From Pseudomonadota bacterium (GTDB lineage Bacteria; Desulfobacterota; Desulfovibrionia; Desulfovibrionales; Desulfovibrionaceae): DNA of 64,000 bases. Numbering within the stretch: position 1 is the stretch's first letter; each line of letters starts with the position of its first letter. Made by a program: the position numbers and the translations under genes. The stretch is taken from the NCBI GenBank assembly GCA_018822105.1, contig JAHJLB010000062.1, positions 1 through 64,000 of the forward strand, in the 5' to 3' direction. Shown here piece by piece: positions 1 to 64,000 of the stretch. The notes beneath the pieces were generated by a model that was given only the letters and a program-made list of their open reading frames with translations, did no database searches and had not been told where the DNA came from.

Positions 1-197
1 CCGCCCCGCGCGCCAGCATCCTGGGCTTCGGGGACTCCAGCATCAACCTGGACGTGAACTTCTGGATCGCCGACCCGGGCAACGGCATCGCCAACGTGCG
101 CGGGGAGGTGCTGCTGGCCATCTGGGATGCCTTCCGGGAGCACGGCGTGAGCATCCCCTTCCCCCAGCGCGAGGTGCGCCTGCTGCCCGGCGGCTAG
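1..197 (+). CDS. MscS-family mechanosensitive channel, C-terminal fragment (partial)
   Basis: The open frame entering from the left edge ends at a TAG at 195-197 and gives about 64 residues. It reads SILGFGDSSINLDVNFW, then a stretch ending in the family-typical REHGVSIPFPQREVRLL. This matches the cytoplasmic alpha/beta domain and C-terminus of small-conductance mechanosensitive channels, which release solutes at the inner membrane on hypo-osmotic shock. The transmembrane pore lies outside the window, so subfamily and length cannot be judged. A strong terminator follows about 65 bases downstream, so this is probably the last gene of its transcript. Confidence 0.8.
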   Translation, partial: APRASILGFGDSSINLDVNFWIADPGNGIANVRGEVLLAIWDAFREHGVSIPFPQREVRLLPGG

Positions 198-262
198 GGC
201 CCAGGCCCTGCCGGGGCCTTTGGCCCCGCGCCGGGAGCCCCCGCCCCCTCCCTTTGCCTTTG

Positions 263-303
263 GGCCGGGCTGGAGTTTCCCCTCCGGCCCGGCCTTTTCT
301 TTT
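263..303 (+). terminator. Rho-independent terminator after the MscS gene
   Basis: A 13-base-pair GC-rich stem (263-275 with 282-294, one G-T wobble) closes a six-base loop. It is followed directly by TTTTCTTTT. Confidence 0.85.
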
Positions 304-348
304 GGCCCGCGCATGTGCTAGCGGATATGGACGAATTTTTGGAGGGGA

Positions 349-1821
349 ATGATGGGCTGCTGCAGGTGTGAGCATTGGTGGGTTAAATGGGCCGAGCCGC
401 AGCCCGTGGTCTTTGCCGATCCCTCGGACGGCCAGGAGTACTGCGTGTTCCACGCGCCTGAGGGCGAGAAGCGCAAGGCCCTGGGCAGCGAGGAGCGCTA
501 CACGGTCGAGGAGTTCAACGACCTGGTCTTTGCGCGCATCGATGCGGTCATTGAGAGGGTGCAAGCCGGGGAGACGGACGCAAGGTGCGACCTGAGCCGC
601 ACGGTGTTTCCGGGGGCTGTTGATTTCGAGCGGTACGGCAAGGACAACCCGCTGCCCGCGATCGAGTTCCTCGGGGCCACGTTCAGCGGCGCGGCGCTGT
701 TCGGTGGGGCCACATTCAGCGGCGCGGCGTGGTTCAGCGGGGCCACGTTCAGCGGCGCGGCGCGGTTCGGTGGGGCCACATTCAGCGGCGATGCGTGGTT
801 CCGCGGGGCCACATTCAGCGGCGCGGCGTGGTTCAGCGAAGCCACGTTCCGCGGCGCGGCGGTGTTCCGCTGGGCCACGTTCAGCGGCGCGGCGGTGTTC
901 CGCTGGGCCACGTTCAGCGGCAATGCGGTGTTCGACAGTGCCACGTTCAGCGGCGTGGCGGGTTTCAACAGGGCCACGTTCAGCGGCGTGGCGAGTTTCG
1001 AGCGGACCACGTTCAGCTACAAGGCCGACTTCCGCTGGGCCGGGACAGAAAAGGACGGCCGCGTGGTGCTCCGGGACATGCACGCCGCCAGCCTGGAGCA
1101 GCTCGTCTTCACGCGCGCGGAACTGGAAGCGCCCCTGTTCCGCTTCGTCAACTGCGACTGGCCCCGGCGCCTGGGCCTGGAGGTTTACGGAAAGGGCGAC
1201 GCCGCGGGCCTGCTGGAGTGCGAGCACCTGTACCGGGCCATGCGCAAGCGCGCCGACGACGAGCACGACCGGCGCATGGTGTCCGTGTGGCACGACCGCG
1301 AGAAGCTCATGGCCCTGCTGCGGCTTCGGGGCTTCGGCCCTGTCCGGGCCGTTCGGCAGCTGTGGCGGGGTGCGCGGGAACGCAAGGATGGGCCGCAGAG
1401 TGAAACGTGGGAGGCCAACAAGCCGCTCCTGGCGCTCGCGGCCCTGCTGCCCCTGGTCCCGCTGCGCGCCCTGTTCTCCCTCTCCTTCTGGTACTGGGCC
1501 ACCTGCGGCTTCGGCGAGCGCATGGGCCGCGCCGGGTTGGTGCTGGCCCTGCTGGCCGTGCTGCCCTTCCTGGCCTTTGGCCCGGCCGGGGCCGCGCTGC
1601 TGCCGAAGTTCCAGGCCGCCGCCAACGCCACGGCCGCGCCGGGCTCGCCCGGAGGGTTCTTCGCCGCCACCAACGCCACGGCGGCCATGCAGTTCATCCC
1701 CTTCACCAAGGACATCGGCGGCGAAGGCTGGCTGAAGGTGGCCCAGGGCCTGTGGCACGTGCTCGTCATCGTCCAGGCCACCCTCTTCGCCCTGGCCGTG
1801 CGCAACCGCTTCCGGCGCTAG
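349..1821 (+). CDS. Pentapeptide-repeat membrane protein
   Basis: This 490-residue protein has three parts. The N-terminus has clustered Cys residues (4, 5 and 7) and a CVFHAPEGEK motif near residue 35, possibly a small metal-binding knuckle. Residues about 105-225 hold some dozen copies of the ten-residue unit ATFSGAAWFxG, i.e. paired pentapeptides that fold as a right-handed quadrilateral beta-helix. The C-terminal third has two to three hydrophobic segments (about 365-440 and 468-485), so the repeat domain is probably tethered to the inner membrane. A strong GGAGGGG ribosome site lies just before ATGATG. Function is unknown; related proteins with C-terminal helices are annotated only as pentapeptide-repeat proteins, some resembling ion channels. 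The gene stands alone between a terminator and the FixCX operon. Confidence 0.8.
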   Translation: MMGCCRCEHWWVKWAEPQPVVFADPSDGQEYCVFHAPEGEKRKALGSEERYTVEEFNDLVFARIDAVIERVQAGETDARCDLSRTVFPGAVDFERYGKDNPLPAIEFLGATFSGAALFGGATFSGAAWFSGATFSGAARFGGATFSGDAWFRGATFSGAAWFSEATFRGAAVFRWATFSGAAVFRWATFSGNAVFDSATFSGVAGFNRATFSGVASFERTTFSYKADFRWAGTEKDGRVVLRDMHAASLEQLVFTRAELEAPLFRFVNCDWPRRLGLEVYGKGDAAGLLECEHLYRAMRKRADDEHDRRMVSVWHDREKLMALLRLRGFGPVRAVRQLWRGARERKDGPQSETWEANKPLLALAALLPLVPLRALFSLSFWYWATCGFGERMGRAGLVLALLAVLPFLAFGPAGAALLPKFQAAANATAAPGSPGGFFAATNATAAMQFIPFTKDIGGEGWLKVAQGLWHVLVIVQATLFALAVRNRFRR

Positions 1822-1930
1822 GGGCCGCTGCCGGCTGGGGCCGCCGGGCCTGGGCCCTTGCGCCCCGGCGCGCTCTTCCGTCGCTTCCGCCGCTGAGCGC
1901 CGCGCAAATACGCCAGGACGCCCCCTCAGG

Positions 1931-1958
1931 TTGACTCCTCCCGCCCCTGTCGCATAAA
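1931..1958 (+). promoter_or_regulatory. Candidate sigma-70 promoter of the fixCX-etfBA operon
   Basis: TTGACT (1931-1936) and CATAAA (1953-1958) are separated by 16 bases, about 87 bases upstream of the flavoprotein start. The -35 is good and the -10 only fair. Confidence 0.45.
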
Positions 1959-2044
1959 GAGGGGCAAGCCGTCGTGCCAGGGACGCGGGGAAGCGCCCGC
2001 GCCCGAGGCCTTTTTCCGCGCCCGGCGGCCACAGGGAGACACGC

Positions 2045-3931
2045 ATGACCGACCACACCGCCGACAAGTTGCCCGAGGGCGCCCTTCCTGATGGAGTGGA
2101 GCGCCAGCGCATGGACGTGGACATCGCCTGCGTGGGCTTCGGCCCGGCCATGGGCGGGTTCCTGCACACCCTGTCCAAGGGCCTGGTGGCCGAGGACGGC
2201 GCGCCCGTGGCCGAGAGCAAGGCCATGCCCGGCATGCCGCCCCAGGTCATCTGCTACGAGCGCGCCGACGATATCGGCTTTGGCGTGTCCGGCGTGGTCA
2301 CCAAGGGCCGCGGCATCCGCGCCAGCTTCCCGGACCTGGACCTGATGCAGATACCCCTGGCCACCGAGGTGCGCCACGAGGAGGTCGTCTACCTCCTCGA
2401 CCCCGTGGGCGCATCGCGCCGGCCGCTGGTCATGCGCCTGAAGGACAGGTTCCTGCGCGCCACCGGCCTGGCCAAGAACCACGCCTACACCCTGCCCTAC
2501 ATCCCGAACTTCCTGCGCAAGGAGCCGGGCTATCTCCTGTCCCTGGGCCAGTTCAACCAGTGGGCCGGCGGGCAGATCATGGGCCAGGGCAGCGCCCAGA
2601 TCTGGCCCGGAACGCCCGTGGCCGGCCCGCTCATGGAGGGCCGCAGCGTCGTCGGCGTGCGCCTGCAGGACCAGGGCGTGGACCGCCAGGGCAGGCCCGA
2701 GGCCGGGTTCATGCCCGGCATGGACATCGGAAGCCGGCTCACCGTGGTGGCCGACGGCCCCGTGGGCGCCGTGGGCCGCGCCCTGGACGAGAAGCTGGGC
2801 CTGCCCGTGGGCAACCACGCCCGCGAATGGGCCGTGGGCATGAAGATGGTGGTGGACCTGCCCGAGGGCTGCGCCCTCAAGGAAGGCCTCGTCCTGCACA
2901 CCCTGGGCTATCCCGAGCCGGAGATCTTCGGCTTTCTCTACGTCTATCCCGGCAACATCGCCTCCCTGGGCATCTTCGTGCCCTCCTGGTACGACTCCCC
3001 GGTGCGCACGGGCTACCGCTACCTGCAGCACTGGATGCAGCACCCCTACCTGTGGAAGCATTTGCAGGGCGGGCGCATGCGCTCCTGGGGCGCCAAGAGC
3101 CTGCAGGAGTCCGGCCGCCGGGGCGAGCCGCATCTGGTGGGCGACGGGTTCGCGCGCATCGGCGAGGGCAGCGGCACCACCAACGTGCTCACGGGCTCGG
3201 GCTTCGACGAGGCCTGGACCTCGGGCGTGCTGCTCGGCGTCAGCGTGCTGGAGCTCATGGAGCAGGACAAGCCCTTCACCCGCGAGAATCTGGAGGCCAC
3301 CTACGTGCGCCGCCGCCGCGAATCCTGGCTGGAGCGCGAGGCCCGGATCGCCGAAAAGGCGCGCGACGGCTTCCAGGTGGGCGTCATCCAGGGGCTCATC
3401 GGCATGGCCCTGGCCGGCCTCTCGGGCGGCAAGGCCTTCTGGCCCGGCGCCACCAGGAAGCCCCACGAGCGCATCCCGAGCCTTGAGGAGTTCTTCCGGG
3501 GCCGCATCCCGGCCGAGGAGATCGCCCAGATCCGCCGCGACTGCACGCAGAAGGGCCTGCCTCTGCACGGCGCGCTCATGGACCGCCTCGGCTGGCCGTC
3601 CATCCAGTACGACGGGCAGCTGCTCGTCTCGCACCAGGACGCGCTCCTGCTCGGCGGCAAGGTCCAGGCCCCCGGCGGCTACCGCGACCACGTGACCTTC
3701 AAAAGCACCAACGTCTGCAAGGCCTGCGACGAAAAGGTCTGCATCGAGGCCTGCTCCGGCCAGGCCATCAGCACCAACCCGGACGGCGGCGCGCCGCTGT
3801 TCGACCGCGAGAAGTGCGTGCACTGCGGGGCCTGCATCTGGAACTGCAGCAAGCCCTCGCCCCAGGGCGGGGAGTCCGCCAACGTGGACTTCCAGGCCGG
3901 CGCGGGCGGCCTGCACTCGGCGGAGAATTAG
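2045..3931 (+). CDS. FixC-FixX-like fusion: ETF:quinone oxidoreductase-type flavoprotein with C-terminal ferredoxin domain
   Basis: This 628-residue protein begins with an FAD-binding Rossmann motif (VGFGPAMGG, about residues 35-45). Its body resembles electron-transfer-flavoprotein:quinone oxidoreductases (FixC/GeranylGR type). The C-terminus (about 555-610) has VCKACDEKVCIEAC and CVHCGACIWNC, a FixX-like ferredoxin module. It is normally a separate polypeptide in FixABCX systems but is fused here. With the ETF subunits immediately downstream it should form a complex passing electrons between a dehydrogenase, a quinone and perhaps ferredoxin or flavodoxin. Electron bifurcation is inference only. 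The start is supported by AGGGAGA eight bases before the ATG. Confidence 0.8.
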   Translation: MTDHTADKLPEGALPDGVERQRMDVDIACVGFGPAMGGFLHTLSKGLVAEDGAPVAESKAMPGMPPQVICYERADDIGFGVSGVVTKGRGIRASFPDLDLMQIPLATEVRHEEVVYLLDPVGASRRPLVMRLKDRFLRATGLAKNHAYTLPYIPNFLRKEPGYLLSLGQFNQWAGGQIMGQGSAQIWPGTPVAGPLMEGRSVVGVRLQDQGVDRQGRPEAGFMPGMDIGSRLTVVADGPVGAVGRALDEKLGLPVGNHAREWAVGMKMVVDLPEGCALKEGLVLHTLGYPEPEIFGFLYVYPGNIASLGIFVPSWYDSPVRTGYRYLQHWMQHPYLWKHLQGGRMRSWGAKSLQESGRRGEPHLVGDGFARIGEGSGTTNVLTGSGFDEAWTSGVLLGVSVLELMEQDKPFTRENLEATYVRRRRESWLEREARIAEKARDGFQVGVIQGLIGMALAGLSGGKAFWPGATRKPHERIPSLEEFFRGRIPAEEIAQIRRDCTQKGLPLHGALMDRLGWPSIQYDGQLLVSHQDALLLGGKVQAPGGYRDHVTFKSTNVCKACDEKVCIEACSGQAISTNPDGGAPLFDREKCVHCGACIWNCSKPSPQGGESANVDFQAGAGGLHSAEN

Positions 3932-3953
3932 CGCGGGCGCGGGGCGAACCGGG

Positions 3954-3985
3954 GCGGGGAACCTTTTGGGGAAGAGGTTCCCCGC
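3954..3985. other. Intra-operon hairpin between the FixCX fusion and etfB
   Basis: An 11-base-pair perfect stem (3954-3964 with 3975-3985) encloses a ten-base loop in the 91-base gap. No T-run follows, so it is more likely an mRNA-stability or attenuation structure than a full terminator. Confidence 0.55.
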
Positions 3986-4022
3986 CTCCCCCGAAGAACA
4001 CTCACTCTCACAAGGAGTCTTC

Positions 4023-4826
4023 ATGAAAGGATTGCAGATCGTGGTTTTGGGCTCCATCGTGCCCGACCCGCTCCAGACCCTGGAGCCCATCGTCGGCCCC
4101 ACGGGCCCGGCGCTCAAAAACGAGATGATGCTGCCCGCGGTGCTGGACCCCTGGGCGGGCCATGCGCTGTATGAGGCCGCCAACCTGGCGAAACAGGTCG
4201 AGGGGAAAGTGTACCTCGTGGCCCTGGGCCCCAAGGCCAAGCTGCAGCAGGTCATGATGAACGTGGCCCAGAAGGTGCCCTTTGAGATCAACGTGCTCGA
4301 CGGGCCCGCCGGCGGCTTCACCGACGCGGCGGAGACGGCCAAGGCGCTTGCCGGCGCGGTGGAGAAGCTCCCCGGGCTCGACAAGGGCAAGCTGCTCATC
4401 TTCGGCGGCTGGCAGTCGGCCTCGCGCGGGACGGGCGCGGTGCTGCAGATGGTGGGCGAGCTTTTGGGCGTCACCGACCAGTTCCAGGGCGTGGACGAGA
4501 TCAAGATGAGTGATGACGGCAGCTTCACGGTGCTGGAGCGCATCGAGGGCGGCAGCTACCAGCTGTCCTCCTGCCAGGGCGCGCCCGCGGTGCTCGGCTG
4601 GGCCACGGGCAACCTGCCCGAGCCGCCGAACAACCCCCAGGTGGGAATGGCCAACATGCGCTTCATCATGCCTGCGCTGCAAAAGGCCGTGGCCGCCCCG
4701 CTCAAGGGGGAGGGACTGCGCTTCCAGAGCGTGGAGGTTCCCAGCCAGCGCCGCGAGACGCGCATCGTCAAGGACGCGCCCGTGGACGACATCGCCCGCG
4801 AGCTTGCGGACTGGATCCGGGCCTAG
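4023..4826 (+). CDS. etfB: Electron transfer flavoprotein, beta subunit
   Basis: This 267-residue protein (MKGLQIVVLGSIVPDP at the start) is the small ETF subunit. It binds AMP or a second FAD and docks onto EtfA. The N-terminal beta-alpha fold and the RIEGGSYQLS region near the middle fit FixA/EtfB proteins. The start is fixed by AAGGAG seven bases before ATG 4023. Together with the flanking FixCX fusion and EtfA it makes an EtfABCX-type module. It does not look like a housekeeping fatty-acid oxidation ETF, since no acyl-CoA dehydrogenase is nearby. Whether it takes electrons from NADH cannot be read from motifs alone. Confidence 0.85.
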   Translation: MKGLQIVVLGSIVPDPLQTLEPIVGPTGPALKNEMMLPAVLDPWAGHALYEAANLAKQVEGKVYLVALGPKAKLQQVMMNVAQKVPFEINVLDGPAGGFTDAAETAKALAGAVEKLPGLDKGKLLIFGGWQSASRGTGAVLQMVGELLGVTDQFQGVDEIKMSDDGSFTVLERIEGGSYQLSSCQGAPAVLGWATGNLPEPPNNPQVGMANMRFIMPALQKAVAAPLKGEGLRFQSVEVPSQRRETRIVKDAPVDDIARELADWIRA

Positions 4827-4851
4827 GCCCGGGGATGAAGGAGCGAGACAT

Positions 4852-5850
4852 ATGAAAGTTCTTTTCCTGGCACATACGGAAGAAGGCGGCGGCCTGGGCA
4901 AGGCCGCGCTGGAGGCCCTGGGCGCGGCCAAGGGCCTGGGCTTCGAGCTGGTCGTCGGCCTGTACGGGGCCGAGGTCCAGGCCGGGGCCGACGCCATCGC
5001 TGGCTGCGGCGCGGCGAAGTTCCTCGGCGTGGCCGGCGCGGACTTCGCCACGGCGCGCTACGGCTCCGACGCCTCGGCCTGCGAGGCCATCGCCAAGGCA
5101 GCGGGCGCGGACCTCATCGTCATGCCCGCCACGGCGCGCGCCAGCCGCGTGGCCGCCGGCGTGGCCCTGCGCCTGGGCGCTGCCGTGGACACCCGCCTGA
5201 CCGGCCTGGAGGCTGCGGAGGGCAAGGTCGTGGCCACCCGCTGGTTCTACCGCCAGCGCATGGTGGGCCGCATCGAGCGCGACGCCCGGCCCTGGCTCGT
5301 CACCGTGGACAGCGGCTGCTTCGAGGCCCCCTCCGACATGAAGGGCGCGGCCAGCGTGGAGATGCTCTCTCCTGCCGTCGCCACGCGCACGGTCGTCACG
5401 GGCGTCAAGTCCCCGGCGGCCGACGCCCAGACCATCCGGCCCGAGGCCAAGATGCTGCTCGTGGCGGGCGCCGGCTGGGGCAAGTCCCAGGCTGGCGGCA
5501 TGAAGCGCCTGGACGAGGCCAGCCAGCTCATCCTGAGCCTCATCGGCGCGACCAAATGCTCGCTGGGCAGCTCCAAGTCCCTGGTTGACCAGAGCGGCGA
5601 GGGCGGGGCGCTGCCCTTCCTGACGCACATGCACCAGGTGGGGCAGACCGGCTCCACCCCGCGCCACCAGAAGGGCCTGGCCACCTGCTGCCACGGCGAG
5701 GAGCCGCACGTGGTGGGCTGGCGCTTCATCACCGAGCGCCGGGCCATCAATCTGGACGCCTCCTGCGGCTGGGCTCAGGGCAAGGCCGATGTGCTCTACG
5801 TGGCCGACGCCTTCGCCGTGGTCAAGGCGCTGGTGGAGCTGCTGAAGTAG
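4852..5850 (+). CDS. etfA: Electron transfer flavoprotein, alpha subunit (divergent FAD domain)
   Basis: This 332-residue EtfA/FixB homologue starts at ATG 4852, downstream of a GAAGGAG site. The N-terminal half is the nucleotide-binding-like fold. The C-terminal half carries the FAD domain with the hallmarks VAGAGWGKS, QVGQTGS and a trailing ADAFAVV. The usual SRxxVD loop is replaced by SSKSLVDQSGEGG. The segment after QTG contains an extra Cys pair (LATCCHGEE) and the unusual INLDASCGWAQGKADVLYVAD. The fold is clear, but the flavin surroundings differ from standard EtfA, so potentials or partners may differ. It is the last gene before the terminator at 5877. Confidence 0.82.
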   Translation: MKVLFLAHTEEGGGLGKAALEALGAAKGLGFELVVGLYGAEVQAGADAIAGCGAAKFLGVAGADFATARYGSDASACEAIAKAAGADLIVMPATARASRVAAGVALRLGAAVDTRLTGLEAAEGKVVATRWFYRQRMVGRIERDARPWLVTVDSGCFEAPSDMKGAASVEMLSPAVATRTVVTGVKSPAADAQTIRPEAKMLLVAGAGWGKSQAGGMKRLDEASQLILSLIGATKCSLGSSKSLVDQSGEGGALPFLTHMHQVGQTGSTPRHQKGLATCCHGEEPHVVGWRFITERRAINLDASCGWAQGKADVLYVADAFAVVKALVELLK

Positions 5851-5876
5851 CGTCTCCGGCCGCAGACGAACCGATA

Positions 5877-5916
5877 CCGCCGGGGCGGGCCGCAAGGGCC
5901 TGCTCCGGCGGTTTTT
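5877..5916 (+). terminator. Terminator of the fixCX-etfBA operon
   Basis: A GC-rich 35-base hairpin with a GCAA loop is followed by TTTTTG. The same 35 bases recur exactly at 6634-6668 after yedF. Confidence 0.85.
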
Positions 5917-5926
5917 GTTTGCTGCA

Positions 5927-5955
5927 TTGACAACGCCGGCCCGCCCCGCTAGTCC
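5927..5955 (+). promoter_or_regulatory. Candidate yedF promoter
   Basis: A consensus TTGACA at 5927-5932 lies directly after the operon terminator. The best -10 at 17-base spacing is the weak TAGTCC (5950-5955). Confidence 0.35.
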
Positions 5956-5996
5956 CTTGGCATCGAAGATGATGATTTCACAGATAGAGAGGCGTT

Positions 5997-6608
5997 ATGC
6001 AGAACGAACTGGCGCTGGACTGCCGGGGGCTGGCCTGCCCCGGCCCGGTGATGCGCTGCCTTGAGGTGATCGAGAAGGGCGCGCCGGAGGCCCTGCTGGT
6101 CCTGGTGGACGATCCGGCGGCGCGGGAGAACGTCACGCGGCTCCTGTCCGGCAAGGGCTACCACGTGGCCGTGGCCGAGGCCGTGGGCCACAGCCGGCTG
6201 CGCGCCACGCGCCTGAACACCGATCCTTCCGCCGTCCCTGCCCCTGCCGCCAGCCCCTGCTCGTCCGGGCCGGACATGGTGGCGGTGTTCATCGCCAGCG
6301 AGACCATCGGCGCGGGCGATGACGAACTGGGCGGCAGGCTCATGCTGAATTTCCTGACCACCCTGCCGGAGCTGGGCAAGAGCCTTTGGCGCGTCATCCT
6401 GGTCAACGGCGGCGTGCGCCTGGCCACGGCCAACCACCCCTGCCTGGAGAAGCTCCAGGCCCTGGCCGCGGCCGGGGTTTCGGTGCTCGTCTGCGGCACC
6501 TGCCTGACCCACTTCGGGCTCATGGAGGCCAAACAGGTGGGCGAGACCACGAACATGCTCGACGTGGTGACCAGCCTGCACCTGGCGGGCAAGGTCATCC
6601 GGGTCTAG
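5997..6608 (+). CDS. yedF: YedF: TusA/SirA-like plus DsrE-like sulfur/selenium-metabolism protein
   Basis: This 203-residue two-domain protein starts with a TusA-type domain (residues 1-70) containing DCRGLACPGPVMRC, whose CPxP cysteine is the sulfur or selenium carrier in the family. The rest (about 90-203) is a DsrE-like fold with VNGGVRLATANHPCLE and VCGTCLTHFGL. The architecture is that of the proteins annotated as sulfurtransferase-like selenium metabolism protein YedF, usually found in selenoprotein-making organisms. A GAGAGGCG ribosome site precedes ATG 5997. It has its own hairpin downstream and no operon partner on this strand. Confidence 0.85.
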   Translation: MQNELALDCRGLACPGPVMRCLEVIEKGAPEALLVLVDDPAARENVTRLLSGKGYHVAVAEAVGHSRLRATRLNTDPSAVPAPAASPCSSGPDMVAVFIASETIGAGDDELGGRLMLNFLTTLPELGKSLWRVILVNGGVRLATANHPCLEKLQALAAAGVSVLVCGTCLTHFGLMEAKQVGETTNMLDVVTSLHLAGKVIRV

Positions 6609-6633
6609 CGGCTCCCGCCCTGAAAATGGCGAA

Positions 6634-6668
6634 CCGCCGGGGCGGGCCGCAAGGGCCTGCTCCGGCGG
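6634..6668 (+). terminator. Second copy of the 35-bp terminator hairpin
   Basis: This copy is base-for-base identical to 5877-5911. It is followed by GCATTTGTC rather than a clean T-run, so termination here is probably weaker. Confidence 0.65.
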
Positions 6669-6799
6669 GCATTTGTCGGGGATAGTGCGAGGATTGCCCT
6701 GAGAATTGGAGGTGGAGGCTCTCCGGCAGGCGGCGTCCGTGTCGGCGGCTGCGCAGGGAGGCCTGCCTGCGCCGAGATGGCCATGGCCTGCCCGCCTCC

Positions 6800-7525
<726 letters not shown>

Positions 7526-7537
7526 GGCGCGGGCCTC

Positions 7538-8833
7538 CTAGAGGGTCACAAGGGCTTCGCTGGGTTCGATGGCCGCGGCCTTCCAGGCCGGAACCAGGGA
7601 GGCCAGGGAGGTCAACAGGGCCAGGATCAGCGCCGTGGCCGCCAGGTGCAGGGGCTCGAAGGCCAGGTGCGCGCCATCGCCCAGCTCAAGCACCGCCAGG
7701 ATGCGGAAGCTCACCAGATAGCCCGCCAGGTAGCCCGCCAGGCCGGCCAGAAGGCCGATGCTCGCGGCCTCGGCGAAGAAGATGGAGAACACCGCCCGGC
7801 GCGAGAAGCCCAGGGAGCGCAGGATGCCGATCTCCTTCTTGCGCTCGTTCACCGCCGAGAGCATGGAGATGCCGACCATGGAGCAGCCGGTGAGCAAAAT
7901 CACCAGGCTCACGGACAATATCAGCTTCTTCACGAACAGGACCGAGTACATGCGCTGCTCCACGATGTTGCGCAGGGTCTTGATCTCCACCCCCGGCAGC
8001 GCCGCGCCGATCTGGTGCACGATGTCCTCGATGGGGCAGGCCGAGCACAGGGCCGCCACCTCCACGAAATTGGCCTTGCCCGGCCGGCCCACGGCCTGCT
8101 GCACGAAGCCCAGGTCGGCCAGGAGCACGTTGTCGTCCTCGCTGCCCGTGGGCGCCAGGATGCCGGTGACGATCATCTGCGACGTGCCGAGGGGCACGGC
8201 GTCGCCGGGCTTGAGGCCCAGCTTGGACGCGGCGGCGCTGCCCACCAGCACGCCGTTGCCCGGATGCGCGGCCGGGGCGGAGGCCTTGGCCGAGGACAGG
8301 GGCAGGGCGGGCCGCACCGAGACCGGATGGCTGCCCGCGTCCGCGGGCATGGGGGCGGCCGGAACCGCAGCGGCCCTGGGCACAGGGGCCTCGCCGGGAA
8401 TGGCGCCCTGCTCCACGGTCCAGTAGCCCTTGAGCAGCTTCTCCTGCCCGAAGCGCACGCCGACGATGGCCACGGCCTTGCCCTGCACGCGGTCCATGAC
8501 CACGAGCTTGGGCGCGATGACCGAAATGTTCTTGCGCAGGGCGATGGTGTCGATCCTGCCCAGGGTGTCCCGCTCGTCCAGATAGGCCACGTCAAAGAGC
8601 ATGTCGCCCAGGGCGAAGCCGCCGTAGCTCACCGTGAGCTTCTCGCTCTTGGGCGAGACCAGGATGTTGGCCCCGAAGCTCACCAGCTTCTTCTCCAGCC
8701 CCTCGCCCACCACGCGCGAGACGAAATTGAGCGACACGATGGACACCACGCCCAGGGTGAACACAAGCAGCAAGAGCAGCGTGCGCACCCATTTCTTGCG
8801 GGCGTTGCGGAGCGCGATGGTCAGGATGTTCAT
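7538..8833 (-). CDS. FtsX/MacB-type ABC transporter permease
   Basis: This 431-residue protein starts at ATG 8833 (MNILTIALRNARKKWVRT). It has an N-terminal membrane segment, a large extracytoplasmic domain (about 45-300) and three C-terminal helices (about 310-425) typical of FtsX permeases. A low-complexity Ala/Pro stretch sits around residues 165-215. The periplasmic domain contains CSACP near residue 270, an unusual Cys pair that could bind metal or react with thiols. It lies between the DUF2318 gene and the ATPase and works with the latter. An upstream in-frame start at 8881 lies in repeat DNA and lacks a ribosome site, so it was not used. Confidence 0.8.
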   Translation of the reverse strand: MNILTIALRNARKKWVRTLLLLLVFTLGVVSIVSLNFVSRVVGEGLEKKLVSFGANILVSPKSEKLTVSYGGFALGDMLFDVAYLDERDTLGRIDTIALRKNISVIAPKLVVMDRVQGKAVAIVGVRFGQEKLLKGYWTVEQGAIPGEAPVPRAAAVPAAPMPADAGSHPVSVRPALPLSSAKASAPAAHPGNGVLVGSAAASKLGLKPGDAVPLGTSQMIVTGILAPTGSEDDNVLLADLGFVQQAVGRPGKANFVEVAALCSACPIEDIVHQIGAALPGVEIKTLRNIVEQRMYSVLFVKKLILSVSLVILLTGCSMVGISMLSAVNERKKEIGILRSLGFSRRAVFSIFFAEAASIGLLAGLAGYLAGYLVSFRILAVLELGDGAHLAFEPLHLAATALILALLTSLASLVPAWKAAAIEPSEALVTL

Positions 8834-8866
8834 GAAGGCCGGTCCTTGTGGTTGGTGTCGCAAGGG

Positions 8867-8975
8867 GCTCCGCCCCGGCATGCAGCCTGGGGCTCCGCCC
8901 CGACATTCAGCCAGGGGCTCCGCCCCCGGCGCCCCCGCCGGGGGGAATGATCCCCCCCGGACCCCCTCGTCGGCT
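8867..8975. repeat. GC-rich composite repeat (REP-like), intact copy
   Basis: GGGGCTCCGCCCC-type units occur three times (from about 8868, 8890 and 8914). A strong palindrome with arms CCGGGGGG and CCCCCCGG around AATGATC follows at 8937-8962. Related sequence is split across the ends of the 17.4-23.4 kb element and lies inside the epimerase gene at 58.6 kb. It fills the gap between the permease and the DUF2318 gene. Confidence 0.7.
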
Positions 8976-9037
8976 CGCAGCCAGGGGGGGCCCAGGGGGC
9001 CTCAGGTCCTTTGGCCGCCAGGGGCCTGTTTTCTTGG

Positions 9038-9562
9038 CTAGAAGTACCCGACGCCGGCCTTGAGGTCGGCCTCTGGGATGGACACGGATTTGGCGTCCAC
9101 GGTGCGGGAGATGGGCGAGGGATTGCAGCCGCCCTTGACCTCCATGACCTTGTTGGAGTGGAAGCGCTGCCCGCAGTTGTTGCAGACCAGGTAGTCGCCG
9201 TCCTGGGTGTAGCCCTTCTTCTCGCGGAAGCAGACGTCGCAGGCGTTCAGCGCGGTGCGGATGTTCCCGTCCTTGCTCTTGATGACGAAGAACTGCACGT
9301 CCTTGCCGCCGGTCTTGTAGGTGTAGAAATGGGCCTTGCCGTCGGAGACCTCGGCCAGGGGCAGCTTGACGAGGCCCTGCTGGGCCTTGACCTCCTTGGG
9401 TCCGCCGAAGAGGCTGAAGGCGTGGGCGCGCGGGGCCAGGGTGGCCAGCAGCACCGCCAGGGCGACCAGGGCGGCCAGAATGACGAGGTGGCCGGGGGCG
9501 GCGTGCGGGGCCGGGGCGGCGATAGCCCTGGGAAAGGATGGGCGTCTCTGGGGCTGCTGCAT
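9038..9562 (-). CDS. DUF2318 Fe-S-binding membrane-anchored protein
   Basis: This 174-residue protein starts at ATG 9562, behind AAGGAGACG. One transmembrane segment (residues about 27-50) is followed by a periplasmic domain. The domain carries NACDVCFREKKGY, VCNNCGQRFHSNKV and GGCNPSP, the Cys pattern of the DUF2318 family (FtrD-like, Fe-S-containing). In iron-uptake loci of the P19/Ftr1 kind such a protein is encoded with FtsX permeases and an ATPase, as here. It is the first gene of the minus-strand trio, separated from the permease by the composite repeat. Metal handling or periplasmic redox is the likely role; neither P19 nor Ftr1 is in the window. Confidence 0.75.
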   Translation of the reverse strand: MQQPQRRPSFPRAIAAPAPHAAPGHLVILAALVALAVLLATLAPRAHAFSLFGGPKEVKAQQGLVKLPLAEVSDGKAHFYTYKTGGKDVQFFVIKSKDGNIRTALNACDVCFREKKGYTQDGDYLVCNNCGQRFHSNKVMEVKGGCNPSPISRTVDAKSVSIPEADLKAGVGYF

Positions 9563-9648
9563 GGCGGGGCGTCTCCTTTGGTGTGTGGGCGCAGCGGCGG
9601 GGCAAGGCCGGGGACGGAGGTGGAAGAGCGGAACCTCCATCCCCGGCG

Positions 9649-9798
9649 GTGCAAACCCTCTCTGCACAGGAGGGATAGAGGCAATCTCCGTGCCAAGATG
9701 CAAAGTCGTGGCGGCGGAGGCGTTTGTCATGAGCAGCCACGGCGCGGGCAGGGCGATTTGCGCAAATGTTTGCACATGCCCGGACTCGGGTTTGCACA
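9649..9798. promoter_or_regulatory. Cluster of TTTGCACA-type boxes
   Basis: GTGCAAAC occurs at 9649, the perfect palindrome ATTTGCGCAAAT at 9756-9767, and TTTGCACA at 9769-9776 and again at 9791-9798. The last two are 22 bases apart, two helical turns, which suits cooperative binding of a regulator. The position is between the two divergent operons, nearer the DUF2318 gene. The regulator is unknown. Confidence 0.45.
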
Positions 9799-9877
9799 AG
9801 GCCGCGCGGACGGGCAACCGGTGGCCGCAAACCCTGGGGGAAGGCCACGGAGGCACCCGTTTTCTCGGCAAAACGGC

Positions 9878-9906
9878 TTGACGTTTCGGGGGGACTCTGG
9901 AATAGA
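9878..9906 (+). promoter_or_regulatory. Promoter of the RsbRD-N/dsrMKJOP operon
   Basis: TTGACG (9878-9883) and AATAGA (9901-9906) are spaced exactly 17 bases apart, a good sigma-70 promoter. Transcription would start near 9912, leaving a leader of about 110 bases. Confidence 0.6.
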
Positions 9907-9918
9907 AGCCGTGGGGCA

Positions 9919-9936
9919 TTGTTCGCATTTTCACAA
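9919..9936 (+). promoter_or_regulatory. Candidate Rex operator overlapping the dsr transcription start
   Basis: TTGTTCGCATTTTCACAA has the 18-base length of Rex sites (general form TTGTGAAnnnnTTCACAA). The right half TTCACAA is perfect, and the left half keeps TTGT. It lies just downstream of the -10 box, where binding of the NADH-sensing repressor Rex would block initiation. Confidence 0.5.
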
Positions 9937-10023
9937 TAATCGCATGGGCGTTCGGTCGGCCGCCTTCCAGAGGAGGAAGCCTGCACGGGCGTCCTCTTTT
10001 CCGGTCGAACCGAGGGGATGTGC

Positions 10024-10551
10024 ATGGGGCTTGAGGAACGCATCGCGGAGCGCTCGAAAGAGCTGGCCGAAAAATGGGCCGTCCTCATCCTTGGCACCTA
10101 TCCGCCCGAGACCCAGGCGGTGTGGAAAGAGAACCGCGAGCGGTTTTCCAACCCCGTGGGCCACGCCATCCTCAAAGCCTCCTCGGAGCTCATCCCGCTT
10201 TTGCTGGCCTGGAACGACGCCGAGGCCGTGGCCGGCGCGCTGACGCAGCTGGTGAAGATCCGCGCCGTGCAGGATTTTGCGCCCAGCCAGGCCCTGTCCT
10301 TCGTCTTTCTTTTCAAGAAGCTGCTGCGCCAGGAATTCCTCAAGGAGCTGTCCGCCCAGGGCAGCCTGGAGGAGCTCCTGGCCTTTGAAACCCGGGTGGA
10401 CAACCTGGCGGTCATCGCCTTTGACCTCTACGTGGCTGCGCGCGACCAGGTGCAGCGCATGCGCGTGGAGGAGGTCAAGCGGGCGCACGTGAACATCGTG
10501 CGCCGCGCCAATCTCATGGCTTCGGACGTAACGGCCCGAAAGGCCGAGTGA
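10024..10551 (+). CDS. RsbRD-N domain protein upstream of dsrM
   Basis: This 175-residue, mostly helical protein (MGLEERIAERSKELAEKW) matches the RsbRD-N-type globin-fold sensor domain found at the N-terminus of RsbR/RsbRD regulators. Here it stands alone, without a STAS domain. The start at 10024 gives a GAGGGG ribosome site at ideal distance; an in-frame ATG at 10018 is too close to it. A gene of this kind directly precedes dsrMKJOP in other Desulfovibrio-type genomes as far as I recall, which suggests a sensory or assembly role for the Dsr membrane complex. The mechanism is unknown. Confidence 0.7.
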   Translation: MGLEERIAERSKELAEKWAVLILGTYPPETQAVWKENRERFSNPVGHAILKASSELIPLLLAWNDAEAVAGALTQLVKIRAVQDFAPSQALSFVFLFKKLLRQEFLKELSAQGSLEELLAFETRVDNLAVIAFDLYVAARDQVQRMRVEEVKRAHVNIVRRANLMASDVTARKAE

Positions 10552-10624
10552 TTTCTCATGGCGGGTGCGGGCCCGGTTTCCGCAAGGGGCCAGGTTCGCC
10601 AAACAACAAGCGAGGTGACGGCAG

Positions 10625-11650
10625 ATGAAAGCGATCTATTCACTCATTCTGGTCCTGGCCTTGGTGGTGATCGCCACGTTGGGCGCTGGCGCGGCAAAGA
10701 TGCAGACCATCTTCGCGTACTGCGTTCCCGGGACGGCGTTCGCCATCTTCGTGATCGGGTTCGTGGCCAAGGTCATCGGCTGGGCCAAACGCCCGGTGCC
10801 CTTCCGCATTCCCACCACGGGCGGGCAGCAGCAGTCCCTGGACTGGATTGTCCAGAACAAATGGGACAACCCCTCCACCGGCCCGCAGACGGCCATGCGC
10901 ATGCTCCTCGAGGTGCTGACCTTCCGGTCCCTGTTCCGGAACACCAAGGTGCTGCTCAAACACGACGACGGCAAGAACCCCATCGTGGCCTACGTCTCGG
11001 CCAAGTGGCTCTGGCTCTTTGCCCTGCTGTTCCACTACTCCTTCCTGGTCATCGTCGTGCGCCACATGCGCCTGTTCCTCCAGCCCGTGCCCCAGTTCAT
11101 CGTGGCCGTGGAGTTCGTGGACAGCGTGCTGCAGATCTACACGCCCATCGTCTACCAGACCAACCTGCTCATCCTGGCCGGCGCGGGCTTCCTGCTGGCG
11201 CGCCGCCTGCTGGACGCCAAGCTGCGCTACATCTCCCTGGTGAACGACTACTTCCCGCTGATCCTGATCCTCTCCATCGCCCTTTCCGGCATGTACATGC
11301 GCTACATCGCCAAGGTCGACGTCATGGCCATCAAGGACGTGGTCATGGGGCTGACCACCTTCAAGTTCAAGGCAGTGCCCGCCTCCATCGACGTGAGCTT
11401 CTTCGTGCACATCTCCCTGGTGAGCACGCTGCTGGCCTACTTCCCCTTCAGCAAGCTGATGCACTTCGGCGGCGTCTTCCTCTCGCCCACGCGCAACCTG
11501 CCCAACGACACGCGCATGCACCATCACGAAAACCCGTGGAACAACCCCGACATCAAGCCCCACAGCTACGAGGCTTATGAGGACGAGTTCCGCGAGCCCA
11601 TGTTTGAGGCCGGACTGCCCCTGGAGAAGACCCCGGAGGAAGCCGCCTAG
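10625..11650 (+). CDS. dsrM: DsrM, cytochrome b subunit of the sulfite-reduction-associated complex
   Basis: This 341-residue membrane protein has an N-terminal helix pair followed by a NarI-like di-haem b domain. Its several hydrophobic helices bear conserved His residues (LLFHYSFLVIVVRHMRLF, residues about 137-155). In the DsrMKJOP complex it oxidises menaquinol and delivers electrons to DsrK, which faces the cytoplasm and is thought to reduce the DsrC trisulfide. A GAGGTGACGGCAG ribosome region precedes the ATG. It is the first of five dsr genes in the order M-K-J-O-P with short gaps or overlaps. Confidence 0.93.
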   Translation: MKAIYSLILVLALVVIATLGAGAAKMQTIFAYCVPGTAFAIFVIGFVAKVIGWAKRPVPFRIPTTGGQQQSLDWIVQNKWDNPSTGPQTAMRMLLEVLTFRSLFRNTKVLLKHDDGKNPIVAYVSAKWLWLFALLFHYSFLVIVVRHMRLFLQPVPQFIVAVEFVDSVLQIYTPIVYQTNLLILAGAGFLLARRLLDAKLRYISLVNDYFPLILILSIALSGMYMRYIAKVDVMAIKDVVMGLTTFKFKAVPASIDVSFFVHISLVSTLLAYFPFSKLMHFGGVFLSPTRNLPNDTRMHHHENPWNNPDIKPHSYEAYEDEFREPMFEAGLPLEKTPEEAA

Positions 11651-11707
11651 ACAGGCGCTTGGCACCACGGGCCCAACAGCACGAAACATTTTCCGCGAGG
11701 AGAAGAC

Positions 11708-13342
11708 ATGGCGAAGATCATTAAACCCGATGAAATGCTCAGGAGCATCAACTACACTCCGCCGGCAACGGACTGGATGGAGACGCCAAATGACCTGAGC
11801 CCCGGCCGCTTTGCCTACCCGGCCAAGCTGGACAAGATGGAGTACCTGATCCACGAGATTCCAGGGCAGTTCGGCAACCCGCGCACCTGGAACCCCACCG
11901 ACGACGACTGGCAGCTGCCGCCCAACTGGAAGGAGATCGTGGTCAACGGTTTCCGCGAGCGCCTGGACAAGTACCGCTCCCTCAAGATCTTCATGGACAT
12001 CTGCGTGCGCTGCGGCGCCTGCGCCGACAAGTGCCACTTCTTCATCGGCGGCGGCGACCCCAAGAACATGCCCGTGCTGCGCGCCGAGCTCATGCGCTCC
12101 ATCTACCGCGGCGAGTTCACCCTGGCCGGCAAGATCCTGGGCAAGCTCACCGGGGCGCGGGTCATGGAAGAGGACGTGCTCAAGGAATGGTTCCTCTACT
12201 TCTACCAGTGCACCGAGTGCCGCCGCTGCTCGCTGTTCTGCCCCTACGGCATCGACACCGCTGAGGTGACCATGATGGCGCGCGAGCTGATGCATCTGGT
12301 GGGCATCAACATCAACTGGATCATGGAGCCGGTGGCCAACTGCACCCGCACCGGCAACCACCTGGGCATCCAGCCCCACGCCTTCAAGGACATCGTCGAG
12401 TTCATGGTCGACGACATCGAGACCATCACCGGCAAGCGCCTCAACGTGCCCCTGAACGAAAAGGGCCACGAGGTCATCTTCATCACCCCCTCGGGCGATG
12501 TCTTCGCCGATCCGGGCATCTACACCTTCATGGGCTACCTGATGCTCTTCGACGCCATCGGGCTGGACTACACCCTGTCCACCTACGCGAGCGAGGGCGG
12601 CAACTTCGGCATGTTCACCAGCGCCGACACCATGAAGGCCCTGAACGGCAAGATGTACGCCGAGGCCAACCGCCTGGGGGCCAAATGGATCCTGGGCGGC
12701 GAGTGCGGGCACATGTGGCGCGTCATCAACCAGTACATGGACACCATGAACGGCGGCATGCAGGGCCCGCAGATGCAGACCCCGGTCTCCCCCATCACGG
12801 GCACGGTGTTCAAGAACGCCAAGCAGACCAAGATGGTGCACATCGCCGAGTTCACCGCCGACCTCATCAAGCACGGCAAGCTGAACCTCGACAAGAGCCG
12901 CAACTCCGACATCATCGCCACCTTCCACGACTCCTGCAACCCGGCGCGGGGCATGGGCATGTTTGATGAACCCCGCTACGTGCTCCAAAACGTCGTGGAG
13001 AACTTCCACGAAATGCCGCTCGGCACCATCCGCGAGCAGACCTTCTGCTGCGCCGGCGGGTCGGGCCTGAACACCGACGAGATCATGGACATCCGCATGC
13101 GCGGCGGCCTGCCCAGGGGCAACGCGCTCAAGCACGTGGTGGACAAGCACGGCGTGAACACCATGGCCTGCGTCTGCGCCATCGACCGCGCCACCTTGAT
13201 TCCCCTGGCCGACTACTGGGCCCCTGGAGTCAAGATCACAGGCCTGCACGAGCTGGTGGCCAATGCGCTCATCCTCGACGGTGAGCAGGAGCGCACCATG
13301 AACCTGCGCCAGGAACCCCTGCCGGGCTTTGAGGAGGAATAG
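11708..13342 (+). CDS. dsrK: DsrK, HdrD-like iron-sulfur catalytic subunit
   Basis: This 544-residue protein has two [4Fe-4S] binding motifs, CVRCGACADKC (about residue 98) and CTECRRCSLFC (about 168). A C-terminal cysteine-rich CCG-type domain carries FHDSCNPARG and TFCCAGGSG, related to heterodisulfide reductase HdrD. The CCG cluster is the proposed site for reduction of DsrC-bound sulfur. It has no export signal, as expected for a cytoplasmic-side subunit partnered with DsrM. CGAGGAGA lies seven bases before the ATG. The stop is one base from the dsrJ start, so translation is coupled. Confidence 0.93.
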   Translation: MAKIIKPDEMLRSINYTPPATDWMETPNDLSPGRFAYPAKLDKMEYLIHEIPGQFGNPRTWNPTDDDWQLPPNWKEIVVNGFRERLDKYRSLKIFMDICVRCGACADKCHFFIGGGDPKNMPVLRAELMRSIYRGEFTLAGKILGKLTGARVMEEDVLKEWFLYFYQCTECRRCSLFCPYGIDTAEVTMMARELMHLVGININWIMEPVANCTRTGNHLGIQPHAFKDIVEFMVDDIETITGKRLNVPLNEKGHEVIFITPSGDVFADPGIYTFMGYLMLFDAIGLDYTLSTYASEGGNFGMFTSADTMKALNGKMYAEANRLGAKWILGGECGHMWRVINQYMDTMNGGMQGPQMQTPVSPITGTVFKNAKQTKMVHIAEFTADLIKHGKLNLDKSRNSDIIATFHDSCNPARGMGMFDEPRYVLQNVVENFHEMPLGTIREQTFCCAGGSGLNTDEIMDIRMRGGLPRGNALKHVVDKHGVNTMACVCAIDRATLIPLADYWAPGVKITGLHELVANALILDGEQERTMNLRQEPLPGFEEE

Positions 13343-13343
13343 G

Positions 13344-13736
13344 ATGAAACTCTACAACGGCGGCAAAATCATCACCGGACTGGTGATCTTCCTGGGCATC
13401 TTCCTGGCCCCGCTGGCCTACAACGCGGGCAAGGCGGCCTATACCCAGCCGAAACTCAAGATGCCCGAGAACGAGAAGGAATGCATTGAGAGCAAGGAGT
13501 TCATGCGCACCAAGCACATGCAGCTGCTTGACCAGTGGCGCGACTGGGCCCTGCGCGGCGAAGGCCAGCGCTTCTACGTGAACAGCAAGGGCAAGCAGTT
13601 TGAAATGAGCCTGCAGAAGACCTGCATGAAGTGCCATACCAACAAGGCCGAGTTCTGCGACAAGTGTCACAACGACGCGAGCGTGACGCCCTACTGTTGG
13701 GATTGCCACATCCAGCCGGAGGGGTTGAAGAAATGA
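13344..13736 (+). CDS. dsrJ: DsrJ, triheme cytochrome c
   Basis: This 130-residue protein has an uncleaved or signal-anchor N-terminal helix (residues about 8-28). Three CXXCH haem c motifs lie in the last third (CMKCH, CDKCH, CWDCH). DsrJ is periplasmic and in the family has unusual haem ligation, including Cys. The start at 13344 is set by GAGGAATAGG; an in-frame start five codons upstream lies inside dsrK. The last codons overlap the dsrO ATG (ATGA at 13733). Confidence 0.93.
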   Translation: MKLYNGGKIITGLVIFLGIFLAPLAYNAGKAAYTQPKLKMPENEKECIESKEFMRTKHMQLLDQWRDWALRGEGQRFYVNSKGKQFEMSLQKTCMKCHTNKAEFCDKCHNDASVTPYCWDCHIQPEGLKK

Positions 13737-14506
13737 ACCACACCAGAAGAAACTTCCTGAAGTTCGCCGGGCTCACCGCTGCCGGGCTGTGCGTGGCCTC
13801 CGCGGGCGGCGCCCTGGCCGTGTCCGGCGCCGGGTCCAAAATCAAGGACGGCGACAAGGCCCTCAACGCCAAGCGCTGGGGCATGGTCATCGACACCAAG
13901 AAGGTGGGCACCAAGGAGTCCATCGACGTGCTGGCCAAGGCCTGCCACGCGGCGCACAACGTGCCCGACATCCCGGGCAAGCAGAACGTCAAGTGGATCT
14001 GGGCGGACTCCTTCGAGCACGCCTTTGACCAGCCCAACAACTACATGGACGAGGGCCTGGAGAAGCGCGAGTTCGCGCTTTTGTGCAACCACTGCACCAA
14101 CGCCCCCTGCGTGCGCGTGTGCCCCACCCAGGCCACGTACAAGCGCGCCGACGGCATCGTGGCCATGGACTACCACCGCTGCATCGGCTGCCGCTACTGC
14201 ATGGCCGGCTGCCCCTTCGGCGCGCGCAGCTTCAACTTCATGGAGCCGCGTCTGCACCTCGACCTGGCCAAGCTGAACAAGGAATTCCCCACGCGCATGC
14301 GCGGCGTGGTGGAAAAGTGCAACTTCTGTGTGGACCGCCTGGCCCACGGCAAGCAGCCCGCCTGCGCCGAGGCCTCAAACGGCGCGGTGGTCTTCGGCGA
14401 CTTGGCCGACCCGGCCAGCGAAGTGCGCAAGCTCCTGCGCGAGCACTACACCATCCGGCGCAAGCCGGCGCTCGGCACCGAACCGGGCGTCTACTACATC
14501 ATCTAG
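13733..14506 (+). CDS. dsrO: DsrO, Tat-exported iron-sulfur subunit
   Basis: This 257-residue protein begins with a twin-arginine signal (RRNFLKFAG followed by a hydrophobic, Ala-rich stretch). It carries ferredoxin-type clusters with CNHCTNAPCVRVC, CIGCRYCMAGC and CNFCVDRLAHGKQPAC, plus a Cys-poor C-terminal tail. It is the periplasmic electron-transfer subunit that pairs with DsrP and DsrJ. Its ATG overlaps the dsrJ stop by four bases, and dsrP follows after nine bases. Confidence 0.93.
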   Translation: MNHTRRNFLKFAGLTAAGLCVASAGGALAVSGAGSKIKDGDKALNAKRWGMVIDTKKVGTKESIDVLAKACHAAHNVPDIPGKQNVKWIWADSFEHAFDQPNNYMDEGLEKREFALLCNHCTNAPCVRVCPTQATYKRADGIVAMDYHRCIGCRYCMAGCPFGARSFNFMEPRLHLDLAKLNKEFPTRMRGVVEKCNFCVDRLAHGKQPACAEASNGAVVFGDLADPASEVRKLLREHYTIRRKPALGTEPGVYYII

Positions 14507-14515
14507 GGGGCTGTC

Positions 14516-15700
14516 ATGCTCGAAAAAGCACTCAAAGGAAGTCCCAAGTACTACATCTGGGTCGGGTTCCTGCTCCTGGTCATCCTGGGCGCCTCCGGCA
14601 TCTACCTGATGCAGCTCATGCAGGGCCTCACCATCACCGGCATGAGCCGCGACGTGTCCTGGGGCTTCTACATCGCCCAGTTCACCTACCTGGTCGGTCT
14701 GGCCGCCTCCGGCGTCATGATCGTGCTGCCCTACTACTTCCACAACTACAAGAAGTTCAAGGACCTCGTTATCTTCGGCGAGTTCATGGCCATCGGCGCC
14801 GTGGTCATGTGCCTGGGCTTCATCGTGGTCGACATCGGCCAGCCCCAGCGCATGCTCAACGTGATGCTCTACCCCACGCCCAACTCCATCCTGTTCTGGG
14901 ACATGGTCGTGCTGAACGGCTACCTGCTCCTGAACGTGGTGGTGGGCTGGACCTGCCTTGAGGCCGACCGGCAGGGCCTGCCCCACCCCAAGTGGAGCAA
15001 GACCCTGGCCTATGTCTCCATCGTCTGGGCCTTCTCCATCCACACCGTCACGGCCTTCCTGTACCAGGGCCTGCCGGGCCGCCACTACTGGCTCACCGCC
15101 ATCCTGGCCGCCCGCTTCCTGGCCTCGGCCTTCTGCTCCGGACCGGCCATCCTGCTCCTGGTCATCATGCTCACCCAGAAGGTGACCACCTTCAAGGCCA
15201 ACGTCGAGGGCGTGGCCACCCTGGCCAAGATCATCACCTACGCCATGGTGGTCAACGTGTTCTTCTTCCTCCTGGAAGTGTTCACGGCCTTCTACTCCGG
15301 CATCCCCGGCCACACGCACTCCATCGTCTACCTGTTCAAGGGCGTGCACGGCCACCACGAGCTGGTGCCCTTCATGTGGACCGCGGCCGTGCTGGCCATC
15401 ACCAGCCTGGCGCTGCTCATCCCGCCGCGCCTGCGCGACAACATCAAGCTGCTGCCCTGGTCCCTGGCCATCCTGGTCATCGCCACCTGGATCGACAAGG
15501 GCCTTGGCCTCTTGATCGGCGGCTTCAACCCGACCCCGTTCGAGACCATCGCCCCCTACTGGCCCACCGGCAAGGAGCTGATCATCTCGGCCATGATCTA
15601 CGCCATCGGCGCCCTGGTGGTGACCATCCTCTTCAAGGTGGCCACCGAGGTGAAGCAGGAGACCGGCGCTTCCCAGAAGCCCATCGCCCAGGCCGACTAG
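14516..15700 (+). CDS. dsrP: DsrP, NrfD-like integral membrane subunit
   Basis: This 394-residue protein has about ten transmembrane helices in the NrfD/PsrC pattern; it carries no cofactor motif itself. It is the second quinone-interacting module of the Dsr complex, exchanging electrons with DsrO on the periplasmic side. It is preceded by TAGGGGGCTGTC and is the last gene before a strong terminator at 15725, which closes the operon. Confidence 0.92.
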   Translation: MLEKALKGSPKYYIWVGFLLLVILGASGIYLMQLMQGLTITGMSRDVSWGFYIAQFTYLVGLAASGVMIVLPYYFHNYKKFKDLVIFGEFMAIGAVVMCLGFIVVDIGQPQRMLNVMLYPTPNSILFWDMVVLNGYLLLNVVVGWTCLEADRQGLPHPKWSKTLAYVSIVWAFSIHTVTAFLYQGLPGRHYWLTAILAARFLASAFCSGPAILLLVIMLTQKVTTFKANVEGVATLAKIITYAMVVNVFFFLLEVFTAFYSGIPGHTHSIVYLFKGVHGHHELVPFMWTAAVLAITSLALLIPPRLRDNIKLLPWSLAILVIATWIDKGLGLLIGGFNPTPFETIAPYWPTGKELIISAMIYAIGALVVTILFKVATEVKQETGASQKPIAQAD

Positions 15701-15724
15701 GCCCGACGCCTCAGCATGCACGCA

Positions 15725-15752
15725 AGCGCCCCCGCAAGGGGGCGCTTTTTTT
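15725..15752 (+). terminator. Terminator of the dsr operon
   Basis: GCGCCCCC-GCAA-GGGGGCGC is followed by seven T residues, a textbook intrinsic terminator. The remaining 238 bases up to the next gene show nothing recognisable. Confidence 0.92.
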
Positions 15753-15990
15753 GCGCCCAGGATGCGGCCGGCCTGCGCGGCGCGCCGCATGGGCAAACCC
15801 GGAAGGCGAACTGCGCCAAGAATGGTGCGCAACGGCTTCCCGGAAGACACTGCGCAGCCACCAGAAATTCTAGGGTATGTCAGGAAAATGTTGAGAGTTT
15901 GCCCGCGTCGCGCTCCCGGGGCTGGCCGGCGGGCTGGCCGGTGGGCGGTCTCGGGAGAAATGAGCGGCCTGGGGCGGCAGGGCGGGGACG

Positions 15991-17268
15991 CTACGCGGCC
16001 AGCCAGCGGCGCAGGCAGCCGAATTCGTAGCGCAGCCGTCTGGACGGGGTCAGGGCCCGGGCCAGCATGTCGTCGACAAAGGGCTCATAGGCCCGGCCCA
16101 GGGCCTGAGGCCTGCCGTCGGGGCGCAGCAGGGCGGGCGGCCCGTCCGCGCTGTCCGGCAAGCCCAGGATGCCGCGCAGGGCGGCAATGGTGCGCTCGTA
16201 GGCGTCGCCCGGGCCCGGCAGGCGCACGGCGTCGCGCGCGCGCTGGTAGTCCTGCGGCCTGGGGCTCGGCAGCGCGCCCTCAACCAGCATGCGCTCCAGG
16301 GCGTCCACCCCGCCCAGGCTCACGCAGCAGCCCCGCGCCATGTGGGCCTGGGCCTCGAAGAGCTTGGGCTTCAGGTCGGCGGGCAGCAGCAGGCCGGGCC
16401 GCTCCCAGAAGGGCAGCTCCAGGCTCATGGCCGAGGTGCGCAGGATGGCCGCGTCGCAGAACTGGAAGGCAAAGGAGCTGTCCGGCTCGTCCACGGCGCG
16501 CCGGCCGAAGACCTCGTCCGAGGGCCGCCCCAGGCCCCAGACATCGCCGGGGTGCGGCCCGTGCTTCTTCAGGGCGTAGTCCCAGGGATGCAGCTTGATG
16601 GCCAGGTTCAGGCCCGCGTCCTCCACGGCCCGGCAGACCTCCTCGTAGACGTGGCTTTCGGCGTCGGGCGCGCTGGGCAGCCAGAGCAGGATGGGCCGCT
16701 CTGGGTTGTAGCCGTATTTGGCGCAGAAGGCCGCGCGGTCCGAAAAACCGCCGAAGAGGGGGTTGGTGGTGGGCTCAAAAAAGATGTTGCCCGTGAAGTG
16801 GATGGCCTCGGCCTGGGCCAGCCGCGAGGACTCCCTGGTGCGGTTGAACTCAAGCTCGAAAAACAGGGTCAGCGGGTGCTGCATGAGCAGGTGCTCGGCC
16901 CCGTGGGAGGTGAAGTCGCCCAGCAGGGTGGCCATCTGCGCGGTCTTGACGCCGCGCGCCTTGGCCTGGGCCAGGAGCCCGGGAAGGTCCGGGTCGTCGT
17001 GGGCGTCGGTAAGGAGCAGGCGCGGGCGGGCGGATTGCGCCCAGTCCAGCAGCTCGGCCCTGGACAGCAGGCGCACGCCCTGGGCCTGCAGCTCCGGCAC
17101 CAGCGCCTCGGGCACGTCGGCCCCGACCTTCAGCCCGCGCGGCGGCCCGGAATGGAAGCCGAGCTGGCAGTCCAGCCCGCCGGCGCGCAGCCGCTGGTGC
17201 AGGGCCAGCAGCTTGTGGAACGCGCCGCCATGCACGTTGAACCAGGCGATAAGGATGTCTGGGGTCAT
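15991..17268 (-). CDS. Unrecognised GT-B-like protein
   Basis: This 425-residue soluble protein has no signal or membrane segment. The N-terminus (ILIAWFNVHGGAFHKLLALHQRL) looks like the first beta-alpha unit of a GT-B glycosyltransferase or epimerase fold. The middle has LPSAPDAESHVYEEV and IKLHPWDYALKKHG, reminiscent of the nucleotide-sugar-binding half of CDP-glycerol or 2-epimerase-like proteins. I cannot assign a family. It stands alone between the dsr operon and the integrated element, with no obvious ribosome site at the ATG. A role in surface polysaccharide synthesis is only a guess. Confidence 0.55.
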   Translation of the reverse strand: MTPDILIAWFNVHGGAFHKLLALHQRLRAGGLDCQLGFHSGPPRGLKVGADVPEALVPELQAQGVRLLSRAELLDWAQSARPRLLLTDAHDDPDLPGLLAQAKARGVKTAQMATLLGDFTSHGAEHLLMQHPLTLFFELEFNRTRESSRLAQAEAIHFTGNIFFEPTTNPLFGGFSDRAAFCAKYGYNPERPILLWLPSAPDAESHVYEEVCRAVEDAGLNLAIKLHPWDYALKKHGPHPGDVWGLGRPSDEVFGRRAVDEPDSSFAFQFCDAAILRTSAMSLELPFWERPGLLLPADLKPKLFEAQAHMARGCCVSLGGVDALERMLVEGALPSPRPQDYQRARDAVRLPGPGDAYERTIAALRGILGLPDSADGPPALLRPDGRPQALGRAYEPFVDDMLARALTPSRRLRYEFGCLRRWLAA

Positions 17269-17356
17269 GGGAGGGGTGTTGCCGATTCAGGGAGAGGTGT
17301 CAAGGACAGGTCCGGCCGCCCGGCGCCAGGCGACCCACTCGACGCGCCACAGGCTC

Positions 17357-17420
17357 GCCGGGGTTCCGCCCCTGCGCCCCTGCGCCCCTGCGCCCCGCCG
17401 GGGCTCCGCCCCTGCGCCCC
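17357..17420. repeat. Composite GC-rich repeat, left half, truncated by the element
   Basis: Units of the type GGGGYTCCGCCCCTGCGCCCC are repeated, ending at 17420 where the sequence abruptly becomes AT-rich. The matching right half resumes at 23398. Confidence 0.65.
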
Positions 17421-17437
17421 GCAACGAGTGACAAATG

Positions 17438-17447
17438 GTATACCCAC
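17438..17447 (+). repeat. Left terminal inverted repeat of the element
   Basis: GTATACCCAC, the exact complement of 23372-23381, lies 17 bases inside the left junction with the composite repeat. Confidence 0.5.
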
Positions 17448-17568
17448 TTGCCAGCATCTGTTGCGACTAAAATATAATTTAAAAACAGACAGTTGCGTTG
17501 TCGCGCACGACAAAATGGAGCGGCCGCGAGTCATCAGAGCAGTTTTCAACCCGCGTAAAAGACCAAGC

Positions 17569-18456
17569 TCACCCCGTGGTCAAAGAGAGGTTGCTTTTCC
17601 CACCATTGCATTGCTCGCATAGTGTCTGCAAATTCTCAAATTCAGTTTCGCCGCCAGACTCCCAAGGGGTCACATGGTCAATGACAAGGACAGTGCCGGG
17701 CTTCATAGCTGGGCTGACACCACACATCATACACTTGAAATTATCTCGCCTCATTACGAGGAATCGCATACGCCACGAAACATTCCTTGACGTTTTATGG
17801 CGGCAATGCTGTTCTATGTCTATAGCAATATCACTTTTGTTTTGCGCATCATCAGTTTCAACAGCATTGTGATATTCAAATGAATCAACAAATGCTTCAA
17901 GTGCCTTTCTGTATGAGCCGAATCTCCTCGGATATACCGTATATGAGTACTTCGAAAGTGGCTTGTAAAAATCATTTCGGCTCGGCTGTCTACCAATCAT
18001 TTCCCACATGTTCTCTATGTTTTCAAAAAGATTTTCGTTTGAAATCTTTTCTTTAAATGAATCTGACGTTTCTAGTCCTGCAACGTCTAGTGCATTTTTG
18101 AAAGAACCAAGCCTTCTTCTAATCAATTCACTATTAAATTTCCCGTGCTTTTCATAAATTTCTACAGTTAAAACGTTGGTATTCAGCGCGTAGGCAACAT
18201 TTTTTATATCTGCTATGCACTCTTCTTTTGACGTATCATAGTGACGATTCCTATTCAGTCCTGCAATATCGTGTGCCTTGCACCATGAACCGAATCGTTT
18301 TTGAAATGTTGCAGAACACAATCTTCCATGTTTATTGTACTCTTCTTTTGTAACATACTCTTTTCCAAGTTTATTTGCGGTACTGCGCAAATCGTCGAGA
18401 AGCTCTTCATCGTTTAATCCTTTGTTATATGGCTTCAGAACGAATTGCATTGCCAT
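17569..18456 (-). CDS. HNH endonuclease with homing-endonuclease-associated repeats
   Basis: This 295-residue protein has two clear and one weaker helical repeats of the type found next to HNH homing nucleases: around residues 35-67 (KRFGSWCKAHDIAGL), 95-127 (RRLGSFKNALDVAGL) and 155-190 (RRFGSYRKALEAF). They probably bind DNA. A C-terminal HNH domain follows, with FKCMMCG, VIDHVTPWESGG and LCEQCNGGKS, giving the zinc Cys residues and the His/Asn active site. The gene is much more AT-rich than its surroundings, a sign of recent transfer. The ATG at 18456 has GGAG at suitable distance. It could be a free-standing homing nuclease or element cargo; no intron or intein host is seen. Confidence 0.82.
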   Translation of the reverse strand: MAMQFVLKPYNKGLNDEELLDDLRSTANKLGKEYVTKEEYNKHGRLCSATFQKRFGSWCKAHDIAGLNRNRHYDTSKEECIADIKNVAYALNTNVLTVEIYEKHGKFNSELIRRRLGSFKNALDVAGLETSDSFKEKISNENLFENIENMWEMIGRQPSRNDFYKPLSKYSYTVYPRRFGSYRKALEAFVDSFEYHNAVETDDAQNKSDIAIDIEQHCRHKTSRNVSWRMRFLVMRRDNFKCMMCGVSPAMKPGTVLVIDHVTPWESGGETEFENLQTLCEQCNGGKSNLSLTTG

Positions 18457-18675
18457 GCTGGCGCTCCATGAGTATTTTGCTCGCCTCGACCAAGCCGTGT
18501 TTGACGGGGCAGCGTTTGTTGTCCGTGCTCATTTTGGGACGATTTGTAGCCAAGATGTCAGCTACAAGCAAGGAGGCAGGTGAAGTTTGCCGCCGTGGGC
18601 AAGCATTCCAGCCATGGTCCGGCACAACCAATGCGTAATCCTGCGCCATGGGCTTCGTGTTTTTGATAACGGTAC

Positions 18676-18704
18676 TTGACGTGGCGCAAATCGTATGGTA
18701 TAAT
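18676..18704 (+). promoter_or_regulatory. Near-perfect sigma-70 promoter inside the element
   Basis: TTGACG (18676-18681) and TATAAT (18699-18704) are separated by 17 bases. The only gene downstream on this strand is the tyrosine recombinase, 410 bases away. Confidence 0.75.
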
Positions 18705-18818
18705 AGAAGAAAGCGCTCGTTTACTGTTTGTCACAGGAGGATTCGTCAGCGCCGCCAGCTACGGCTGTTTGACATTTGCCTTGTCTCGGCGCTTATGCGC
18801 ATCTGGCCTTTTTCTCAA

Positions 18819-18856
18819 CACCGTCTGTTTTCTCTGCAGAGGGAAAACAGACGGTG
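18819..18856 (+). other. Strong hairpin in the putative leader or small RNA
   Basis: CACCGTCTGTTTTC (18819-18832) pairs perfectly with 18843-18856 around a ten-base loop that itself contains the palindrome TCTGCAGA. There is no T-run, so it is not an ordinary terminator. Confidence 0.65.
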
Positions 18857-19113
18857 ACCATCAGCCCTACGGCTACATCAGTTCCCCCAGCAAATACGAA
18901 TAGACGGACCCTGCGCGTTCTGGCTTGGGCTCGTGTCTGGCTCCTGCACCGCCCTCCGGCGGCGGCATGAACGGTCATGCCGAGGAGCAAAGCGGATTGA
19001 ACGCGGCAAACGGGACACCACGAGGATGCGCTACGCGTCGCCTCGTTGCGTGGCCCCGCGAGTAAAACCCCAGAACGACAACCGCGCCTCGGGCGCGCAC
19101 TACGGAGAGAGTC

Positions 19114-20055
19114 ATGGGCGACCAGCTCTTGTATGCGATTGGCCGCGCTCGCCTGCACGGGAGCGCGAAGACGAGATACCAGCACCGAGCCGAGGCGACG
19201 CGTTTTGTCAACGAACTGCGCGTCGTCGGTTTTGCGGTGCAGTCTTGGAAGAATGTCACGAACAGGCACATGGCTGCCGTCGTCGAGCGATGGCGGGACC
19301 GGGGCCTGTCGACCGCAACCCTGAAGGAATACCTGTCAGGCGTCCGTGCGGTCGCACGGGCATATGGCAATGCCGACCTGCGCGAGAAAAATGATTTCCG
19401 CACAGCGGATGGCTCACTCCTCGTCGGGTCGCGCGTGGGCGTCGATAATCGCAACCGCGCTGTTCCCGACGCTGTATATGCCGCCGCGCTCGAAGTCCTT
19501 CGCGCCGGTACGGAAGACGAACAACGATTTGCGATCCACTTGCGCCTCATGCGCACGGGCGGACTTCGCCACGAAGAAGCCCGAAAGCTCAACCCCTTCC
19601 GGTGTCTGCTCGCCGATGGCCGCGTGTTCGTCAGCGACGGCACAAAGGGCGGGCGGGAGCGGGTGATTTCCAACCCCTCACCGGCTTTCTTGACGGCAAT
19701 CGAAGACGCCCGTCGCTTCGTCTCCTCGCACGGCAATCTCATGCCGGACGGGATGAGCGAACGGGCATGGGAGAAGAAAGCATACGCATGCGCCCACGCT
19801 GTCGGCATTTCGAAAGAAGCATGCGGCGCATCGCTTCATGGACTGCGGCACGCATACACGCAAGAGCGCTATGCCGACATCACCGGGTTCCGGTGCGCAT
19901 CCGCAGGCGGCACGCTTGTGGAAGCCCAGGAGGCCGCTGGCGACGGCTGGCGGCAACTGGACAGTGACGCCCGCTTGCTCATCAAAGCAGAACTCGGGCA
20001 TGGTCCAGACCGGGACGATGTCGTGGCGCGCTACCTCGGCGCGAGGTTTCGATAA
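19114..20055 (+). CDS. Tyrosine recombinase (phage integrase family)
   Basis: This 313-residue protein has an N-terminal SAM-like/core-binding domain (1-110) and a catalytic domain. Visible catalytic residues are Arg in RTGGLRHEEARKL (about 149-160), Lys in GTKGGRERV, the HxxR of HGLRHAYTQERY (about 250), a later His in ELGHGPDRDD and the terminal Tyr in ARYLGARF. It resembles the integrase-domain proteins of plasmids and integrative elements rather than XerCD. GGAGAGAGTC precedes ATG 19114. It lies in the middle of the element facing right, opposite to the other genes, and a short terminator follows. Confidence 0.85.
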   Translation: MGDQLLYAIGRARLHGSAKTRYQHRAEATRFVNELRVVGFAVQSWKNVTNRHMAAVVERWRDRGLSTATLKEYLSGVRAVARAYGNADLREKNDFRTADGSLLVGSRVGVDNRNRAVPDAVYAAALEVLRAGTEDEQRFAIHLRLMRTGGLRHEEARKLNPFRCLLADGRVFVSDGTKGGRERVISNPSPAFLTAIEDARRFVSSHGNLMPDGMSERAWEKKAYACAHAVGISKEACGASLHGLRHAYTQERYADITGFRCASAGGTLVEAQEAAGDGWRQLDSDARLLIKAELGHGPDRDDVVARYLGARFR

Positions 20056-20060
20056 ACAAG

Positions 20061-20084
20061 GAAGGGCCGAGAAGGCCCTTCTTT
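20061..20084 (+). terminator. Terminator after the tyrosine recombinase
   Basis: GAAGGGCC and GGCCCTTC form a stem around five bases and are followed by TTT. The short T-run makes it moderate. Confidence 0.6.
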
Positions 20085-20202
20085 GCGTTTCTGCGGTGCG
20101 TGCAGCGCATGTTTATGGGGCTTTCCCCACAGCGCACCTCCCCCGGCCTCTCATGGCCGTTTACGCGTTTCGATGGTCGGCGCGGCGCGACGGGATCCAC
20201 TC

Positions 20203-20276
20203 CATTCTCCCATTCTCCCAGAACAGCCGAAGAGGAAAGGCACCAAGACAAAGGCAAAATACCAAAGACAAAGACC
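20203..20276. other. Candidate replication origin (direct repeats next to rep)
   Basis: Perfect tandem CATTCTCC units lie at 20203-20218. Two copies of ACCAA(A)GACAAAG follow at 20242-20253 and 20261-20273, all within 125 bases of the rep stop codon. In ColE2-type plasmids the origin lies just downstream of rep, which fits this position. No AT-rich melting region is obvious. Confidence 0.4.
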
Positions 20277-20324
20277 ATGGATCCATCCTCCAGCCTCCTG
20301 CGGCCCCTGCCCGGCGTATTCCTG

Positions 20325-21425
20325 TTAACCGTCGATCACTTGACAACACTTGCATTTCTGGTTTTCGCCTCTCGGCGTCGCGATGCCGTCGCGGATGGTG
20401 AAGTGACTGCGGACGGTTCGGACATTCACACCAGCACGGCGGGCAATCGCCTCCCCGGTCACTTTTCGACCCTCGGCCATAAGCACGGCAAGGGCATCGG
20501 CAATGATGCGCTTGCACTCCCCCATTCGTTGTTCGGCGCTGTATCGGCCGCCTTCGGCCTGCCGCTGGCGGATGGCCGCCCGGCGCGCTTCGACAGGGAG
20601 CTCGGTTCCTTTGAGGGTGGGCAGTCGCATGGCTCCGTAGTTCCGATCGGCGCGTGATTTGTAGCGCTCCCCGTTGAAGACGATTGACCTCGCAATGTCT
20701 TTGTTTTCCTCTGCGTCCAGTGGCGGCGCGTTCGAACCGGCTTGAAACTCGACCAGAAACGCAACGACCTCGTCAACAGACGCGGCTCCGAGGCGGTGAA
20801 AGAAAGCGAGGCCGGCGCGAAAACTCGCGCAATTTCTCTGGCCGGTTGCGTAGTCGAGCTGGCGCCAGTGGGAGACGTTCTGCGGAGCGGCATCAAGACG
20901 GAGAGCCTCAAGCGAGCAAGGCCCGTCAGGATAGTTCACGGCCATATGTCCAGCGAAGAATGGATTCTTCGCGGCGATGTTGTGGACGCCGCAAGCGATG
21001 TCGCCGCCCAGCGCCCGTATGAGGTTGCGCCTGACGTCGTGGTAGAACCTGCGCGACTTGGCCGATGGATGCGGCGGGAGAGGGCGCAGAAGCGGCCACA
21101 AAAGGTGGAAGCTCCGCCCCGACAAGGCGATGAACGCCGGAAGCGGGACGTTCAGGGCTTCGTATGGCGCAGGGTCGAATACCATACGCTGGAGTGCCTG
21201 CATCGGCGTCTCTCCATCGGCGGGACGAGGCATCTTTTGCAGGTCGATGTCGATGTGGACCCAGCAGAGCATGCCGGGATTCAGGATGATATACGGGAAA
21301 GCAGCGACTTCGGACGAGGGGACGCAAATAGCCGGTTCGTCTTTGGCGGGCTTCACCAAGATATGCCCGGGCCGGATTTCGAAATGACTCCGAAAGGCGT
21401 CAAACCACTTGAGAGGAATACCCAT
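20325..21425 (-). CDS. ColE2-like replication initiator/primase (PriCT-type)
   Basis: This 366-residue protein has WVHIDIDLQK and FIALSGRSFHLLWPL (residues about 55-120), matching the primase-like core of plasmid Rep/replicase proteins. A PriCT-like helical segment lies around 195-260 (RNCASFRAGLAFFHRL to EENKDIARSIVFNGE). The C-terminus has a helix-turn-helix-like region (GEAIARRAGVNVRTVRSHF). Such proteins recognise a nearby origin and prime replication. Its presence argues that the element can, or once could, replicate as a plasmid. The gene is oriented away from a hairpin leader at 21435 and toward direct repeats that may be the origin. Confidence 0.72.
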   Translation of the reverse strand: MGIPLKWFDAFRSHFEIRPGHILVKPAKDEPAICVPSSEVAAFPYIILNPGMLCWVHIDIDLQKMPRPADGETPMQALQRMVFDPAPYEALNVPLPAFIALSGRSFHLLWPLLRPLPPHPSAKSRRFYHDVRRNLIRALGGDIACGVHNIAAKNPFFAGHMAVNYPDGPCSLEALRLDAAPQNVSHWRQLDYATGQRNCASFRAGLAFFHRLGAASVDEVVAFLVEFQAGSNAPPLDAEENKDIARSIVFNGERYKSRADRNYGAMRLPTLKGTELPVEARRAAIRQRQAEGGRYSAEQRMGECKRIIADALAVLMAEGRKVTGEAIARRAGVNVRTVRSHFTIRDGIATPRGENQKCKCCQVIDG

Positions 21426-21434
21426 TTTTTGTCA

Positions 21435-21471
21435 CCATCCTTTCTGTGTGTGGAACCACAGGCAAGGATGG
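21435..21471 (-). promoter_or_regulatory. Hairpin in the rep leader
   Basis: CCATCCTT (21435-21442) pairs with AAGGATGG (21464-21471), and the inner CTGTG/CACAG extends the stem. It begins ten bases upstream of the rep ATG, and its arm includes the probable ribosome site AAGGA. It could therefore control rep translation. Confidence 0.5.
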
Positions 21472-21564
21472 CACATCTCTCGGAGCCCTCGCCACTTTTT
21501 GGCGGGGAAACGAAGAAGTTTTTTTGGGGGGGGCTGGCGAGTCTGCCGCGCAGTTGGTCTTTTT

Positions 21565-23262
21565 CTAGTCCACCTCAAGCCGAGTGACGGCTCGGCCAGC
21601 AAAGATGCGCGAAACGCTCTGTTTGCCCGATGGCCCCTTCGGGCCTTTCGAGACGAATGTCCATTCGCGGCCGTTCAACTCATAGGCCGTCCCGCTCCTC
21701 GTGGTGATTGTGACCATGTGATTCTCTTGGCAGACGGCGCTTGCGATGACGCTCTTCATCTCCATCGCGATCCGCACGCGTCGCGCGTAGACAGCTTCGT
21801 CTGACATGTTGATGCCTTCCAGCGTCTCGGCATACGCTCGCCGTTCAAGCTCACGCAAGTGCCGAAACTGCATCGAGTCCTCTTGCGCCTGGCGGGCCTC
21901 GGCGGCGGCGGCGCGGGCCGTCGTCAGTTGTTCTCGGAGTTCCTTTTGCTTCTTCCTGTGGCCAACAAGCGTGCTTTCCAGTTCATCAAGACCGGCAAGT
22001 TCTTCGTTGCCGAGAAGCTTCAAGGTCCGCTGGATTGCGGCATCAACTTTTGTCAGTTGTGCCTCCAACGCTTCAATTTTTTCAACTTGCTGCTTCGCCG
22101 TCTCGCTGTGAACCCCGGCGGCCGCGACAACGTCAACGTCCGAGAGCCCGCCCGCCAACACGAAATTCTCTAAAAGCAGATAGTTGTAATGCTGGCGGTT
22201 CTTACAGCCTTGCCCTTCGAGTGCATTGCCGCAGACGAGGTAGCGCGCCCATGGCCGCACGCCGTCTTTGCGAGTCTTGTCGCGGGTCCGGTCAAGAAAT
22301 CGCATCGAGCCGCCACAGGATGAACACGTTGCGAGCTTCTGGAACAAGTTTGAATATCTCTTCCCCTTCCGGCCAGCCTGCTTCCGCGCTCGCGTGGTCG
22401 CGACGTCTTGCGCGAGGTCGAAAAGCTCCTTGGGGATGACGGGCGGGTAATAGTTGGGGATGGTTTCTGTCCGCTTGCGTCCTTCCTCGGTCGTCACTTC
22501 GGGCAGGTATTCCCCAATCACCGCACGGTTGTGCAAGAGCTTCTGAATGTAGCTCGCGTGCCAGATTGGTTTGCGCCTGTTCCACGGCGGAATGCCTTCG
22601 GCGTGAAGAGTGCTGGCGATGACGTAGCGGCCGATGCCGGCGACGTACATGCCGAAGATGCGGCGTACGATTTCGGCTCGGTCCTCAAGCACGTGGAACT
22701 TGCCGCGTTTGACAACCAGCCATAGTGGGCATTGGCGCGTGACGGGCACGCCCTTCTTCGCTTTCTCTCGTTTTGCCTCCCAATTGCCTTTCGAGCGCAG
22801 GGATTTGTGCTCGCTTTCGCCGTGCGAGCGTTCGAGGTCCGAGACGACCGAATGCAAGACACGGTACGACAACTCGTTGAGAATTGTATCCTGTCCGGTA
22901 ATCCCGATGCGGATGCCTGCTTCTGTCAGAGCAAGGAGCAGGTTGAGAGCGTCGCCGGCTTTGTCGCGCGTCAGTCGGTCAAGCGATTCGACGATCAGCA
23001 GCGACCCGCGCGAGATGGTGCCCACCTCGACCATTTGCAGGAAGGATTTGAGAGCGCCGGCGCGAGAGTTGCCGCTCCGGTACGCGGAAACCCCGATGTC
23101 ATGCAGGGTCTCGTCGATCGCAAGCCCATGGCGCTTCGCGAATTCCTTGGCGGCGCGTAGCTGACGCCGTTCGCCGTCGCCAAGAGCTTGTGGTGCGCTT
23201 GACAGGCGGATGTACGCGTAGGCCTTGGCCGGCACGGGGCTGTTGGGTGGCTTGTTGCTCAT
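21565..23262 (-). CDS. Large serine recombinase
   Basis: This 565-residue protein has an N-terminal resolvase domain (AYIRLSSAPQALGDGERRQL, with Ser near residue 20; later VESLDRLTRDKAGDA). A recombinase domain and a zinc-ribbon domain (LATCSSCGGSMRF, then VCGNALEGQGC) follow, then a long coiled-coil (about 385-500) typical of phage-type serine integrases. ATG 23262 (MSNKPPN) was preferred to an upstream TTG. It is the last gene before the right end of the element, the usual position for an integrase acting on attachment sites. It may be the enzyme that inserted the element into the composite repeat. Confidence 0.87.
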   Translation of the reverse strand: MSNKPPNSPVPAKAYAYIRLSSAPQALGDGERRQLRAAKEFAKRHGLAIDETLHDIGVSAYRSGNSRAGALKSFLQMVEVGTISRGSLLIVESLDRLTRDKAGDALNLLLALTEAGIRIGITGQDTILNELSYRVLHSVVSDLERSHGESEHKSLRSKGNWEAKREKAKKGVPVTRQCPLWLVVKRGKFHVLEDRAEIVRRIFGMYVAGIGRYVIASTLHAEGIPPWNRRKPIWHASYIQKLLHNRAVIGEYLPEVTTEEGRKRTETIPNYYPPVIPKELFDLAQDVATTRARKQAGRKGKRYSNLFQKLATCSSCGGSMRFLDRTRDKTRKDGVRPWARYLVCGNALEGQGCKNRQHYNYLLLENFVLAGGLSDVDVVAAAGVHSETAKQQVEKIEALEAQLTKVDAAIQRTLKLLGNEELAGLDELESTLVGHRKKQKELREQLTTARAAAAEARQAQEDSMQFRHLRELERRAYAETLEGINMSDEAVYARRVRIAMEMKSVIASAVCQENHMVTITTRSGTAYELNGREWTFVSKGPKGPSGKQSVSRIFAGRAVTRLEVD

Positions 23263-23371
23263 GGATAACGAATAGAGCAAGAAGGCAGAAGAGCCCAGTA
23301 TTTTTTGAGCTACAGACGCTCATCTCTAGGTGTATTTATCGTCAACACACTGAAATCACATCGTAATGTTT

Positions 23372-23381
23372 GTGGGTATAC
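23372..23381 (-). repeat. Right terminal inverted repeat of the element
   Basis: GTGGGTATAC, the exact complement of 17438-17447, lies 16 bases inside the right junction. Confidence 0.5.
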
Positions 23382-23397
23382 TATTAGCATCCCGTAG

Positions 23398-23430
23398 CCC
23401 GCCGGGGGGCATGATGCCCCCCGGACCCCC
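23398..23430. repeat. Composite repeat, right half (palindromic part)
   Basis: CCGCCGGGGGGCATGATGCC is followed by its complementary arm and GGACCCCC. It is nearly the same as 8936-8967 and continues the repeat broken at 17420. Confidence 0.7.
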
Positions 23431-23503
23431 GCAGTTGGTGTCTCGGGCGCGTCCCAGCCAGGCCTGCGGAGCCTGCTGCCGGCCTGGGGCGCGTGGCTTG
23501 GCG

Positions 23504-23707
23504 CTACTTCCCGGACAGCCTCCTGGCCGTCACCGTTTCCCCGCCGATGCCCCAGTTGTCCGTGTCCACTTCGTCGATGACCACCACCGTGGTGGCCGGG
23601 TTCTTGCCCAGGGTTTCGGCCAGAAGTCCGGTCACGCCCTGGATGAGCCGGGCCTTCTGCTGGGGCGTCGCGCCGTCGCGGGTGATGCGGATGTTCACAT
23701 AGGGCAT
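23504..23707 (-). CDS. 4-oxalocrotonate tautomerase family protein
   Basis: This 67-residue protein (MPYVNIRITRDGATPQQK) keeps the family's catalytic Pro-1 after removal of Met and the small beta-alpha-beta fold. It ends in WGIGGETVTARRL. Members act as hexameric keto-enol tautomerases, but the physiological substrate of this type is usually unknown. GGAGG lies seven bases before ATG 23707. It is transcribed away from hisS, with about 100 bases between. Confidence 0.85.
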   Translation of the reverse strand: MPYVNIRITRDGATPQQKARLIQGVTGLLAETLGKNPATTVVVIDEVDTDNWGIGGETVTARRLSGK

Positions 23708-23742
23708 GGGTTCCTCCATTGTTTCTGCGCACCTGCGCTGTT

Positions 23743-23771
23743 TTGACAACCGTGTTTCAGGGAGGTATATT
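23743..23771 (+). promoter_or_regulatory. hisS promoter
   Basis: Consensus TTGACA (23743-23748) and TATATT (23766-23771) with 17-base spacing lie 35 bases before the hisS start. Confidence 0.75.
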
Positions 23772-23806
23772 CCCCGTCTTTCATAAACCTCAACCCACGG
23801 CGTGTG

Positions 23807-25048
23807 ATGAGCAGCATCCAGAAAATCAAAGGTTTTGCCGACCTCTTTCCCGAGGACTCCCGGAGCTTCACCCACATGGAGGCCCAGGCCCGGGCGGTCT
23901 TTGGCCGCTATGGCTTCGGCGAGCTGCGCACCCCGCTTTTAGAGCGCACCGAGCTGTTTGCCAAGGGCATCGGCGAGGACACCGACGTGGTGGGCAAGGA
24001 GATGTACACCTTCACCGACCGCGGCGACCGCTCCCTGACCCTGCGCCCCGAGGCCACGGCAGGGGTGCTGCGCGCGGCCATCGAGTCCAGCGCCATCGAG
24101 CCGGGCCGCGCCACGCGACTGTACACCTTCGGCCCCATGTTCCGCTACGAGCGCCCGCAGAAGGGCCGCATGCGCCAGTTCCACCAGGTCAACGCCGAGC
24201 TGCTCGGCTCGGCCGAGCCCCAGGCGGACGTGGAGGTCATCCTCATGCTGGAGGACTTCCTGTCGAGCCTCGGCATCGCGGACCTCTGCTTCGAGCTGAA
24301 CTCCCTGGGCTGCCGGGAGTGCCGCCCCGGCTACCGCGCCGCCCTCACGGCCTATTTCGAGGCCCTGGATCACGCCAAGCTGTGCGAGGACTGCCGCCGC
24401 AGGATGCACACCAACCCCCTGCGCGTGCTGGACTGCAAGGTGCCGGCCTGCAAGGCCCTGGTGGCCGATGCCCCGGTCATCGGCGAGCACACCTGCCAGG
24501 GCTGCCGCGGGCACTTTGCCGCGGTGCTCTCCCTGGTGGACCGCGCCGGGCTCAAGTACACCCTCAATCCGCGCCTGGTGCGCGGGCTGGACTACTACCA
24601 GCGCACCACCTTCGAGGTCACCTCCGGGGCCATCGGCTCCCAGACCGCCGTGGCCGGCGGCGGGCGCTACGACGGCCTGGTGAAGCTCCTGGGCGGCCCG
24701 GACGCCCCGGGCGTGGGCTTTGCCTGCGGCATGGAGCGCCTGGCCATGCTCATGGACAAGCCCGAGGCCCCCTGCCCGGACTTCTTCCTGGCCGTGACGG
24801 ACACCCGCGAGGGCACGGGCGCCCTGGACGCCGCGCTTCTGCTGGCGCACAAGCTGCGCGCGCGCGGCCTCAGCGGCGAATGCGACTACCAGGCGGGCAG
24901 CATGAAGAGCCGCCTGCGCCACGCCGGGCGCATCAAGGCCAAGAAATGCTACATCCTGGGCGCGGAGGAATTCGACGCGGGCCAGGTCACGGTCAAGGAC
25001 ATGGAAGAGGGCGACCAGCTGCGTCTGGACATCTCGGCCTTTGACTAG
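23807..25048 (+). CDS. hisS: Histidyl-tRNA synthetase
   Basis: This 413-residue class II synthetase has motif 2 (FRYERPQKGRMRQFHQ, about residue 112) and the histidine-specific RGLDYYQRTTFE (about 260). A GVGFACGMERL motif 3 comes next, and the anticodon-binding domain lies at the C-terminus. A Cys-rich insertion around residues 165-240 (CRECRPGYR, CEDCRRRMH, CKACQ-like pattern, CQGCRGHF) suggests a bound zinc, as in several bacterial HisS proteins. ATG 23807 is used; a GTG sits one codon upstream. aspS follows and the two are probably co-transcribed, a common pairing. Confidence 0.95.
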   Translation: MSSIQKIKGFADLFPEDSRSFTHMEAQARAVFGRYGFGELRTPLLERTELFAKGIGEDTDVVGKEMYTFTDRGDRSLTLRPEATAGVLRAAIESSAIEPGRATRLYTFGPMFRYERPQKGRMRQFHQVNAELLGSAEPQADVEVILMLEDFLSSLGIADLCFELNSLGCRECRPGYRAALTAYFEALDHAKLCEDCRRRMHTNPLRVLDCKVPACKALVADAPVIGEHTCQGCRGHFAAVLSLVDRAGLKYTLNPRLVRGLDYYQRTTFEVTSGAIGSQTAVAGGGRYDGLVKLLGGPDAPGVGFACGMERLAMLMDKPEAPCPDFFLAVTDTREGTGALDAALLLAHKLRARGLSGECDYQAGSMKSRLRHAGRIKAKKCYILGAEEFDAGQVTVKDMEEGDQLRLDISAFD

Positions 25049-25123
25049 CGACTCCACGCCAGAATCGGAACCGTCCGCCCCGGCGGCGCGGCGGCCGCGA
25101 ACACGTTTTGAAAAGGAAGCCCA

Positions 25124-27007
25124 ATGACCGACCAGACCACCACCGCCCCCACGCAAAGCGAAGAGCGCGACTACGACGAGTACCGGGTCATCGAGGACCT
25201 GGGCGGCTGGAAGCGCACCCACACCTGCAACGAGCTCACGGCCGCCGACCTGGGCCGGGAGGTGACCCTCATGGGCTGGGTGCAGTTCCGGCGCGACCAC
25301 GGCGGCCTCATCTTCATCGACCTGCGCGACCGCGAGGGCCTGACCCAGACCGTGTTCAGCCCCGAGGGCGACGCCGACGCGAAGCAGGCCCACGAGCGCG
25401 CCCACGCCATCCGCATCGAGTATGTGGTGGCCCTGCGCGGCATCGTCAGCCGCCGGCCCGAGGGCATGTCCAACCCGGGCATGCTCACGGGCGAGATCGA
25501 GGTCGTGGTGCAGCAGTGGAAGCTCTTGAACACCTCGGACACCCCGCCCTTTCCCATCGAGGACCGCGTGGACGCGGCGGAGATGCTGCGCCTCAAGTAC
25601 CGCTACCTGGACCTGCGGCGTCCGCGCCTGGCCAGGAACCTGATCCTGCGCAACAAGGCCGCCCAGAGCGTGCGCCGCTACCTGGACTCCCTGGGCTTCC
25701 TGGAGATCGAGACGCCGGTGCTGACCAAGAGCACCCCGGAGGGCGCGCGCGACTTCCTGGTGCCCAGCCGCATGACCCAGGGCGCGTTCTACGCCCTGCC
25801 CCAGTCCCCGCAGATCTTCAAGCAGCTTCTGATGGTGGCCGGCCTGGACCGCTATTTCCAGATCGTCAAATGCTTCCGCGACGAGGACCTGCGCGCCGAC
25901 CGCCAGCCCGAGTTCACCCAGATCGACATCGAGATGAGCTTCCCGGACGAGGAGCAGGTCATGGCCATGGCCGAGGGCCTCGTCCGCACGCTGTTCAGCG
26001 AGACCATCGGCGCGGAGCTCCCCGCGAGCTTCCCGCGCATGAGCTTCCAGCAGGCCATGGACGAGTACGGCGTGGACAAGCCCGACGTGCGCTTCGGCCT
26101 CAAGCTGGCCGACGTGAAGGACATCTTCGCGGGCGGCGGGTTCAAGGTCTTTGCGGCCGCGCCCTGCCTGAAGGCCATGCGCGTGCCCGGCGGGCTCGAG
26201 CTCTCGCGCAAGGAGATCGACGACTACACCGAGTTCGTGAAGATCTACGGCGCGCAGGGCCTGGCCTGGATCAAGATCAAGGAGGACGGCGAGTGGCAGT
26301 CGCCCATCGTCAAGTTCTTCTCCGAGGACGAGAAGGCCCGGCTGGCCGAGTGCCTGGGCATGGCCCCCGGCGACATCGTGTTCTTCCAGGCGGCCAGCGC
26401 CGACGTCGCCAACGCCTCCTTGGGCAACCTGCGCCTCAAGCTGGGCGAGCGCTTCGGCCTCATCGACGAAGGGGCGTTCGCCCCTCTTTGGGTGACGGAT
26501 TTTCCGTTGCTTGAGTACGACCCGGAGGACAAGCGCTGGGTGGCCAAGCACCACCCCTTCACCTCGCCCCAGCCGGGCCAGATGGACACCATCGCCACGG
26601 ATCCGGGCGGGGCCCTGGCCAGGGCCTACGACCTGGTGCTCAACGGCTCCGAGATCGGCGGCGGGTCCATCCGCATCCACACCCCGGCCGCGCAGAAGGC
26701 CATGTTCCAGGCCCTGGGCATCAGCGACGGGGAGGCCGAGGAGAAGTTCGGGTTCCTCATCGAGGCCCTGAAGTTCGGCGCGCCGCCCCACGGCGGCATT
26801 GCCTTCGGCCTGGACCGCATTATCATGATCCTGACGGGGGCCAAGAGCATCCGCGACGTCATCGCCTTCCCCAAGACCCAGAAGGCCACCTGCCTCATGA
26901 CCGACGCGCCCAATGTCGTCGCCAAGAAGCAGCTGCGCGAACTGGGCATCCAGGTGCGGGAGAAGGCGGCGGCCAACCAGACCGAAGACAAGCAGGCAGA
27001 GGCCTAA
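25124..27007 (+). CDS. aspS: Aspartyl-tRNA synthetase
   Basis: This 627-residue bacterial-type AspRS has an N-terminal OB-fold anticodon domain (GWVQFRRDHGGLIFIDLRD) and motif 2 FRDEDLRADRQPEFTQID. A GAD insertion domain occupies the middle (about 300-430), and motif 3 is GGIAFGLDRI. It charges tRNA-Asp, whose gene lies 2.6 kb downstream. Whether it also charges tRNA-Asn cannot be judged without knowing if the genome has asnS. AAGGAAG precedes the ATG. def starts six bases after the stop. Confidence 0.95.
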   Translation: MTDQTTTAPTQSEERDYDEYRVIEDLGGWKRTHTCNELTAADLGREVTLMGWVQFRRDHGGLIFIDLRDREGLTQTVFSPEGDADAKQAHERAHAIRIEYVVALRGIVSRRPEGMSNPGMLTGEIEVVVQQWKLLNTSDTPPFPIEDRVDAAEMLRLKYRYLDLRRPRLARNLILRNKAAQSVRRYLDSLGFLEIETPVLTKSTPEGARDFLVPSRMTQGAFYALPQSPQIFKQLLMVAGLDRYFQIVKCFRDEDLRADRQPEFTQIDIEMSFPDEEQVMAMAEGLVRTLFSETIGAELPASFPRMSFQQAMDEYGVDKPDVRFGLKLADVKDIFAGGGFKVFAAAPCLKAMRVPGGLELSRKEIDDYTEFVKIYGAQGLAWIKIKEDGEWQSPIVKFFSEDEKARLAECLGMAPGDIVFFQAASADVANASLGNLRLKLGERFGLIDEGAFAPLWVTDFPLLEYDPEDKRWVAKHHPFTSPQPGQMDTIATDPGGALARAYDLVLNGSEIGGGSIRIHTPAAQKAMFQALGISDGEAEEKFGFLIEALKFGAPPHGGIAFGLDRIIMILTGAKSIRDVIAFPKTQKATCLMTDAPNVVAKKQLRELGIQVREKAAANQTEDKQAEA

Positions 27008-27012
27008 GAACC

Positions 27013-27516
27013 ATGACCAAGCTCCGCATCCGCACCTACCCCGACCCCGTGCTGGCCCAAAAGGCCGAGCCCGTGGGCGAGATCACGCCGGAAATCGCCC
27101 AGCTCATCAAGGACATGCTCCAGACCATGTACGAGAGCGACGGCGTGGGCCTGGCCGCGCCCCAGGTGGGCAGGAGCCTCCGGCTCATCACCCTCGACGA
27201 GACCGGGCCCAAGGAGCGCCTGCGGCCCGTGGTCGTCCTGAACCCGGTGCTCTCGGACTGCACCGGGGCCAAGGAGTCCGAGGAGTCCTGCCTGAGCCTG
27301 CCGACCTTCAACTGCATCGTCAAGCGCGCCGAGTGCGTCACCGTGCGCGGCATGGACGAGCAGGGCCAGGACATCGAGATCAAGGCCGAAGGGCTTCTGG
27401 CCGTGATCCTGCAGCACGAGATCGACCACCTGGAGGGCAAGACCCTTGTGAACCACGCCAGCCGCCTCAAGCGCACCATGTACGACACCAAGGTCAAGAA
27501 ATGGCTGAAGAACTAG
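27013..27516 (+). CDS. def: Peptide deformylase
   Basis: This 167-residue protein carries the three deformylase motifs: GVGLAAPQVG, EESCLSLP (normally EGCLS, so Ser replaces Gly before the metal-binding Cys) and HEIDHLEG. It removes the formyl group from nascent N-termini using Fe2+ or Zn2+. The gene overlaps fmt by 16 bases, the classic def-fmt coupling of deformylation with initiator-tRNA formylation. Confidence 0.95.
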   Translation: MTKLRIRTYPDPVLAQKAEPVGEITPEIAQLIKDMLQTMYESDGVGLAAPQVGRSLRLITLDETGPKERLRPVVVLNPVLSDCTGAKESEESCLSLPTFNCIVKRAECVTVRGMDEQGQDIEIKAEGLLAVILQHEIDHLEGKTLVNHASRLKRTMYDTKVKKWLKN

Positions 27517-28517
27517 GCGCGGAGGCGCCGGAGGGCCTGGGCCGGCTGCCTGAGCCGCCGCTCAAGGTGGTCTTCATGGGCACGCCGGACTTCGCGGCGG
27601 TGATCCTGCGCCGGCTTGCGGCCTGGCCCGGGGCCGCGGTGCTCTGCGTCTACACCCAGCCCGACCGCCCCAGCGGGCGCGGACGGGAGAGGCGGCCCTC
27701 GGCCGTGAAGCTGGCCGCCCTCGAGGGCGGCATCGAGGTGCGCCAGCCCCTGAACTTCAAGGACCCGGCGGAGGTGGCCGCCCTGGCCGCCTTGGGCGCC
27801 GACGTGCTGGTGGTGGCGGCCTACGGGCTCATCCTGCCCCAGGCCGTGCTCGACGCCTGCCGCCTCATGGCGATGAACGTCCACGCCTCGCTGCTGCCGC
27901 GCTGGCGCGGGGCCGCGCCCATCCAGCGCGCCCTGGAGGCCGGGGACCAGGCCACGGGCATCACCATCATGCGCATGGAGCTGGGTCTGGACGCCGGGCC
28001 CATCCTTCTGCAGCGCGCCCTGCGCATCGCCGAGACCGACCACGCCGGCACCCTGCACGACGAACTGGCGCACCTGGGCGCCGAGGCCCTGCTGGAGGCC
28101 CTGACGCGCCTGCCCCAGGGCCGGCTCCTGAACATGCCCCAGGACGCCTCCCGCGTGGTCTACGCGCCCAAGCTGGCCAAGGACGAGGGCCGCATCGACT
28201 GGAGCCGCGGGGCGCAGGAGCTGCACAACCACATCCGGGCCATGCACCCCTGGCCGGGGGCGACCTTTGACTGGACGAGCCCCTCCGGCAAGGCCGTGAC
28301 CCTGAACATCGAGCCGGGCCGCGTGGGCGCGGAGCTGACCCCGGGTCCGGCGGGCCTGCCCATTCCGGGCACCATCCTGGGCCTGGTGGAGGGCCATCTG
28401 GCCATCGCCTGCGCGGACAAGGCCTACCTGACCCCGCGCATCACCCCCCAGGGCAGGAAGCCCCAGGACGCCGCGGCCTTCGCCTGCGGCTACCTGAAGC
28501 CCGCCAGCCAGGGCTGA
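27501..28517 (+). CDS. fmt: Methionyl-tRNA formyltransferase
   Basis: This 338-residue protein has an N-terminal formyl-transferase domain with VVFMGTPDFA, MNVHASLLPRWRGAAPIQRA and the metal-free active-site Asn/His/Asp set, and a C-terminal OB-like tRNA-binding domain (about 205-330). The ATG at 27501 lies inside def, in another frame; it gives a 15-residue extension before the core but is the only start with correct spacing. The product formylates Met-tRNAfMet for translation initiation. Confidence 0.93.
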   Translation: MAEELGAEAPEGLGRLPEPPLKVVFMGTPDFAAVILRRLAAWPGAAVLCVYTQPDRPSGRGRERRPSAVKLAALEGGIEVRQPLNFKDPAEVAALAALGADVLVVAAYGLILPQAVLDACRLMAMNVHASLLPRWRGAAPIQRALEAGDQATGITIMRMELGLDAGPILLQRALRIAETDHAGTLHDELAHLGAEALLEALTRLPQGRLLNMPQDASRVVYAPKLAKDEGRIDWSRGAQELHNHIRAMHPWPGATFDWTSPSGKAVTLNIEPGRVGAELTPGPAGLPIPGTILGLVEGHLAIACADKAYLTPRITPQGRKPQDAAAFACGYLKPASQG

Positions 28518-28535
28518 GCGCTCCGGAAGGGCCAT

Positions 28536-29303
28536 ATGGACACGGCAGAGCACGGCACCTCGCGCAAGCGCCTGTTCATCGGCCTCATCGCCGGGACCTG
28601 CACCCTGGTCTGCGTGCTTTTGGCCCTGCTCTGGGTCATCCCCTACATCGGCCTGAGAAACATCCACCCCTATGCCCCGTGGGTGCTGGGGGCCATCCTG
28701 GGCACGCTCTTCGTGCTGGTGCTCTGGGCCAGCCTGGGGCTGCTGCTGAGCGTCCTTTCGCCCCGTCCGCTGCCCCTGGCCCAGCGCATGCGCGGGGTCA
28801 CGGTGAAGCTGCTGCTGCCGCTCATGAGCCTGCTGGGCCGGGCGCTGGGCCTGTCCAAGGAGGACATCCACACCTCCTTCATCAAGGTCAACAACGAGCT
28901 TGTGCTGCGCGAACTGGGGCGCTTCGATCCCTCGCGCATCCTGCTGCTCATGCCGCACTGCCTGCAGAACAGCCGCTGCGAGATGCGCCTGACCTACGAC
29001 GTGGACAACTGCAAGCGCTGCGGCACCTGCCCCATCGCGGCCCTGCTGGAGCTGCGCGACCGCTACGGGGTGCACCTGGCCGTGGCCACGGGCGGCACCA
29101 TCGCCCGGCGCATCGTGGTTCAGAAGCGGCCCAAGGTGATCATCGCCGTGGCCTGCTACCGCGACCTGGCCAGCGGCATCCAGGACACCTACCCCCTGCC
29201 GGTCTTCGGCGTGCTGAACGAGCGGCCCAACGGCCCCTGCCTGGACACCCTGGTGCCCCTGGACAACCTTGAGGCCGCGCTGACGCGGTTTATCAAGCCC
29301 TAG
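28536..29303 (+). CDS. DUF116 membrane protein
   Basis: This 255-residue protein has two N-terminal transmembrane helices (about 13-36 and 46-72) and a cytoplasmic domain. The domain has LLLMPHCLQNSRCEMR and CKRCGTCPIAAL, then a second Cys motif VIIAVACYRDLASG. These conserved Cys/His positions of the DUF116 family suggest a metal or Fe-S site. It follows fmt by 18 bases and is probably in the same transcript. The fmt-DUF116 neighbourhood recurs in Deltaproteobacteria, but function is unknown. Confidence 0.85.
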   Translation: MDTAEHGTSRKRLFIGLIAGTCTLVCVLLALLWVIPYIGLRNIHPYAPWVLGAILGTLFVLVLWASLGLLLSVLSPRPLPLAQRMRGVTVKLLLPLMSLLGRALGLSKEDIHTSFIKVNNELVLRELGRFDPSRILLLMPHCLQNSRCEMRLTYDVDNCKRCGTCPIAALLELRDRYGVHLAVATGGTIARRIVVQKRPKVIIAVACYRDLASGIQDTYPLPVFGVLNERPNGPCLDTLVPLDNLEAALTRFIKP

Positions 29304-29615
29304 CGCCCCGCGCCCTCTCCGGGCTCCCTGCGGCGGCGCCTCTCCTGCCCTGTCCCCCCTTGTGCTGCGCGCAGGGCCAGACCGGAAATTTTGGAAGGAA
29401 GGATGACTTCGGTCCCGTGGCGTGGACAGCATGAGGGGGCGGGCAGTGCGTGGCGCCAACTGCCCGTGGCGCGAGGAGCGCCCTGAGAGCCGGAAGCCTT
29501 GCGTCGTTCAGAGGTTCCCGCGCGGGGGAGGCGGCAAGAGCCGAAGCGCCATACAGCCTTCAGCATCCGCCTGCGGGCTTGGCGGACAACGGCATGCCTC
29601 GGTCCGCAGGGCGTG
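29304..29615. other. Gap between the DUF116 gene and the tRNA terminator
   Basis: No gene, repeat or clear signal is seen in these 312 bases. There is no good intrinsic terminator for the upstream operon. Confidence 0.5.
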
Positions 29616-29648
29616 AAAAAGGGGCGGAACCTTTCGGTTCCACCCCTT
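29616..29648 (-). terminator. Terminator of the tRNA transcript
   Basis: On the minus strand an 11-base-pair stem with a GAAA loop is followed by TTTTT (A residues at 29616-29620 on the plus strand). Confidence 0.85.
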
Positions 29649-29656
29649 GGTAGTGC

Positions 29657-29733
29657 TGGCGGAGCGGACGGGACTTGAACCCGTGGCCTCCGACGTGACA
29701 GGCCGGCGTTATAACCAGCTTAACTACCGCTCC
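29657..29733 (-). tRNA. tRNA-Asp (anticodon GTC)
   Basis: The 77-base gene, CCA end included, folds as a cloverleaf. The acceptor stem is GGAGCGG/CCGCTCC. The anticodon loop CTGTCAC gives GTC, and the T-loop TTCAAGT is standard. It is the second gene of a two-tRNA transcript. Confidence 0.97.
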
Positions 29734-29746
29734 GCGTATAAAGTCG

Positions 29747-29822
29747 TGGTAGGCGGAACAGGGCTCGAACCTGTGACCTCCGGCTTGTAAGGCCGATGCT
29801 CTGCCAGCTGAGCTATCCGCCC
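29747..29822 (-). tRNA. tRNA-Val (anticodon TAC)
   Basis: This 76-base cloverleaf with encoded CCA has acceptor stem GGGCGGA/TCCGCCT (a G-U pair at 1-72), D-arm AGCTCAGCTGGCAGAGC, anticodon loop CTTACAA and T-loop TTCGAGC. It lies 13 bases upstream of tRNA-Asp on the same strand. Confidence 0.97.
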
Positions 29823-29901
29823 GGAGGGTTTCGAGCATCAACTTCAGAGCAAATCCAGGGCCGTCCCCGGCGCGCTCCAAGCGGCTGCCCACCACGGAGA
29901 A

Positions 29902-29946
29902 AACCCTTTGCCACGACCAGCCCCGGCTGTCAAAGGGTTTTTTCCG
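29902..29946 (-). terminator. Terminator of the aminotransferase-permease operon
   Basis: AACCCTTTG (29902-29910) pairs with CAAAGGGTT (29931-29939), with an inner CAGCC/GGCTG stem. T and A runs on both sides would let it work in either direction. Confidence 0.7.
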
Positions 29947-29964
29947 ATTTTTTGCACAAGGGCC

Positions 29965-31239
29965 CTAGCCGTCCCCCCGCAGGGCCGCGATGGGGTCCAG
30001 CCCGGCCGCATGCCTGGCCGGCCGCATGCCGAAGATGACGCCGATGGCCACGGCGCTTGCCAGGGACAGGAAGAACACCTTCCAGGAGAACAGGATCTTG
30101 AGCATGCCCAGGCGCGTCAGCAGCTGCCCCAGGCCCAGGCCAAGGCCCAGGCCCACCAGCCCGCCCAGGGCGGTGAGCACTGCGGCCTCCATGAGGAACT
30201 GGAGCATGATGGCCTGGCTGGTGGCGCCCACGGCCTTTTTGAGCCCGATCTCGCGGCTGCGCTCGGACACGCTGATGGAGAAGAGGTTGGCCAGCACGAA
30301 CCCGCCCACGGTCATGGCCGCGGCCGCCGTGACGCCCAGGAAGGCCACCAGCCCGCCCTTGAAGGCCGAGAGGAAGCCCAGGACCTCGTCGGCGGTGATG
30401 ATGCTGAAGTCGTCGTCCTGTCCAGGGGCAAGGCCGTGGCTCATGCGCAGAAACGAGCGCAGGTTCTCCACATGGTCGGCCATGCGCTCCGGGGCCAGGA
30501 ACTTGATGCGCATGGCCCGGAAGGTGCGGCGGTCCATGTTGAAGCGCGCGGTCAGGGTGCTCATGGGGATGATGACGCGGTCGTCGATGTCCCCGCCGGG
30601 CCCGCTCATGACGCCCCGGTACTTCAGCCGCCCGATGACCTGGACCTGGAACTTGTCCAGCAGGAAGGTGCGCCCGATGGGCGAGGCCTCGCCGAAGAGC
30701 TCTCGGGCGGGCTTGTCGCCCAGGATGGCCACGCGCGCCCCGCTGCGCTCGTCCTCGGCGCTGATGTCGCGGCCCTCCACCAGGGGCCAGTTCCAGGCCT
30801 CGGCATAGCCCGCGCTGGAGCCCACCACCTGCGTGCCCGGCACGGAGGCGTCGCCGTATTTCAGCGGCACATCGCCCTTGGAGCGCATGGGCACCACCAG
30901 ATAGGCCCCAGGAAGGGACTGCCGGATGCCGCGCATGTCGTCCTGGGTCATGGTGTTGGTGCGCGCGCCCACGGCCTGCTTCTTGATGTTTCCGCCGAAG
31001 ACCATGGCCGCGTCCGGGCCGAAGGAGGCCACGATCTCCTTGGCCGTGCGTTCGGCCCCGTCCACGGCGGTGACGATGAGGGTGAGGGAGGCCACGCCGA
31101 AGCCCACGCCCAGGATGACGAAAATCGAGCGCACCTTGTAGGCCCAGACCGCGCTGAAGGCCATGACGCGCAGGCGCTCCAGCTGGCGGGCCAGAAGCCC
31201 CAGGCCGCCCAGGGCAAAGAGATGCGGCAGGCCCGGCAC
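29965..31239 (-). CDS. FtsX/MacB-type ABC transporter permease (no adjacent ATPase)
   Basis: This 424-residue protein has the MacB topology. One N-terminal helix (about 38-60) leads to a large periplasmic domain with QVVGSSAGYAEAWNWPLVEGR. Three C-terminal helices follow, with the SERSREIGLKKAVGA loop that contacts the ATPase. The GTG start at 31239 is chosen because GGAGG lies six bases before it. It follows the aminotransferase gene by 15 bases. No ATPase is beside it; the one at 6.8 kb already has its own permease, so the partner is probably elsewhere. Substrate unknown. Confidence 0.8.
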   Translation of the reverse strand: MPGLPHLFALGGLGLLARQLERLRVMAFSAVWAYKVRSIFVILGVGFGVASLTLIVTAVDGAERTAKEIVASFGPDAAMVFGGNIKKQAVGARTNTMTQDDMRGIRQSLPGAYLVVPMRSKGDVPLKYGDASVPGTQVVGSSAGYAEAWNWPLVEGRDISAEDERSGARVAILGDKPARELFGEASPIGRTFLLDKFQVQVIGRLKYRGVMSGPGGDIDDRVIIPMSTLTARFNMDRRTFRAMRIKFLAPERMADHVENLRSFLRMSHGLAPGQDDDFSIITADEVLGFLSAFKGGLVAFLGVTAAAAMTVGGFVLANLFSISVSERSREIGLKKAVGATSQAIMLQFLMEAAVLTALGGLVGLGLGLGLGQLLTRLGMLKILFSWKVFFLSLASAVAIGVIFGMRPARHAAGLDPIAALRGDG

Positions 31240-31254
31240 GTGCGGCCTCCGCCC

Positions 31255-32484
31255 CTAGTCCTGGCAGCCGCGCTGCATGGCGGCCTCGTCCAGGTCAAGG
31301 GAGGCGCTGCGCCTGGCCCGGCAGATCTCCAGGCACTGCGCCAGCCGCCGGATGCCCTCGTTGATGGTCTCGCTGTCGGCGTTGGAATAGTTCAGGCGCA
31401 GGGTGTCCTCGCCCGTGCCGTCCACGTGGAAGGCCGCGCCCGGCACAAAGGCCACCTTGCGCTCCACGGCCAGCTGCAGCAGCTCCATGGAGGAGAGCCC
31501 CTCGGGCAGGGTGGCCCAGAGGAACATGCCGCCCTCCGGGGCCGTGACCCGGACGTCCCTGGGGAAGTGGCGGGCGATGGCCTCCTGCATGGCCCGGCAC
31601 TGGCCGCCGTAGAGCTTGCGGATGCGCGCCACGTGGGCCTCGAAGTCGTTGTCGGCCAGGAAGCGCTGCACCACCATCTGGTCCAGTGAGCCCGTGTGCA
31701 GGTCCGCGGCCTGCTTGGCGATGACCAGCCGCTCCATGATCTCGCCCTGGGCCACGATCCAGCCCAGGCGGAAGCCCGGCGCGGCGATCTTGGAGAAGGT
31801 GCCCAGCAGCAGGGAGTGCTCCGGGCGCTGGGCGTACACCGGCGGCAGGTCGCGCCCGGCGAAGCGCAGCTCGCCGTAGGGGTCGTCCTCCAGGAAGAAG
31901 CAGTCGTGGCGGCGCAGCAGCTCGGCCACCTGGGCGCGCTTGGCCTCGGAATAGGACAGGCCCGAGGGGTTCTGGAAGCTGGTCACGGCGTAGAAGAGCT
32001 TGGCCCCGGCCAGGGCCCGGTCCAGGGCCGGCAGGTCCGGGCCGTCGTCCAGCAGCGGCACGGAGCGCCAGTGGGGCCGGAACAGGGAGAAGGCCTGGAT
32101 GGCGCCCAGGTAGCCGGGCTTCTCGATGACCACGGGGTCGCCCGCGTTGACCAGCACCTTGGCCGCCAGGTCCAGGGCCTGCTGGGAGCCGGTGGTGATG
32201 AGGATGTCGGCCGGGTCCACGTCCAGGCCCTTCTTGGCGCGGTAGCGGTCGGCGATCCACTGCCGCAGGGGCAGGTAGCCTTCGGTGGCGGAGTATTGCA
32301 GGGCGCGCGCGCCGGACTCGGCCAGCACGGCGCTCGCCGCGGCGGCGATTTCGGCCACGGGGAAGGAGGCCGGGTTGGGCAGGCCCCCGGCGAAGGAGAT
32401 GACCGTGGGGTCGGCGGTGACCTTCAGGATCTCGCGGATGAACGAGCGCTGGGCTCCCTGCATGCGCAGGGCGAACTGGGGCAT
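31255..32484 (-). CDS. PLP-dependent aminotransferase, class I/II (LysN/aminoadipate type)
   Basis: This 409-residue fold-type I aminotransferase has the PLP lysine in GTFSKIAAPGFRLGWI (about residue 240), ITTGSQQALDLAAKVL at the cofactor phosphate site and a C-terminal LRLNYSNAD. It groups by eye with the stand-alone enzymes annotated as 2-aminoadipate or aromatic/branched-chain aminotransferases, without a GntR domain. The amino donor is not predictable. It is the first gene of a two-gene unit with the ABC permease. Confidence 0.85.
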   Translation of the reverse strand: MPQFALRMQGAQRSFIREILKVTADPTVISFAGGLPNPASFPVAEIAAAASAVLAESGARALQYSATEGYLPLRQWIADRYRAKKGLDVDPADILITTGSQQALDLAAKVLVNAGDPVVIEKPGYLGAIQAFSLFRPHWRSVPLLDDGPDLPALDRALAGAKLFYAVTSFQNPSGLSYSEAKRAQVAELLRRHDCFFLEDDPYGELRFAGRDLPPVYAQRPEHSLLLGTFSKIAAPGFRLGWIVAQGEIMERLVIAKQAADLHTGSLDQMVVQRFLADNDFEAHVARIRKLYGGQCRAMQEAIARHFPRDVRVTAPEGGMFLWATLPEGLSSMELLQLAVERKVAFVPGAAFHVDGTGEDTLRLNYSNADSETINEGIRRLAQCLEICRARRSASLDLDEAAMQRGCQD

Positions 32485-32658
32485 GGCGGACTCCTTGCGC
32501 CGGATTGGCGTCTGGGGGGCAGTCTAGGCCGCGGGGCCGACGATATCAAGCCTTGGCACGCGGCAACGCCGGGGCAGGGGGCGGGCCCCTCCCTTGACAA
32601 TTTATTGCGCTGCGGCGAACTTGGGGCAGGCATTTCGCCCTCAAGGAGCCCCGCACCC

Positions 32659-33462
32659 ATGCTGACCGACGTTGACCAGATCCTGCGCGACCTGGAAGCC
32701 ATCCGCGCCAAGAATCCCGTTGTCCTGTCCATCACCAACTACGTGGTGACCAACACCACGGCCAACGCGCTTCTGGCCATCGGGGCCTCGCCCATCATGA
32801 GCCACGCCGTGGAGGAGATGGCCGAGCTGGTCGGCATCTCCGGCGCGCTGGTCATCAACCTGGGCACCGTGGCCCAGGAGTATCTGGCGGCCATGGATCC
32901 GGCCTGGAGCGCCGCCGAAGCGGCGGGTGTGCCGGTGGTCCTGGACCCCGTGGGCGCCGGGGCCTCCACCCTGCGCACCCAGACCCCCCTTGGCCTCCTG
33001 GCCAGGCACAAGGCCGGCATCGTCCGGGGCAACGCCTCGGAGATCATGACCCTGGCCGGCAGCGGAGGCGGGGCCCGGGGCGTGGACAGCACGGCCAGGA
33101 CCGACGAGGCGGCGGGCTTTGCGGGCGAACTGGCCCGGCGGCATGCCTGCGCGGTGGTGGTCAGCGGCGAGGCGGACCTGGTCTGCCAGGGCGCGGCCAG
33201 CGCCCGGGTGCTGGGCGGCAGCGCGCTGATGCCGCGCGTCACCGGCCTGGGCTGCACGGCCACGGCCCTCTGCGGGGCCTTTGCCGCCGTGAACCCGAAT
33301 CCCTTTGAGGCGGCGCTGGGGGCCTGCGTGGTCATGAAGGTGGCGGGCGAGATGGCGGCGGAAAAGGCCGCCGGCCCCGGCACCCTGCAGCTCCACCTGT
33401 ACGACGCCCTGTATGCCCTGGGCGAGAAGGACCTGCGCCAACGCCTCCGGGTGGAGCGCTAG
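32659..33462 (+). CDS. thiM: Hydroxyethylthiazole kinase
   Basis: This 267-residue ThiM phosphorylates 4-methyl-5-(2-hydroxyethyl)thiazole in thiamine salvage. Visible family motifs are TNYVVTNTTANALLAIGASP, VVLDPVGAGAS and the catalytic VTGLGCTATALCGAF near residue 195-210. The ATG at 32659 lies behind AAGGAGCCCC. thiE follows after two bases. A TTGACA sits 60 bases upstream without a good -10, and I see no TPP-riboswitch core in the leader. Confidence 0.93.
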   Translation: MLTDVDQILRDLEAIRAKNPVVLSITNYVVTNTTANALLAIGASPIMSHAVEEMAELVGISGALVINLGTVAQEYLAAMDPAWSAAEAAGVPVVLDPVGAGASTLRTQTPLGLLARHKAGIVRGNASEIMTLAGSGGGARGVDSTARTDEAAGFAGELARRHACAVVVSGEADLVCQGAASARVLGGSALMPRVTGLGCTATALCGAFAAVNPNPFEAALGACVVMKVAGEMAAEKAAGPGTLQLHLYDALYALGEKDLRQRLRVER

Positions 33463-33464
33463 CC

Positions 33465-34136
33465 ATGCCCCCGGCCCCCGGGCCTTCCGGCCGACCGGTA
33501 CCGGACCTTTCGCTGTACCTGGTCACGGACAGGCGGCTCTGCGGGGAGCGGAGCCTGCTCGACGTGGTGGGCCTAGCCGTGCGCGGCGGGGCGCGGGTGG
33601 TGCAGTTGCGCGAGAAGCGCCTGGACATGCGCGCCCTGGTGGACCTGGCCCGCGCCCTCATGGGCCTGCTCAAGCCCTTCGGGGTGCCGCTGATCATCAA
33701 CGACCGCGTGGACGCGGCCCTGGCCGTGGGCGCCGCCGGGGTGCACCTGGGCCAGAGCGACATGCCCGTGGAGCTGGCCCGGCACCTGCTGGGGCCGGAG
33801 GCCATCCTCGGCCTGTCCCTGGAGCGGCCGGAGCACCTGCGCGAGGCCGAGCGCTTCGACCTGGACTATTACGGGGTGAGCCCGCTGTTCCCCACGGCCA
33901 CCAAGCCCGAGCTCCTGTCGGCCTGGGGCCTGGACGGCCTGGCCGCCCTGCGCCGGGCCACGAGGCGGCCCCTGGTGGGCATCGGCGGCATCGGCCCGGA
34001 CAGCGCCGAGGCGGTCATCCGCGCCGGGGCCGACGGGGTGGCCGTGGTCTCGGCCATCTGCGGCGCCGCAGACCCCCTGCGGGCGGCGGAGGCCCTGGCC
34101 CTGGCCGTTGGCCGGGCGCGCCGCGACCTCCCGTAG
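33465..34136 (+). CDS. thiE: Thiamine-phosphate synthase
   Basis: This 223-residue TIM-barrel ThiE has VVQLREK, LIINDRVDAALAVGA, GVHLGQSDMP, YYGVSPLFPTATK and VGIGGIGPDSAE. It joins the ThiM product (thiazole phosphate) to HMP pyrophosphate to give thiamine phosphate, so thiM-thiE is a compact salvage module. The N-terminus has about a dozen Pro-rich extra residues. Translation is coupled to thiM. Confidence 0.93.
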   Translation: MPPAPGPSGRPVPDLSLYLVTDRRLCGERSLLDVVGLAVRGGARVVQLREKRLDMRALVDLARALMGLLKPFGVPLIINDRVDAALAVGAAGVHLGQSDMPVELARHLLGPEAILGLSLERPEHLREAERFDLDYYGVSPLFPTATKPELLSAWGLDGLAALRRATRRPLVGIGGIGPDSAEAVIRAGADGVAVVSAICGAADPLRAAEALALAVGRARRDLP

Positions 34137-34185
34137 GGGCCGGGTTTCCGGGCCGGAAGGGGGGGCGTGTGCCCCCGGGCGGGCC

Positions 34186-34704
34186 TCAGCCGCGCCCAGG
34201 GCCCCCACGCAGGGCGGCCCGGAGCATGGCGCCCACGAGCAGATGGTGGAAGGGCCGGATGAGATTGAAGTAGAGCGGCCCGGTCCAGCGCTTGTACGTC
34301 ACCACGGTGTAGACGTGGAAACGCCGCCGCACCCCGCCCAAGGGCTCGACGAGCACGGCGATGGCAGCGTCGAGATGCGCGTCGCGGCCCGTGGCGATCC
34401 AGTAGGCATCGTCCGGGGCCTCCCGCGCGGCGTCGACCTCGAACACCTTCACGCGCGCCCCCGGAGCGAACGGGACATCCTCGGGCCGCACCCGCGCGGC
34501 CCAGACATCCTCGTGCCGCAGGCGCAGCACCCGGGCCAGCGCCCCGCGCAGCCGGAATAGCAGGCGCACCCAGCACGGCGCGTAGGAAAACATCCCCGTC
34601 AGAAATTCACGAAGCGAGATTTCTCCGACCCCGGACTTCACGTCGACATGATCCGCGCCTTTTGCGGCGGGCAGCAGGGCTTCGAGGCGTTGACGCACGG
34701 GCAT
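34186..34704 (-). CDS. DUF2867 domain protein
   Basis: This 172-residue protein includes EISLREFLTGMFSYAPCWV, VTYKRWTGPLYFNLIRPFHH and a trailing LLVGAMLRAAL. These fit the DUF2867 family, in which the YF-LIRPFHH segment is the hallmark. The family is related to SRPBCC-like ligand-binding proteins in some descriptions, but function is unknown. It is convergent with thiE. No operon partner is near. Confidence 0.7.
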   Translation of the reverse strand: MPVRQRLEALLPAAKGADHVDVKSGVGEISLREFLTGMFSYAPCWVRLLFRLRGALARVLRLRHEDVWAARVRPEDVPFAPGARVKVFEVDAAREAPDDAYWIATGRDAHLDAAIAVLVEPLGGVRRRFHVYTVVTYKRWTGPLYFNLIRPFHHLLVGAMLRAALRGGPGRG

Positions 34705-34845
34705 GGGCGGCTCCGGGGTAGGGGTGGGCTCTGCGGATTCAGCCCAGGCTGGGCGGGGCTGTAAACGGGCCCGCGCCCTGCCCGCAAAGAGGCCGGAGCC
34801 CCCTTTCGGGAGCCCCGGCCAGGGGAGGTTCCTGCGGGCCGGGGG

Positions 34846-35355
34846 CTAGTCGCGGCCGTGCTTCTTGGCCTGGCCCGGAGGCATGCCGTCTTTCCAGCCC
34901 TTCTTCTGGCCGTGGTCCTTGCCGCGCCACTGCTCGAAGCGCTCGTCGTCGTCGCGGTCATGGCCGTGGCGGTAGTCGCGTTCGCCGTTATGGCCCGTGG
35001 CCACGCCCACCACAAAGGGGCTCACGCGCAGCTCCTGGGCGATCCGGCCCCAGCTCAGGCCCTGGGCGCGCATAGACTCCACGCGCCGTTCCGACACGCG
35101 CGCGGCCCGGCTCATGGCGTGCACGCGCTCGCGCTCCAGTTCGGCCTGCTTGCGCAGCAGGCGCTCGCGCGCGCTGTCGACCTCGTGGGGCCGGTCCTGC
35201 ATGATGCGCTGGAGCTGCTCCACGTCGTCCAGCACCCGCTCGATGCGCTCCAGGGCCACGTCCGCGCTGGTGCCGGCCAGCACGGGCGAGGCCAGGAGCA
35301 GCCCGGCAAGGCCGGCGGCGGCCAGCAGGGCCGCGTAGATTTTTGCGCTTTTCAT
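34846..35355 (-). CDS. Secreted hypothetical protein with charged C-terminus
   Basis: This 169-residue protein starts at ATG 35355 behind GGGAG. A signal peptide (KSAKIYAALLAAAGLAGLLL, cleavage near VLAGTSA) is followed by a helical, Arg/Glu-rich region (about 30-100). A motif resembling helix-turn-helix spacing, LSWGRIAQELRVSPFVVGVA, comes next. The tail is rich in His, Asp, Arg and Lys (RHGHDRDDDERF), possibly metal-binding. No family was recognised. Confidence 0.7.
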   Translation of the reverse strand: MKSAKIYAALLAAAGLAGLLLASPVLAGTSADVALERIERVLDDVEQLQRIMQDRPHEVDSARERLLRKQAELERERVHAMSRAARVSERRVESMRAQGLSWGRIAQELRVSPFVVGVATGHNGERDYRHGHDRDDDERFEQWRGKDHGQKKGWKDGMPPGQAKKHGRD

Positions 35356-35520
35356 CCGTGTGCTCCCAGTGTTTTCTGTTGTGGCGCCCAGACTGCGCAA
35401 TTTCTTGCACAGAACCAGGGCCGGGCGCCGTGTGCGAAACAGCAAAGCAACATCGGTGCCATCCGTACTGGCGGCGGTATCCCGTCAGCCAGGCCGCATC
35501 CGGCCGGGCTTGTTGCGGCC

Positions 35521-36852
35521 TCAGAACCCGTGGCGGGAGTATTCCTTGTCGCGGCGGTTGATGAACTGGGCGAAGCGGTAGCCCTCCTTGACCTGGGCCT
35601 CCTCGAAGATGCTGTAGCCCAGGCTGCGGCAGGCGTCGCAGGCGCCGAGCGGCACCTCGATGCCCAAGCAGGCCGGGTTCTTGGTGGTGCGGCTGACGAC
35701 CTTCAAGAGCCCCCGGCAGGAGCCGCAGAGGAAGAGCTCCTCGGTCTGGGCCTCGGTGATGTCGTCGGTGTCGTAGTAGATGTTCTTGTGGCGCACGAAC
35801 CACTCCCCGCTGTCCTGGGGCACCACGAAGCCGTCGGCCGGCTCCTTGGGCGGGTGGAAGTAGACGTTGGGGATGGTGTCGCACAAGCGCTCGATGTACT
35901 CGGCCAGGTCGGCGCGCTGGCGGTGCTTCACGGCGTCGAAGGCGGGCTCGCGCACGCCGGAATAGTCCAGGCCGGCCAGGGACAGGGCGATGCCCAGGTT
36001 CACGTAGGGCAGGGCGCCCTGGATGGCGTAGCCGCCCTCGAGCACGGCGATGTCCGGCTTGAGCAGCTCGGTCATGCGCGCATAGCCCTGGGCCGTCAGG
36101 TTCATGTTGGTGATGGGGTCGGTGAAGTGGTTGTCCTGTCCGGCGGAGTTGACCACGATCTCCGGGGCGAAGTCCTTGAGGATGGGCAGCACGATGCGCT
36201 CCATGACCATGAGGTAGCCCTCGTCGCCGGTGCCCGGGGGCAGGGGGATGTTGACGGTGCGGCCGAGGGCCTTGGGGCCGCCGCATTCCGCGGGAAAGCC
36301 GGAGCCGGGGTAGAGGGTGCGGCCGTCCTGGTGCAGGGAGATGAAAAGCACGTCCGGGTCGTGCCAGTAGATGTCCTGGGTGCCGTCGCCGTGGTGGCAG
36401 TCGGTGTCGACCACGGCGATCTTTTTCACCCCGTGCTTCTCGCGCAGGTGCTCGATCATCACGGCTTCGGTGTTGATGTTGCAGAACCCGCGCGAGCCGT
36501 GCACCACCTTCATGGCGTGGTGGCCCGGGGGGCGCACCAGGGCGAAGGCCCGCTTGTGGCGCCCGCTCATGACCAGGTCGGCGGCGGTGATGGTGCCGCC
36601 CGCGGCCACCAGGTGCGAGCGCGTGGCCACGGCCTCCACCTCGGGGAAGCAGAAGTGCGCGCGCTCCACGTCCTCGCGCGTGGCCACGCCGGGCTTGTGC
36701 TCGTCCACGCCCTCGATGTCGAAGAGGCCCTCCTCCTTGAGCTGGTCCTGGGTGTACAGCAGGCGCTCCTCGCGCTCCGGGTGCGTGGGCGAGATGCTCC
36801 AGTCGAAGGCCGGGAAAAGGATGATCCCCAGGCTGGTTTTGGCCTCGTGCAT
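35521..36852 (-). CDS. Histone-deacetylase-family (AcuC-like) deacetylase with Cys-rich tail
   Basis: This 443-residue arginase/deacetylase-fold protein shows the zinc-enzyme motifs VRPPGHHAMK, DTDCHHGDGTQ (metal Asp/His) and a later Asp in SAGQDNHFTDP. It probably deacetylates an acetylpolyamine, an acetyl-lysine protein or another N-acyl compound. The last 70 residues add LCGSCRGLL and CLGIEVPLGACDAC, which look like a zinc ribbon and are unusual for the family. Its start lies three bases after the stop of the hydantoinase-like gene, so the two are coupled and may act in one pathway. Confidence 0.85.
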   Translation of the reverse strand: MHEAKTSLGIILFPAFDWSISPTHPEREERLLYTQDQLKEEGLFDIEGVDEHKPGVATREDVERAHFCFPEVEAVATRSHLVAAGGTITAADLVMSGRHKRAFALVRPPGHHAMKVVHGSRGFCNINTEAVMIEHLREKHGVKKIAVVDTDCHHGDGTQDIYWHDPDVLFISLHQDGRTLYPGSGFPAECGGPKALGRTVNIPLPPGTGDEGYLMVMERIVLPILKDFAPEIVVNSAGQDNHFTDPITNMNLTAQGYARMTELLKPDIAVLEGGYAIQGALPYVNLGIALSLAGLDYSGVREPAFDAVKHRQRADLAEYIERLCDTIPNVYFHPPKEPADGFVVPQDSGEWFVRHKNIYYDTDDITEAQTEELFLCGSCRGLLKVVSRTTKNPACLGIEVPLGACDACRSLGYSIFEEAQVKEGYRFAQFINRRDKEYSRHGF

Positions 36853-36855
36853 GGC

Positions 36856-38559
36856 TCAGGCCCTCCCCTGGCCCGCGAGGGCGAAGGCCACGCCGGGCTT
36901 GATCTGGCATTTGACGCGGATGTTTCTGCCCGTGGTGCGGCCCTCGTCCACCATGTTGAAGCTGGTGGCGTGGGTCACCTGCGCGTTGTCGCGGTCGGCG
37001 AAGACGCCCATCTCCGAGAGGTGCGCCAGCATGTGGTTCATGGCGTCGCGCTCGGCCTCCTTGAGGCCGTAGCTGCGCGGCACGTTCTCGCGGTGGCGCA
37101 GGGCCGGGATGAACATGACGCCCTTCTCGGTGTCCGCGAAGAGCTCCAGGCTGGCCGTGTTGCGCGTCAAGGCCGCGCCGATGGCGTTGGCCACGCCGAA
37201 ATGCTCCGGCACCACGGTGAACAGCTCGAAGCGCTGGCGCACGGCCGACTGCATGGCCTTGGCCGGGCCGCCCATGAGGTACACGCGGCCTGGAGCCACG
37301 CGGCGGCCCTCCAGGAGCTCGTGGATGGTGTAGACGGGCCTGTCGTTGATCTCGGCCAGGAGCTCCTGGGTGGCCGTGTAGATGGCCTGGGTGGCGGCCA
37401 GCACGGCCTGCTCGGCCAGCACCTCGGGCTGGATGGAATGCTGGCGGGCGAATTCGGCCAGGCCCTGGCGCGAGGCCGTCACGTTGCCGTGGCTGCAGGC
37501 CCCGGTGCAGTTCAGGGCGTCGATAAGCGTCGATCTTGCGCCGACGGGCAGTGCAGCGCCTTGCGGCACAGAATCGGCAAGCGAAGGGCCGAGGCGGTTC
37601 GGGCCCACGCGCACGGTTTCGCCCAGCACGCTCAGGGCCGAGTCGCCGCCGATGCCGATGGAGCGCACCTTGAGGGCGCGCACCAGGGTGGGGTGGCTGC
37701 CGATGTGGATGCCGTCGTTCTCCACCAGGGGCTGGCCGTCCACGAACACGGCGATGTCCGTGGTGGTGCCGCCGATGTCCAGGATCACCGAGTCGCGGGT
37801 GATGTCGCACAGGGCGATGATGCCCATGACGCTGGCCGCCGGGCCGGAGAAGATGCTCTGCACGGGCATGCGCCGGGCCTGGGCCAGGGGAAAGGTGCCG
37901 CCGTCGGCCTTGAGGGTGTTCACGCGCACGTGGCCCAGGCCCAGGCTGGCCAGGCTCTGCTCCACGGCGTCGGCAAAGGCGTTGAAGACCCGCCACACCG
38001 CGCAGTTGAAGTAGGCCGTGGCCAGGCGCCGGGGGAAATTGAGCCGCCCGCCCAGCTCGTGGCCCAGGGTCACGTAGTCCGCGTCCTGGCCCAGGAGCTG
38101 GCCCAGGGTGTTCTCGTGCAGGGGGTTTCTGGTGCTGAACTTGCCCACGCAGCCGAACACGCGCACGCCCCCCGCGCGGCAGGAGTCGATGGCGGCCCTG
38201 GCCTGGCCCTCGTCCAGGAAGCCCGTCTCCGTGCCCCGGTGGTCGATGGCCCCGTTCAGCACGTGGTAGTCGCGGCAGAGCATGAACTCGTGCGCGCCGA
38301 TGCCCGGGCCCGGGACCACGAGCATGCCCACGTCCTCGGTGGTGCCCTGGACGATGGCGTTGGTGGACAGGGTGGTGGAGAGGTTCAGCTGGCGCACGGC
38401 CTTGGCCGGCACGGTCTCAAGGATGCTGACCAAGGCCTGGTTCACCGAGGCCAGGAGGTCGTTGCGGTCCGTCTTGACCTTCACCTGGGCGGCAACGCCC
38501 GCTTCGCTGAGCGCCACGGCGTCCGTGTGCGTGCCGCCGACATCAATGCCGAGATACAT
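36856..38559 (-). CDS. Hydantoinase/oxoprolinase-family protein (HyuA-like)
   Basis: This 567-residue protein opens with MYLGIDVGGTHTDAVALSE, an ASKHA ATP-binding motif. ILDIGGTTTDIAVFVDG (about 265) and IGIGGDSALSV follow. These are hallmarks of the HyuA/oxoprolinase/acetone-carboxylase-beta family, which use ATP to open or carboxylate substrates. No HyuB partner is present; the deacetylase follows instead. The pairing suggests an ATP-dependent amidohydrolase plus a deacylase acting on the same N-acyl or cyclic amide substrate, which is inference only. Confidence 0.85.
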   Translation of the reverse strand: MYLGIDVGGTHTDAVALSEAGVAAQVKVKTDRNDLLASVNQALVSILETVPAKAVRQLNLSTTLSTNAIVQGTTEDVGMLVVPGPGIGAHEFMLCRDYHVLNGAIDHRGTETGFLDEGQARAAIDSCRAGGVRVFGCVGKFSTRNPLHENTLGQLLGQDADYVTLGHELGGRLNFPRRLATAYFNCAVWRVFNAFADAVEQSLASLGLGHVRVNTLKADGGTFPLAQARRMPVQSIFSGPAASVMGIIALCDITRDSVILDIGGTTTDIAVFVDGQPLVENDGIHIGSHPTLVRALKVRSIGIGGDSALSVLGETVRVGPNRLGPSLADSVPQGAALPVGARSTLIDALNCTGACSHGNVTASRQGLAEFARQHSIQPEVLAEQAVLAATQAIYTATQELLAEINDRPVYTIHELLEGRRVAPGRVYLMGGPAKAMQSAVRQRFELFTVVPEHFGVANAIGAALTRNTASLELFADTEKGVMFIPALRHRENVPRSYGLKEAERDAMNHMLAHLSEMGVFADRDNAQVTHATSFNMVDEGRTTGRNIRVKCQIKPGVAFALAGQGRA

Positions 38560-38854
38560 GGGCAGCGCCCCCCTAGGTTTCGGTCCCGGTGCAACAGGCT
38601 TCGCCGTAAAGCTGAGCTAGATAACACCGCGGGCAACCGGGCGTAAAGAGGCCAGGCGAAGGCGCTTCGGCGGGCGGTTGCCTGGGCTCGGTGGGTGGTC
38701 GGAGGCCGGCCCGCCCCCCCACTTGAGGGCAGCCGGGCCGTTTCGTTGTTCAGCGGGGCGGCATGCCTTTCCCTTGCGCATGCGGCGGGCACTGTGGCAT
38801 GGTTTGGTAGCCTGTCAGCGCCGCCGCATCCACAGCAGATCAAGGGAGCCGACC

Positions 38855-39961
38855 ATGCGTACGCATTTCGCCCCGCCCGAAAGGCTCAGCCGCGAGGAGG
38901 TCGAGGCCCTGTCGCAAGGCCTCAGGAGCAGCCTGCCGCTGTCCTGGTTCGACGCCGTGCCCCTAAGCGTGGTGGTGGTCAACTCCTGCCGCCAGATCCT
39001 TTACTGCAACGAGGCCTTCCGCTCCCTGGCGCACAGGCGCGGAAGCGAGGACTTCATCGGGCTCAGGCCCGGCGAGGCCCTGAACTGCGTCCACTCCGCC
39101 CTGGAAGAGGCCGGGTGCGGCTGCTCGGAGTTCTGCAGCGTCTGCGGCGCGGCCCAGGCCATCCTGCAGTCCTTGCGCGGCGTGGACGACTGCCAGCTCT
39201 GCCGCATGCTGCGCCTGCTGGACGGCACCGAAAGCGCCCTGGACCTGGAGGTGCACGCCCGGACCATGGAGCACGAGGGCCAGCGGCTCGTGTTTTTCAC
39301 CGCCCTGGACATCAGCCACGAAAAGCGCCTGCGCTACCAGGACCGCGCCTTCCACCACGTGCTCGTCGAACTGGCCGGGGGCATGGAGACCTTGACCCGG
39401 CTGCTGGACATGCAGGCCCTGGACGGCGTAAGCGCGGAGCTCTTCGCGGACTGCACCCGGCGGCTCCTGCGCGAGGTGGTCTACCACCGCGACGTGACCC
39501 TGGCCGAGCAGGGGCTGCTCACCGTGGCCCGTGATGCCGTGGCCGTGCAGGGCCTGCTGGAGCGCGCGGCGCGGGAGTGCTGCGAAGCGGCGGGGGCCGT
39601 GCGCCCCAGGGTCCTTGTGGACTGCCGCTACGGGAACATCTGGAGCGACCAGCGCCTCCTGGGCCACGTGCTGCGCAACATGCTTGCAAACGCCGTGGAG
39701 GCCTGCACCGCCAGCACGGACGAGGTGCTGGCGTCCTGCCGGGCCGAGGTGCGCGGGGTGGCCATCTCCGTGCGCAATCCCGGGGTTATCCCGCCGGATA
39801 TCCGCAAGCAGGTCTTCAAGCGCTACGTGTCAACCAAGGGCGCGGACCGGGGCCTGGGGACATATGTCATGCGCCTGCTGGCCGAACGCTACCTGGACGC
39901 CGCCATCACCTTCCAGACCGGGGAGGAGGGCACCACCTTCACCCTGCACCTGAAGGAATAG
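38855..39961 (+). CDS. Sensor histidine kinase with Cys-rich PAS domain
   Basis: This 368-residue soluble kinase has a PAS domain (about 30-165) containing an unusual cysteine set: LNCVHSALEEAGCGCSEFC, VCGAAQ and DDCQLCRM. A dimerisation/phosphoacceptor segment follows (RAFHHVLVELAGGMETL, with a degenerate F-H-D-like box). The HATPase domain carries NMLANAVEACTAS and STKGADRGLGTYVMRLL. It has no membrane helix, so it senses a cytoplasmic signal. The Cys cluster could bind Fe-S or report redox state. No response regulator is adjacent. ATG 38855 has AAGGGAG upstream. Confidence 0.8.
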   Translation: MRTHFAPPERLSREEVEALSQGLRSSLPLSWFDAVPLSVVVVNSCRQILYCNEAFRSLAHRRGSEDFIGLRPGEALNCVHSALEEAGCGCSEFCSVCGAAQAILQSLRGVDDCQLCRMLRLLDGTESALDLEVHARTMEHEGQRLVFFTALDISHEKRLRYQDRAFHHVLVELAGGMETLTRLLDMQALDGVSAELFADCTRRLLREVVYHRDVTLAEQGLLTVARDAVAVQGLLERAARECCEAAGAVRPRVLVDCRYGNIWSDQRLLGHVLRNMLANAVEACTASTDEVLASCRAEVRGVAISVRNPGVIPPDIRKQVFKRYVSTKGADRGLGTYVMRLLAERYLDAAITFQTGEEGTTFTLHLKE

Positions 39962-40145
39962 GCTTCCACGGGCCCAGGCTGCCGCCCTTGCCCTGCTGCG
40001 GGGCGGGATTCCCTCCCGTGCGCCCACAATCCGCGCCGAAGCCCCGCAACCCTGTTGCCACCCGCGCCCGATTCGGGCTATCAAGGGACATTCGCCGCAG
40101 ACGTACTGCATTCCCACTGCCCAGGACGCGCAACGCGGGGGCCGC

Positions 40146-42878
40146 ATGAGCCTGACCAATCTCGAATATCTGTTCAGCCCCAAGTCCGTGGCGGTCATCG
40201 GCGCGACCAACGAGCCGGGCAACATCGGGCATCTGGTCATGAAGAACCTCATGGGCGGCGGCTTCTCCGGACCCGTCATGCCCGTGAGCTTCGAGGCCGA
40301 GGCCATCGCCGGGGTGCTGACCTACTCCACCGTGGCCGACCTGCCCAAGACCCCGGACCTGGCCATCGTCTGCCGCCCGCTGCACAAGGCCCCGGCCCTG
40401 GTGGCCTCCCTGCGCGAGCGCGGCACCCGCTCCGTGGTGCTCATGGGCTCCGGCTACGCCCGCCTGGACGAAAAGAGCCGCGCGCGGCTCAAGGCCGAGC
40501 TCCTCGAGGCGGCCCAGCCGCCCAGCTTGCGCATCCTGGGGCCCAAGTGCATGGGCCTCATCGTGCCCTCCCTGAACCTCAACGCCAGCCTGGCCCACAC
40601 CGCCAGCCTGCCCGGCAAGACGGCCTTCCTGTCCCAGTCCGACAGCCTGTTCACCACGGTTCTGGACTGGGCCAAGACCCACGGCATCGGCTTTTCGCAC
40701 ATGATCTCCCTGGGCGCGCAGATCGACGTGTCCTTCGCCGACATCATGGACTACCTGGGCTCCGACCCCCTGGTGCGCTCCATCCTGCTCTATGTGGAGT
40801 CCATCCACGACGCGCGGGAGTTCGTCTCCGCCGCGCGCGCGGCCAGCCGCAACAAGCCTGTGCTGGCCCTTCGGCCCGGCAAGGCCCTGCAGAACGCCCT
40901 GGCCGAGCTGGCCGAGCTGGAGGGCGCGGGCGGCCAGAACGGGGCCGGCGCCCTGCCCCAGGAGCTGAACGCCACCTCCGACGAGGTCTACGACGTGGCC
41001 TTCCGCCGCGCGGGCATGCTCCGCGTGGAAAACATCGACGGGCTCTTCGACGCCGCCCAGACCCTGGCCGGGGCCAAGCCCGTGCGCGGCGACCGCCTGG
41101 CCATCCTGGTCAACGGGTCCTCGGCGGGCATCATGGCCGCGGACGCGCTTTTGGCCCACGGCGGGCGGCTGGCCCGCTTCTCCGACGAAACCGCCCAGGC
41201 CCTGGACAAGCTTTTGGCCGGCGGCCTGGTGGCCAACCCCCTGGGCCTGCCCTTCGGCGCCAAGCCCACGGACTGGGTGGAGGTGCTGAAGACCGTGCTC
41301 ACCGACCCCGGCGTGGACGCGGTCCTGCTTCTGCACGTGCCCTTTGCCGGGCTCTCCGGGGTGGAGACGGCCCAGGCCGTGGCCCTGGCCGCCAAGAAGG
41401 CCAAGCGCATGGTGCTCACCTCCTGGATGGGCTCGGAGCTAGCGCAGAAGGCGCGCGCCGTGTTCGCCGACGCCGGGGTGCCCACCTACGAGACCCCGGA
41501 GCAGGCCATCCGCGCCTTCCTGTACATGGTGGAGTTCCAGAAGAACCAGGAAATGCTCATCCAGACCCCGGACTCCCTGCCCTCGGACTTCTTCCCGGAC
41601 ACCACCGCCGCGCGCGAGACCTGCGCCCGCGCCCTGGGCCAGGGCCGCGCCGACCTCACCCCGGCCGAGGCCAAGGACGTGCTCACGGCCTACGGCATCC
41701 CCGTGGTGGAGACCCAGAGCGTCACCTCCGCGCGGGAGGCGGTCATCGCCGCCGATGCCCTGGGCTATCCCGTGGCCCTGAAGCTCAAGAGCCCGCAGAT
41801 CAGCCAGCCCCAGGAGGTGGGCGGGGTGTTTCTCGACCTGGAAGGCCCGGACAAGGTCTGGGAGGCCGCGGCCAGCATCCTGGCGCGCGTTTCGCGCCAG
41901 CGGCCCGACGCCTACGTGGAGGGCTTCGTGGTGCAGAAGATGGGCCGGCGCACCGGCGCGCACGAGCTCTTCATCTCCGCCCACCTGGACCCGGTGTTCG
42001 GCCCGGTCATCGCCTTCGGCCACGGCGGCGTCGCCCGCGAGATGATCCGCGACCGCGCCGTGACCCTGCCGCCGCTGAACATGAGCCTGGCGCGCGAGCT
42101 CATCGGCCGCACGCGCATCTTCAACCTGCTTTACGGCACGCCCCAGCACCCCGCGGCGGACATCGACGACATCTGCCTGACCATCATCCAGATCTCCCAG
42201 CTCATCATCGACGTGCCGCAGATCGCGGCGCTGGACATCAACCCGCTCTACGCCGACGACGCGGGGGTGCTCTGCCTGGGGGCCAAGGTGCGCGTGGCCC
42301 CGGAATCGCGCCCCGGGCCCGAGCGCCTGGCCATCCGCCCCTACCCGAGGGAGCTGGAGGAATGCGTGGTGCTGAAGAACGGGCGCAAGATCACCCTTAG
42401 GCCCATCCGGCCCGAGGACGAGCCCGCGCACCGCGAATTCATCGGCAGGCTTTCCGACGAGGACCTGCGCATGCGCTTCTTCGGCGTGGTGCGGCGCGAC
42501 TTCGACCACAAGGACATGGCCCGCTTCACCCAGATCGACTATGACCGCGAGATGGCCTTCATCGCCACCGGCACCAGCGAGGGCGGCCTGCCCGAGACCC
42601 TCGGCGTGGTGCGCACGGCCACCAAGCCCGACAACACCGAGGCCGAGTTCGCCATCGTCGTCCGCTCGGACCAGAAGGGCACGGGCCTGGGCAGCGTGCT
42701 CTTCCAGAAGATGATCAGCTACACCAAGGGCCGCGGCACGCACCACATCAAGGGCCAGACCATGGTGGAGAACAAGGCCATGCAGGGCCTGAGCAGGAAG
42801 TTCGGCTTCGTCATCAGCCAGAGCCCGGACGAGGAGCTGGTGGACATGGTGCTGGACCTCTCGGGCCAGAGCGCATAA
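40146..42878 (+). CDS. PatZ-like protein acetyltransferase (NDP-forming acyl-CoA synthetase fold plus GNAT)
   Basis: This 910-residue protein has a CoA-binding domain (1-130, VAVIGATNEPGNIGH) and succinyl-CoA-ligase-like domains (about 150-470). An ATP-grasp domain (about 495-715, with LKLKSPQISQPQEVGGV) and a C-terminal GNAT domain (about 740-900, VVRSDQKGTGLGSVLFQ) follow. This is the layout of PatZ/Pat lysine acetyltransferases. The SHTGAL phospho-His motif of true ADP-forming synthetases is not found before SDEVYDVAFRRAG, which favours a regulatory acetyltransferase over a working acyl-CoA synthetase. Targets often include acetyl-CoA synthetase. The AOR genes follow on the same strand. 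Confidence 0.85.
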   Translation: MSLTNLEYLFSPKSVAVIGATNEPGNIGHLVMKNLMGGGFSGPVMPVSFEAEAIAGVLTYSTVADLPKTPDLAIVCRPLHKAPALVASLRERGTRSVVLMGSGYARLDEKSRARLKAELLEAAQPPSLRILGPKCMGLIVPSLNLNASLAHTASLPGKTAFLSQSDSLFTTVLDWAKTHGIGFSHMISLGAQIDVSFADIMDYLGSDPLVRSILLYVESIHDAREFVSAARAASRNKPVLALRPGKALQNALAELAELEGAGGQNGAGALPQELNATSDEVYDVAFRRAGMLRVENIDGLFDAAQTLAGAKPVRGDRLAILVNGSSAGIMAADALLAHGGRLARFSDETAQALDKLLAGGLVANPLGLPFGAKPTDWVEVLKTVLTDPGVDAVLLLHVPFAGLSGVETAQAVALAAKKAKRMVLTSWMGSELAQKARAVFADAGVPTYETPEQAIRAFLYMVEFQKNQEMLIQTPDSLPSDFFPDTTAARETCARALGQGRADLTPAEAKDVLTAYGIPVVETQSVTSAREAVIAADALGYPVALKLKSPQISQPQEVGGVFLDLEGPDKVWEAAASILARVSRQRPDAYVEGFVVQKMGRRTGAHELFISAHLDPVFGPVIAFGHGGVAREMIRDRAVTLPPLNMSLARELIGRTRIFNLLYGTPQHPAADIDDICLTIIQISQLIIDVPQIAALDINPLYADDAGVLCLGAKVRVAPESRPGPERLAIRPYPRELEECVVLKNGRKITLRPIRPEDEPAHREFIGRLSDEDLRMRFFGVVRRDFDHKDMARFTQIDYDREMAFIATGTSEGGLPETLGVVRTATKPDNTEAEFAIVVRSDQKGTGLGSVLFQKMISYTKGRGTHHIKGQTMVENKAMQGLSRKFGFVISQSPDEELVDMVLDLSGQSA

Positions 42879-42949
42879 TACGCAGCCACGGCGAGGCCTA
42901 AAGGCCGGGCCGGCGCGCATTTTTCGACCCCCCATGGAGGCAAACCCTG

Positions 42950-43384
42950 ATGAAGACCTTCTTCGCGTCGCGCATGGAGCGCTGCATCGGCTGCCAGAGC
43001 TGCTCGCTTGCCTGCGCCCGGCTGGTGCACAAGCGCCTGTCCTGGCACACCGCCGGCATCCGCATCGGCTCCTCCGGCGGCATCTCCACCGGCTTTGAGG
43101 CGCGCGTGTGCCTGGCCTGCGATCCGCCCCCCTGCGCCGCAGCCTGCCCCACGGGCTCGCTTTCCCCGCGCAAAGAGGACGGCGGCGTGAAGCAGGACCG
43201 CAAGCTCTGCATCCGCTGCGGCAAGTGCGTGGCCGCCTGCCCGGTGAACGCCATCGTGGTGGACGAGCTGAACAACCCGTACATGTGCCTGCATTGCGGG
43301 CGCTGTGTGCCCTATTGCCCACACGACTGCCTGGAGCTGGCCGTTAAGGGCCAGGCCAACTTCGTGCAGGAGGTGGCGGAATGA
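42950..43384 (+). CDS. Four-cluster ferredoxin-like electron-transfer subunit of AOR
   Basis: This 144-residue polyferredoxin has four Cys groups: CIGCQSCSLAC, CLACDPPPCAAAC, CIRCGKCVAAC and CLHCGRCVPYC. It can therefore carry up to four [4Fe-4S] clusters, as in AorB-type or DmsB-like subunits. Its stop overlaps the AOR start by four bases (ATGA). It should take electrons from AOR and pass them to ferredoxin or another acceptor. Confidence 0.87.
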   Translation: MKTFFASRMERCIGCQSCSLACARLVHKRLSWHTAGIRIGSSGGISTGFEARVCLACDPPPCAAACPTGSLSPRKEDGGVKQDRKLCIRCGKCVAACPVNAIVVDELNNPYMCLHCGRCVPYCPHDCLELAVKGQANFVQEVAE

Positions 43385-45135
43385 TACGCAACGACTTCCG
43401 CATCCTGCTGGTGGACCTCACCATCCGCAAGGCCCACATCGTGGACCTGCCCGGGCGCGAGACCTATATCGGCGGCTCCGGCCTGGCGGCCATGCTCTTC
43501 GAGAAGTACGGCGACCCGGGGGCCGGCTGGAGCGACCCCAAGCAGCCGCTCATTTTTGCCATCGGCCCGCTCACGGGCTATTTCCCGCTCATGAGCAAGA
43601 CCGTGTGCGGCTTTCTCTCGCCCTACCACGGCCAGTACGCGGAGTCCCATGCGGGCGGGCGCAGCGCCCTGGCCCTGCGCTTCGCGGACATGGACGCCCT
43701 GGTCATCACCGGCAAGGCCTCGGTCCCCTGCGTGCTCTCCGTGGGCTCGCGGCACATGGACATCAAGGACGCGCCGTTTCTCTGGGGCAAGGACGTGTTC
43801 ACCACGGGCAAGATGCTGCGGCACATGCTGCCGGGGTCCGGCCACCGCAGCATCCTGCGCATCGGCCCCGCCGGGGAGAACGGCAGCGCCTACGCCTGCA
43901 TCAACGTGGACACGTACCGGCACTTCGGGCGCCTGGGCTCGGGCTCGGTCATGGGGGCCAAGAACCTCAAGGCCATCGCCATCGTGGGCGACGCCTCCTT
44001 CCCCCTGCCCGAGGGCAAGGCGTACGCCAAGTGCTTCCACGAGATCTACGACCAGGTCACCGAGACCACCATGATGAGCAAGTACCACGACCTGGGCACC
44101 GCCGGGAACGTGGCCGCCCTGGACGCGCTCAAGTCCCTGCCCTGGCGCAACCTCCAGGCCACCAGCGACCCCGGGCGCATCGAGGGCATCAGCGGCGAGC
44201 GCTTCGCCAAGGACATGCTCCTGCGCAACGCGGCCTGCTCCGGCTGCCCCGTGGGCTGCATCCACATCGGGTATCTGCGCGAGAAGTTCATGGCCGACAA
44301 CCGCTACCTCTACCGCCAGGTGGCCTACGACTATGAGCCCATCTTCTCCCTGGGCTCCATGCTGGGCTTCGGCGACGGGTTCAAGGTGCTGGGGCTCATG
44401 GACGCCGTGGAGCGCGAGGGCCTGGACTGCATGAGCGGCGGCGTGGCCCTGGCCTGGGCCACGGAGGCCCTGGAGAAGGGCCTCATCACCGAGGCCGAGA
44501 CCCTGACCCCGCTGGCCTTCGGCGAGCCCGAGGGCTACAAGGCCGCCATCCGCCACCTGGGCGCGGCCACCAACGAGTTCTACCGCCTGTTGGCCCAGGG
44601 CACCCTGGTGGCGGCGAAGCGCTACAAGGGCGAGGACTTCGCCTGCGTACTGGGCCAGGAGATGGCCGGCTACGCCACGGGCGAGACCTTCTTCGTGTCC
44701 GAGGCCCTGAGCTTCCGGCACTCGCACCTGGACTCCAGCGCCTATTCGGCGGACCAGAAGGCCCAGGACAAGGACGCCGCCAAGATCGTGGCCGGGTTCG
44801 TCAAGGACGAGGCCAGCCGCTGCGTGCTCACGAGCATGGTCGGCTGCCTGTTCGCGCGCGGGGTGTTCACCGAGGAGCGCATGAAGGACGCCCTGAACAG
44901 CCTGGGCTACCAGGGCGTGGCCGCGAACCTGTCCCAGGCCGGCGAGGCCATCCAGAAGCTGCGCTGGCGCCTGCGGATGCGCACGGGCCTGAACCCCATG
45001 GCCGCCAAGATCCCCAAGCGCTATGCCGAGGTGGTCACCTGGAAGGGCCCCATCGACACGGTCTACATGGAGCAGCTGCGCCAGGCCTACGCCGCGCGCC
45101 TGCTGGAGCTGGGCCGCGAGGAAGGCCTGGAATAG
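43381..45135 (+). CDS. Aldehyde ferredoxin oxidoreductase (tungsten type)
   Basis: This 584-residue AOR-family enzyme has the N-terminal pterin-binding region (ETYIGGSGLAAMLFEKYGD) and the Fe-S motif CSGCPVGC near residue 290, completed by a later Cys in the C-terminal third. Such enzymes oxidise aldehydes to acids on a tungsten-bis-pyranopterin centre. It is coupled to the polyferredoxin subunit by an ATGA overlap, making a two-subunit AOR. The C-terminal part is shorter than in archaeal AOR. The substrate range is not predictable. Confidence 0.87.
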   Translation: MIRNDFRILLVDLTIRKAHIVDLPGRETYIGGSGLAAMLFEKYGDPGAGWSDPKQPLIFAIGPLTGYFPLMSKTVCGFLSPYHGQYAESHAGGRSALALRFADMDALVITGKASVPCVLSVGSRHMDIKDAPFLWGKDVFTTGKMLRHMLPGSGHRSILRIGPAGENGSAYACINVDTYRHFGRLGSGSVMGAKNLKAIAIVGDASFPLPEGKAYAKCFHEIYDQVTETTMMSKYHDLGTAGNVAALDALKSLPWRNLQATSDPGRIEGISGERFAKDMLLRNAACSGCPVGCIHIGYLREKFMADNRYLYRQVAYDYEPIFSLGSMLGFGDGFKVLGLMDAVEREGLDCMSGGVALAWATEALEKGLITEAETLTPLAFGEPEGYKAAIRHLGAATNEFYRLLAQGTLVAAKRYKGEDFACVLGQEMAGYATGETFFVSEALSFRHSHLDSSAYSADQKAQDKDAAKIVAGFVKDEASRCVLTSMVGCLFARGVFTEERMKDALNSLGYQGVAANLSQAGEAIQKLRWRLRMRTGLNPMAAKIPKRYAEVVTWKGPIDTVYMEQLRQAYAARLLELGREEGLE

Positions 45136-45151
45136 GGCGTCCGCGTTCCCC

Positions 45152-45199
45152 CTTCGTCACGACGAAGAAGGGCGGTCCGCTTGGGCCGCCCTTTCTTTT
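45152..45199 (+). terminator. Double hairpin terminator after the AOR gene
   Basis: CTTCGTC/GACGAAG (45152-45167) is followed by AAGGGCGGTCC/GGGCCGCCCTT (45169-45193) and TCTTTT. It faces the convergent signalling operon 30 bases away and may serve both. Confidence 0.85.
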
Positions 45200-45228
45200 C
45201 GCCGCGCCTGGGCGCTGCTGGTCCGCTG

Positions 45229-46797
45229 CTAGTCCTTGTAGGTCTCGCGGATGGACAGGAATTCGTCCAGATTTTCCAGCAGGATGTCGGTCATGCGCGG
45301 GTCGAAGTGCCGGCCGCGCTCCTTGAGGAAATGCTCGGCCACCTGGGCCACGGGCCAGGCCGGGCGGTAGATGCGGTCGCTCATGAGCGCGTCGAAGACG
45401 TCGGCCACGGCGCCCAGCCGCCCGTAGACGTGGATGCCTTCCCTGGCCAGGCTCGAGGGGTAGCCGGTGCCGTCATAGCGCTCGTGGTGGTGCAGGGAGA
45501 TGACGGCCGCGGCCTTGAGCATGGGGCGCTGCGAAGACTTGAGGATCTCGTAGCCGATGGCCGGGTGGGTCTGGATGAGGATGAGCTCCTCGGGGGTGAG
45601 CAGGCCGGGCTTGTTCAGCACGCTGTCCGGGATGCCCAGCTTGCCCACGTCGTGCATGGGCGCGGCCAGGCGCAAGAGCTGGCACTCGGCCTCGGGCAGG
45701 CCGAAGCGCTTGGCCAGGATGTAGATGTACTCGGCCACGCGGCGCACATGGTTGCCGGTCTCGTGCGAGCGCCATTCGATGGTCTCCCCCAGGGTGTGGA
45801 TGATCTCCCGCTGGGTGTCCTCGACCTCTTTGTTCAGGTGCAGGTTGTCGAAGGCGATGGACACGTTGGCGAAGAAGATCTCCACCAGCTGCCGGTCCAG
45901 GTCGGAGAGCTGCACGCAGCCCTCCAGATAGATGACGCTCTCGGAGCCGTTGCGGCTGCAGAAATAGCCCATGTAGCGCTTGCCGTTGAAGAACAGGCTG
46001 CTGCGCTGCTGCACGGTGCGCACGAAGATTTCGTGGATCTCCGCGGGCAGGACGTCCTCGACGTTCTTGCGGATGTGCTGCTGGAATTCGCCCGTGGCGG
46101 CCAGGATGCTGAATTGGCCCTGGTGGCCCACGGCGGCGAAGCCCGAGGCCTGGCAGACCAGGGCGTCGCGCTGGAGGGCCAAAAGGGCGGTGAGCTGGGT
46201 CAGCACGCCGGTGGAGAACTTCTCCAGGGACTGCAGCTCGAAGATGTTCTCCGAGGCCTCGATGATCTTCTCCAGGCCGCGGCGGTTGGCCTCGATGGTG
46301 GCGATGTCGCAGCTGGTGCGCAGGGCCGAGACGATGGTCGTGATGAGCTTCTGGGCCGTGAGCTCGGTCTTTTCCTTGTAGTCGTTGATGTCGAACTCAA
46401 TGATGACGCGCTCTTCCGGGGCCTGGCCGGGCTGGCCAGTGCGCAGGATGATGCGCACGAAATGGTTCTGCATGACCTCGCGGATGTACTGGACCAGCTT
46501 GAGGCCCGTGTCGTTCTCCTCCATGACCACGTCGAGGAGGATGACCACGATGTCCGGGTGCGCGACGAGCAGCTCCCGGGCCTCGCGTCCGGTGAAGGCG
46601 GAAAGGAAATGGAGCCCCCGGCCCTTGTAGGTGAAGCCGGAGAGCACCAGCTTGGTGACGTCGTGGACCTCGGCCTCGTCGTCCACGATGAGGATTTTCC
46701 ACATGCCGCCGGTCACGGCTGGGCAGTCGCGACCAACGGCATCCTTGACCGGCGGTTCGTCCTGAAAGATGATATCGTCGCCTGTCTGTGCCGTCAT
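45229..46797 (-). CDS. Response regulator with DUF3369 and HD-GYP domain (c-di-GMP phosphodiesterase)
   Basis: This 522-residue protein has a receiver domain (about 35-155, WKILIVDDEAEVHD, phospho-Asp in ILLDVVMEEND). A DUF3369/GAF-like middle (about 180-320) and an HD-GYP domain (about 335-510) follow. The last carries HDVGKLGIPDSVLNKPG and HHHERYDGTGYP, the signature of enzymes cleaving cyclic di-GMP. ATG 46797 overlaps the stop of the SSF-kinase gene (ATGA), so the two are translated together; it is the probable output of that kinase. It is the last gene of a seven-gene overlapping operon. Confidence 0.9.
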   Translation of the reverse strand: MTAQTGDDIIFQDEPPVKDAVGRDCPAVTGGMWKILIVDDEAEVHDVTKLVLSGFTYKGRGLHFLSAFTGREARELLVAHPDIVVILLDVVMEENDTGLKLVQYIREVMQNHFVRIILRTGQPGQAPEERVIIEFDINDYKEKTELTAQKLITTIVSALRTSCDIATIEANRRGLEKIIEASENIFELQSLEKFSTGVLTQLTALLALQRDALVCQASGFAAVGHQGQFSILAATGEFQQHIRKNVEDVLPAEIHEIFVRTVQQRSSLFFNGKRYMGYFCSRNGSESVIYLEGCVQLSDLDRQLVEIFFANVSIAFDNLHLNKEVEDTQREIIHTLGETIEWRSHETGNHVRRVAEYIYILAKRFGLPEAECQLLRLAAPMHDVGKLGIPDSVLNKPGLLTPEELILIQTHPAIGYEILKSSQRPMLKAAAVISLHHHERYDGTGYPSSLAREGIHVYGRLGAVADVFDALMSDRIYRPAWPVAQVAEHFLKERGRHFDPRMTDILLENLDEFLSIRETYKD

Positions 46798-49700
46798 GGT
46801 GTCCTCAATCCGCCAAGCGGTAGGTCCAGAGTGAACGTGGTGCCCTGGCCTGGAAGGCTTTCGCAACGTATGGTGCCGGAGAGGCGCTGGGTCACGATGT
46901 TGTAGAGGATGTGCAGGCCCAGGCCCGTTCCTCCCCGTCCACGCTTTGTAGTGTAGAATGGCTCGAATATCTTGTCCAGATGTTCCGGCGCGATGCCTTT
47001 TCCGTTATCCGCATAGGCAACGATGAGGCGGTCCTGCTCCACGGCGGCGCTCAGGGTGATGCGCCCGGCCTGGCCCGGGTCGAAGGCGTGCAGCAGGGAG
47101 TTCATCACCAGGTTGGTCAGAATCTGGGAGAAGGCGCCGGGATAGGAGTCGATCTCGAGCTCCGGATCGCAGAGCAGCTCCAGGGTGATGGCCGTCTTCT
47201 TGAGGTGCGGCCTGAGCGACAGCAGCACCTCCTCCAGGTAGCCCCGCAGGAAAAACATTCTGCGCTCCTCGGTGGAGCGGTCCACGGCCACCTGCTTGAA
47301 GCTGCGGATGAGGTCCGAGGCCCGGCGCAGGTTGCCCAGGATCATGCGCGTGGACTCGTCGCAGACGCCCAGGAACTCCTCCAGGCTCGAGCGCTTCAGC
47401 CCCCCGGCCCGGTATTCCTCCAGCACGGCCTTGGTCTTGAGCTCCAGATGCGAGGCCGCGGTGACGCCGATGCCCACCGGGGTGTTGATCTCGTGGGCCA
47501 CGCCCGCCACAAGCCCGCCGAGGGAGGCCATCTTTTCCGACTCCACCAGCTGCTTGTGCGCGCGGGTGAGCTGCTCCAGGGTCTCCTTGAGCTCCTGGTT
47601 GGCCTCCTCCAGCTGCCGGGTGCGCTCGTGCACGCGCAGCTCAAGGCCCTCGTTCAGGCGCCGGATGGTCTCCTCGGACTCCTTGCGCGCGGTGATGTCG
47701 CGGGAGAAGCTGGCCAGCTGCCGGGGCACGCCATCGCTGTCCAGGATGGGGTAGATGGTGACCGAGTAGAAGAACTCGTCGCGCTGCTCCTCGAAGGTGC
47801 GCGGGCTCCTGGTGCGCAGGGCCTCCTGGGTCTGCAGCCGGCGGATCTCGGAGGCGTTGGGCGGCAGGTGGTCGTAGATGTAGTGGCCGGTCATCTCCTC
47901 CGGGGTCAGGCCGCGGCGCCTGGCGCCGTGCTCGTTGATGGCCAGGATGAGGCCTTCGGTGTCCATGAGGATGGCCGAATCCGAGGTGGCGTTGAACAGG
48001 GCCCGGATGCGCGCCTCGCTTTCGCGCAGCTCCTCCACGGCGCGCTTGCGCTCGGTGATGTCCGCCACCAGGCCCTCGATGCGCAACAGGTTGCCGTCGG
48101 CGTCGCGCACACCCCTGGCGATGAAGGAGCACCAGATGATGCTGCCGTCCTTCTTGCGCATGGGGATCTCCATGCCGTCCACCGCGCCGGTGTCGGAGAG
48201 CACCCTGAGGAACCTGGCCCGGCTCAGGGGATAGGCGTAGATCTGCTTGCCCGGGTCCGTGACCTGGGCCACCAGCTCCTCCACCGTGGCGTAGCCCAGG
48301 ATATGGGCCATGGCCGGGTTGGCGGAGAGGAAGCCCCCCTCCGGCGTGGTCTGGAAGATGCCCTCGGGCGCGTTCAGGAAGATGCCGCGGTACTTTTCCT
48401 CGGCCGTGCGCAGGGCCTCCTCCACGCGCTGGCGCTGGACGATCTCCTCCTCGCGCAGGCGGATGGTCTCCTTGAGCTCCTCGGCGTGGCGGGTCAGCAG
48501 GCGTTCGCGCTCGATGTGGTAGTCGATGCGGCGGACCATCTCCTCCGGCGTGATGCGCATCCGGGCCAGCATGCCGCCGTACACGTCGCTCAGGACCCGG
48601 GTCTCGGCGAGGGTGAACACCCCGGCCTTGCTCATGGCCTTGTGGGCCGCGGCCGCGCCCACCGAGCCGGCGAAGGCCTTCTCCACCTCGGCGTAGAGCG
48701 CGGCCAGCATGGACACGGAGATGCGGTCCTGGCCGAAGAGGCCCAGGGCGCGCATGCTGCCGAGGATGAGCTCGCGCCCCTCGGCCTTGGGCAGATACTC
48801 CGCCAGGGCCTGTTCCATGAGCCGGCACTTCTCCGCCAGGTCGATGTCCGCCTCCACCTGCGGGCCGGCCTCGCGTTCGCGCGCGGCGGCCTGGCCCAGG
48901 AACTCGTCCAGCACCGCCATCTCCTCGCGCGACTGGCGGCTCAACAGGGAGACCAGGACATACAGGCCCACGTTGAAGAAGAGGGTCCAGAACACCGCAT
49001 GGCTCACCGGATCGAGCCCGGTGAGGCCGAAGAGGGCCTCGGGCCGCAGGAAGGACAGCCCGAACAGGCCGTCGTGCAGCGGGCCGTCCCAGATTTCGCC
49101 GCTCTTGCTCAGGGCCGGCAGGAGCATGGTGTGCATCCAGAGCGCGCACCCTGCGCCGAGGCCCGCCAGGGCTCCGGTCCTGGTGCCCCCGCGCCAGAAG
49201 ATGCCGCCCAGGATGGCCGGGGCGAACTGCAGCACCGCCCCGAAGGCGATGATGCCGATGTTCACCAGGATGTAGGACTCGCCCACCACGGATTCGAACC
49301 AGTAGGACACCAGGATGAGGAAGGCCACGCAGCCCCAGCGGCACTGCAGCAGGCGGCGCTTCAGGAAGCGCAGGGGCGGCACCCGCTCGATGACCGGCAG
49401 CAGCACGTGGTTGGTCAGCATCACCGCGTTGGTCATGGAGGAGACCATGACCATGCCCATGGCCGCGGAAAACCCGCCCAAGAAGACCAGCAGCGCCAGG
49501 GCGGGCTGGCCGTGGGCCAGGGGCAGGCCCAGCACGAAGGTGTCGGCCCGGGCCGGGTCCAGCCCGTCGGCCAGGCCGGCCACGGCGATGGGCACCACAA
49601 AGGCGTTGATGACCAGCAGGTACAGCGGGAAGACCCAGGCGGCCGTGCGGATGTGGGACTCGTCGGCGTTCTCCACCACGGCCAGGTGGAACTGGTGCGG

Positions 49701-50477
49701 CAGGAAGAGGATGGCCGACATGGCCAGCAGCAGGTAGCTGGCCCAGAGGACATAGGGCGAGCCGGCCGGGCTGTTCAGGGACAGGATCCGCGCCAGCCGC
49801 TCCGGCGGCAGGTTGTCCAGAAGGTCGGGCAGGCCGTTGTTCAGCACGAACACGGCGAACACGCCCACGCCGACCAGGGCCGCCAGCTTGATCACGGCCT
49901 CGGCGGTGACCGTGGCGATCATGCCGGGGTGGCGGTCCGTGGGGTCCATGCGCCGCACGCCGAGCAGGATGGTGTAGCTGATCATGAGGGCCACCACCAG
50001 CGGGCCGATGAAGTCCAGCAGGGGCGAGGCGCCCCCGGCCACCAGGGAGAAGGTGGAGATGACGCTCTTGAGCTGCAGCGCCACGTAGGGCACGCTGCCC
50101 ACGAAGGCCACGGTGGTGGCCAGGGCCGCGATGCGGTGGCTCTTGCCGTAGCGCGCGGCCAGCAGGTCGGCGATGCTGGTGATGTGGAAGCTCGACTTGA
50201 TGCGCACGAGCTTGCGCAACAGCAGCCACCACAGGGCGGCGATGATGGTCGGGCCGATGTAGATGGTCAGGAACAGCAGGCCCGAGTCCACGGCCTTGCC
50301 CACGGAGCCGTAGAAGGTCCAGCTGGTGCAGTAGGTGGCCAGGGAGAGGGCGTAGACCCAGGGATTGTCCGTCACCGGGCGGCCCGCCTCCGAGCGGCGC
50401 TCGGCCCACCGGGCCAGGAGGAACAGGCCGGCGATGTAGGCCGTCAGGAGCAGCAGCACCAGGGGCGGGCTAAACAT
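46794..50477 (-). CDS. SSF-STAC-PAS-PAS histidine kinase (CbrA-like transporter-sensor)
   Basis: This 1,227-residue protein begins with a sodium:solute symporter domain of about 13 helices (1-510, with VGKAVDSGLLFLTIYIGPT). A STAC-like helical linker (about 520-660) and two PAS domains (about 715-960, ending in ITERKRAVEELRE and ITARKESEETI) follow. The kinase core has His in GLVAGVAHEINTPVG, N box NLVMNSLLHAF and YTTKRGRGGTGLGLHIL. CbrA-type proteins couple nutrient transport or sensing to carbon/nitrogen control. It overlaps the small membrane protein by eight bases upstream and the HD-GYP regulator by four downstream. The ligand is unknown; the nearby binding proteins and PocR sensor hint at a small organic compound. 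Confidence 0.88.
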   Translation of the reverse strand: MFSPPLVLLLLTAYIAGLFLLARWAERRSEAGRPVTDNPWVYALSLATYCTSWTFYGSVGKAVDSGLLFLTIYIGPTIIAALWWLLLRKLVRIKSSFHITSIADLLAARYGKSHRIAALATTVAFVGSVPYVALQLKSVISTFSLVAGGASPLLDFIGPLVVALMISYTILLGVRRMDPTDRHPGMIATVTAEAVIKLAALVGVGVFAVFVLNNGLPDLLDNLPPERLARILSLNSPAGSPYVLWASYLLLAMSAILFLPHQFHLAVVENADESHIRTAAWVFPLYLLVINAFVVPIAVAGLADGLDPARADTFVLGLPLAHGQPALALLVFLGGFSAAMGMVMVSSMTNAVMLTNHVLLPVIERVPPLRFLKRRLLQCRWGCVAFLILVSYWFESVVGESYILVNIGIIAFGAVLQFAPAILGGIFWRGGTRTGALAGLGAGCALWMHTMLLPALSKSGEIWDGPLHDGLFGLSFLRPEALFGLTGLDPVSHAVFWTLFFNVGLYVLVSLLSRQSREEMAVLDEFLGQAAAREREAGPQVEADIDLAEKCRLMEQALAEYLPKAEGRELILGSMRALGLFGQDRISVSMLAALYAEVEKAFAGSVGAAAAHKAMSKAGVFTLAETRVLSDVYGGMLARMRITPEEMVRRIDYHIERERLLTRHAEELKETIRLREEEIVQRQRVEEALRTAEEKYRGIFLNAPEGIFQTTPEGGFLSANPAMAHILGYATVEELVAQVTDPGKQIYAYPLSRARFLRVLSDTGAVDGMEIPMRKKDGSIIWCSFIARGVRDADGNLLRIEGLVADITERKRAVEELRESEARIRALFNATSDSAILMDTEGLILAINEHGARRRGLTPEEMTGHYIYDHLPPNASEIRRLQTQEALRTRSPRTFEEQRDEFFYSVTIYPILDSDGVPRQLASFSRDITARKESEETIRRLNEGLELRVHERTRQLEEANQELKETLEQLTRAHKQLVESEKMASLGGLVAGVAHEINTPVGIGVTAASHLELKTKAVLEEYRAGGLKRSSLEEFLGVCDESTRMILGNLRRASDLIRSFKQVAVDRSTEERRMFFLRGYLEEVLLSLRPHLKKTAITLELLCDPELEIDSYPGAFSQILTNLVMNSLLHAFDPGQAGRITLSAAVEQDRLIVAYADNGKGIAPEHLDKIFEPFYTTKRGRGGTGLGLHILYNIVTQRLSGTIRCESLPGQGTTFTLDLPLGGLRTP

Positions 50478-50766
50478 CGCCGCCTCCGGCCCCTGGCCCC
50501 TGGTCCGGCCCGGGGTCTTCCGCTCCCGGGCCCGCCTCGGCCCGCTCCGGCCCCTTCGGCGCGGGGGGGGCCGCGGCCTGGGCCTCCTCGGCCCGGGACC
50601 CGCTGGCCACCAGGCCCAGGAGGGCGATGGCCAGGGCCCAGGCCGCGAAAAGCCAGGCGAACAGGCGCTCCGGTCCGGGGATGCTGAGCAGCGGCCAGTT
50701 GAAGGCCGCCAGGAGCAGCGCGAAGAGAAAGCAGGAAACGCCGGGCTTCCCGAATGGTATCCTCAT
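50470..50766 (-). CDS. Small two-helix membrane protein preceding the SSF kinase
   Basis: This 98-residue protein (MRIPFGKPGVSCFLFALLL) has two hydrophobic segments (about 10-27 and 34-55). A 40-residue Pro/Ala/Gly/Glu-rich cytoplasmic tail follows. Its last codons overlap the kinase start by eight bases. A small coupled frame before the gene is also known upstream of cbrA in Pseudomonas (cbrX), so it may regulate synthesis or transport activity of the kinase. No family could be named with confidence. Confidence 0.6.
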   Translation of the reverse strand: MRIPFGKPGVSCFLFALLLAAFNWPLLSIPGPERLFAWLFAAWALAIALLGLVASGSRAEEAQAAAPPAPKGPERAEAGPGAEDPGPDQGPGAGGGDV

Positions 50767-51227
50767 GCACCTCCCCCTGCCGGCTCAGCCGTTGTCGAGC
50801 AATGGAACATGCCTGCTGCCGGTCTACGCCTTACATGACATCCCCGCAACCGCCAGGCGTCGGCACCTGGAGCACCAGGCCGCGGATGTCCGCCGGGCTT
50901 ATGGGCTTGGACAGGGAAGGCCAGGGGGTCTGTGGCCAGGGCCCTGGCCTGGGTTTCCGGGTCGGTGTAGGCCGTGACGAAGGCCAGGGGCGGCCCGCCC
51001 AGTCCGCGGATTTGCCGGGCGGTCTCGATGCCGTCCAGCTCGCCCTGAAGGTGGATGTCCATGAGCACCAGGTCCGGGCGCACGCTGTCCAGGACGGCCA
51101 GGGCCTCCTCGCCGGAGGACACGCTGGCGCCCACCCTGTGCCCCAGCTTGCGGATAAGCAGCTCCATGGCCAGGGAGATGACGCGCTCGTCCTCCACCAG
51201 GAGGATGTTCAGGCCAGCGGGGCTCAC
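50763..51227 (-). CDS. Response regulator (receiver only), apparently frameshifted
   Basis: The receiver domain starts normally (ILLVEDERVISLAMELLIR, phospho-Asp in LVLMDIHLQGE, Thr in AFVTAY). After codon 104 the reading frame leaves the family. One G fewer in the run at 50914-50916 would continue as LSKPISPADIRGLVLQ to a TAA at 50831, restoring the conserved Lys-Pro and a 131-residue length. As read, the frame gives 154 residues with a nonsensical tail and loses the Lys. Either a real inactivating mutation or a sequencing error is possible. The gene overlaps the PocR kinase by four bases, its likely partner. Confidence 0.7.
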   Translation of the reverse strand: MSPAGLNILLVEDERVISLAMELLIRKLGHRVGASVSSGEEALAVLDSVRPDLVLMDIHLQGELDGIETARQIRGLGGPPLAFVTAYTDPETQARALATDPLAFPVQAHKPGGHPRPGAPGADAWRLRGCHVRRRPAAGMFHCSTTAEPAGGGA

Positions 51228-53977
51228 GGCTTCTCCTCCAGGGGGAAGCGCAGGATGAAGCGCGCCCCGGCGCCGGTGTTCTCCGCCTGGATGCTCCCCG
51301 CGAGCTGGAGCGCCAGGCTGGTGATCAGGGTCAGGCCCAGGGTGGAGGAGCCCTCCAGGTCGAACCCCTTGGGCAGTCCCGGCCCGTTGTCCTCCACCGT
51401 CAGCTCGAGCTGCCCGTCGGCCTGCCGCAGGGCCACGAGCAGGCTGCCCTTGCGGCCGTCACGGAAGGCGTGCTTCACGGCGTTCATGGTCAGCTCGTTG
51501 AGCACCAATCCGCAGGGGATGGACCGGGTGACGGGCAGGCGCACGTCCTCCACCCGGTACTCCGCAAGCACCTGCACATCCGCGCTGGCCAGCACGCGGT
51601 CCACCAGCCGGGGCACGAAGTCGGCCATGCCCACGCTGGAGAGGTCGCTTGAGCCGTAGAGCTCCTCGTGCACCAGGGCCATGGCCGAGATGCGCTTCTG
51701 GCTCTCGTCGAACATGGCCCGGTCCAGGGGCTCGATGACGTACTCCGCCTGGAGGAAGAGCAGGCTGGAGATGAGCTGGAGGTTGTTCTTCACCCGGTGG
51801 TGGATCTCCTTCAGCAGGATCTCCTTCTCGTGCAGGGAGCGCAGCACGCCGGCCTCGGCGTCCAGGCGGCCCACCACCTGCCAGCAGGCGTCCATGAACA
51901 GGGAGAGCTGCAGCAGGTCCGCCTCCAGGTAGTCCCCGCTCCTGTTGCCCACCCCGGCCACGGCGATGATGCGGTCCTCGCGGAACACGGGCACGCTCAT
52001 GAAGTTGTCGAGCTGCACATGGCCCTCGGGGTAGCCGCGCTTGAGCGGGTGCGGGGCCTGGAAGTCGTTGACGATGATGGGCTTCCTCTGGCGCACCACC
52101 TCGCCCCAGATGCCGGTCTTGTCGAGCTCGTAGACCTGCGTCGCGCCCTTGACCGTACACTCCTGCATGACCTCCCCGGACCAGCTGTTGAGCACGAACT
52201 GGCGGGCATCTTCGCTGTAGTGGTAGATGTAGCCGAAGCGGCTCTCGGTCAGCTTCAGGGCCTCGGACAGGCAGTAGTCCAGGAACTCCTGCACCGAGGG
52301 CGCCCTGTGCTGCAGCACCCGCACCAGGCACTGCTGCCGGGCCAGCAGGCGCCGCACGTGCTCCTCGGCCTTCTGGCGCGCATGGATGAAGCGCGCCTGC
52401 TGCACGTTCTGGTAGGCCCGCAGGGACAGCTCCGAGGAGATCAGGAACAGGGCCCTGGCCACCTTTTCAAACTGCTGCGTGGACATGACCGGGACCTCGG
52501 CCAGGGCGGCCTTGAAGTCCTCCGGGTCCGCGCCGATCTCCGTGGCGTAGCGCAGCATGCCGGCCTCGTCCTGGGCTTCGTTGCGCACCTGGCCGATGAG
52601 CCAGTTGGCGATGTGCTGGCCGCCGATGCTGATGCTGGCGCCCGCGTCCCAGAGCCCCCCGCTCAGGCAGGGCTGGATGTTCGGTCCGGAGAGGTTGGGG
52701 CGGCCCAGCTGGGCGTCGGAGGCGTAGCAGTTGGCCAGGCCCTTCCCGGTCTTGCGGATGACGTCGCGGCAGAGCCGGCAGAAGTTGCTCGGCCGGGTGA
52801 TGGGCACGCCGTCCGGGCTGGTGATGATGGAGGCCACGTTCATGGACTCGGCGAAGGTGTCCTGGATGCGCTGGATGTCCTCCAGGTTGAACAGGTCCGC
52901 AAAGCGGATGGACGCCGGGCTCTCCAGGGGCTGGGTCAGGGCGAGGACCTGCCTGCGCAGGGCCTCCTCGGCTTGTTTGCGCTCGGTGATGTCCAGGCCG
53001 TAGAGGTTGACGGTGTCGTCGGTGGCGATGGTGCGCGCGGCGAAGGCGAAGAACCGCCCGCCGAACTCGACATCGAAATGCTGCACCTTTCCGCTGGCCA
53101 GGGCGCGGGCGATGGAGGCGGCGTAGGGGTCCGGAAGCCGCTGGCCCTCCTGGACGCCGAGATGGGCCAAAAGCGCCGCGCTGGCCGGGTTGGCCTTGAG
53201 CAGCAGCGCCTCGGCCGAGGCGTGCATCACGGGGCTCGGGTTCTCCTGGGGGAAGCGCGCCAGGCTGCGCACCTCGGCCTGGATCTCCTGCACCTGGGCG
53301 AAGGACATGGCCAGGCCGGCCTGCATGGCGTTCACGGCCTGGGCCAGCACATCCAGCTCGTCCCCGGAGGGCTTTTTCTCCAGGACCAGGGGCGGAGACT
53401 CCTTCTCCAGGCTGAAGGACCGGAAGTGCCGGGCAAAGGCGGCGAGGTGCCGGGAGATCATGCTGCTGGTGAGCCAGAACACCAGGCCCGCCACCAGGAA
53501 GACCAGCGTGGCGCTGAAGGCCATGGCCCGCAGGGTGGTGTCCAGGGCCTCGCGCCAGGACTTCCGGAGGTCGGCCTGGACGTGCAGCACGCCCAGCACC
53601 TGGCGCTTGCCCTCGTGCACCTCGGTCAGCGGGAACTCGCGCTCCAGCACGCCCTCCGCCCGGGGCTCGCCGGCCTGGGCCACGAGGCCGTCCTGGTCGC
53701 GCACCGCGGCATAGCTGATGTGCTTGAAATGGAGGAGGCCCCCCACCTGCAGGTTCAGCCGCTCCTGGTCGAACTCCCAGAGGAAGTTGGCCACGCTGCG
53801 GGCCGAGGTCTGCTCGATGACCGCGAGATTCTGGTGCAGGGCGCGCAGGGAGACGTCATAGGCCCACCAGGCGTTGGCCGCGAACAGGAAGGGCAGGAAC
53901 GCCGCGCTGAAGCCCAGGACGCGCTTGAGCAGGCGGCGGTTCAGGGGCTTTTGGACAGCCAGGGGCGGGACGTTCAT
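51224..53977 (-). CDS. Membrane sensor histidine kinase with PAS, PocR and GAF domains (HisKA_2)
   Basis: This 917-residue protein starts at ATG 53977. Two transmembrane helices (about 18-40 and 150-172) flank a periplasmic sensor, then a HAMP-like linker. A PAS domain ends in GLDITERKQAEEALR. The PocR domain (about 330-470: FADLFNLEDIQRIQDTFAES, FCRLCRDVIRKTGKG) is a small-molecule-binding module with a Cys pair. A GAF domain (about 515-660) and HisKA_2 with KEIHHRVKNNLQLI follow, then HATPase with ELTMNAVKHAF. ATGA overlaps join it to the binding protein upstream and the receiver downstream. The binding proteins may present the ligand to its periplasmic domain. Confidence 0.88.
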   Translation of the reverse strand: MNVPPLAVQKPLNRRLLKRVLGFSAAFLPFLFAANAWWAYDVSLRALHQNLAVIEQTSARSVANFLWEFDQERLNLQVGGLLHFKHISYAAVRDQDGLVAQAGEPRAEGVLEREFPLTEVHEGKRQVLGVLHVQADLRKSWREALDTTLRAMAFSATLVFLVAGLVFWLTSSMISRHLAAFARHFRSFSLEKESPPLVLEKKPSGDELDVLAQAVNAMQAGLAMSFAQVQEIQAEVRSLARFPQENPSPVMHASAEALLLKANPASAALLAHLGVQEGQRLPDPYAASIARALASGKVQHFDVEFGGRFFAFAARTIATDDTVNLYGLDITERKQAEEALRRQVLALTQPLESPASIRFADLFNLEDIQRIQDTFAESMNVASIITSPDGVPITRPSNFCRLCRDVIRKTGKGLANCYASDAQLGRPNLSGPNIQPCLSGGLWDAGASISIGGQHIANWLIGQVRNEAQDEAGMLRYATEIGADPEDFKAALAEVPVMSTQQFEKVARALFLISSELSLRAYQNVQQARFIHARQKAEEHVRRLLARQQCLVRVLQHRAPSVQEFLDYCLSEALKLTESRFGYIYHYSEDARQFVLNSWSGEVMQECTVKGATQVYELDKTGIWGEVVRQRKPIIVNDFQAPHPLKRGYPEGHVQLDNFMSVPVFREDRIIAVAGVGNRSGDYLEADLLQLSLFMDACWQVVGRLDAEAGVLRSLHEKEILLKEIHHRVKNNLQLISSLLFLQAEYVIEPLDRAMFDESQKRISAMALVHEELYGSSDLSSVGMADFVPRLVDRVLASADVQVLAEYRVEDVRLPVTRSIPCGLVLNELTMNAVKHAFRDGRKGSLLVALRQADGQLELTVEDNGPGLPKGFDLEGSSTLGLTLITSLALQLAGSIQAENTGAGARFILRFPLEEKP

Positions 53978-54738
53978 GGCTGCGCCTCCTCCAGCCCGGT
54001 CCTGGTCAGGCGCTCGATGACGCCCTCGCGCCGCATCTGGCGCAGGGCCTCGGCCAGCCTGGGCACGAGCTCCGCGTGGCGCTTGTGCAGGTAGATGTGC
54101 ATGGGCGGGTCGGCCAGGGGCGGAAGGACGGCCCGGGTGCCCTGGTAGCCCTTGCGGCGGATGATCTCCTGGCCGGTGTAGAGGTTGGCGATGCCAACCG
54201 CGGCCCTGCCGCCGGCCACCATGGCCAGCACGGCCTCCTCGTCGCGCATTTTGGTGGCCTTCCCGAGGAGGCCGAGGTTGCGCTCCACCACCTTCCAGCC
54301 GTGGACATAGGCCACCTCGCGGCTGCGCAGGTCGGCCCAGCCGGAGAGCTTCAGGCCGGGATCGCGGGTGAAGGCGGTGAAGGGGAAGGTGCCCATGGGC
54401 TCGGGCACCAGGACCAGGTTCGGGTACTGGCGCTCCACCCCGGCGGCGCGGTCGTAGTTGCCGTCGTCGATGCCCGCGTTGGCGTTCAGCAGGCAGCGCT
54501 CCGAGGGCAGGATGACCAGCCGCACGGGCACCCCGATGCGCCGGAAGGCCTCGGCCACGATGCGGTCGGCGATGCCCGAGCCGTCCGGCCGGGCCATGGG
54601 CGAGGAGTCGTCGGTGTTCAGCACCAGGGTCTGCGCCGCAGGCGCAGGGGCCGGCAGGCACAGCAGCAGGCAGGCAAGCAGCAGCGCCAGGCGCAGCCCG
54701 GGGGTGCGGGCAGCCAGGGGAAGGCCGTTGGCGTTCAT
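53974..54738 (-). CDS. Periplasmic substrate-binding protein (SBP_bac_3-like), copy 1
   Basis: This 254-residue protein has a signal peptide (LRLALLLACLLLCLPAPAPA) and a family-3 solute-binding fold (LVLNTDDSSPMARPDGSG, DRIVAEAFRRIGVPV). It is paralogous to the next gene upstream: the N-terminal motifs and the last 45 residues are nearly identical, and the centre differs. No ABC permease is present, so it may act as a ligand-presenting co-sensor for the kinase it overlaps (ATGA) and not in uptake. Confidence 0.83.
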   Translation of the reverse strand: MNANGLPLAARTPGLRLALLLACLLLCLPAPAPAAQTLVLNTDDSSPMARPDGSGIADRIVAEAFRRIGVPVRLVILPSERCLLNANAGIDDGNYDRAAGVERQYPNLVLVPEPMGTFPFTAFTRDPGLKLSGWADLRSREVAYVHGWKVVERNLGLLGKATKMRDEEAVLAMVAGGRAAVGIANLYTGQEIIRRKGYQGTRAVLPPLADPPMHIYLHKRHAELVPRLAEALRQMRREGVIERLTRTGLEEAQP

Positions 54739-55475
54739 GGCTGCGCCTCCTCCAGCCCGGCCCTGGTCAGGCGCTCGATGACGCCCTCGCGCCGCATCTG
54801 GCGCAGGGCCTCGGCCAGCCTGGGCACGAGCTCCGCGTGGCGCTTGTGCAGGTAGATGTACATGGGCCTGGTGGCCAGGGACGGGAGGATGGCGTATATG
54901 CCCTGGTAGCCCTTGCGGCGGATGATCTCCTGCCCGGTGTGCAGGGAGCCGACGACGATCCCGGCCCGGCCCTTGTCCAGCAGGGCGAAGAGGCCCTCCT
55001 CGTCGCGCAGGCCGTGGGCGCCCTTCACGCCCGCGAGGTTCTGCTCCACCAGCTTCCAGCCGATGACGTAGGCCACCTGGTGGCCCTGCAGACCGGCCCA
55101 GCCGTCCAGCCGGAGGGTCGGGTCGCGGGTGAAGGCGGTGAAGGGGAAGGTGGTCATGGGCTCGGGCACCATGACCAGGTTCGGGTAGAGCCTCTCCAGC
55201 CCGGCGATGCGCACGTAGTTGCCGTCGTCTATGCCCTGGTTGGAGTTGTACAGGCAGCGCTCCGAGGGCAGGATCAAGAGCCGCACGGGCACCCCGATGC
55301 GGCGGAAGGCCTCGGCCACGATGCGGTCGTCAAAGCCGCTGCCGTCGGGTCGGGCGTGGGGGGGCGCGCAGTCGGTGTTCAGCACCAGGGTCTGCGCCGC
55401 AGGCGCGGGGGCCGGCAGGCACAGCAGCAGGCACAGGGCCGCAAAGAGCGGCAGAAGGCGGGCGCGAGGAGACAT
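54735..55475 (-). CDS. Periplasmic substrate-binding protein (SBP_bac_3-like), copy 2
   Basis: This 246-residue protein starts at ATG 55475 (MSPRARLLPLFAALCLLLCL), with a signal peptide cleaved near APAPAA. The domain layout is as in the adjacent paralogue, but the binding-site region diverges (DCAPPHARPDGSGFDDR; YLYNSNQ versus LLNANAG-type segment), suggesting a different ligand. Its stop overlaps the start of copy 1 by four bases. It is the first gene of the seven-gene signalling operon; no clear promoter was seen in the 56 bases before ptmE. Confidence 0.82.
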   Translation of the reverse strand: MSPRARLLPLFAALCLLLCLPAPAPAAQTLVLNTDCAPPHARPDGSGFDDRIVAEAFRRIGVPVRLLILPSERCLYNSNQGIDDGNYVRIAGLERLYPNLVMVPEPMTTFPFTAFTRDPTLRLDGWAGLQGHQVAYVIGWKLVEQNLAGVKGAHGLRDEEGLFALLDKGRAGIVVGSLHTGQEIIRRKGYQGIYAILPSLATRPMYIYLHKRHAELVPRLAEALRQMRREGVIERLTRAGLEEAQP

Positions 55476-55531
55476 GATGGAAGCATACGACAACGCGCGG
55501 CTTTTGGGCAAGCCTTTTCGGCGTGGCGGGC

Positions 55532-56587
55532 CTAGGCGAAGTGCCGGATGTAGTCGGTTTGGGCCTTTTCGTAGTCGCCCACGCGGCCGATGTCGATCCA
55601 GTATTCGCGCACCGGGAAGACCAGCGCTGCCTCCCCGCGCCGCATGAGGGCCTGGAAGAGCATGGGCATGTCGTAGGGCTCGTCGCCGGGGATCTGGGCC
55701 AGGGCCGAGGGCGACAGGGCGTAGATGCCCGCATTGACGAACACGGTCTGGGAGGGCTTCTCCTCGATGCGCACCAGCTTGTGGTCGTCCACATGCACCA
55801 CCCCGAAGGGGATGGTTGCGGTGTAGGGGCGCACGCACATGGTGGCCGAGGCCTGCTGTCCGGTGTGGAAGTCGAGGAGGTGGGAGAAGTTGACCTTGGT
55901 GAGCAGGTCGCCGTTCATGACCAGAAAGGGCAGATCGCCCATGTCGGGCAGAAGCTTCAGCGCCCCGGCGGTGCCCAGGGGCTGGTCCTCGCGGAGGTAC
56001 TCGATGGAGACGCCGAAGCGTTCGCCGCCCGCGAAGTGCTCCTCCACCTTGTCGGCCATGTAGTTCACGGAGATGAAGAACTTGCGGAAGCCCTGGGCCA
56101 CGAAGTTCTCCAGGATGATCTCCAGGATGGGCTTGTCGCCGATGCGCAGCAGCGGCTTGGGGCACAGGTCGGTCAGCGGGCGCAGGCGCTGGCCCCGGCC
56201 CCCGGCCATGAGCACCACCGCATTGGGCAGCACCTGCCGCGCCAGCAGGTCCATCATGGTCTCCAGGCCCATGACGCGGCCGCATTCGTCCACGATGGGG
56301 ATCTGGCGCAGGACCTTGGCCTGCATGACCCCGAGCAGGGTCTCGCGGTCGGCCTCGGGCGGGGCCGTGGTGGGCGTGCGGAACATGATCTCGGACACGG
56401 GGCAGCTGAGCGCCTTGCCCGCCAGGATGGCCCGGCGCACGTCGCCGTCGGTGACCGTGCCGAGCAGCCGCCCGCCCTGGTCCACCACCAGCGCGATCTG
56501 CAGGCGCGAGGAGTCGATGAGGCGCACGGCGTCGATGGAGGGGGTCTCCGGTCCGATGAGCACGCTTTTCCACTTGTCCATGTGCAT
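55532..56587 (-). CDS. ptmE: Nucleotidyltransferase with CBS pair (PtmE-like, GlcN-1-P guanylyltransferase)
   Basis: This 351-residue protein has two CBS domains (residues 8-115). The sugar-phosphate nucleotidyltransferase domain begins at LMAGGRGQRLRPLTDLCPKP (about 125) and continues with NGDLLTKVNFSHLLDFH and a C-terminal YWIDIGRVGDYEKAQ. This is the PtmE layout of the GDP-sugar route to legionaminic acid (Campylobacter), where GlcN-1-phosphate is activated with GTP. It is the last gene of the operon neuB-legB-epimerase-legG-ptmE. A mannose-1-P type specificity cannot be excluded. Confidence 0.82.
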   Translation of the reverse strand: MHMDKWKSVLIGPETPSIDAVRLIDSSRLQIALVVDQGGRLLGTVTDGDVRRAILAGKALSCPVSEIMFRTPTTAPPEADRETLLGVMQAKVLRQIPIVDECGRVMGLETMMDLLARQVLPNAVVLMAGGRGQRLRPLTDLCPKPLLRIGDKPILEIILENFVAQGFRKFFISVNYMADKVEEHFAGGERFGVSIEYLREDQPLGTAGALKLLPDMGDLPFLVMNGDLLTKVNFSHLLDFHTGQQASATMCVRPYTATIPFGVVHVDDHKLVRIEEKPSQTVFVNAGIYALSPSALAQIPGDEPYDMPMLFQALMRRGEAALVFPVREYWIDIGRVGDYEKAQTDYIRHFA

Positions 56588-56635
56588 GTCCTTGCCTCCT
56601 GTGCGCCCCAGGGTGGGCTGGCGCTCCGGGCGGGG

Positions 56636-57826
56636 CTAGAAGGTCATCTTCTTCTGCACCAGCGCCGGGGTCAGCGGCGTGGTGGCCAGCACCTCGGCGA
56701 TGCGCGGCCCGGCGTTGCCCGAGCCGTAGGGATTGACCACCGTGGCGCAATGGGCGCGCCAGGCGTCGTCATGGATGCCGCGCACGCAGGCGGCGTAGAT
56801 CTCCTGCTCGTCGTAGCCGGTGTCCACCACGTTGTCCGCGCGCAGGCGGCCCTGCTGGCGGCTGCCGATGTTCACCACCGGACAGCCGAAGATGGCCGTC
56901 TCCTTGATGCCGCTGGACGAATTGCCCGCGTACACCCCGCGCCCGGCCGCCCCGCAGAGGTGCAGCACGCCGTGGTAGTTGCGGCGGCCCAGGCTCTTGT
57001 GCACCTGGACGTTCGGCAGCTTCTCGGCCGCCACCCGCTCCAGCTCCTGGATGATGGCTTTGCCGCCGGCGTCGTTGTTGGGATAGGTCAGGACCACCTG
57101 CACGCCCTCGGCCGCCAGGCGGCGCATGGCCGCCAGGGCCGGGCGCACCTGGGCCGCGGCGTCCTCGAACTCCGTGGTCACGCTGTGCTGGGTGAAGATG
57201 ACCACGGGCCGCGCCGGGTCCAGGCCGTAGCGCTGGCCGAGCTCCTCCGGGCTTGCGTAGTTGCCCTGGCTGATGAGGTCCAGGGCCGGAAAGCCGACGT
57301 TGTGGACGCGCCAGGGCTCCTCGCCCAGTCTGCGCACGCGCTCCGCGGCCTCCTCGTTGGTGGTGAAGTGCAGGTGCGCGAGCTTGGTCATGGCGTGGCG
57401 CACGGAGTCGTCCAGGGCGCCGCCCTCGGTGATGTCGCCGCCCTCGATGTGCGCGGTGGGGATGCCCATCTGGGTTCCGGCCACCACGGCGGCCAGGCCC
57501 TCGAAGCGGTCGGCGTAGACCACGAAGAAGTCGGGCCTGAGGGCGTCCAGGCTCTCGGACAGGCTGACGATGCCCGTGCCGATGGCCTGGGCCGTGGCGG
57601 CCAGGGTGTCGTGGCGCATGGTCATCTTCACTTCCGCGTGGATGGCGAAGCCGTCGCGCTCGATCTCGCTTTTCGTCGCGCCGAAGTCCTCGTCCAGGTG
57701 CGCGCCGCCCACGAAGAGGAAGCCCTCGAGGTCCGGGTGTGCATTGATGGCCTTGATGATGGGGAACTGCAGGCCGTACTCGGCCCGGTTGCCCGTGAAG
57801 ATGGCGATTTTGCGCTTCTGTGTCAT
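56636..57826 (-). CDS. NDP-sugar 2-epimerase, hydrolysing (LegG/NeuC type)
   Basis: This 396-residue GT-B-fold epimerase starts FTGNRAEYGLQFPIIKAI, typical of NeuC/LegG. It has AHIEGGDITEGGALDDSVRHA and GNSSSGIKETAIFGCP. It releases the nucleotide and inverts C2, giving a free ManNAc-like or 2,4-diacetamido-trideoxymannose sugar for the NeuB-type synthase encoded in the same operon. Context (LegB and PtmE homologues) favours the LegG substrate over plain UDP-GlcNAc. Seven bases separate it from the epimerase gene before it. Confidence 0.87.
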   Translation of the reverse strand: MTQKRKIAIFTGNRAEYGLQFPIIKAINAHPDLEGFLFVGGAHLDEDFGATKSEIERDGFAIHAEVKMTMRHDTLAATAQAIGTGIVSLSESLDALRPDFFVVYADRFEGLAAVVAGTQMGIPTAHIEGGDITEGGALDDSVRHAMTKLAHLHFTTNEEAAERVRRLGEEPWRVHNVGFPALDLISQGNYASPEELGQRYGLDPARPVVIFTQHSVTTEFEDAAAQVRPALAAMRRLAAEGVQVVLTYPNNDAGGKAIIQELERVAAEKLPNVQVHKSLGRRNYHGVLHLCGAAGRGVYAGNSSSGIKETAIFGCPVVNIGSRQQGRLRADNVVDTGYDEQEIYAACVRGIHDDAWRAHCATVVNPYGSGNAGPRIAEVLATTPLTPALVQKKMTF

Positions 57827-57833
57827 TGTCGTC

Positions 57834-58907
57834 CTATGCGGCGTCGCCGCCGGTGATGCTCCGTTTCAGGCCCAGGCGCAGGTCCGTCTGCGGCCGCCAG
57901 CCCGTGAGCGCGGCAAGCCGGCCGTTGTCCAGCACCAGGGTCGAGGCGCGCGCGGCCGGGCCGGGCTCCCGCTCCTGCGGAAGGCGCGGAGTATGGAAAA
58001 GTTCTGCGCAAAGGTCAATGAGCCCTCCCACGGAGGTGCCCACGCCCGTGGACAGGTTGGCCGTGAGGGCCCCGGCCGGGCTTTCGAGCTCCAGCGCGGC
58101 CAGGCCCAGGCGGAGGAGCCCCTCGGCGGCATCGGAAACGTGGAGGAAATCGCGCACCGGGCTCTCGTCCCAGACCTGCAGCGGCCCGCCGGCGCGCGCC
58201 TGGGCCAGGATGCGCCCGAGCACGGTGTTCTCGGCGCCGCCGGGGCCGTAGAGGTTGGACAGCCGGGCGATGGCCCCCCGCAGCGGCCCAGCGGCGCAGG
58301 CCGCGCGCACCAGGCCCTCGGCCTCGATCTTGCCGCGCGCGTATTCCGCCTGGGGCAGCAGCGGGTCGTCCTCCCGGGCCGGGCGGTCCAGGGCGTCGCC
58401 GTAGACGATGCCCGTGGAGGGAAAGACAAAGGCGCAGGGCGTGTTGGACAAGGCGTCCAGGGCCAGGGCCACCAGGTCCACGTTGAGCCGCCGGGCCAGG
58501 TCCGGGTCGCGCTGGCAGGCGCCCGCGTCGGCCAGGCCCGCCAGATGGAAGAAGGCCGCCGGGGCTCTGCCCCTGGCCCCTGCCGGGGGCTCCGCCCCCT
58601 GCACCCCGGCCAAATGGCCTTGGCCCTTTGGAATCCCGTTGGGGGGGCCAGGAGACAAGGCCCCCTGGCCTGCACCGAGATGCGCTGCGGCCTCGGCCAG
58701 GGCGTCCGAGCCCTCGGCATTGTGGCTGTAGCCTGCCGGCAGCGCGCCGGGCCAGGGCCGGGTGTCCACGCCCAGCACCAGCGCCCCGGAGGCCGAGAGC
58801 CGGCGCACGACCTCGCGGCCCAGGAAGCCGCAGGCGCCGAAGACCACGGCCCGGCCGAAGCGGGCGGCGGACTGGGGGGCTGCGGTTGCTGCGAGACTGT
58901 CCGGCAC
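57834..58907 (-). CDS. NAD-dependent epimerase/dehydratase carrying a repeat-derived insertion
   Basis: This 357-residue extended SDR has the NAD motif VVFGACGFLGREV (about 21-33), a Ser in PSTGIVYG and the YxxxK of AEYARGKIEAE. Residues about 78-116 (rich in Gly, Pro and Ala) are encoded by the GC-rich composite repeat at 58559-58674 and interrupt the fold just before AAFFHLAGLADAG, where relatives have no such loop. The insertion keeps the frame. The enzyme probably modifies a nucleotide sugar of the nonulosonic acid pathway or of the glycan receiving it. It lies between legB (eight bases upstream) and legG. Confidence 0.8.
   Translation of the reverse strand: MPDSLAATAAPQSAARFGRAVVFGACGFLGREVVRRLSASGALVLGVDTRPWPGALPAGYSHNAEGSDALAEAAAHLGAGQGALSPGPPNGIPKGQGHLAGVQGAEPPAGARGRAPAAFFHLAGLADAGACQRDPDLARRLNVDLVALALDALSNTPCAFVFPSTGIVYGDALDRPAREDDPLLPQAEYARGKIEAEGLVRAACAAGPLRGAIARLSNLYGPGGAENTVLGRILAQARAGGPLQVWDESPVRDFLHVSDAAEGLLRLGLAALELESPAGALTANLSTGVGTSVGGLIDLCAELFHTPRLPQEREPGPAARASTLVLDNGRLAALTGWRPQTDLRLGLKRSITGGDAA
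58559..58674. repeat. Composite GC-rich repeat inside the epimerase gene
   Basis: GGGGCTCTGCCCC and GGGGGCTCCGCCCCC units, plus a CCAAATGG/CCCTTTGG region, are related to the intergenic repeats at 8.9 and 17.4 kb. About 116 bases long, it is translated in frame. Confidence 0.65.
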
Positions 58908-58915
58908 GGCCGCGC

Positions 58916-59926
58916 CTAGATGTTGTACTGGTCGGTTTTGTAGGCCTTGCGGTTCTCCGGGTCGGCGAACCAGCGCGCGGTCTCGGCCAGGCCCCGGTCA
59001 AAGCCGTCCAGGCCGCCGTAGGCCGGGGCCCAGCCGCAGAGCCGCAGCGCCTTGGCGTTGCCCGCGAACAGGCGCTCCACCTCGCTCTTCTCGGGCCGCA
59101 GGCGCGCCTCGTCGCACACGATCTCGATGTCCGCGCCCATGACATGCGCGATGCGCTTGGCCGTGTCGCCGATGCTGACCTCAAACCCGCTGCCCACGTT
59201 GATGACCTCGCCCACGGCGGCGTCGGACCGGGCCACGGCGATGAACCCGCCCACGGTGTCGGAGACGAAGTTGAAGTCCCGCGTGGGGGAGAGCGCGCCG
59301 AGCTTGATGGAGCGCTTGCCCGCGGCGATCTGGGTGATGATGGTGGGGATGACGGCGCGGGCGCTCTGGCGCGGGCCGTAGGTGTTGAAGGGCCGGATAA
59401 CGGCCACGGGCGTGCCGAAGGCGGCGTGGAAGGACAGGGCCAGCTGGTCCGCGCCGATCTTGGTGGCCGAATAGGGCGACTGGCCCTGGAGCGGGTGCTC
59501 CTCGGTGATGGGCACGAAGCGCGCCGTGCCGTAGACCTCGCTGGTGGAGGTGTGCACCACCTTCTGGACGTCGAGGTCGCGGGCCGCCTGGACGATGTTC
59601 AGGGTGCCGGCCACGTTGGTCTGCACGTAGGTGTCGGGGGAGTGATAGGAATAGGGGATGGCGATGAGCGCGGCCAGGTGCAGCACCACCCCGCAGCCGC
59701 GCATGGCCGTGCGCACGCCGTTGGGGTCGCGGATGTCGCCCTGGAACACGTCCAGGCCCTTTTTCAGCTCCGGCTCCAGGCTGTCCAGCCAGCCCCAGGA
59801 GGAAAAGGCGTTGTAGTGCACGAAGGCGCGCACGTCATGCCCCTCGCGCAGCAGCCGCTCCACCAGGTGCGAGCCGATGAACCCGCCCGCGCCCGTGACC
59901 AGGATCTTCCTGCCCGCAAGCTCCAT
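58916..59926 (-). CDS. legB: NDP-sugar 4,6-dehydratase (LegB-like)
   Basis: This 336-residue SDR starts MELAGRKILVTGAGGFIGSHL. It has TSTSEVYGTARFVPI, the catalytic SPYSATKIGADQL and RPFNTYGPRQSARAVIPT, closest by eye to LegB, the GDP-GlcNAc 4,6-dehydratase of legionaminic acid synthesis. ATG 59926 shares its base with the last base of the neuB stop (TAATG), so translation is coupled. The aminotransferase LegC that should use its product is not in the window. Confidence 0.85.
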   Translation of the reverse strand: MELAGRKILVTGAGGFIGSHLVERLLREGHDVRAFVHYNAFSSWGWLDSLEPELKKGLDVFQGDIRDPNGVRTAMRGCGVVLHLAALIAIPYSYHSPDTYVQTNVAGTLNIVQAARDLDVQKVVHTSTSEVYGTARFVPITEEHPLQGQSPYSATKIGADQLALSFHAAFGTPVAVIRPFNTYGPRQSARAVIPTIITQIAAGKRSIKLGALSPTRDFNFVSDTVGGFIAVARSDAAVGEVINVGSGFEVSIGDTAKRIAHVMGADIEIVCDEARLRPEKSEVERLFAGNAKALRLCGWAPAYGGLDGFDRGLAETARWFADPENRKAYKTDQYNI

Positions 59927-60975
59927 TACTTCCTCCCGCCGTCCAGCATGTCCCAGGCGAGCTGGGTGTCCTTGTCCATGTCCACCGCGGCCGCGCGGCC
60001 CAAAAGCCCCTCGAAGTGCTCGGCCAAAATCTGGCCCGTGCCGGGCCGCTTGACCCAGAGGTTGGCCTTGGTGAGGGCCTCGCCCTTCTTCACTGGCGCG
60101 ATGGTGACGCAGGAGGCGTAGGCGAAGTCGATGGTCACCTGCTCCTCGGGCAAAATGGCCTTGGTGCCGCCCAGGGCCGCATGGATGAGCCTGGAGCCCT
60201 CGATGAGGCTCTTCATCTCCTGCGGGTCCATGGACAAAAACACGTCCGGGCCGGGCCAGGATTTGTCCGAGGTGTAGTGGCGCTCCAGCATGCTCGCGCC
60301 CAGGGCCACGGCCCCCAGGCAGGGGTAGATGGTGAGGGTGTGGTCGGACAGGCCCACCACGGCGTCGGGGAAGGCCTCCCTGAACTCCACCATGGCCCCC
60401 AGGCGCACCTTCGAAGGCGGGGTGGGGTACATGCTGGTGGTGTGCATGAGCCCGAAGGGGACCCCCCGCCGGCGCAGAATCTCCACGCTCTTGGCCACGC
60501 TCTGCATGCCGTTCATGCCCGTGGACAGGATGACCGGCTTGCCGAAGGAGGCGATGTGGTCCACCAGCGGGTAGTTGTTGCATTCGCCGGAGCCGATCTT
60601 GTAGCCGCACACGCCCATGGACTCCAGACGGTCGGCCGCGGCGCGGGAAAAGGGAGTGGACAGGTAGACCATGCCCAGGGATTGCACCAGGTCCATGAGC
60701 CGGCGCTCGTCGGCCTCGCAGAGCTGGCAGCGCTCCATGATTTCAAAGATGGAGACGTCGGCGTTGCCGGGGATCACCGACCTGGCCTGCGGGCTCATCT
60801 CGTCCTCCACCACGTGGCACTGGAACTTCACGCACTCGCAGCCCACGGCGTGGGCGTCGCGCACCATGCGCTCGGCCTTGGCGTAGTCGCCCTCGTGGTT
60901 GATGCCGATCTCGGCGATGACCAGGGGCGGGAAGTCCGGTCCGATGGCGCGTCCGGCAAGGGTGATCTGGGGCAT
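59926..60975 (-). CDS. N-acetylneuraminate/legionaminate synthase family (NeuB/LegI)
   Basis: This 349-residue PEP-dependent synthase starts at ATG 60975 behind AAGGAG. The TIM barrel has VIAEIGINHEGDYAKAERMV, GYKIGSGECNNYPLVDHI and VGLSDHTLT. The C-terminal SAF/antifreeze-like domain is APVKKGEALTKANLWVKRPG. It condenses the LegG or NeuC sugar with phosphoenolpyruvate to a nonulosonic acid. It is the first gene of the five-gene minus-strand operon. CMP activation (LegF/NeuA) would have to be encoded elsewhere. Confidence 0.9.
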   Translation of the reverse strand: MPQITLAGRAIGPDFPPLVIAEIGINHEGDYAKAERMVRDAHAVGCECVKFQCHVVEDEMSPQARSVIPGNADVSIFEIMERCQLCEADERRLMDLVQSLGMVYLSTPFSRAAADRLESMGVCGYKIGSGECNNYPLVDHIASFGKPVILSTGMNGMQSVAKSVEILRRRGVPFGLMHTTSMYPTPPSKVRLGAMVEFREAFPDAVVGLSDHTLTIYPCLGAVALGASMLERHYTSDKSWPGPDVFLSMDPQEMKSLIEGSRLIHAALGGTKAILPEEQVTIDFAYASCVTIAPVKKGEALTKANLWVKRPGTGQILAEHFEGLLGRAAAVDMDKDTQLAWDMLDGGRK

Positions 60976-61369
60976 GGGCGGCTCCTTTGTCTGCGGCAGA
61001 GAGTGAGCGGACGATAGGGAAAAGGGCGGCAAGAATCAAGGTGGGCGGCCCAAGGCCCGGAGAGGACGCGGCCCCGGTCCAGGGCCGCTGAAGAGGCACG
61101 CCGGGAGGATGTTATATCGTATAAGGGCAGGCCTTTGTGTGCACCTACGTAAATATATTTCCAATAATATGAAATTAAAAGGAATAAAAATTTGAAAAGG
61201 GCTTGCGTAAAGCCAGATAATGTCATACTGTATAACTACAGACGCGCCGCCTGCCGGGAAAGGCCTGCCCGCCGCACGGGCCGGGGCCGCCCAGGGGTAA
61301 AGAAAGGTCGGGCGACGACCGATAAATCGAAACTGAAGCCCATGTCGGGCGGGATAAACGGGGGGAGTC
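60976..61369. other. Divergent intergenic region between neuB and the PEP-CTERM gene
   Basis: These 394 bases are partly AT-rich (61110-61240). They contain no gene. Two 16-base motifs of the form ATGTYATAYYGTATAA lie at 61109-61124 and 61220-61235 in the same orientation. A TATAAC is embedded in the second, without a good -35. Confidence 0.5.
61109..61235 (+). promoter_or_regulatory. Pair of ATGTYATAYYGTATAA motifs
   Basis: ATGTTATATCGTATAA (61109) and ATGTCATACTGTATAA (61220) match at 13 of 16 positions and are 111 bases apart. The first contains the near-palindrome TTATA-TCG-TATAA. They could be operators controlling one or both divergent genes. Confidence 0.35.
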
Positions 61370-62029
61370 ATGAGGAAGAGCCTGATCGCAGTCGCAATGC
61401 TTGTGGGCCTGCTGGCCAGCGCCGCCAGCGCCTTTGCCTTCACCTTCGAGGTGGCCGGAATCAACGACCAGACCCTGCGCGCGCAGGTGGGCGTGGACTA
61501 TAACCCGCTGACCCACGTCGCCGACTTCAGCATCCTGAACACCACCAGCACCCAGGGCATGATCACCGGCTTCGCCTTTGGCCTGCCGCTGGATGGGATT
61601 GGAGCCGGAATCTTGAGCGCCAGCGTCCTCGCCTCCACCAACCCCAGCTTCCAGCTGTTCAACGTCGGGGCCGTGCTGCCGAACTCCATCCACTCCCCGC
61701 AGCTGCCCACCTACTTCGACATGGGCATGGGCACGGGGCCGAACTTCGCCGGCGGCGGCAACCCCAACAACGGCATCCTGCTGGGCCAGACGGCCACCTT
61801 CTCGCTGCTCTTCTCCGGCCCTGGCGCGGGCAACTGGGACATGGCCGGCATCCTGGCCGCCCTGGCCCAGGAGCAGGGCACGCCCTTCGCGCTGCGCTTC
61901 CAGGCCACGGGCCTGAACGGCGAGGGCAGCGACGTGGCCACCCCGACCCCCATCCCGGGCGCGGTGTGGCTGCTGGGCAGCGGCCTCATGGGGCTCCTGG
62001 GCCTCAAGCGCCGCCGCGCGGCCGCCTAG
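61370..62029 (+). CDS. VPLPA/PEP-CTERM sorting-domain surface protein
   Basis: This 219-residue exported protein has an N-terminal signal peptide (MRKSLIAVAMLVGLLASAAS). A beta-rich domain without a recognised family follows. The C-terminal sorting signal is TPIPGAVWLLGSGLMGLLGL followed by KRRR, the form used by exosortase systems to anchor or release proteins during exopolysaccharide export. ATG 61370 follows GGGGGGAGTC. No exosortase is in the window. A biofilm-matrix or surface role is likely from the sorting signal only. Confidence 0.85.
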   Translation: MRKSLIAVAMLVGLLASAASAFAFTFEVAGINDQTLRAQVGVDYNPLTHVADFSILNTTSTQGMITGFAFGLPLDGIGAGILSASVLASTNPSFQLFNVGAVLPNSIHSPQLPTYFDMGMGTGPNFAGGGNPNNGILLGQTATFSLLFSGPGAGNWDMAGILAALAQEQGTPFALRFQATGLNGEGSDVATPTPIPGAVWLLGSGLMGLLGLKRRRAAA

Positions 62030-62069
62030 CAGGCCGGCGGCCCGGCCGCAGAACGCCAGCGCAACAGAA

Positions 62070-62097
62070 AAGGGGGACCCAACGGGTCCCCCTTCTT
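62070..62097. terminator. Bidirectional terminator between the PEP-CTERM and NlpC genes
   Basis: A perfect stem GGGGGACCC/GGGTCCCCC with a three-base loop is followed by TTCTT on the plus strand; the A-rich stretch on the other side gives Ts on the minus strand. Confidence 0.85.
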
Positions 62098-62138
62098 CGT
62101 GTGCGGCCTTGGGCCGGAGCCTGATGCGCGGCGGCGGC

Positions 62139-62648
62139 CTAGCCGTCCTGGCGCAGCAGGCGCCGCGCGCCGATGAAGTGCTCCTGCCAGTAGGGCGTGT
62201 CGAAGTCCTCCTCGCGCACGCGGCCGCCGGAGCTGGGGCTGTGGATGAAGGAGTTCTGGTCCGTGGCGATGCCCACGTGCACGTTCTTGCGCTTGCCCTG
62301 CAGGCGGAAGAAGACCAGGTCGCCGGGGCGGATGTCGCGGCGGCCCACGGGCCGGCCGGCCTCATACTGCTCGTAGGACACCCGCGGCAGGTCCACGCCC
62401 ACCTGGCGGTAGGCCCACCAGGTCAGCCCGGAGCAGTCGAAGCCGGTCTGGGGCGATTCGCCGCCCCACTTGTAGGGCGCGCCCGTGAGGGACCGCGCCG
62501 CAGCCACCACCGGGCTCCTGCTCCCGCGGGCCAGGCCCGGCAGGGGGTCGAGCTCGATGTGCGCCGGGGCGCAGCCGCCCGCCAGGCCCGCTGCCAGCAG
62601 CAGGGACAGAAGGGCCAGGGCCCCGGTATGGCGGCGCGTGCGGGTCAT
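62139..62648 (-). CDS. NlpC/P60-family lipoprotein (cell-wall peptidase)
   Basis: This 169-residue protein starts at ATG 62648. A lipoprotein signal with lipobox LAGGC (about residue 26) is followed by an NlpC/P60 domain. The catalytic Cys lies in GFDCSGLTWWAYRQ, the His in KNVHVGIAT and the third polar residue in SFIHSPSSGG. Such enzymes cut peptide bonds in peptidoglycan stems, usually gamma-D-Glu-meso-DAP, and here would act from the outer membrane inner leaflet. The BON lipoprotein gene lies 26 bases upstream, and the two are probably co-transcribed. Confidence 0.9.
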   Translation of the reverse strand: MTRTRRHTGALALLSLLLAAGLAGGCAPAHIELDPLPGLARGSRSPVVAAARSLTGAPYKWGGESPQTGFDCSGLTWWAYRQVGVDLPRVSYEQYEAGRPVGRRDIRPGDLVFFRLQGKRKNVHVGIATDQNSFIHSPSSGGRVREEDFDTPYWQEHFIGARRLLRQDG

Positions 62649-62674
62649 GCCTGTCGTATCGGCGTTGCGCGGCG

Positions 62675-63226
62675 TTACTTTATGATGCGGATGTAGTTCT
62701 GCACGGTGCGCACGCCGGCCACGGCGTTGGAGTGGGCCACGATGCGCTCCGCGTCGCGCTGGCTTTTCACCAGGCCCAGGATCACTGCGTTGCACTGCAC
62801 CACCTTCACGTCCACCTGGGTGGACCAGATGTCCTTGTCCTCCACCAGCCGGGTCTTGATCTTGGCATATAGCGAGAGGTCCTCGGCGGTGCCGCAGGCC
62901 GGGTCGTCGGCCTTCTGGAAGGGGACCACCGTGACCCGGCGCACGCCGTCCACCTCGCGCGCCAGCTTCACCGCGCGCATCTTCTGCTGGTCGCTCTCGA
63001 ACTCGCCCACCAGGTACACGGTGCCCAGGTACGAGTTCACGCTCATGTCGCGCAGCTTGACCACGGAGTCGTTGATGATGCGCGCGCGCACCGAGGACTC
63101 GATGCGGCCGTCGTCCACAAAGGTGCTCAGGTCGCGCTCGTCCACCGAGGCCTTGTAGATGGTGCCGCAGCCGCTGAGGCTGAGCAAAGCCAAGAGGCAG
63201 GACAGGCAAAGGATGATGCGGGGCAT
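62675..63226 (-). CDS. BON-domain lipoprotein (DolP/YraP-like)
   Basis: This 183-residue lipoprotein has lipobox LSGC near residue 20 and two BON domains (about 40-105 and 118-180). DGRIESSVRARIINDSVVK and AKIKTRLVEDKDIWSTQVDV mark their starts, and VRRVTVV and VRTVQNYIRI their ends. DolP/OsmY-type proteins bind phospholipid and support outer-membrane integrity. Its position next to an NlpC lipoprotein suggests an envelope-maintenance pair. Confidence 0.88.
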   Translation of the reverse strand: MPRIILCLSCLLALLSLSGCGTIYKASVDERDLSTFVDDGRIESSVRARIINDSVVKLRDMSVNSYLGTVYLVGEFESDQQKMRAVKLAREVDGVRRVTVVPFQKADDPACGTAEDLSLYAKIKTRLVEDKDIWSTQVDVKVVQCNAVILGLVKSQRDAERIVAHSNAVAGVRTVQNYIRIIK

Positions 63227-63316
63227 GGTTGCGCTCCTTGTTGCTTGCGGCAGAATCTGCCGGGATGCGGGTTCGGGTTCGGGAGAAGCAATATCAGGAC
63301 CAGGACGAAAGGGGAA

Positions 63317-64000
63317 TCAGGCGCCCAAGGTCTCCCGCAGGCTGGCCAGCAGGGCCTCGGGCAGGGCGAAGGGCCCGCTCCAGGGCGGGGGCAGAAACAG
63401 GGCCCGCTCCGGCAGGCGCAAGGAAAGGGCGTGGAGCATCATGCCCAGGCCGCGCACCTTGCGGCCATAGACGGCGTCGCTGATGATGGCGTGGCCGCGC
63501 AGGGAGAGCTGCACGCGGATCTGGTGGGTGCGGCCCGTGAGCAGGCGCACCTTGAGCAGGGTGGCTGCGCGCTTGCGCACAAGGGGCGTCACCTCGCATC
63601 TGGCCTGCTTGCCCGCGCCGCCTGCGGCCGCATCGGCGCGCACGATCTTCTTGCGCCCCTCGGCCCCGCCCTCGGCCAGGTCCAGACGGTCCAGGGCGTC
63701 CTCCAGAAGCTCCGTGGCCCGGCCCGGCCAGGCGCCGTCCACCCAGGCCAGGTAGGTCTTGGCCACCCCGCCCGAGGCGAAGAGGTCGCCCAGGCGCCGG
63801 AGCTCGGCGTAGCTCTTGGCCGCCAGCAGGATGCCCGAGGTGTCCTTGTCCAGGCGGTGGGCCAGCACGGGCAGAAAGGGCGCGCCGGCGTACAGCGCCT
63901 TCAGGCGGTCGGCCACGGAGTCCGGGTGCCGGGTGCCGGCGTGGGCGCAGAGACCGGCGGGCTTGGCCACGGCGAGGAGCCCCTGGTCCTCGTAGAGGAT
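63317..64000 (-). CDS. RluA-family 23S rRNA pseudouridine synthase (partial)
   Basis: The frame runs off the right edge, so the N-terminus is missing. Visible are VLAHRLDKDTSGILLAAKS, with the catalytic Asp of the RLD motif, and LLTGRTHQIRVQLSLRGH. Both are diagnostic of RluA/RluC/RluD enzymes, which isomerise uridine in rRNA. The first in-window residues (ILYEDQGLLAVAKPAGLCAH) show that the frame continues upstream of any local start codon. Which uridine it modifies cannot be told. Confidence 0.9.
   Translation of the reverse strand: MLYEDQGLLAVAKPAGLCAHAGTRHPDSVADRLKALYAGAPFLPVLAHRLDKDTSGILLAAKSYAELRRLGDLFASGGVAKTYLAWVDGAWPGRATELLEDALDRLDLAEGGAEGRKKIVRADAAAGGAGKQARCEVTPLVRKRAATLLKVRLLTGRTHQIRVQLSLRGHAIISDAVYGRKVRGLGMMLHALSLRLPERALFLPPPWSGPFALPEALLASLRETLGA

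Follow-up and report, generated by a model that had tools for sequence, protein, structure and literature searches.

A mosaic hairpin repeat inside an extended SDR gene of the Desulfovibrionaceae: a probably old insertion kept in frame

A gene for an extended SDR protein carries, in frame, a 114-nt mosaic hairpin element that belongs to a multi-copy repeat family and is absent from the same site in three orthologues. The gene is located in the window, i.e. the whole 64-kb stretch of DNA that was analysed, which is contig 17 of the source genome (3.17 Mb, 63 contigs). The source genome is referred to below as the own genome (G000), and the other 14 genomes of the genus as G001-G014. Very probably the element is an old REP/BIME-like insertion into a tolerant turn of the protein; selection on the enzyme would have preserved the frame, within which the insert has been eroding ever since.

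The SDR gene and its neighbours are arranged as follows:

57834..58907, minus strand: extended SDR (NAD-dependent epimerase/dehydratase) gene, the carrier of the insert, 357 aa from GTG 58907
58916..59920, minus strand: upstream neighbour, LegB-type NAD-dependent 4,6-dehydratase (TIGR04180, 518 bits, cut-off 475)
56636..57826, minus strand: downstream neighbour, NeuC/LegG-type UDP-GlcNAc 2-epimerase (TIGR03568, 377 bits, cut-off 235.9)
59926..61032, minus strand: upstream, NeuB/LegI-like nonulosonate synthase (TIGR03569, 355.5 bits, below the cut-off of 399.65)

By annotation, the SDR gene belongs to a legionaminic-acid-type cluster. Inspection of the sequence and its open reading frames reveals a frame without stops from the GTG at 58907 to the terminal stop at 57834. 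The protein matches Pfam family PF01370 (Epimerase) with an E-value of 3.5e-31, the match starting at residue 115, where the insert ends, and its top Foldseek matches in the PDB are UDP-sugar 4-epimerases and related reductases and other enzymes (7yst, E 1.9e-17). It contains the Rossmann GxxGxxG, the Ser/Thr and the YxxxK, which we take to be the defining motifs of extended SDR epimerases/dehydratases. The segments GACGFLG, STGIVYG and YARGK, presumably the catalytic motifs, are all found in the translation, and the motif residues are invariant across seven aligned SDR sequences; the motifs are kept, as the earlier note on this DNA had claimed, and so is the predicted fold.

Elsewhere in the window, positions 600-1061 contain tandem 33-nt units in one open frame, with an 11-residue pattern (ATFSGAAWF...) that resembles pentapeptide repeats. 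Two adjoining paralogous genes occupy positions 53971-55333 on the minus strand, with copies 761 nt apart; their DNA is 84-87% alike over two stretches, and they may encode substrate-binding proteins. A search of the whole window against Rfam at the gathering threshold yields two tRNAs only, and no family at the insert.

The insert forms residues 79-116 of the SDR protein (AGQGALSPGPPNGIPKGQGHLAGVQGAEPPAGARGRAP), directly before AAFFHLAG and in frame, as described in the earlier note, whose limits of 58559-58674 agree within a base with those found here. Its parts are listed below, the hairpin units and the T-unit remainder without strand:

58560..58673, minus strand: inserted hairpin element, 114 nt or 38 codons, missing at this site in the orthologues of G009, G011 and G012
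58561..58573: unit A hairpin 1, GGGGCTCTGCCCC
58585..58599: unit A hairpin 2, GGGGGCTCCGCCCCC
58610..58631: unit B hairpin, CCAAATGGCCTTGGCCCTTTGG on the plus strand
58641..58668: unit G hairpin, belonging to the mirror arm, GGGGGGGCCAGGAGACAAGGCCCCCTGG
58667..58673: GGCCTGC, all that is left here of the terminal T unit

On the plus strand the order of the SDR copy is A-A-B-G-T, without a central palindrome and with the T unit at one end only. In G002, unit B is a perfect palindrome, CCAAAGGGCCTAGGCCCTTTGG. Judged by this arrangement, the insert is a compact yet ordered element, and more than a matter of composition. The roughly 39 added residues of the earlier note overstate the gain, since the net lengthening relative to the uninserted G011 protein is 33 codons (192 versus 93 nt over the same loop). 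A home-made codon score, taken in frame, is +0.18 and +0.41 for the flanks and -0.63 for the insert. None of the six frames of the insert in the own genome contains a stop; 80% of the frames are likewise open when 113 related 60-nt arms are read in six frames each, though only 18 of these 113 are stop-free throughout. Openness is therefore no sign of coding design, an interpretation that was rejected in favour of composition. An intrinsic terminator within the SDR gene was also considered and rejected, a scan of 58400-58850 having turned up neither terminator-like nor promoter-like sites. Misassembly of the insert is unlikely, because the separate G002 record has the same insert.

Membership of the repeat family goes beyond what chance would give. 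BLASTN within the own genome, with scores for 40 of 107 candidates, gives at least 47 matches at E≤1, the insert itself included and some overlapping. The pattern of unit A, with at most one mismatch, has 37 matches, including the two of the SDR copy, against 1 for a reversed control. A covariance model with the SDR copy in its training set (R1) finds at least 81 matches at E≤0.1 in the own genome, clustered to at least 58 sites; these counts are lower bounds, since 150 of 2949 candidates were scored. As circularity was to be avoided, a second model (R2) was built from six other copies without the SDR copy and searched in 89,885 bases. It scores the SDR copy of the own genome at 46.6 bits (E 4e-9) and that of the G002 orthologue at 61.0 bits. 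In the window, R2 also matches the following sites:

8864..9039, no strand assigned: intergenic family copy with two mirror arms, adjoining the 3′ end of a called gene (54.4 bits)
17360..17420, no strand assigned: unit-A hairpins in a degenerate run, matched weakly (19.5 bits, E 0.009)
23386..23431, minus strand: further family copy, absent from the earlier note (36.4 bits)

The repeats at 8.9 and 17.4 kb had both been assigned to the family of the insert; the former is a clear member, the latter a weak match. The distribution of the family is wide. With R1 it is found in all 15 genomes of the genus, the best E-value per genome being 4.3e-11 or lower, and, with tighter filtering and E≤1e-6, in 31 of a sample of 59 genomes from the taxonomic family, the own genome and G002 included, and in 24 of 44 genera.

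The anatomy of the family was read by eye from 115 arms plus the loci of a T-unit 14-mer. Often soon after a stop codon, an element has an optional terminal T unit, then unit A, then unit B or G, a variable central palindrome and finally the mirror arm. The T unit reads AATATGCTCCGCAGGCCA or GCCTCCGGCGGCCA, unit A GGGGCGCTGCCCCTGGACCCCGCC, unit B AAAGGGCCTGAGGCCCTTTGGAATCCCC and unit G GGGGGAAATGATTTCCCCCGG. The 14-mer of the T unit, CCGCAGGCCAGGGG, has 43 matches in 15 genomes and none for the reversed control; on its own it is no proof of an element, because four or more of the loci inspected, namely L224, L225, L227 and L232, do not have the look of one. A separate observation concerns G010, which holds 23 of the 43 14-mer matches: at L241:1485-2137 (G010:C3) there are 4.2 tandem copies, with 96% matches, of a 157-nt hairpin element that shares the T unit with the SDR insert. 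The ends of this variant are inverted (GTGCCTGTTTCATGC...GCATGAACCGGCAC is an example), and it folds over its whole length. A contig begins no more than about 150 nt from several of the family matches (G000:C38:78, G000:C43:18, G012:C167:30, G003:C23:43 and G025:C81:16), as if the elements break assemblies.

Family copies normally adjoin the 3′ ends of genes, and internal copies are very rare. Placement was determined with a home-made, unbenchmarked gene caller based on codon score, for 56 of the at least 58 sites in the own genome: 22 sites lie between convergent genes, 22 between genes on the same strand (tandem) and 3 between divergent genes, 2 overlap a gene, and 7 have no called gene on one side (a contig end or none called). 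The SDR site is the only internal one among the 56, the other overlapping site, C41:105097, touching only the 3′ tail of its gene. For seven other genomes, 65 of 134 matches in 60 loci were classified, mostly the best match per site, with mirror arms and weak matches set aside; the loci were taken from a score-ranked list and did not include the G002 SDR site. Of the 65, 31 lie between convergent genes, 27 between tandem genes and 3 between divergent ones, 3 lack a neighbour and 1 is at a 3′ tail. At L187:1560-1616 and G000:C41:105097-105153 the element overlaps the 3′ end of a called open reading frame, where such elements may supply the last residues and the stop codon.

SDR orthologues are present in 8 of the 15 genomes of the genus: the own genome, G002, G005, G007, G009, G010, G011 and G012. 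At E≤1e-15 no orthologue was found in six genomes of the genus, and G013 contains only a relative of 32% identity. The alignment with orthologues lacking the insertion that the earlier note had proposed shows a site that is empty in G009, G011 and G012, where a short turn leads from helix to strand. Orthologues of distant species sharing the segment would have pointed to an ancestral loop; those found to share it here all belong to the same genus, and of the orthologues found the one furthest removed, that of G012 (47% identical), is without it. In G002, which like the source of the own genome is a sulfate reducer, the same element is present in frame and 33 nt (11 codons) longer, the extra piece being bounded by GCAGGCC direct repeats. 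Its T end is nearly intact and aligns with that of an intergenic G014 copy (L237) over 39 nt. Since these direct repeats would allow a slip deletion, the shorter T end of the own genome is probably explained by a 33-nt deletion between repeats that G002 still has. The insert of G010 consists of T and G units plus ∼40 nt of other sequence and is flanked, as judged by eye, by an 18-nt direct repeat, GGGCCGGGCCGGGCTGGC; no flanking direct repeat was seen by eye around the inserts of the own genome and G002. G005 contains a 20-nt remnant, GCCCCGCAGGCCAGGGGCGC, which agrees in 19 of 20 bases with the T-A junction of the family.

The best T-unit score was reached in 0 of 1000 Markov randomisations for each of G002, G010 and G005, and in 791, 313 and 498 of 1000 for G007, G011 and G009, respectively. 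The 43 of 1000 obtained for the own copy reflect that its T unit is mostly gone. R2 matches the insert of G010 weakly and in part (17.4 bits, E 0.029) and has no match at E≤1 in the G005 locus, so that these two cases rest on the T-unit match. Because G002 has the element, G010 part of such an element and G005 a remnant, the insertion is old within the genus, and neither private nor recent.

The distribution of filled and empty alleles was compared with an unrooted rpoB tree of 10 genomes, which leaves out G001 and G012 (match to a wrong open reading frame, ∼41% identity), G005 and G014 (no rpoB match) and G006 (fragments). In this tree G002 groups with G003, G013 and G009, the last of which has no insert, and the own genome branches next to this group; G010, with an insert, and G011, without one, are together in another group. 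The rpoB genes of the own genome and G002 differ by ∼9%. A single gain without losses or transfer does not fit these relations, which would call for several losses of an ancestral insertion, for movement of the allele by recombination, or for a separate insertion in G010. The favoured history is one old origin for the insert of the own genome, G002 and G005, with recombination between the lineages of the own genome and G002.

The divergence of the two alleles is uneven along the gene. Over coding coordinates 1081-1440, which comprise the SDR N-terminus and the insert, the own genome and G002 are 93-95% identical, as opposed to 77% just before and 77-86% after this region; identity between the own genome and G009 is 64-77% over the same coordinates. 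A scan within 1062-1998 delimits a low-divergence tract at 1071-1455, with 21 differences in 384 positions against 92 in 553, a contrast reached in 4 of 500 permutations. The tract suggests recombination between the lineages of the own genome and G002, although other causes of uneven divergence are possible. A scan of the whole SDR gene, which returned a 936-nt tract (0 of 300 permutations), was set aside as dominated by the divergent gene ends.

To see where the insert lies in the protein, structures were predicted with AlphaFold2. The model of the own SDR protein (7 sequences, mean pLDDT 69.6, pTM 0.77) has a helix at residues 69-78 and a strand at 117-121, and the insert as delimited fills exactly the stretch between them; the structural modelling suggested in the earlier note thus places a loop there, with residues 81-113 at pLDDT below 50. 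The low pLDDT may reflect thin coverage, as 2 of the 7 sequences span the insert. In the model of the uninserted G009 protein, helix 64-75 and strand 81-85 are joined by a 5-residue turn. In Rossmann folds generally, alpha-to-beta turns of this sort are located at the sheet's edge and remote from where NAD binds.

These observations can be combined into a very probable course of events. A mosaic hairpin element, reading A-A-B-G-T on the plus strand, would have entered the turn between helix alpha-C (69-78) and strand beta-4 (117-121) in an ancestor of at least two species of the genus and probably of three or four. The insertion would have left the frame intact, the element being free of stops because of its high G+C content. 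With the turn at a distance from bound NAD, the enzyme has probably remained able to fold and to act. Selection on the enzyme would then hold later changes in frame, while the insert itself drifts and is trimmed, as in the 33-nt deletion of the own genome and the remnant of G005. The element was presumably brought in by a mover of some kind, and the allele would have passed between species by homologous recombination. Frame retention is observed directly: the six measured loop lengths (192, 225, 213, 123, 129 and 93 nt) are all multiples of 3, and the 11 SDR matches in 8 genomes are all without an internal stop. That the repeat creates new protein sequence, as the earlier note put it, is true at the level of the open reading frame.

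That the SDR gene is instead a decaying pseudogene, with a frame open by an accident of GC content, is very improbable. The six-frame openness of the element would fit such decay, as would the low codon score of the gene on the home-made scale (0.26 versus 0.68-0.77 in its neighbours), but the stop-free matches, the loop lengths and the invariant motif residues argue against it, and downstream of the insert pN is 0.108, well below a pS of 0.326. Even less credible is a GC-rich loop of the host that grew by slippage and became repeat-like through composition, with no insertion at all. Loop length does vary within the genus, as slippage would have it; the covariance and terminal-unit matches are, however, far above chance, and the units are ordered as in the intergenic copies. 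A role of the loop that is under selection in the enzyme, such as assembly, partner binding or regulation, is improbable as well, though the segment has been kept and open in two species whose rpoB genes are ∼9% apart. The inserts of the own genome and G002 differ in 7 of 120 bases, with 3 synonymous substitutions in 31.8 sites and 3 non-synonymous ones in 79.2 sites. The resulting pN of.038 and pS of.094 give a ratio of ∼0.4, not far from the 0.33 downstream and the 0.22 upstream of the insert, but 3 + 3 substitutions, six in 37 codons, do not tell neutrality from constraint. The segment is, moreover, eroded in G005, partial in G010, missing from orthologues that keep the motifs and predicted to be unstructured. 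Tolerance without a new function appears to be the better description of the insert.

It is possible, though rather unlikely, that the loop received at least two independent insertions, one in the lineage of the own genome and G002 and one in G010, which would make it a recurrent landing site. The G unit and the inner part of the G010 insert differ, leaving it unclear whether G010 shares the event; its 18-nt flanking repeats and the weakly resolved SDR trees, which set G010 apart from the own genome and G002, also point to a separate event. Yet the loop, the orientation and the terminal unit are all the same, and the G005 remnant and G002 have upstream host bases in common, in line with the single origin that we infer for the own genome, G002 and G005. 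The preferred reading thus remains that of one old, tolerated insertion. A more far-reaching combination is doubtful: a mosaic hairpin class throughout the Desulfovibrionaceae, with a defined terminal unit and a non-RAYT mover, that entered the same loop more than once and whose allele passed between species by recombination. If true, it would provide a natural series from complete through partial to remnant, in which the gain, the spread and the loss of protein sequence of repeat origin could be followed.

The insertion of a repeat in frame is a known kind of event. The parts of PMC3733652 considered here describe palindromic repeats in frame inside genes in Rickettsia and in several REP-bearing genomes. 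The Rickettsia palindromic elements (RPE-1, RPE-4 and RPE-6) are, like the SDR insert, small and multi-copy, some of them lying in frame in functional genes; the likeness is one of description. As expected for an RPE-like event, the insert belongs to a multi-copy palindromic repeat and has an empty orthologous site in G009, G011 and G012. Unlike the RPEs, the present elements are built of GC-rich mosaic units, occur in the Desulfovibrionaceae and are very rarely found within genes (1 internal site of 56). The same parts of that source place REPs mostly between convergent or same-strand genes, near 3′ ends, with few inside open reading frames, and the placement of the present family (22 convergent, 22 tandem and 3 divergent of 56) resembles that of the GTAG/CGTC REPs. 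In contrast to these, the A hairpin, the only hairpin considered, has GTAG no further than 10 nt away in 0 of 113 arms, and for CGTC the figure is 3 of 113 (shuffled means 7.2 and 18.4). The mobility ascribed to the repeat in the earlier note can be deduced from the copy number and from the filled and empty alleles, but no transposase was identified: a RAYT protein (Y1_Tnp, PF01797) was found in 0 of the 15 genomes of the genus, several of them incomplete, with a control matched in 5 of 14. Because of the missing GTAG and Y1 transposase, the element is not filed as a RAYT-type REP. A MITE would be expected to have terminal inverted repeats and a target-site duplication; inverted ends are seen in the 157-nt variant of G010, the SDR copy having its T unit at one end only, and the candidate for a duplication is the 18-nt direct repeat around the G010 insert.

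Judged by title and opening lines of the abstract, none of the papers found for Desulfovibrio and palindromic repeats describes this element family. According to the portions of PMC2759123 considered, small mobile repeats of enterobacteria are fused in frame with open reading frames; ERIC (RU-1), YPAL (RU-2) and RU-3 resemble the SDR insert in this respect, but belong to another host group and are likened to it by description. The present case extends this kind of event to one more group of hosts, and its alleles form a clear series. For one insertion in a free-living genus, outside Rickettsia and the REP/RAYT cases, the empty, complete, partial and remnant alleles are available side by side, which makes possible a direct test of whether protein segments that stem from repeats become useful or are no more than tolerated. 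Beyond the SDR gene, the family points to a widespread class of intergenic elements in the Desulfovibrionaceae, for which the known REP transposase was not found in the 15 genomes of the genus.
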